From: Rhodococcus sp. IITR03
GTDB taxonomy: Bacteria; Actinomycetota; Actinomycetes; Mycobacteriales; Mycobacteriaceae
Direction of reading: 5' to 3'
Assembly (NCBI GenBank): GCA_001017865.1
Contig: LATQ01000001.1
Span: 1,938,629 to 1,950,655, forward strand
DNA length: 12,027 bases
Made by a program: the position numbers and the translations under genes. How positions within the stretch are numbered: position 1 is the first letter of the stretch; every line of letters begins with the position of its first letter. Under the pieces are notes generated by a model that was not told the origin of the DNA, did not search any database, and saw only the letters and a program-made list of their open reading frames with translations. Positions 1 to 12,027 of this stretch are shown here, piece by piece.

Positions 1-607
1 GGAGAGCGAGGCGGCCGCGTCCGCGCCGGTCGAGGCGATGACCCGGGCGGTGAACGTCGAGGCGTTCATGCCGTGCTCGGCCGCCGAGACCCAGTAGCGT
101 CGATCGCCTCGACGTGCTTGGGATCCGGGTCGCCTTCCACCGCACCATGAAGCGCTCGGTGACGGTGCTCGCCTCGTCGATGCGCTGCTGCGGCACGGCG
201 GGCTGGTAGATGCCGCGGGCGGACTGGGCGACATAGGACAGGGCCATCACCGCGGCGCGGGCGAGATTGTCGCGGGCGGTCGCATCGTCGATGTCGAGCA
301 GCGGACGGAAGCCCCAGATGGGTGCGAGCATCGCCAGACCGGCCTGGACGTCGACGCGCACGTCGCCGGTGTGGATCGGCAGGGGGAACGGCTCGGCCGG
401 GTGCAGACCGCGACCGAACTCGCCGTCGACGAGCAGGGCCCACACGTCGCCGAAGGTGATTCCCTTCTCGACGAGCTCTTCGATGTCGACCCCGCGATAG
501 CGCAGCGCGCCACCGTCCTTGTCGGGCTCGGCGATGTCGCTCGTGAAGGCGACCACGCCTTCGAGTCCTGCGACGAAATCCTCGGGAACTGACGCGCGCG
601 CTGCCAT
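1..607 (-). CDS. citA: Citrate synthase 2 (CitA), 5' part, runs off the left edge, two frameshifts
   Basis: Condenses acetyl-CoA with oxaloacetate to citrate (entry to the TCA or methylcitrate-type cycle), in the cytoplasm. Read on the minus strand from the ATG at 607, the first ~158 codons give an N-terminal citrate synthase domain with GALRYRGVDIEELV near residue 35, WALLVDGEFG near 55, QAGLAMLAPIWGF near 92 and YVAQSARGIYQP near 128, matching what I recall of mycobacterial CitA. A GAGGAG Shine-Dalgarno lies about 10 nt before the ATG. Two one-base losses then break the frame, near 133 (AAGGCG where AAGGGCG is expected) and near 97 (GACGCTAC lacking one base before the Tyr codon). With both restored the protein continues YWVSAAEHGMNASTFTAR to the edge. 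The catalytic His and Asp lie outside the window. Divergent from pdxH. It is a paralogue of the main citrate synthase at 5950-7248. Identity is very likely; the breaks look like sequence errors. Confidence 0.9.
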   Translation of the reverse strand, partial: MAARASVPEDFVAGLEGVVAFTSDIAEPDKDGGALRYRGVDIEELVEKGITFGDVWALLVDGEFGRGLHPAEPFPLPIHTGDVRVDVQAGLAMLAPIWGFRPLLDIDDATARDNLARAAVMALSYVAQSARGIYQPAVPQQRIDEASTVTERFMVRWKATRIPSTSRRSTLLGLGGRARHERLDVHRPGHRLDRRGRGRLAL

Positions 608-749
608 GACGGTTGGGCTCTCCTCGTTCGAGCACGGCCCGGTCCGAGCCGCGCTGCCGGTGGAATGAGGTCACCGTCAGGTGTGATCGGCGCCCCACTC
701 GGGTCGTCGTGAAAACTGTAGCGCCCGTGGTCCGAGCGTCGCCGCCCGG
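608..749. promoter_or_regulatory. Divergent intergenic region between citA and pdxH
   Basis: This 142-bp gap lies between two divergent start codons and must hold both promoters. It contains the citA ribosome binding site (GAGGAG on the minus strand, close to 617-625) and a short AT-richer patch, GTGAAAACTGTAG near 709-721, the only obvious candidate for a -10 region. I see no convincing paired -35/-10 hexamers and no clear inverted repeat. Confidence 0.4.
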
Positions 750-1473
750 ATGCCGGGAGTACCGTCGTCGTTCGTGCCGTCCGATTTCCCGTTGCCGCGC
801 CCCGAGGGTGACGACCTCGCGCGTATGCGTGTCGACTACAGCCCGGCCGGGCCGACCGACGAGTCCCCGGCCGACCGCGATCTCACCCCCGGGGATGTCG
901 CCGAGGGCTGGCTTCCGCTGGTGCGTACGTGGTTTGCGAACGCTGTCGCCACCGCGGTGCCCGAGCCGAACGCGATGGTGCTCGCGACCGTCGACGAGCA
1001 CGGACACCCGGCGACCCGCACCGTGCTGTGCAAGAAGATCGACGCCGACGGCCTGACCTTCTTCACCAACTTCGAGTCCGACAAGGGCCGCCATCTGGCC
1101 GGGCACCCCTATGCCTCGGCGACCTTCCTCTGGTTGCCCGTCTACCGGCAGGTGACCGTCCGCGGACCGGTCGTCCGCGTGTCCGACGAGGAGACCCTCG
1201 CGTACTGCAGACGCGAGCGGATCCCGCCTGGGCGCATGGGCGTCGCAGCAGTCGCGTCCCGTGGCCGAACGCGCCGATCTCGAGCACGCCCTCGTCGAGG
1301 CCGCCGAGCGCTACGAGGTCGACGACGACATCCCGGTGCCGCCGTTCTGGGGCGGATTCCGCATCGTCCCCGAGTCGGTCGAGTTCTGGCAGGGCCGGCC
1401 CAACCGGTTGCACAACCGGATCCGGACCCGGCTGGTGGACGGTCGCTGGATCACCGAGCGTCTGCAACCGTGA
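750..1473 (+). CDS. pdxH: Pyridoxamine 5'-phosphate oxidase, frameshifted
   Basis: FMN-dependent oxidation of pyridoxine or pyridoxamine 5'-phosphate to pyridoxal 5'-phosphate, the last step or salvage step of vitamin B6 synthesis; a cytoplasmic homodimer in the family. The frame from ATG 750 shows [19 protein letters not shown] and [10 protein letters not shown] (FMN-phosphate contacts), YASATFLW and RQVTVRGPV. The C-terminal half lies in another frame from about 1219 and carries [39 protein letters not shown] and the typical end ERLQP. Two one-base losses explain the jump: near 1207 (TACTGCAG for TACTGGCAG) and near 1219 (GCGGATCC for GCGGGATCC). Repaired, it codes for about 241 residues, slightly longer than most PdxH proteins. 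No strong Shine-Dalgarno precedes ATG 750; the ATG at 825 is an alternative start that would remove 25 residues. The stop overlaps the GTG start of the next gene, so the two are probably translationally coupled. Confidence 0.92.
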
Positions 1474-2736
1474 GGCGGCTGCTCGCCGACACCACACCGC
1501 TGCGCAACAAGGACTACGCCCGGCTGTGGTGGGCCGGGATCGTCACCGTCATCGGTGCACAGATGGCGGTCGTCGCCGTTCCTCAGCAGATCTACGAGAT
1601 CACCCGCAACTCTGCCTATGTGGGGCTGACCGGTGTGTTCGGGCTCGTGCCGCTCGTGGTCTTCGGACTGTGGGGAGGGGCGCTCGCCGACGCGATGGAC
1701 CGCCGCAAGTTGCTGCTCATCACCTCCACCGGTCTCGGCGTCACGTCCGTGTTGTTGTGGGTGCAGGCGGCGAGCGGGCTGAACAACGTGTGGGTGCTGT
1801 TGTGCCTGTTCTCGCTGCAACAGGCGTTCTTCGCGGTGAACCAGCCGACCCGCGCGGCGATCATCCCTCGGCTGCTGCCGGTAGGCAGATCGCAGCCGCC
1901 ACCTCGCTGAACATGACCGTCGTGCAGTTCGGCGCCATCGCGGGCCCGCTGTTCGCCGGGGCCCTCATACCCGTCGTGGGACTGTCCACCCTCTACCTGC
2001 TGGACGCGATCTTCCTGCTGGCCACGCTGTGGGCGGTGGTGCGACTCCCGGCGATTCCGCCGCTCGGCGAGGTCACCAAGGCCGGGCTGCGCGCGGTCTT
2101 CGACGGCTTCCGGTACCTGTCCGGCCAGAAGATCCTGCTGGCGTCGTTCGTCGTCGACATCGTCGCCATGGTGTTCGGGATGCCGCGTGCCCTGTTCCCG
2201 CAGATCGCCCACGAGTCGTTCGGCGATCCGGCGCAGGGCGGCTTCGCCCTCGGTCTGCTGTTCGCGGCGATGTCGGTCGGCGCGGTGGTCGGCGGCGTCT
2301 TCTCCGGATGGCTGCCGCGGGTGCAGCGCCAGGGTCTCGCCGTGATCGTGTGCATCGTCCTGTGGGGCGTGGCGATGGTCGGCTTCGGCGCCGCGGTGTG
2401 GTGGGCCGAGCCCGCCGGCAGCGGTCTGCTGCTGTGGGTCGCCCTGTTCTTCCTGGCGTTCGGCGGGGCGGTCGACATGGTGTCCGCGGCCTTCCGTTCG
2501 ACGATGCTGCAGACCGTCGCCACCGACGAGATGCGCGGCCGGTTGCAGGGCGTGTTCATCGTCGTCGTCGCGGGAGGACCGCGCATCGGCGACGTGCTCC
2601 ACGGCGCGCCGCGGCCGCGGCAGGAACCGCGGTCGCCGCGGCCGGCGGCGGCGTCCTCGTAATCGTCGGCACGCTCGTGTGCGTCGTCGCCTTCCCGGCC
2701 TTCGTCCGGTACCGGGTCTCACGCACTCTCGGATGA
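1470..2736 (+). CDS. MFS efflux transporter (MFS_3 / EntS-like), frameshifted
   Basis: Major facilitator superfamily membrane protein, about 422 residues when repaired and of the 12-helix drug/siderophore exporter type. The N-terminus [15 protein letters not shown] is the usual entry to helix 1 in this subgroup. The loop between helices 2 and 3 carries a motif A variant, [13 protein letters not shown]. Hydrophobic segments continue through [18 protein letters not shown] and [19 protein letters not shown] to a last helix ending in VCVVAFPAF, with the tail RYRVSRTLG. Frame 1470-1885 jumps at about 1886 (GTAGGCAGATC for GTAGGCCAGATC) and again near 2608 (one base lost in a GCGC-rich run). The GTG start shares GTGA with the pdxH stop. 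The 3' end overlaps the convergent serine-hydrolase gene by 18 bp. The substrate cannot be told from sequence; proximity to pdxH does not imply vitamer transport. Confidence 0.88.
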
Positions 2737-3665
2737 CGGACCTGCGGAGTCGCCCGGCAGGGGAGCACGCAGCTCGGTGACGGCGATGCGCGCGGCTTCA
2801 CCGATCGCAGCGTCGACGACCGGCAGTACGGGATCCGCGCGGGCGGCACGGGTGAACACTGCGACGGCGATCGGATACTCGCCGGGGAACTCGACGACCG
2901 CCACCTCGTTGCGGATGATGCCGATCGTGCCGGTCTTGCCTGCGATCGCGACCCCGCGATGCGGGAAGCCCGACGCGATGCGGTGCGGCCAGATCTGGGC
3001 GCGCATCACCTGCTGCGCGAAGGCGGTGCTCTCGGGCGAGAGCACCGAGCCCGACCACACGGCCTCGAGCAGCCGGGTCATCTCCTCCGGGGTGGTCGCG
3101 CTCGTGTAGGCCGGGTCGTACGCCGAGACGGTCCAGGCGGCGTCGATGTCGGTGAGCGCCCGGAACGCCTCGACGGTGGTGCGGGTGTCCGTCTCCTCGA
3201 CGAGGCGCTGATAGACGTCCGCCGTGCCACCGATGATCCGGGTCCGTGTGAGTCCGAGGCGCGCGAGCAGTTCCTCGACAGCGGTCGTGCCGATCTCGCC
3301 GAGCAGCACGTCGGCCGCCGCGTTGTCGGACACCGTCATCATCGATGCGGCCACGTCGCGTCGGCTCATCGTCACCGGATCCCGGAAGCTCGCGATCCCG
3401 GTCGGGCCGGGGGTGCAGTCCGACGGCACGATCCGCAGCTGCCCGGATGCGTCGAGCCGGCCTGCGTCCACCTCCGCGCAGAACGCGAGGAACAGCGGAA
3501 GCTGTACACCGACGCGAGCACCACGCGTTCGTCCCCGCGCACCGACAACATCGCCGCACGCGGATCCGAACACCGGCGGGCGTGCAGCCATCCCGTGCAC
3601 CCGGCATCCGCGAACACCGCCCGGATCCGGTCGACCGCACTGTCTCGCCGTTCCTCGCCGTTCAC
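2719..3665 (-). CDS. Signal-less serine hydrolase of the class A beta-lactamase fold (BlaB-like), one frameshift
   Basis: About 315 residues when repaired. It has the three penicillin-recognising motifs: S-V-Y-K near residues 52-55, S-D-N near 113-115 and K-T-G near 244-246. I find no ExxLN omega-loop Glu (Ambler 166), so efficient beta-lactam hydrolysis is doubtful. There is no signal peptide or lipobox (N-terminus [17 protein letters not shown]), so a cytoplasmic location is inferred. The SxxK lysine is visible only after restoring one base near 3504: TACAGCTT is read where TACAAGCTT (Y-K-L) is expected, and frame and motif return together. The GTG start overlaps the lysR stop as GTGA, so the two form a coupled operon. 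The pair resembles blaA-blaB of Streptomyces cacaoi, where BlaB is a penicillin-recognising-motif protein needed for beta-lactamase induction. Alternatively it is an ordinary member of the actinobacterial 'serine hydrolase' family (Pfam beta-lactamase 2) with another substrate. Confidence 0.85.
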
Positions 3666-4536
3666 CGGACCCGTTCCTTGAACAGCACGCGGTCGCCGGG
3701 CGTCGACGTGAGCACGACGTCGGCGTCGGCACGCCGGACGATGCGCACGGCAGGGCCAGTGCGGACGGAGCCCAGTCCAGCCAGGCCACGCCGGGCACCG
3801 AGTCGGGTGGTGAGGTCGACATCCCGAAGTGGGTACCGGCGGCCACGGCGGCGAGCACCGCGCGGTCGTCCGCCGCCGGGGTGGTCTCGACATCGAGTCC
3901 TCGTTCGCGCAGCAGATCCTGCACCGCGTCGAAGGCCGCGGGGTTCCCCGTCCGCGGCGGCGCGGCGAACGTCAGGTCGGAGAGCATCGGCAACCGGGGC
4001 CGGTCGGAGCGGGCGCTGCGGTGGTCGTCCGGCACGACCAGCCATCGCCGGAGTTTGACCACCGGTCCGGCGTCGAGTCCTTCGGTCAGGGCCGGATGTT
4101 CGACGACGGCGAGATCGCACATGCCCGAGCGGACGGCGTCGACGAGTTCGACGGTGCTCGCGGAACGCGTCGACACCGTCGCCTCACCGCGTCTGCTCAG
4201 AGCGGTGACGCACAGAGTGACCAGACGGTCGGGTAGTGCGCGGGTGGCACCCCAGTGCAGAAGACCCCGGGCGCGGGCGACGCGTCCGGCCTCGGCGAGG
4301 AAACGATCGGCGTCGTCGACGAGGAGACGAGCGCGGGGGAGCAACTCGGCTCCGGCGGGCGTGAGGACCGCTCCCTGCCTGGTGCGATGCACGAGTTCGG
4401 AACCGAGATGCTGCTCGATTTTCCGAAGTCCTTGTGACAGAGGAGGTTGCGTCATGTCGAGCACCGCTGCGGCCCGGCCGAAGTGTCCTTCCTCCGCGAC
4501 GGTGACGAAGAACCGGAGGTGGCGGATCAGGTCCAT
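3662..4536 (-). CDS. LysR-family transcriptional regulator (BlaA/AmpR-like position), one frameshift
   Basis: DNA-binding regulator of about 291 residues. The N-terminal winged helix-turn-helix is clear: [19 protein letters not shown], then [22 protein letters not shown] and LFxR-type wing residues ([16 protein letters not shown]), residues 1-65. The effector-binding domain follows, with [20 protein letters not shown] and [17 protein letters not shown]. One base is missing near 3745-3750 (CTGCCGTGCGC for CTGCCCGTGCGC); restoring it gives the ending [15 protein letters not shown] and stop at 3662. ATG 4536 fits the family start exactly, though no good Shine-Dalgarno precedes it, so the message may be leaderless. 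It is divergent from the class A beta-lactamase gene at 4704 across 167 bp and cotranscribed with the serine hydrolase. Regulation of the beta-lactamase is inferred from this arrangement only. Confidence 0.9.
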
Positions 4537-4703
4537 GGCAGGGGATTCAATCAGTACGGGCGGACGATTCGCCGACCCGGCGTGTCGCGCGGCCGGATCC
4601 CGTCCGTCGTTCCCGTCTCCAACAGCGGCGATAGTTTTTCCGACTCGTGCGGACGGCGGGTGGGTATTGGCGGGACGATTCCCGTCGGTGGTGTCCTGTC
4701 GGC
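4537..4703. promoter_or_regulatory. Divergent lysR / beta-lactamase control region with paired inverted repeats
   Basis: The 167-bp gap contains two copies of GGACGATTC, at 4562-4570 and 4673-4681, each close to one of the two start codons. Each copy sits inside a small inverted repeat: GGCG-N7-CGCC at 4559-4573 and CGGGA-N4-TCCCG at 4671-4684. LysR proteins usually bind T-N11-A dyads in such gaps; I find no clean T-N11-A dyad, so these repeats are only candidate operators. A short AT-rich run, GATAGTTTTTCC near 4630-4641, is the likeliest core-promoter patch, but I cannot assign hexamers. No strong Shine-Dalgarno precedes either gene. Confidence 0.45.
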
Positions 4704-5679
4704 ATGACACCCACCGATTCACTCCTCCGGAACAGATTGTCGCGCAGGGGTTTTCTCCAATCCGCCCTTGCCCTGTCCTCCGTCGCCGCAGTGGCGGCCT
4801 GCGGGTCGCAGGACGGTCCGGTCGACACGATCCCGTCGACGACGGCCGATTCGGTGCCCGACACACAATTGCTCGCCGCCGGTGTCGACGAGCGTCTCCG
4901 GGAGATCGAGGACCGCTACGCCGTACGACTCGGTGTGGTCGCGCAGTCGCCGGTGACCGGGCGCGTCCACACCTACCGGGCCGACGAACGGTTCGCGATC
5001 TGTTCTCCGTTCAAGGTCTACGCCGCCGCCGCGATCCTGCGACTCGAGGCGGAAGGATCCCTCCGTCTCGACGAGACCCTCCCGATCGACCCGGAGGACA
5101 TCGTCGTCAATTCGCCGGTGACCTCGGAACATCAGGGCGCGTACTGCCGATCGACCGGCTGTGCGAGGCCGCACTCACCCGCAGCGACAACACCGCCGGA
5201 AACCTGATGCTCCAACGGATCGGCGGACCCGAGGCCGTCACCGCCTTCGCCCGTTCCGTCGGGGACGAGACCACCCGGCTCGATCGCTGGGAACCCGAAC
5301 TCAACGAGGCGGCACGGGGCGACGAGCGCGACACCACCACCGCTGCCGGACTCGCCCGCGGCTTCCGGGAGGTGCTCCTCGGCCCGGGGCTGCCCGCTCC
5401 GCAACAGCGGACTCTGCTCGGCTGGATGCGCGCGACCACCACCTCGGACACCCGGATCCGCGGGGGATTGCCGCCGGGATGGACGTCGGCGGACAAGACG
5501 GGCGGGGGCAATCACGGGACGGTGAACGACGCCGGGGTGGTGTGGTCGCCGGACGGGCAACCGCTGCTGCTGGCGATCCTGTCGGACTCGACCACCGGTG
5601 ACCCCGACGCGCCCCTCGAGGCGCGCCCGTCGCGGAGACCACCGCCGTGCTGGTCGACGCACTCTTCGCCGTGCCGTGA
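4704..5679 (+). CDS. bla: Class A beta-lactamase, Tat-exported lipoprotein, two frameshifts
   Basis: Serine beta-lactamase, about 325 residues when repaired, expected to act outside the cell membrane. The N-terminus has a twin-arginine signal SRRGFLQ (residues 13-19), a hydrophobic stretch and a lipobox AVAAC with Cys near 33, predicting a Tat-exported, lipid-anchored enzyme. All class A motifs are present: S-P-F-K (101-104, Ser70/Lys73), S-D-N (161-163), the omega loop RWEPELNE with the deacylating Glu (about 197, Ambler 166) and Asn170 equivalent, and K-T-G (265-267, Ambler 234-236). One base is missing near 5144 (TACTGCC for TACCTGCC) and one near 5627 (in CGCCCGTC); with both restored the frame runs to TGA 5679, ending [10 protein letters not shown]. 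With the full catalytic set I expect activity on penicillins or some cephalosporins, but spectrum cannot be read from this. Divergent from the LysR gene that may control it. Confidence 0.93.
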
Positions 5680-5949
5680 GTACAGGGGCCGGCGTGGGGC
5701 ACCGATACGCGCAGATCCCCGCGTAACGACCTTGGTGAGACCCGGGTAGTATTGCCGCAGGTTATCGGCGTGTGCCGGCCTTGCGGCGCAGTCGCGGAGG
5801 GTGCGGGCGAGCGTTCGGAACCCACATGGACGACATACCGATCGGGGACTTTCGGCGGACCCTGCCTCAGCGCATACCCCGCGCTACGGCTAGGTTCTAC
5901 GTGAATGTCCGGAAGTTTCTCGTAGGTCTGAGCTTGAGAGGGATCCTTC
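5680..5949 (+). promoter_or_regulatory. Upstream region of gltA (270 bp, no clear gene)
   Basis: No convincing protein gene lies here. A hairpin can form from GCCGCAGG near 5755-5762 and CCTTGCGGC near 5780-5788 (eight of nine pairs, one bulge); it could end the beta-lactamase transcript or lie in the gltA leader. TAGTAT at 5747-5752 and TAGGTT at 5891-5896 are possible -10 boxes, neither with a good -35 partner. The gltA ribosome binding site GAGAGGGA is at 5936-5943. A 44-codon frame from ATG 5826 to TGA 5960 overlaps the gltA start and is discussed under findings. Confidence 0.4.
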
Positions 5950-7248
5950 GTGCCCGCTGAGAATGACACCAACCCCACCCTCAGCTACCCCGGTGGCGAA
6001 CACACGATGTCGATCGCCAAGGCGACGGAAGGCAATGACGGTATCGAGCTGGGCAAGCTCCTCGCGGCGACCGGGTACACCACCCTCGACCCGGGTTTCG
6101 TCAACACCGCCTCCACGAAGTCGGCGATCACGTACATCGACGGCGAGAAGGGCATTCTGCGGTACCGCGGATACCCGATCGAGCAGCTCGCCGAGAAGTC
6201 GACGTTCATCGAGGTCAGCTACCTGCTGATCTACGGTGAGCTGCCGACTGCGGAGCAGCTCGAGGTCTTCACCGACAAGATCCGCCGCCACACCCTCCTG
6301 CACGAGGATCTCAAGCGGTTCTTCGACGGCTTCCCGCGCAACGCGCACCCGATGCCCGTCGTGTCGAGCGCGGTCAACGCCCTGTCGGCGTACTACCCCG
6401 ACTCCCTCGATCCGGACGACTCCGAGCAGGTCGAGCTGTCGACGATCCGTCTGCTCGCCAAGCTGCCGACCATCGCGGCCTACGCCTACAAGAAGTCGGT
6501 CGGTCAGCCCTTCCTCTACCCCGACAACTCGCTGTCGCTGGTCGAGAACTTCCTGCGCATGACCTTCGGCTTCCCGGCCGAGCCCTACGAGATCGATCCC
6601 GAGATCGCTCAGGCGCTCGACATGCTGCTCATCCTGCACGCCGATCACGAGCAGAACTGCTCGACGTCGACGGTGCGCCTCGTCGGTTCCTCCGACGCCA
6701 ACCTCTTCACGTCCATCTCGGGCGGCATCAACGCACTGTGGGGCCCGCTGCACGGCGGCGCCAACCAGGCCGTGCTCGAGATGCTCGACGGCATCCAGAA
6801 GTCCGACGGCGACGTCAAGGACTTCGTCCGCAAGGTCAAGAACAAGGAAGACGGCGTGAAGCTCATGGGCTTCGGGCATCGCGTCTACCGCAACTACGAC
6901 CCGCGGGCCGCGATCGTCAAGAAGACCGCCGACCGCATCCTCAAGAAGCTCGGTGCGGGCGACGAACTGCTCGAGATCGCCATGAAGCTCGAAGAGGCCG
7001 CCCTCACGGACGACTACTTCATCGAGCGCAAGCTGTACCCGAACGTCGACTTCTACACGGGCCTGATCTACCGTGCGATGGGCTTCCCGGACCGCATGTT
7101 CACCGTGCTGTTCGCCCTGGGTCGCCTGCCCGGCTGGATCGCGCACTGGCGTGAGATGCACTCGGACCCGACCCTGAAGATCGGCCGTCCGCGTCAGATC
7201 TACACCGGTTACACCGAGCGCCCGTACACGTCCCTCGAGGAGCGCTGA
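5950..7248 (+). CDS. gltA: Citrate synthase, main TCA-cycle enzyme
   Basis: Forms citrate from acetyl-CoA and oxaloacetate. The protein is 432 residues, intact and full length, of the type I (hexameric, Gram-negative/actinobacterial) class: ITYIDGEKGILRYRGYPIEQLAE near residue 60, FFDGFPRNAHPMPV near 120, LHADHEQNCSTSTVRLVGSS near 225 (first catalytic His region), GALWGPLHGGANQ-like INALWGPLHGGANQAV near 260, GFGHRVYRNYDPRA near 308 (second His), YPNVDFYTGLIYRAMG near 363 (catalytic Asp) and GRPRQIYTGYTER at the end. The start is GTG 5950, chosen because GAGAGGGA lies 6 nt upstream and the N-terminus aligns with mycobacterial GltA2. This is one of the few genes here without a reading-frame break. 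The FKBP gene follows 50 bp downstream, probably in the same transcript; a gltA-fkbA order is also known in Corynebacterium. Confidence 0.98.
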   Translation: MPAENDTNPTLSYPGGEHTMSIAKATEGNDGIELGKLLAATGYTTLDPGFVNTASTKSAITYIDGEKGILRYRGYPIEQLAEKSTFIEVSYLLIYGELPTAEQLEVFTDKIRRHTLLHEDLKRFFDGFPRNAHPMPVVSSAVNALSAYYPDSLDPDDSEQVELSTIRLLAKLPTIAAYAYKKSVGQPFLYPDNSLSLVENFLRMTFGFPAEPYEIDPEIAQALDMLLILHADHEQNCSTSTVRLVGSSDANLFTSISGGINALWGPLHGGANQAVLEMLDGIQKSDGDVKDFVRKVKNKEDGVKLMGFGHRVYRNYDPRAAIVKKTADRILKKLGAGDELLEIAMKLEEAALTDDYFIERKLYPNVDFYTGLIYRAMGFPDRMFTVLFALGRLPGWIAHWREMHSDPTLKIGRPRQIYTGYTERPYTSLEER

Positions 7249-7298
7249 ACCCTCGTAGCGACCGGAAAGATCGACCGAATCCCGACGAGGAGACACGC

Positions 7299-8019
7299 AT
7301 GACAAAGCCCGAAATCGAGTTCCAGGAGGGTCCCGCCCCCACCCAGTTGGTCATCAAGGACCTGGTGGTCGGCGAAGGTGCCGAAGCGGAGCCCGGATCG
7401 AAGGTCGAAGTCCACTACGTCGGGGTCGAGTTCGATACCGGTGAAGAGTTCGACTCGTCGTGGAGCCGTGGTGAGTCCATCACCTTCCGCTGTCCGGTCT
7501 GATCGCCGGCTGGCAGGAGGGCATCCCGGGCATGAAGGTCGGCGGCCGTCGTCAGCTGACCATCCCGCCGGAGCTCGCCTACGGTCCCGCCGGATCGGGC
7601 CACCGCTTGTCGGGCAAGACGCTCGTGTTCATCATCGACCTGCTCGCCGTGCAGGTGCCGCCGGAGGTTCCGACGGTCGAACCGGCCACCGGCCCGGCGC
7701 CCGCCGATCTCGTCATCGAGGACATCACCATCGGTGACGGCGACGAAGCGCAGCCCGGCGGTGTGGTCGACGTGCACTACCACGGCGTGGAGTACGACAC
7801 CAACGATGTGTTCGACTCGTCGTTCGCTCGTGGCGACTCCGTCCGCTTCCCGCTCGGACGTCTGATCCGGGCTGGCAGGAAGGCATTCCGGGCATGCGCG
7901 TCGGTGGACGCCGCAAGCTCACGGTGCCCCCGCAGCTCGCGTACGGACCGGCCGGTTCCGGGCATCCGCTCGGAGGCAAGACGCTGGTCTTCGTGATCGA
8001 TCTGCTCGGCGTCGGATAA
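7299..8019 (+). CDS. Tandem two-domain FKBP-type peptidyl-prolyl cis-trans isomerase, two frameshifts
   Basis: Speeds cis-trans isomerisation of Xaa-Pro bonds. Repaired length is 240 residues with two complete FKBP domains, about residues 14-119 and 134-240, joined by a Pro-rich linker (PPEVPTVEPATGPAPAD). Both domains keep the FKBP12-type pocket: Tyr (VHY, 40 and 161), Phe-Asp (FDSS, 51-52 and 172-173), Phe (63 and 184), Trp (GWQEG, 72 and 193), Tyr (LAYG, 95 and 216) and LVF near the end. No signal peptide, so cytoplasmic. One base is missing near 7489 (CGCTGTCC for CGCCTGTCC) and one near 7870 (ATCCGGGC for ATCCCGGGC). The two breaks lie in the same part of each repeat, just before the GW. 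ATG 7299 follows GAGGAG at 7287-7292. It ends just before a strong terminator. Confidence 0.92.
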
Positions 8020-8039
8020 CCGGACCCGCAACGACATCC

Positions 8040-8081
8040 GAGGCCCGCAATACCGGTGAGACCACCGGTGTTGCGGGCCTC
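8040..8081. terminator. Strong stem-loop terminator, probably bidirectional
   Basis: Arms of 19 nt (8040-8058 and 8063-8081) pair perfectly except one G-T position, around the 4-nt loop AGAC. The stem is GC-rich and is not followed by a long T run, as is common in actinobacteria. It lies 20 bp after the FKBP stop and about 9 bp from the inferred TetR stop, so it can serve both convergent genes. Confidence 0.85.
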
Positions 8082-8089
8082 GTCGTCGT

Positions 8090-8721
8090 TCAGTTCCGGG
8101 GCGCCCGAGCATCGACAACGCGAGGTCGACATAGTTGCGGGCCAGATCGTCGACGTCCACGCGGCCGGGCCGGTACCAGCGGGCGACGTCGATCCCCAGC
8201 GACAGGATCGCCAGCGCTGCGGTGGGCACGTCGCCGACCCGGAACGCGCCACTGTCGACACCCGAGGAGATGACCTCCCGGACCACGGCGTCGGTGCGCC
8301 TGCGGATCTCCGCGATCTCGCGGTAGTGCTCCTCCGAGAGCGCGTGCAGTTCGTACTGCGCGACCCGGCAGGTGGTGTGGTGCACGGCGTGGATCCGCAC
8401 GAAACGGTCGACGATGGCGCGGATCCGCTCGATCGGGTCGGTGGAACTCGCGGCGGCGCTCTCGACCTCCTCGAGGACGTGGTGGTGCCCGTTGCGGCCG
8501 GCCTCGAAGAGTACGGCCTCCTTGGACGGGAAGTGCACGTAGAGCGCCGCGGGGCTCAACCCTGCGCCGACGGAGATGTCGCGGGTGGTGGTCGCGTGGT
8601 AGCCGCGGCGTGCGAAGGACTCCACCGCGGAGGCGACCAGCCGGCGCGCGACCTCGGATCCACCGCCTGGCAGCGCTGTGACAAGAGAGGCGTCGGGGGT
8701 CTGCTCGGGTGTGTCGGTCAC
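8090..8721 (-). CDS. TetR-family transcriptional regulator, probable 3' frameshift
   Basis: Repressor-type DNA-binding protein, about 210 residues. The helix-turn-helix is typical: VASAVESFARRGYHATTTRDI, GAGLSPAALYVHFPSKEAVLFE, residues about 22-66. The ligand-binding C-terminal domain follows, with RIRAIVDRFVRIHA and DVPTAALAILSLGIDVARWYRP. The start used is GTG 8721, preceded by AGGACGG at suitable spacing; a GTG at 8769 in the same frame would add 16 residues. The open frame as read runs far into the FKBP gene, which is implausible. One base restored near 8100 (GGGCGCCCCGG to GGGGCGCCCCGG) gives the ending LGAPRN and a stop at 8090, right beside the terminator. It is divergent from the acyl-CoA dehydrogenase gene, and a palindrome lies between them, so it is inferred to repress that gene and itself. 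The ligand may be an acyl-CoA. Confidence 0.88.
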
Positions 8722-8781
8722 GGGGTCCGTCCTGCGGGTCGCGGAGAAGGCGTCGTTGACATCATGCACCGTCGTTGGTCT

Positions 8782-8814
8782 ACTGAGTGAGCGCTTAGTT
8801 CGCTCTTGCTCAGT
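8782..8814. promoter_or_regulatory. Candidate TetR operator: nested inverted repeat
   Basis: Outer arms ACTGAG (8782-8787) and CTCAGT (8809-8814) and inner arms GAGCG (8789-8793) and CGCTC (8801-8805) share nearly the same centre, with a 1-nt (left) and 3-nt (right) interruption between the inner and outer arms. The left half also contains the near-palindrome AGTGAGCGCTTAGT centred on AGCGCT, a shape common for TetR operators. It lies between the divergent tetR and acyl-CoA dehydrogenase starts, where a repressor site would be expected. Binding by the neighbouring TetR protein is inferred. Confidence 0.6.
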
Positions 8815-8840
8815 TCGTTCCTGCTGAGTTCGTTCCTGCT
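8796..8840. repeat. Three tandem 15-bp repeats in the acyl-CoA dehydrogenase promoter region
   Basis: Unit (C/G)AGTTCGTTCCTGCT occurs at 8811-8825 and 8826-8840 with one mismatch, and a more diverged copy, TAGTTCGCTCTTGCT, at 8796-8810. The first copy overlaps the right half of the nested palindrome. The repeats end 35 bp before the acyl-CoA dehydrogenase start codon and so fall around the core promoter or early leader. Confidence 0.85.
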
Positions 8841-8875
8841 ACGGCCGATATCCGAGTCGCCCGAAAGGATCCTCG

Positions 8876-10657
<1,782 letters not shown>

Positions 10658-10675
<18 letters not shown>

Positions 10676-11170
10676 CGACACCTTCCAGGCGACCGTCAAC
10701 GACCCGCCGACCGGTAGCGCATGCCACCGGTCGGCGTGGTCGTCGAAGGTGTCCACGATCCGGTCGACCACCGGGGTGACGTCGTGCGCGGACACATATG
10801 CCGGAAGGCTCCGCGCCAGACCGCGCCGCACCTCCCAGACGGGAACGGCGATGCGCGCCAGTGTCTCCGACCTGATCGTGTCGGCCTCCGCGCGCGGCGA
10901 CATGGTCTGCTTCTTCGACCGGCGACGCCGTCCCGCGCGGGTCCGCTCCGCGTTGTCGACGGGCCAGAACATGCCGTTGTCGCCCGCGGCCAACTGCCCG
11001 AAGACACCGAGTTCGATACCCGCCTCCTTCTCGACCAGCAGGTGCACGAGGTCGTGGGGGAGATAGGGGTGACCGCCCGGGCCGTTGCGCGGAGCGAGCT
11101 CCGGACCGGTGTCGCGGTGCACCGCGATCTCGTACCCGATGCCGGGACCCTTCGTGAAGACGACGCGCAT
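10658..11170 (-). CDS. Conserved-looking hypothetical protein, 170 aa
   Basis: I do not recognise a named family. The reading frame is intact with actinobacterial codon bias. Visible features: an N-terminal strand-like MRVVFTKGPGIGYEIAVHRD, then GPELAPRNGPGGHPYLPHDLVHLLVE, whose HDLVHLLVE is reminiscent of a short His-rich helix but is not a clear metal site; GIELGVFGQLAAGDNGMFW; a basic cluster RRRRSKKQ near residue 78; and a soluble C-terminal half ending SLTVAWKVSLQNRR. No signal or membrane segment. ATG 11170 is used; an in-frame GTG at 11179 is as likely, and neither has a good Shine-Dalgarno. It begins 44 bp after the CinA-like stop on the same strand, so it is probably cotranscribed. 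Its end overlaps the convergent acyl-CoA dehydrogenase gene. Confidence 0.78.
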
Positions 11171-11214
11171 GCTCGTCACGTTAGGCCCCGGGTGTAGGAG
11201 ATCGCATCCGATTT

Positions 11215-11705
11215 TCAGGCGGACGCACGCTCGACGAGCAACGACAAGGCGTGACGCACCGTCTTCGCGAGCACATCCTGGGGATCACCGTCGAAGCGCT
11301 GCTCCTCGCTGCGGGTGCCGTCCGGACCGGTCGTGGCGAAGCAGACCGTGCCGGGCGGCCGGCCGTCCTGTGGGTCGGGTCCACCGGCGCGCTCACGGCG
11401 ACGACGATGTCCGCGCCCAGGAGGCGGGAGGTGCTCTCCGCCATCGTGCGCGCCGCGCTCTCGCACACGACCGGGCCTTCCGCAACCTCGAGCAGGCCGT
11501 ACTTGACCTCGCGCGAGTACGCGACGATGCCGCCGCGGAACCAGTCGGAGCTGCCCTTCGCGGCACCCAGGCGGGCTGCGAGCGTGCCCGCGGTGAGCGA
11601 CTCCGCGCAGCCGAGTGTCAGCTCTTTGTCGGAGGCGAGCCGTGCCAGCTGCTCGATCAACTCGTCGGAGGTGTCCGTCCCCTCCACCACGTCGTCATCG
11701 GCCAT
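11215..11705 (-). CDS. Stand-alone CinA C-terminal domain protein (PncC-type nicotinamide-nucleotide amidohydrolase), one frameshift
   Basis: Family role: deamidation of nicotinamide mononucleotide to nicotinate mononucleotide in pyridine-nucleotide salvage. About 163 residues when repaired, the size of single-domain PncC and far shorter than full CinA. Motifs: LGCAESLTAGTLAARLG near residues 31-47 (catalytic Ser in AES), GSSDWFRGGIVAYSREVKYGLL near 51-72 (Tyr and Lys), and SGAGGPDPQDGRPPGTV, visible only after restoring one base near 11390 (AGCGCGCC for AGCGGCGCC). The end is VRHALSLLVERASA. ATG 11705 has an excellent Shine-Dalgarno, GGAAGGAGA, 6 nt upstream. Its start overlaps the end of the reductase gene by 11 bp. 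Confidence 0.9.
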
Positions 11706-12027
11706 GCGTGTCTCCTTCCAGAGCATCGGGTCGCACCCAGCGGGTGAGCAGGGTGCCGTCGTCGTCGCACACCAGGTGCGCACGTCGCAGGGGTGTCAGA
11801 GCGGCGGTCGGCGAGTGCGCGATACGCGCGGCGTTACCGGCGGCCAGGACCGGAGCCCAGGTCAGGCACAGCTCGTCGACGACGCCATCCTCGATCAAGC
11901 GGCCGAACAGATTCGGTCCGCCCTCGCACAGCACCCGGAGCCAACCCGCCTCGCCGATCGCCGCGAGCAGGGAGGGCCCGTCGACTCACCGCGTCGATGA
12001 CGCGGACGTCGCCTCCGGCGGCCTCCA
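11695..12027 (-). CDS. RibD C-terminal / DHFR-like pyrimidine reductase, 3' part, runs off the right edge, frameshifted
   Basis: NAD(P)H-dependent reductase of the RibD C-terminal domain family (riboflavin-pathway reductase or dihydrofolate-reductase-like). About 111 C-terminal codons are visible; the N-terminus lies beyond the window. The diagnostic segment is VLCEGGPNLFGRLIEDGVVDELCLTWAPVLAAG, split here as VLCEGGPNLFGRLI (cofactor loop) and DELCLTWAPVLAAG (last strands). Upstream of it VRVIDAV joins DGPSLLAAIGEAGWL only if two bases are restored near 11984-11988 (GTGAGTCGAC, for example GTGGAGTCCGAC); a stop blocks the frame as read. Overlaps the CinA-like gene by 11 bp and heads the same operon. 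Whether it makes riboflavin, or is a paralogue such as the mycobacterial Rv2671 type, cannot be decided. Confidence 0.82.

Follow-up and report, generated by a model that had tools for sequence, protein, structure and literature searches.

How does a beta-lactam receptor that carries no signal peptide meet its drug? The question is raised by a locus in a 12,027-nucleotide stretch of Rhodococcus DNA (hereafter, the window), where a LysR/BlaB-like gene pair adjoins a divergent class A beta-lactamase gene, bla. The first-pass annotation read this arrangement as a sensor-regulator cassette with a GTGA-coupled second gene and 167 bp of divergent spacing, and the coordinates bear out the layout: the lysR stop and the GTG start of the blaB-like gene overlap as GTGA at 3665-3662 on the minus strand. 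The features are listed below, with indels counted relative to G001, the nearest genome compared.

4704..5679, plus strand: bla, class A beta-lactamase gene; ATG at 4704; frame-broken here, intact in G001; 2 indels.
4536..3662, minus strand: lysR (BlaA-like), gene for a LysR-type regulator; ATG at 4536; 3 indels.
3665..2719, minus strand: blaB-like, gene for a leaderless serine hydrolase of class A fold; GTG start; 1 indel.
4537..4703, no strand: divergent intergenic region of lysR and bla, 167 bp between both ATGs; 0 indels.
4630..4670, read on the minus strand: putative operator CCAATA-N31-TATC, 34-74 bp 5' of the bla ATG.

Judged by sequence, we think it probable that the locus encodes a class A enzyme induced by beta-lactams and lies on the chromosome of a Rhodococcus closely related to R. 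pyridinivorans. Control would rest with a BlaA/BlaB-type pair in which BlaB is a cytosolic sensor that binds beta-lactams covalently, and the pair would be a detachable module.

Any such reading must contend with the state of the genes themselves. The locus had been credited with a complete class A enzyme and with a serine hydrolase bearing all three penicillin-recognizing motifs; the motifs of both are present, but in the window they are spread across reading frames, since single-base indels break all three genes. The bla gene is divided among three frames, one encoding SPFK, another SDN and KTG, and yet another the final residues. The blaB-like frame shifts near the SxxK motif and that of lysR near its 3' end. 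Over 11.7 kb the window shares 99.2% identity with G001 and differs from it by 16 indels. Fifteen of these lie in runs of one repeated base; beyond the indels in the three locus genes, two fall in pdxH, two in an MFS gene and the rest in other stretches. Because nearly all lie in base runs and unrelated genes are struck too, the breaks look like sequencing errors rather than real loss. The window frames were left unrepaired and protein analyses were performed on intact relatives, with G001 standing for the window. Intact bla and BlaB frames are found in G001, intact lysR and BlaB in G007, and an intact BlaB also in R. pyridinivorans; in G006, G016 and G002 all three genes are without internal stops.

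Might the cassette nonetheless be decaying in this lineage, with bla constitutive or silent and the pair no longer used? Besides the broken window frames, several relatives lend themselves to that view: G001 has a stop in lysR and a Ser-to-Ala change in BlaB, bla is split between frames in G007, G009 holds remnants and G010 fragments (in a 75% complete assembly), and in G011 a TnpB-type gene sits between bla and lysR. Against this stand the character of the window indels, the three stop-free sets, and an R. pyridinivorans BlaB cluster of 96 members whose representative has the nucleophile, and we regard decay as unlikely.

By score and motifs, the product of the output gene is a class A beta-lactamase: the G001 copy reaches 276.6 bits with NCBIfam bla_class_A (cut-off, 200), contains SPFK, SDN, RWEPELN and KTG, and begins with what appears by eye to be a twin-arginine/lipoprotein-like leader (RRGFL...ACG). 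The regulator has Pfam matches to HTH_1 (7.2e-21) and LysR_substrate (1.1e-13) in the open 239-aa stretch of the window; the intact LysR of G007 has 291 aa.

The serine hydrolase demands closer scrutiny, and several approaches—PDB search, profile comparison, phylogeny and an HMM contest—bear out its proposed kinship with Streptomyces cacaoi BlaB. Searched against the PDB, the G001 protein matches 2WUQ best, the structure of S. cacaoi BlaB itself (E 4.2e-19). A profile of 24 Rhodococcus and Nocardia BlaB sequences, built without any S. cacaoi-type row, likewise finds 2WUQ first (90.7 bits; next, 79.5), with profile positions 12-297 covered. The AlphaFold model of R. pyridinivorans BlaB (pLDDT 91.7) returns 2WUQ as its first Foldseek match (7.5e-20), although in structural ranking class A enzymes are tied with the leading 2WUQ within about 1 Z unit, so that the ranking does not discriminate. 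A 103-row tree, which has neither PBP-A nor 4EWF among its rows and in which L145, L187, L188 and L146 are flagged as long, separates 87 BlaB from 16 class A sequences with 100/100 support. In the HMM contest, the S. cacaoi-type model outscores the class A model for all 84 non-cacaoi BlaB, and three of three class A controls show the reverse. PBP-A (Tll2115), LRA-5 and 4EWF, also of class A fold, are among the structures nearest to BlaB, yet they rank below 2WUQ in the profile search (76, 72 and 79.5 versus 90.7 bits), and LRA-5 is much nearer to a class A enzyme of the tree (159.7 bits). Sequence places the hydrolase within the BlaB family and separates it from those class A enzymes that were tested.

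Residue conservation refines this picture. Across 121 distinct BlaB rows the nucleophilic serine is present in 120, and the lysine, SD and K[ST]G in all. Glutamate at column 166 occurs in only two of these, never together with Asn170, versus 65 of 65 neighboring Bla; the column holds threonine in 35 of 45 BlaB of the family. Intact relatives keep the acylation machinery (SxxK, SDN, KTG) in a protein without the deacylating Glu166. Beyond the three motifs, W204, R229, F234, E254 and R300 are near-invariant. The N terminus is also distinctive: hydropathy over the first 35 residues has a median of 0.63 and a maximum of 1.51 (n=105; all below 1.6), compared with 1.61 for the G001 Bla leader and 2.35 for BlaL, and in 90 loci the distance from the lysR stop to the BlaB nucleophile leaves room for only 36-67 residues. 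Hydropathy and N-terminal room, assessed with no dedicated predictor, suggest that BlaB is without a signal peptide and cytosolic.

It remains to weigh whether BlaB is instead a second leaderless beta-lactamase, or a serine hydrolase with an enzymatic job of its own, leaving LysR alone to regulate bla. Pfam (Beta-lactamase2, 1.1e-47 for the G001 copy) and NCBIfam do place BlaB in the beta-lactamase superfamily, and two genomes of the genus (G003 and G013) retain bla and lysR with blaB missing. In addition, the published Corynebacterium induction test took jk0410-jk0411 together, the genes not separated (PMC11111852). Yet the class A score of BlaB, 106.4 bits, falls well under the NCBIfam cut-off of 200, and column 166 is not glutamate in 119 of 121 sequences; together with the HMM contest, this led us to reject a plain second beta-lactamase. 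Moreover, BlaCor, the jk0411 product, forms covalent beta-lactam adducts that are lost in a Ser-Ala variant, and does not hydrolyze nitrocefin (PMC11111852). BlaB also tracks LysR across loci and accompanies penicillin-binding protein (PBP) genes, and an independent enzymatic role seems to us improbable.

That tracking is best appreciated from the spread of the pair. Uniqueness of the layout to this strain was rejected: the gene order recurs in further genomes of the genus and family, the nearest named BlaB owners being Rhodococcus and Nocardia. Of 18 genomes of the genus, the 10 with a LysR match are also the ones with a strong Bla match. Among 80 actinomycete loci chosen from the strongest matches (47 from the family, 33 from elsewhere in the class), LysR lies co-directionally upstream of BlaB in 68 and a class A bla is divergent from the pair in 31; among the matches listed, 32 of 37 S. 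cacaoi-type loci have the divergent bla. The neighboring gene varies between class A bla and a PBP gene, often of MecA_N type and PBP2M in C. diphtheriae. Partner labels derive from tblastn with few Bla and PBP queries, and at the 13 of 80 loci where neither lies within 600 bp other partners may be hidden. Six actinomycete BlaB loci were inspected in 20 plasmid records, and at four of them a PBP gene neighbors the pair; the sixth, from Nonomuraea, is in a record without annotation. A Dermacoccus plasmid locus carries short LysR and hydrolase pieces followed by a gene for a VanY-like M15 metallopeptidase.

Identities of LysR and BlaB correlate closely (r = 0.94, 70 loci, leaving out four LysR that have a stop or are short: L065, L105, L162 and L169), versus r = 0.51 for Bla and BlaB (30 loci). 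The divergence of LysR parallels that of BlaB, while the gene next to the pair varies. A single lineage for all bla-linked pairs was rejected (AU p 1e-48); the narrower test, placing S. cacaoi-type and Rhodococcus/Nocardia-type pairs in one clade, gave a weaker p of 0.025, with a long stem involved. We lean slightly toward LysR-BlaB being one family-wide, exchangeable actinomycete beta-lactam-sensing module that started out with a MecA-like PBP and was taken up next to class A bla genes on several separate occasions (in Rhodococcus/Nocardia, S. cacaoi and others), such that the Streptomyces bla circuit and the mobile Corynebacterium pbp2m/pbp2c unit would be the same switch, with the role that BlaR1/MecR1 have in firmicutes.

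Operator-like sites adjoin bla or pbp. CCAATA-N31-TATC, a pattern picked after inspecting the sequences, is exact in the window and at 19 of 31 Rhodococcus/Nocardia-like bla loci, compared with a mean of 0.1 loci in shuffles. Among the S. cacaoi-type matches listed, from which S. cacaoi itself is absent, one upstream region out of 34 carries it with a single mismatch, and CCAATA alone is present in 13 of 34; the operator counts had no upstream region for five loci, including S. cacaoi L149. A scan of upstream regions for palindromic T-N11-A (five or more of the 7 pairs complementary) gave scattered matches only, none in the window.

How, then, might the pair operate? In the cytosol, a beta-lactam would acylate BlaB, which lacks Glu166 and would for that reason hold the drug in a stable adduct. 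Once acylated, BlaB would change how active the LysR translated from their shared message is; direct contact is the likelier route, with a ligand as intermediary less likely. LysR would then activate bla from the shared intergenic region. In other lineages the pair, a proposed detachable sensor module, adjoins a PBP gene instead of bla.

AmpR senses cell-wall state, and a comparable circuit is conceivable here: BlaB could be a cytosolic muropeptide hydrolase that makes or removes a cell-wall fragment serving as LysR ligand, with beta-lactams inhibiting BlaB. LysR retains a substrate-binding domain; BlaB is cytosolic by sequence, and its W204, R229, F234, E254 and R300 could hold a ligand or partner; and the VanY-like gene stands behind the pair at the Dermacoccus plasmid locus. 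Against such a circuit, no peptidoglycan-recycling gene is annotated in the stretches inspected at the remaining four plasmid loci with annotation. Furthermore, in Corynebacterium clavulanate, described there as lacking antibacterial activity, induces strongly, and drug binding by BlaCor is direct (PMC11111852). We therefore rate muropeptide sensing as a minor contender, though the least unlikely of the alternatives weighed here, and favor direct acylation of BlaB.

The locus type itself is already known; what is newer is the connection of bla cassettes with pbp cassettes. Should the pair beside bla and that beside pbp2c/pbp2m prove to be one module, 2WUQ and a harmless environmental Rhodococcus would model the switching-on of the Corynebacterium inducible resistance unit, a mechanism "yet to be discovered" according to its 2024 description (PMC11111852). 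The Corynebacterium pair stands beside a cell-wall enzyme, a PBP linked to penicillin resistance, and the Rhodococcus pair beside a beta-lactamase.

Among known systems, that Corynebacterium unit—pbp2m/pbp2c-blaB-lysR—is already in print (PMC7694903, PMC11111852), so presence outside Streptomyces, which the first-pass annotation had highlighted, holds but is not itself new. There, the homologous pair brings beta-lactam induction of a PBP: clavulanate elicits Pbp2c in C. glutamicum that bears jk0410-jk0411-pbp2c (PMC11111852). LysR (jk0410) followed by a BlaB-family protein (BlaCor, jk0411) is common to both arrangements, including the PCU on C. diphtheriae plasmids, but the Corynebacterium output is a class B PBP (Pbp2c, jk0412) downstream in the same direction rather than a divergent bla. 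The C. diphtheriae plasmid protein of our tree equals published BlaCor in length and motif places (276 aa; 45, 106, 220) and is strongly diverged, with an end branch of 1.49. "BlaB1" of PMC9146315 was set aside as an unrelated metallo-enzyme.

S. cacaoi offers the closest match in architecture, and BlaB grouping together with shared gene order supports the proposal of the same kind of cassette. In strain NBRC 12748, BlaL is divergent from BlaA-BlaB, its regulators, in the same layout as in the window and with the same overlap of lysR stop and blaB start. S. cacaoi BlaB is likewise leaderless, with SxxK/SDx/KTG present and Glu166 missing. It differs in reading SDG, in identity (about 26% to window-lineage BlaB) and in position, the 14 S. 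cacaoi-type rows being united in a separate 100/100 clade that excludes the window lineage; S. cacaoi BlaA, for its part, has no LysR_substrate Pfam match.

A PADLOC search returned no match. The cassette was also expected to be distinct from AmpR-AmpC and BlaR-BlaI, and its gene content bears this out. AmpR-AmpC comprises a LysR regulator divergent from a class C beta-lactamase gene, with no BlaB partner; the divergent LysR is shared, but here the enzyme is class A and a coupled blaB follows lysR. As for BlaR-BlaI, the three BlaI-family (PF03965) matches in G001 lie at C1:3.06 Mb and on C3, away from the bla locus at C1:1.057 Mb. BlaR1 and MecR1 are membrane sensors of class D fold with a peptidase. 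BlaR1-BlaI and MecR1-MecI resemble the present system in using a covalent sensor of beta-lactamase fold, and one sensor type for both bla and a low-affinity PBP; in the Rhodococcus cassette, by contrast, the sensor is of class A fold, predicted to be cytosolic, and paired with a LysR regulator.

The first-pass annotation had described a lysR gene coupled to a blaB-like gene and divergent from a class A beta-lactamase gene, and this layout proved correct:

4536 (ATG) to 3664-3662 (stop), minus strand: lysR; its stop codon and the GTG that opens the next gene overlap
3665 (GTG) to 2719 (end), minus strand: blaB-like serine hydrolase gene, with an 18-bp overlap with the end of the convergent MFS gene
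4704 (ATG), plus strand: bla, class A beta-lactamase, 167 bp from the lysR start

None of the three, however, is a single open frame in the window. Relative to the nearest genome compared (G001; 99.2% identity over 11.7 kb), the window carries 16 indels, 15 of them in runs of repeated base, scattered over pdxH, MFS, blaB, lysR, bla, and other stretches. Because these indels lie mostly in base runs and spread over several genes, we read the frame breaks as the mark of sequence errors, and therefore analyzed the genes of intact relatives instead: bla and BlaB from G001, and lysR from G007, another genome of the genus. The pdxH and MFS genes adjoining the cassette (750-1910 and 2029-2736) are also frame-broken, which fits sequence errors. 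The closest named relatives of the BlaB-like protein are from Rhodococcus pyridinivorans (97%), followed by three further Rhodococcus entries (78-90%) and then mostly Nocardia, a ranking that points to a Rhodococcus as the source.

Several lines of comparison place this protein. The G001 copy matches Beta-lactamase2 (1.1e-47), but reaches only 106 bits with a class A beta-lactamase model whose cut-off is 200 bits, as against 277 bits for the divergent enzyme. Sequence comparison with solved structures ranks 2WUQ, the regulatory BlaB of S. cacaoi, first (4.2e-19) and LRA-5 second (3.3e-17). A profile of 24 Rhodococcus/Nocardia BlaB proteins matches 2WUQ over nearly its whole length (90.7 bits), followed by partial-length matches to 4EWF (79.5 bits), PBP-A (76 bits), and LRA-5 (72 bits). 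When the R. pyridinivorans protein is modeled with AlphaFold (pLDDT 91.7), 2WUQ is again the first structural match, with class A enzymes tied by Z. In a tree that sets 87 BlaB proteins against 16 of class A—13 neighbors and three from other phyla, without PBP-A or 4EWF—the two groups split with 100/100 support. An S. cacaoi-type BlaB HMM outscores a neighboring class A HMM on all 84 other BlaB proteins, and three of three class A controls favor the class A HMM; LRA-5 sides with class A, scoring 159.7 bits against one class A row of the tree. The stem of the S. cacaoi-type subclade is long (1.69), and we place the window lineage, on sequence grounds, within the BlaB family and outside that subclade.

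Residue conservation across 121 BlaB proteins combines retained motif residues (nucleophile in 120, Lys, SD, and K(S/T)G in all 121) with near-absence of Glu166: Glu occupies that column in two BlaB proteins, never alongside Asn170, against 65/65 neighboring Bla, and a Glu within three columns of 166 followed four later by Asn or Ser occurs in 4/121. Five further positions, W204, R229, F234, E254, and R300, are conserved in at least 120/121 BlaB; Bla proteins mostly carry different residues at four of these columns, and R229 is Arg in 39/65. Hydropathy of the first 35 residues stays below 1.6 in 105/105 BlaB (maximum 1.51), a narrow contrast with the G001 Bla leader at 1.61, and 36-67 residues are available ahead of the nucleophile in 90 BlaB.

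Within the genus, BlaB is present in 8/18 genomes. Bla matches at E <=1e-3 occur in 13/18, three being fragments (E 6e-32 to 1e-7), and strong Bla (E <=1.2e-76) and LysR (E <=1e-40) matches are common to an identical set of 10. Across 80 actinomycete loci, LysR lies directly upstream of blaB and co-directional in 68, lysR is divergent in five, and seven have no LysR match; loci L138-L140, L143, and L144 make up a subgroup in which lysR is transcribed away from blaB instead of lying upstream. What adjoins the 68 pairs varies: a divergent class A bla in 31, a divergent PBP gene in 14, a downstream PBP gene in 10, and neither within 600 bp in 13. MecA_N reaches the Pfam cut-off in 6/10 neighboring PBPs scanned (L148 1759-3411, L119, L124, L125, L130, and L103, the last exactly at the cut-off). 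A PBP also adjoins the pair in four of six actinomycete plasmid loci examined: that of C. diphtheriae is PBP2M, and those of a further Corynebacterium, Tsukamurella, and Streptomyces are transpeptidases. The Nonomuraea plasmid locus carries no annotation, and that of Dermacoccus abyssi (L189 4156-6638) holds short LysR and serine hydrolase pieces, then an M15 peptidase gene flagged vanY-like, possibly a third kind of neighbor or a broken locus.

The sensor pair appears to have traveled together while its output gene changed. Across 70 non-cacaoi loci, the correlation between LysR and BlaB identities is r = 0.94, against r = 0.51 for Bla and BlaB in 30 of those loci; the contrast is smaller within 13 Nocardia-like loci (0.92 vs 0.79) and within 31 S. 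cacaoi-type loci (0.89 vs 0.82), and 0/2000 permutations reach any observed value. Since BlaB identity stays at or above 73% in the Nocardia-like loci while Bla identity falls to 33%, one LysR-BlaB pair seems to have had its bla gene swapped there. Mapping Bla and PBP labels onto the BlaB tree (33 Bla, 28 PBP, and 26 unlabeled rows) requires at least five changes. A single clade of all bla-linked BlaB was rejected (p 1e-48); the narrower constraint, with just the S. cacaoi type and the Rhodococcus/Nocardia type united, gave p 0.025. When the tree is rooted on class A, the BlaB branch that splits off first is PBP-linked (support of the remainder 91/85), and the pair may therefore have been associated with a PBP before it was with bla.

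Candidate operator sites lie in the gap adjoining the output gene in both arrangements. CCAATA-N31-TATC is present between lysR and bla in the window (4630-4670, minus strand). With N30-33 spacing allowed, this pattern, picked after inspection of the sequences, occurs exactly in 19/31 Rhodococcus/Nocardia-like bla loci (21/31 with at most one mismatch), 1/16 divergent PBP loci (10/16), and 4/11 pairs without an identified output (6/11), against a mean of 0.03-0.28 loci and a maximum of two per group in shuffled regions. It is found upstream of lysR in 0/13 operon-type PBP loci; S. cacaoi-type upstream regions hold it with one mismatch in 1/34, and CCAATA alone in 13/34. In nine of the 13 operon-type loci, the gap separating blaB from the PBP gene instead holds the T-N11-A palindrome ATAGCG-N3-CGCTAT, which has no occurrence elsewhere in 1.01 Mb of loci.

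The most likely working of the locus is that drug acylates cytosolic BlaB, leaving an adduct that would last because Glu166 is missing; acylated BlaB would then signal to the co-translated LysR, a step inferred in all systems, and LysR would activate bla. Some copies in the genus count against so simple a picture. G003 (L191) and G013 (L192), which represent two species, keep bla divergent from lysR without blaB, and in G001 (L065) a stop codon falls within the HTH part of lysR and the BlaB nucleophile is Ala rather than Ser, with bla intact. Both halves of the pair are affected in this one genome. Downstream of lysR, L191 and L192 carry an opposite-strand frame that is MFS-like by eye; G013 has an exact copy of the operator-like site and G003 a partial one. 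Other copies vary differently: a TnpB-type (OrfB_IS605) gene separates bla and lysR, there 1.5 kb apart, in L069 1981-3129 (G011); L193 1856-2747 (G009) is a decayed cassette of bla remnants and the first 42 lysR residues; bla is split over two frames near residue 255 in L066 3480-4455 (G007, a single-contig genome); and, at L070 (G012) and protein P0129, the LysR effector domain and BlaB read as a single frame of 470 aa in Rhodococcus sp. HNM0563, by natural fusion or frame error.

Published systems supply the nearest parallels. In PMC11111852, C. glutamicum carrying jk0410 (lysR) and jk0411 (BlaCor) jointly, the two genes being tested together, produces Pbp2c upon clavulanate; clavulanate and ampicillin form covalent adducts with BlaCor, Ser45Ala abolishes binding, and nitrocefin is not hydrolyzed. 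Such acylation without nitrocefin hydrolysis is, in the papers covered, shown solely for BlaCor. Strong induction by clavulanate in Corynebacterium favors direct sensing of the drug rather than of cell-wall damage. The same paper describes the induction mechanism as yet to be discovered, and words starting with "cacaoi", "BlaB", "Rhodococcus", or "Nocardia" are absent from its main text. A pbp2m-blaB-lysR unit is described in PMC7694903 and PMC10569726, and PMC3610667 cites a 2003 work whose title calls S. cacaoi BlaB a penicillin-binding protein. In the literature covered, largely outside subscription journals, we found no report that links the Corynebacterium unit with that of S. cacaoi, and none of the pair in Rhodococcus.

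The C. diphtheriae plasmid BlaB has the same length and motif places as published for Corynebacterium BlaCor. The S. cacaoi NBRC 12748 genome holds a locus encoding the 2WUQ residues at 100% identity, listed beside at least 36 further named loci (37 in all); among these listed matches, 32 have a divergent bla, one a divergent PBP gene, and four neither within 600 bp. As in the window, S. cacaoi NBRC 12748 has BlaL divergent from the LysR-family BlaA, with an overlap between the stop of blaA and the start of blaB.
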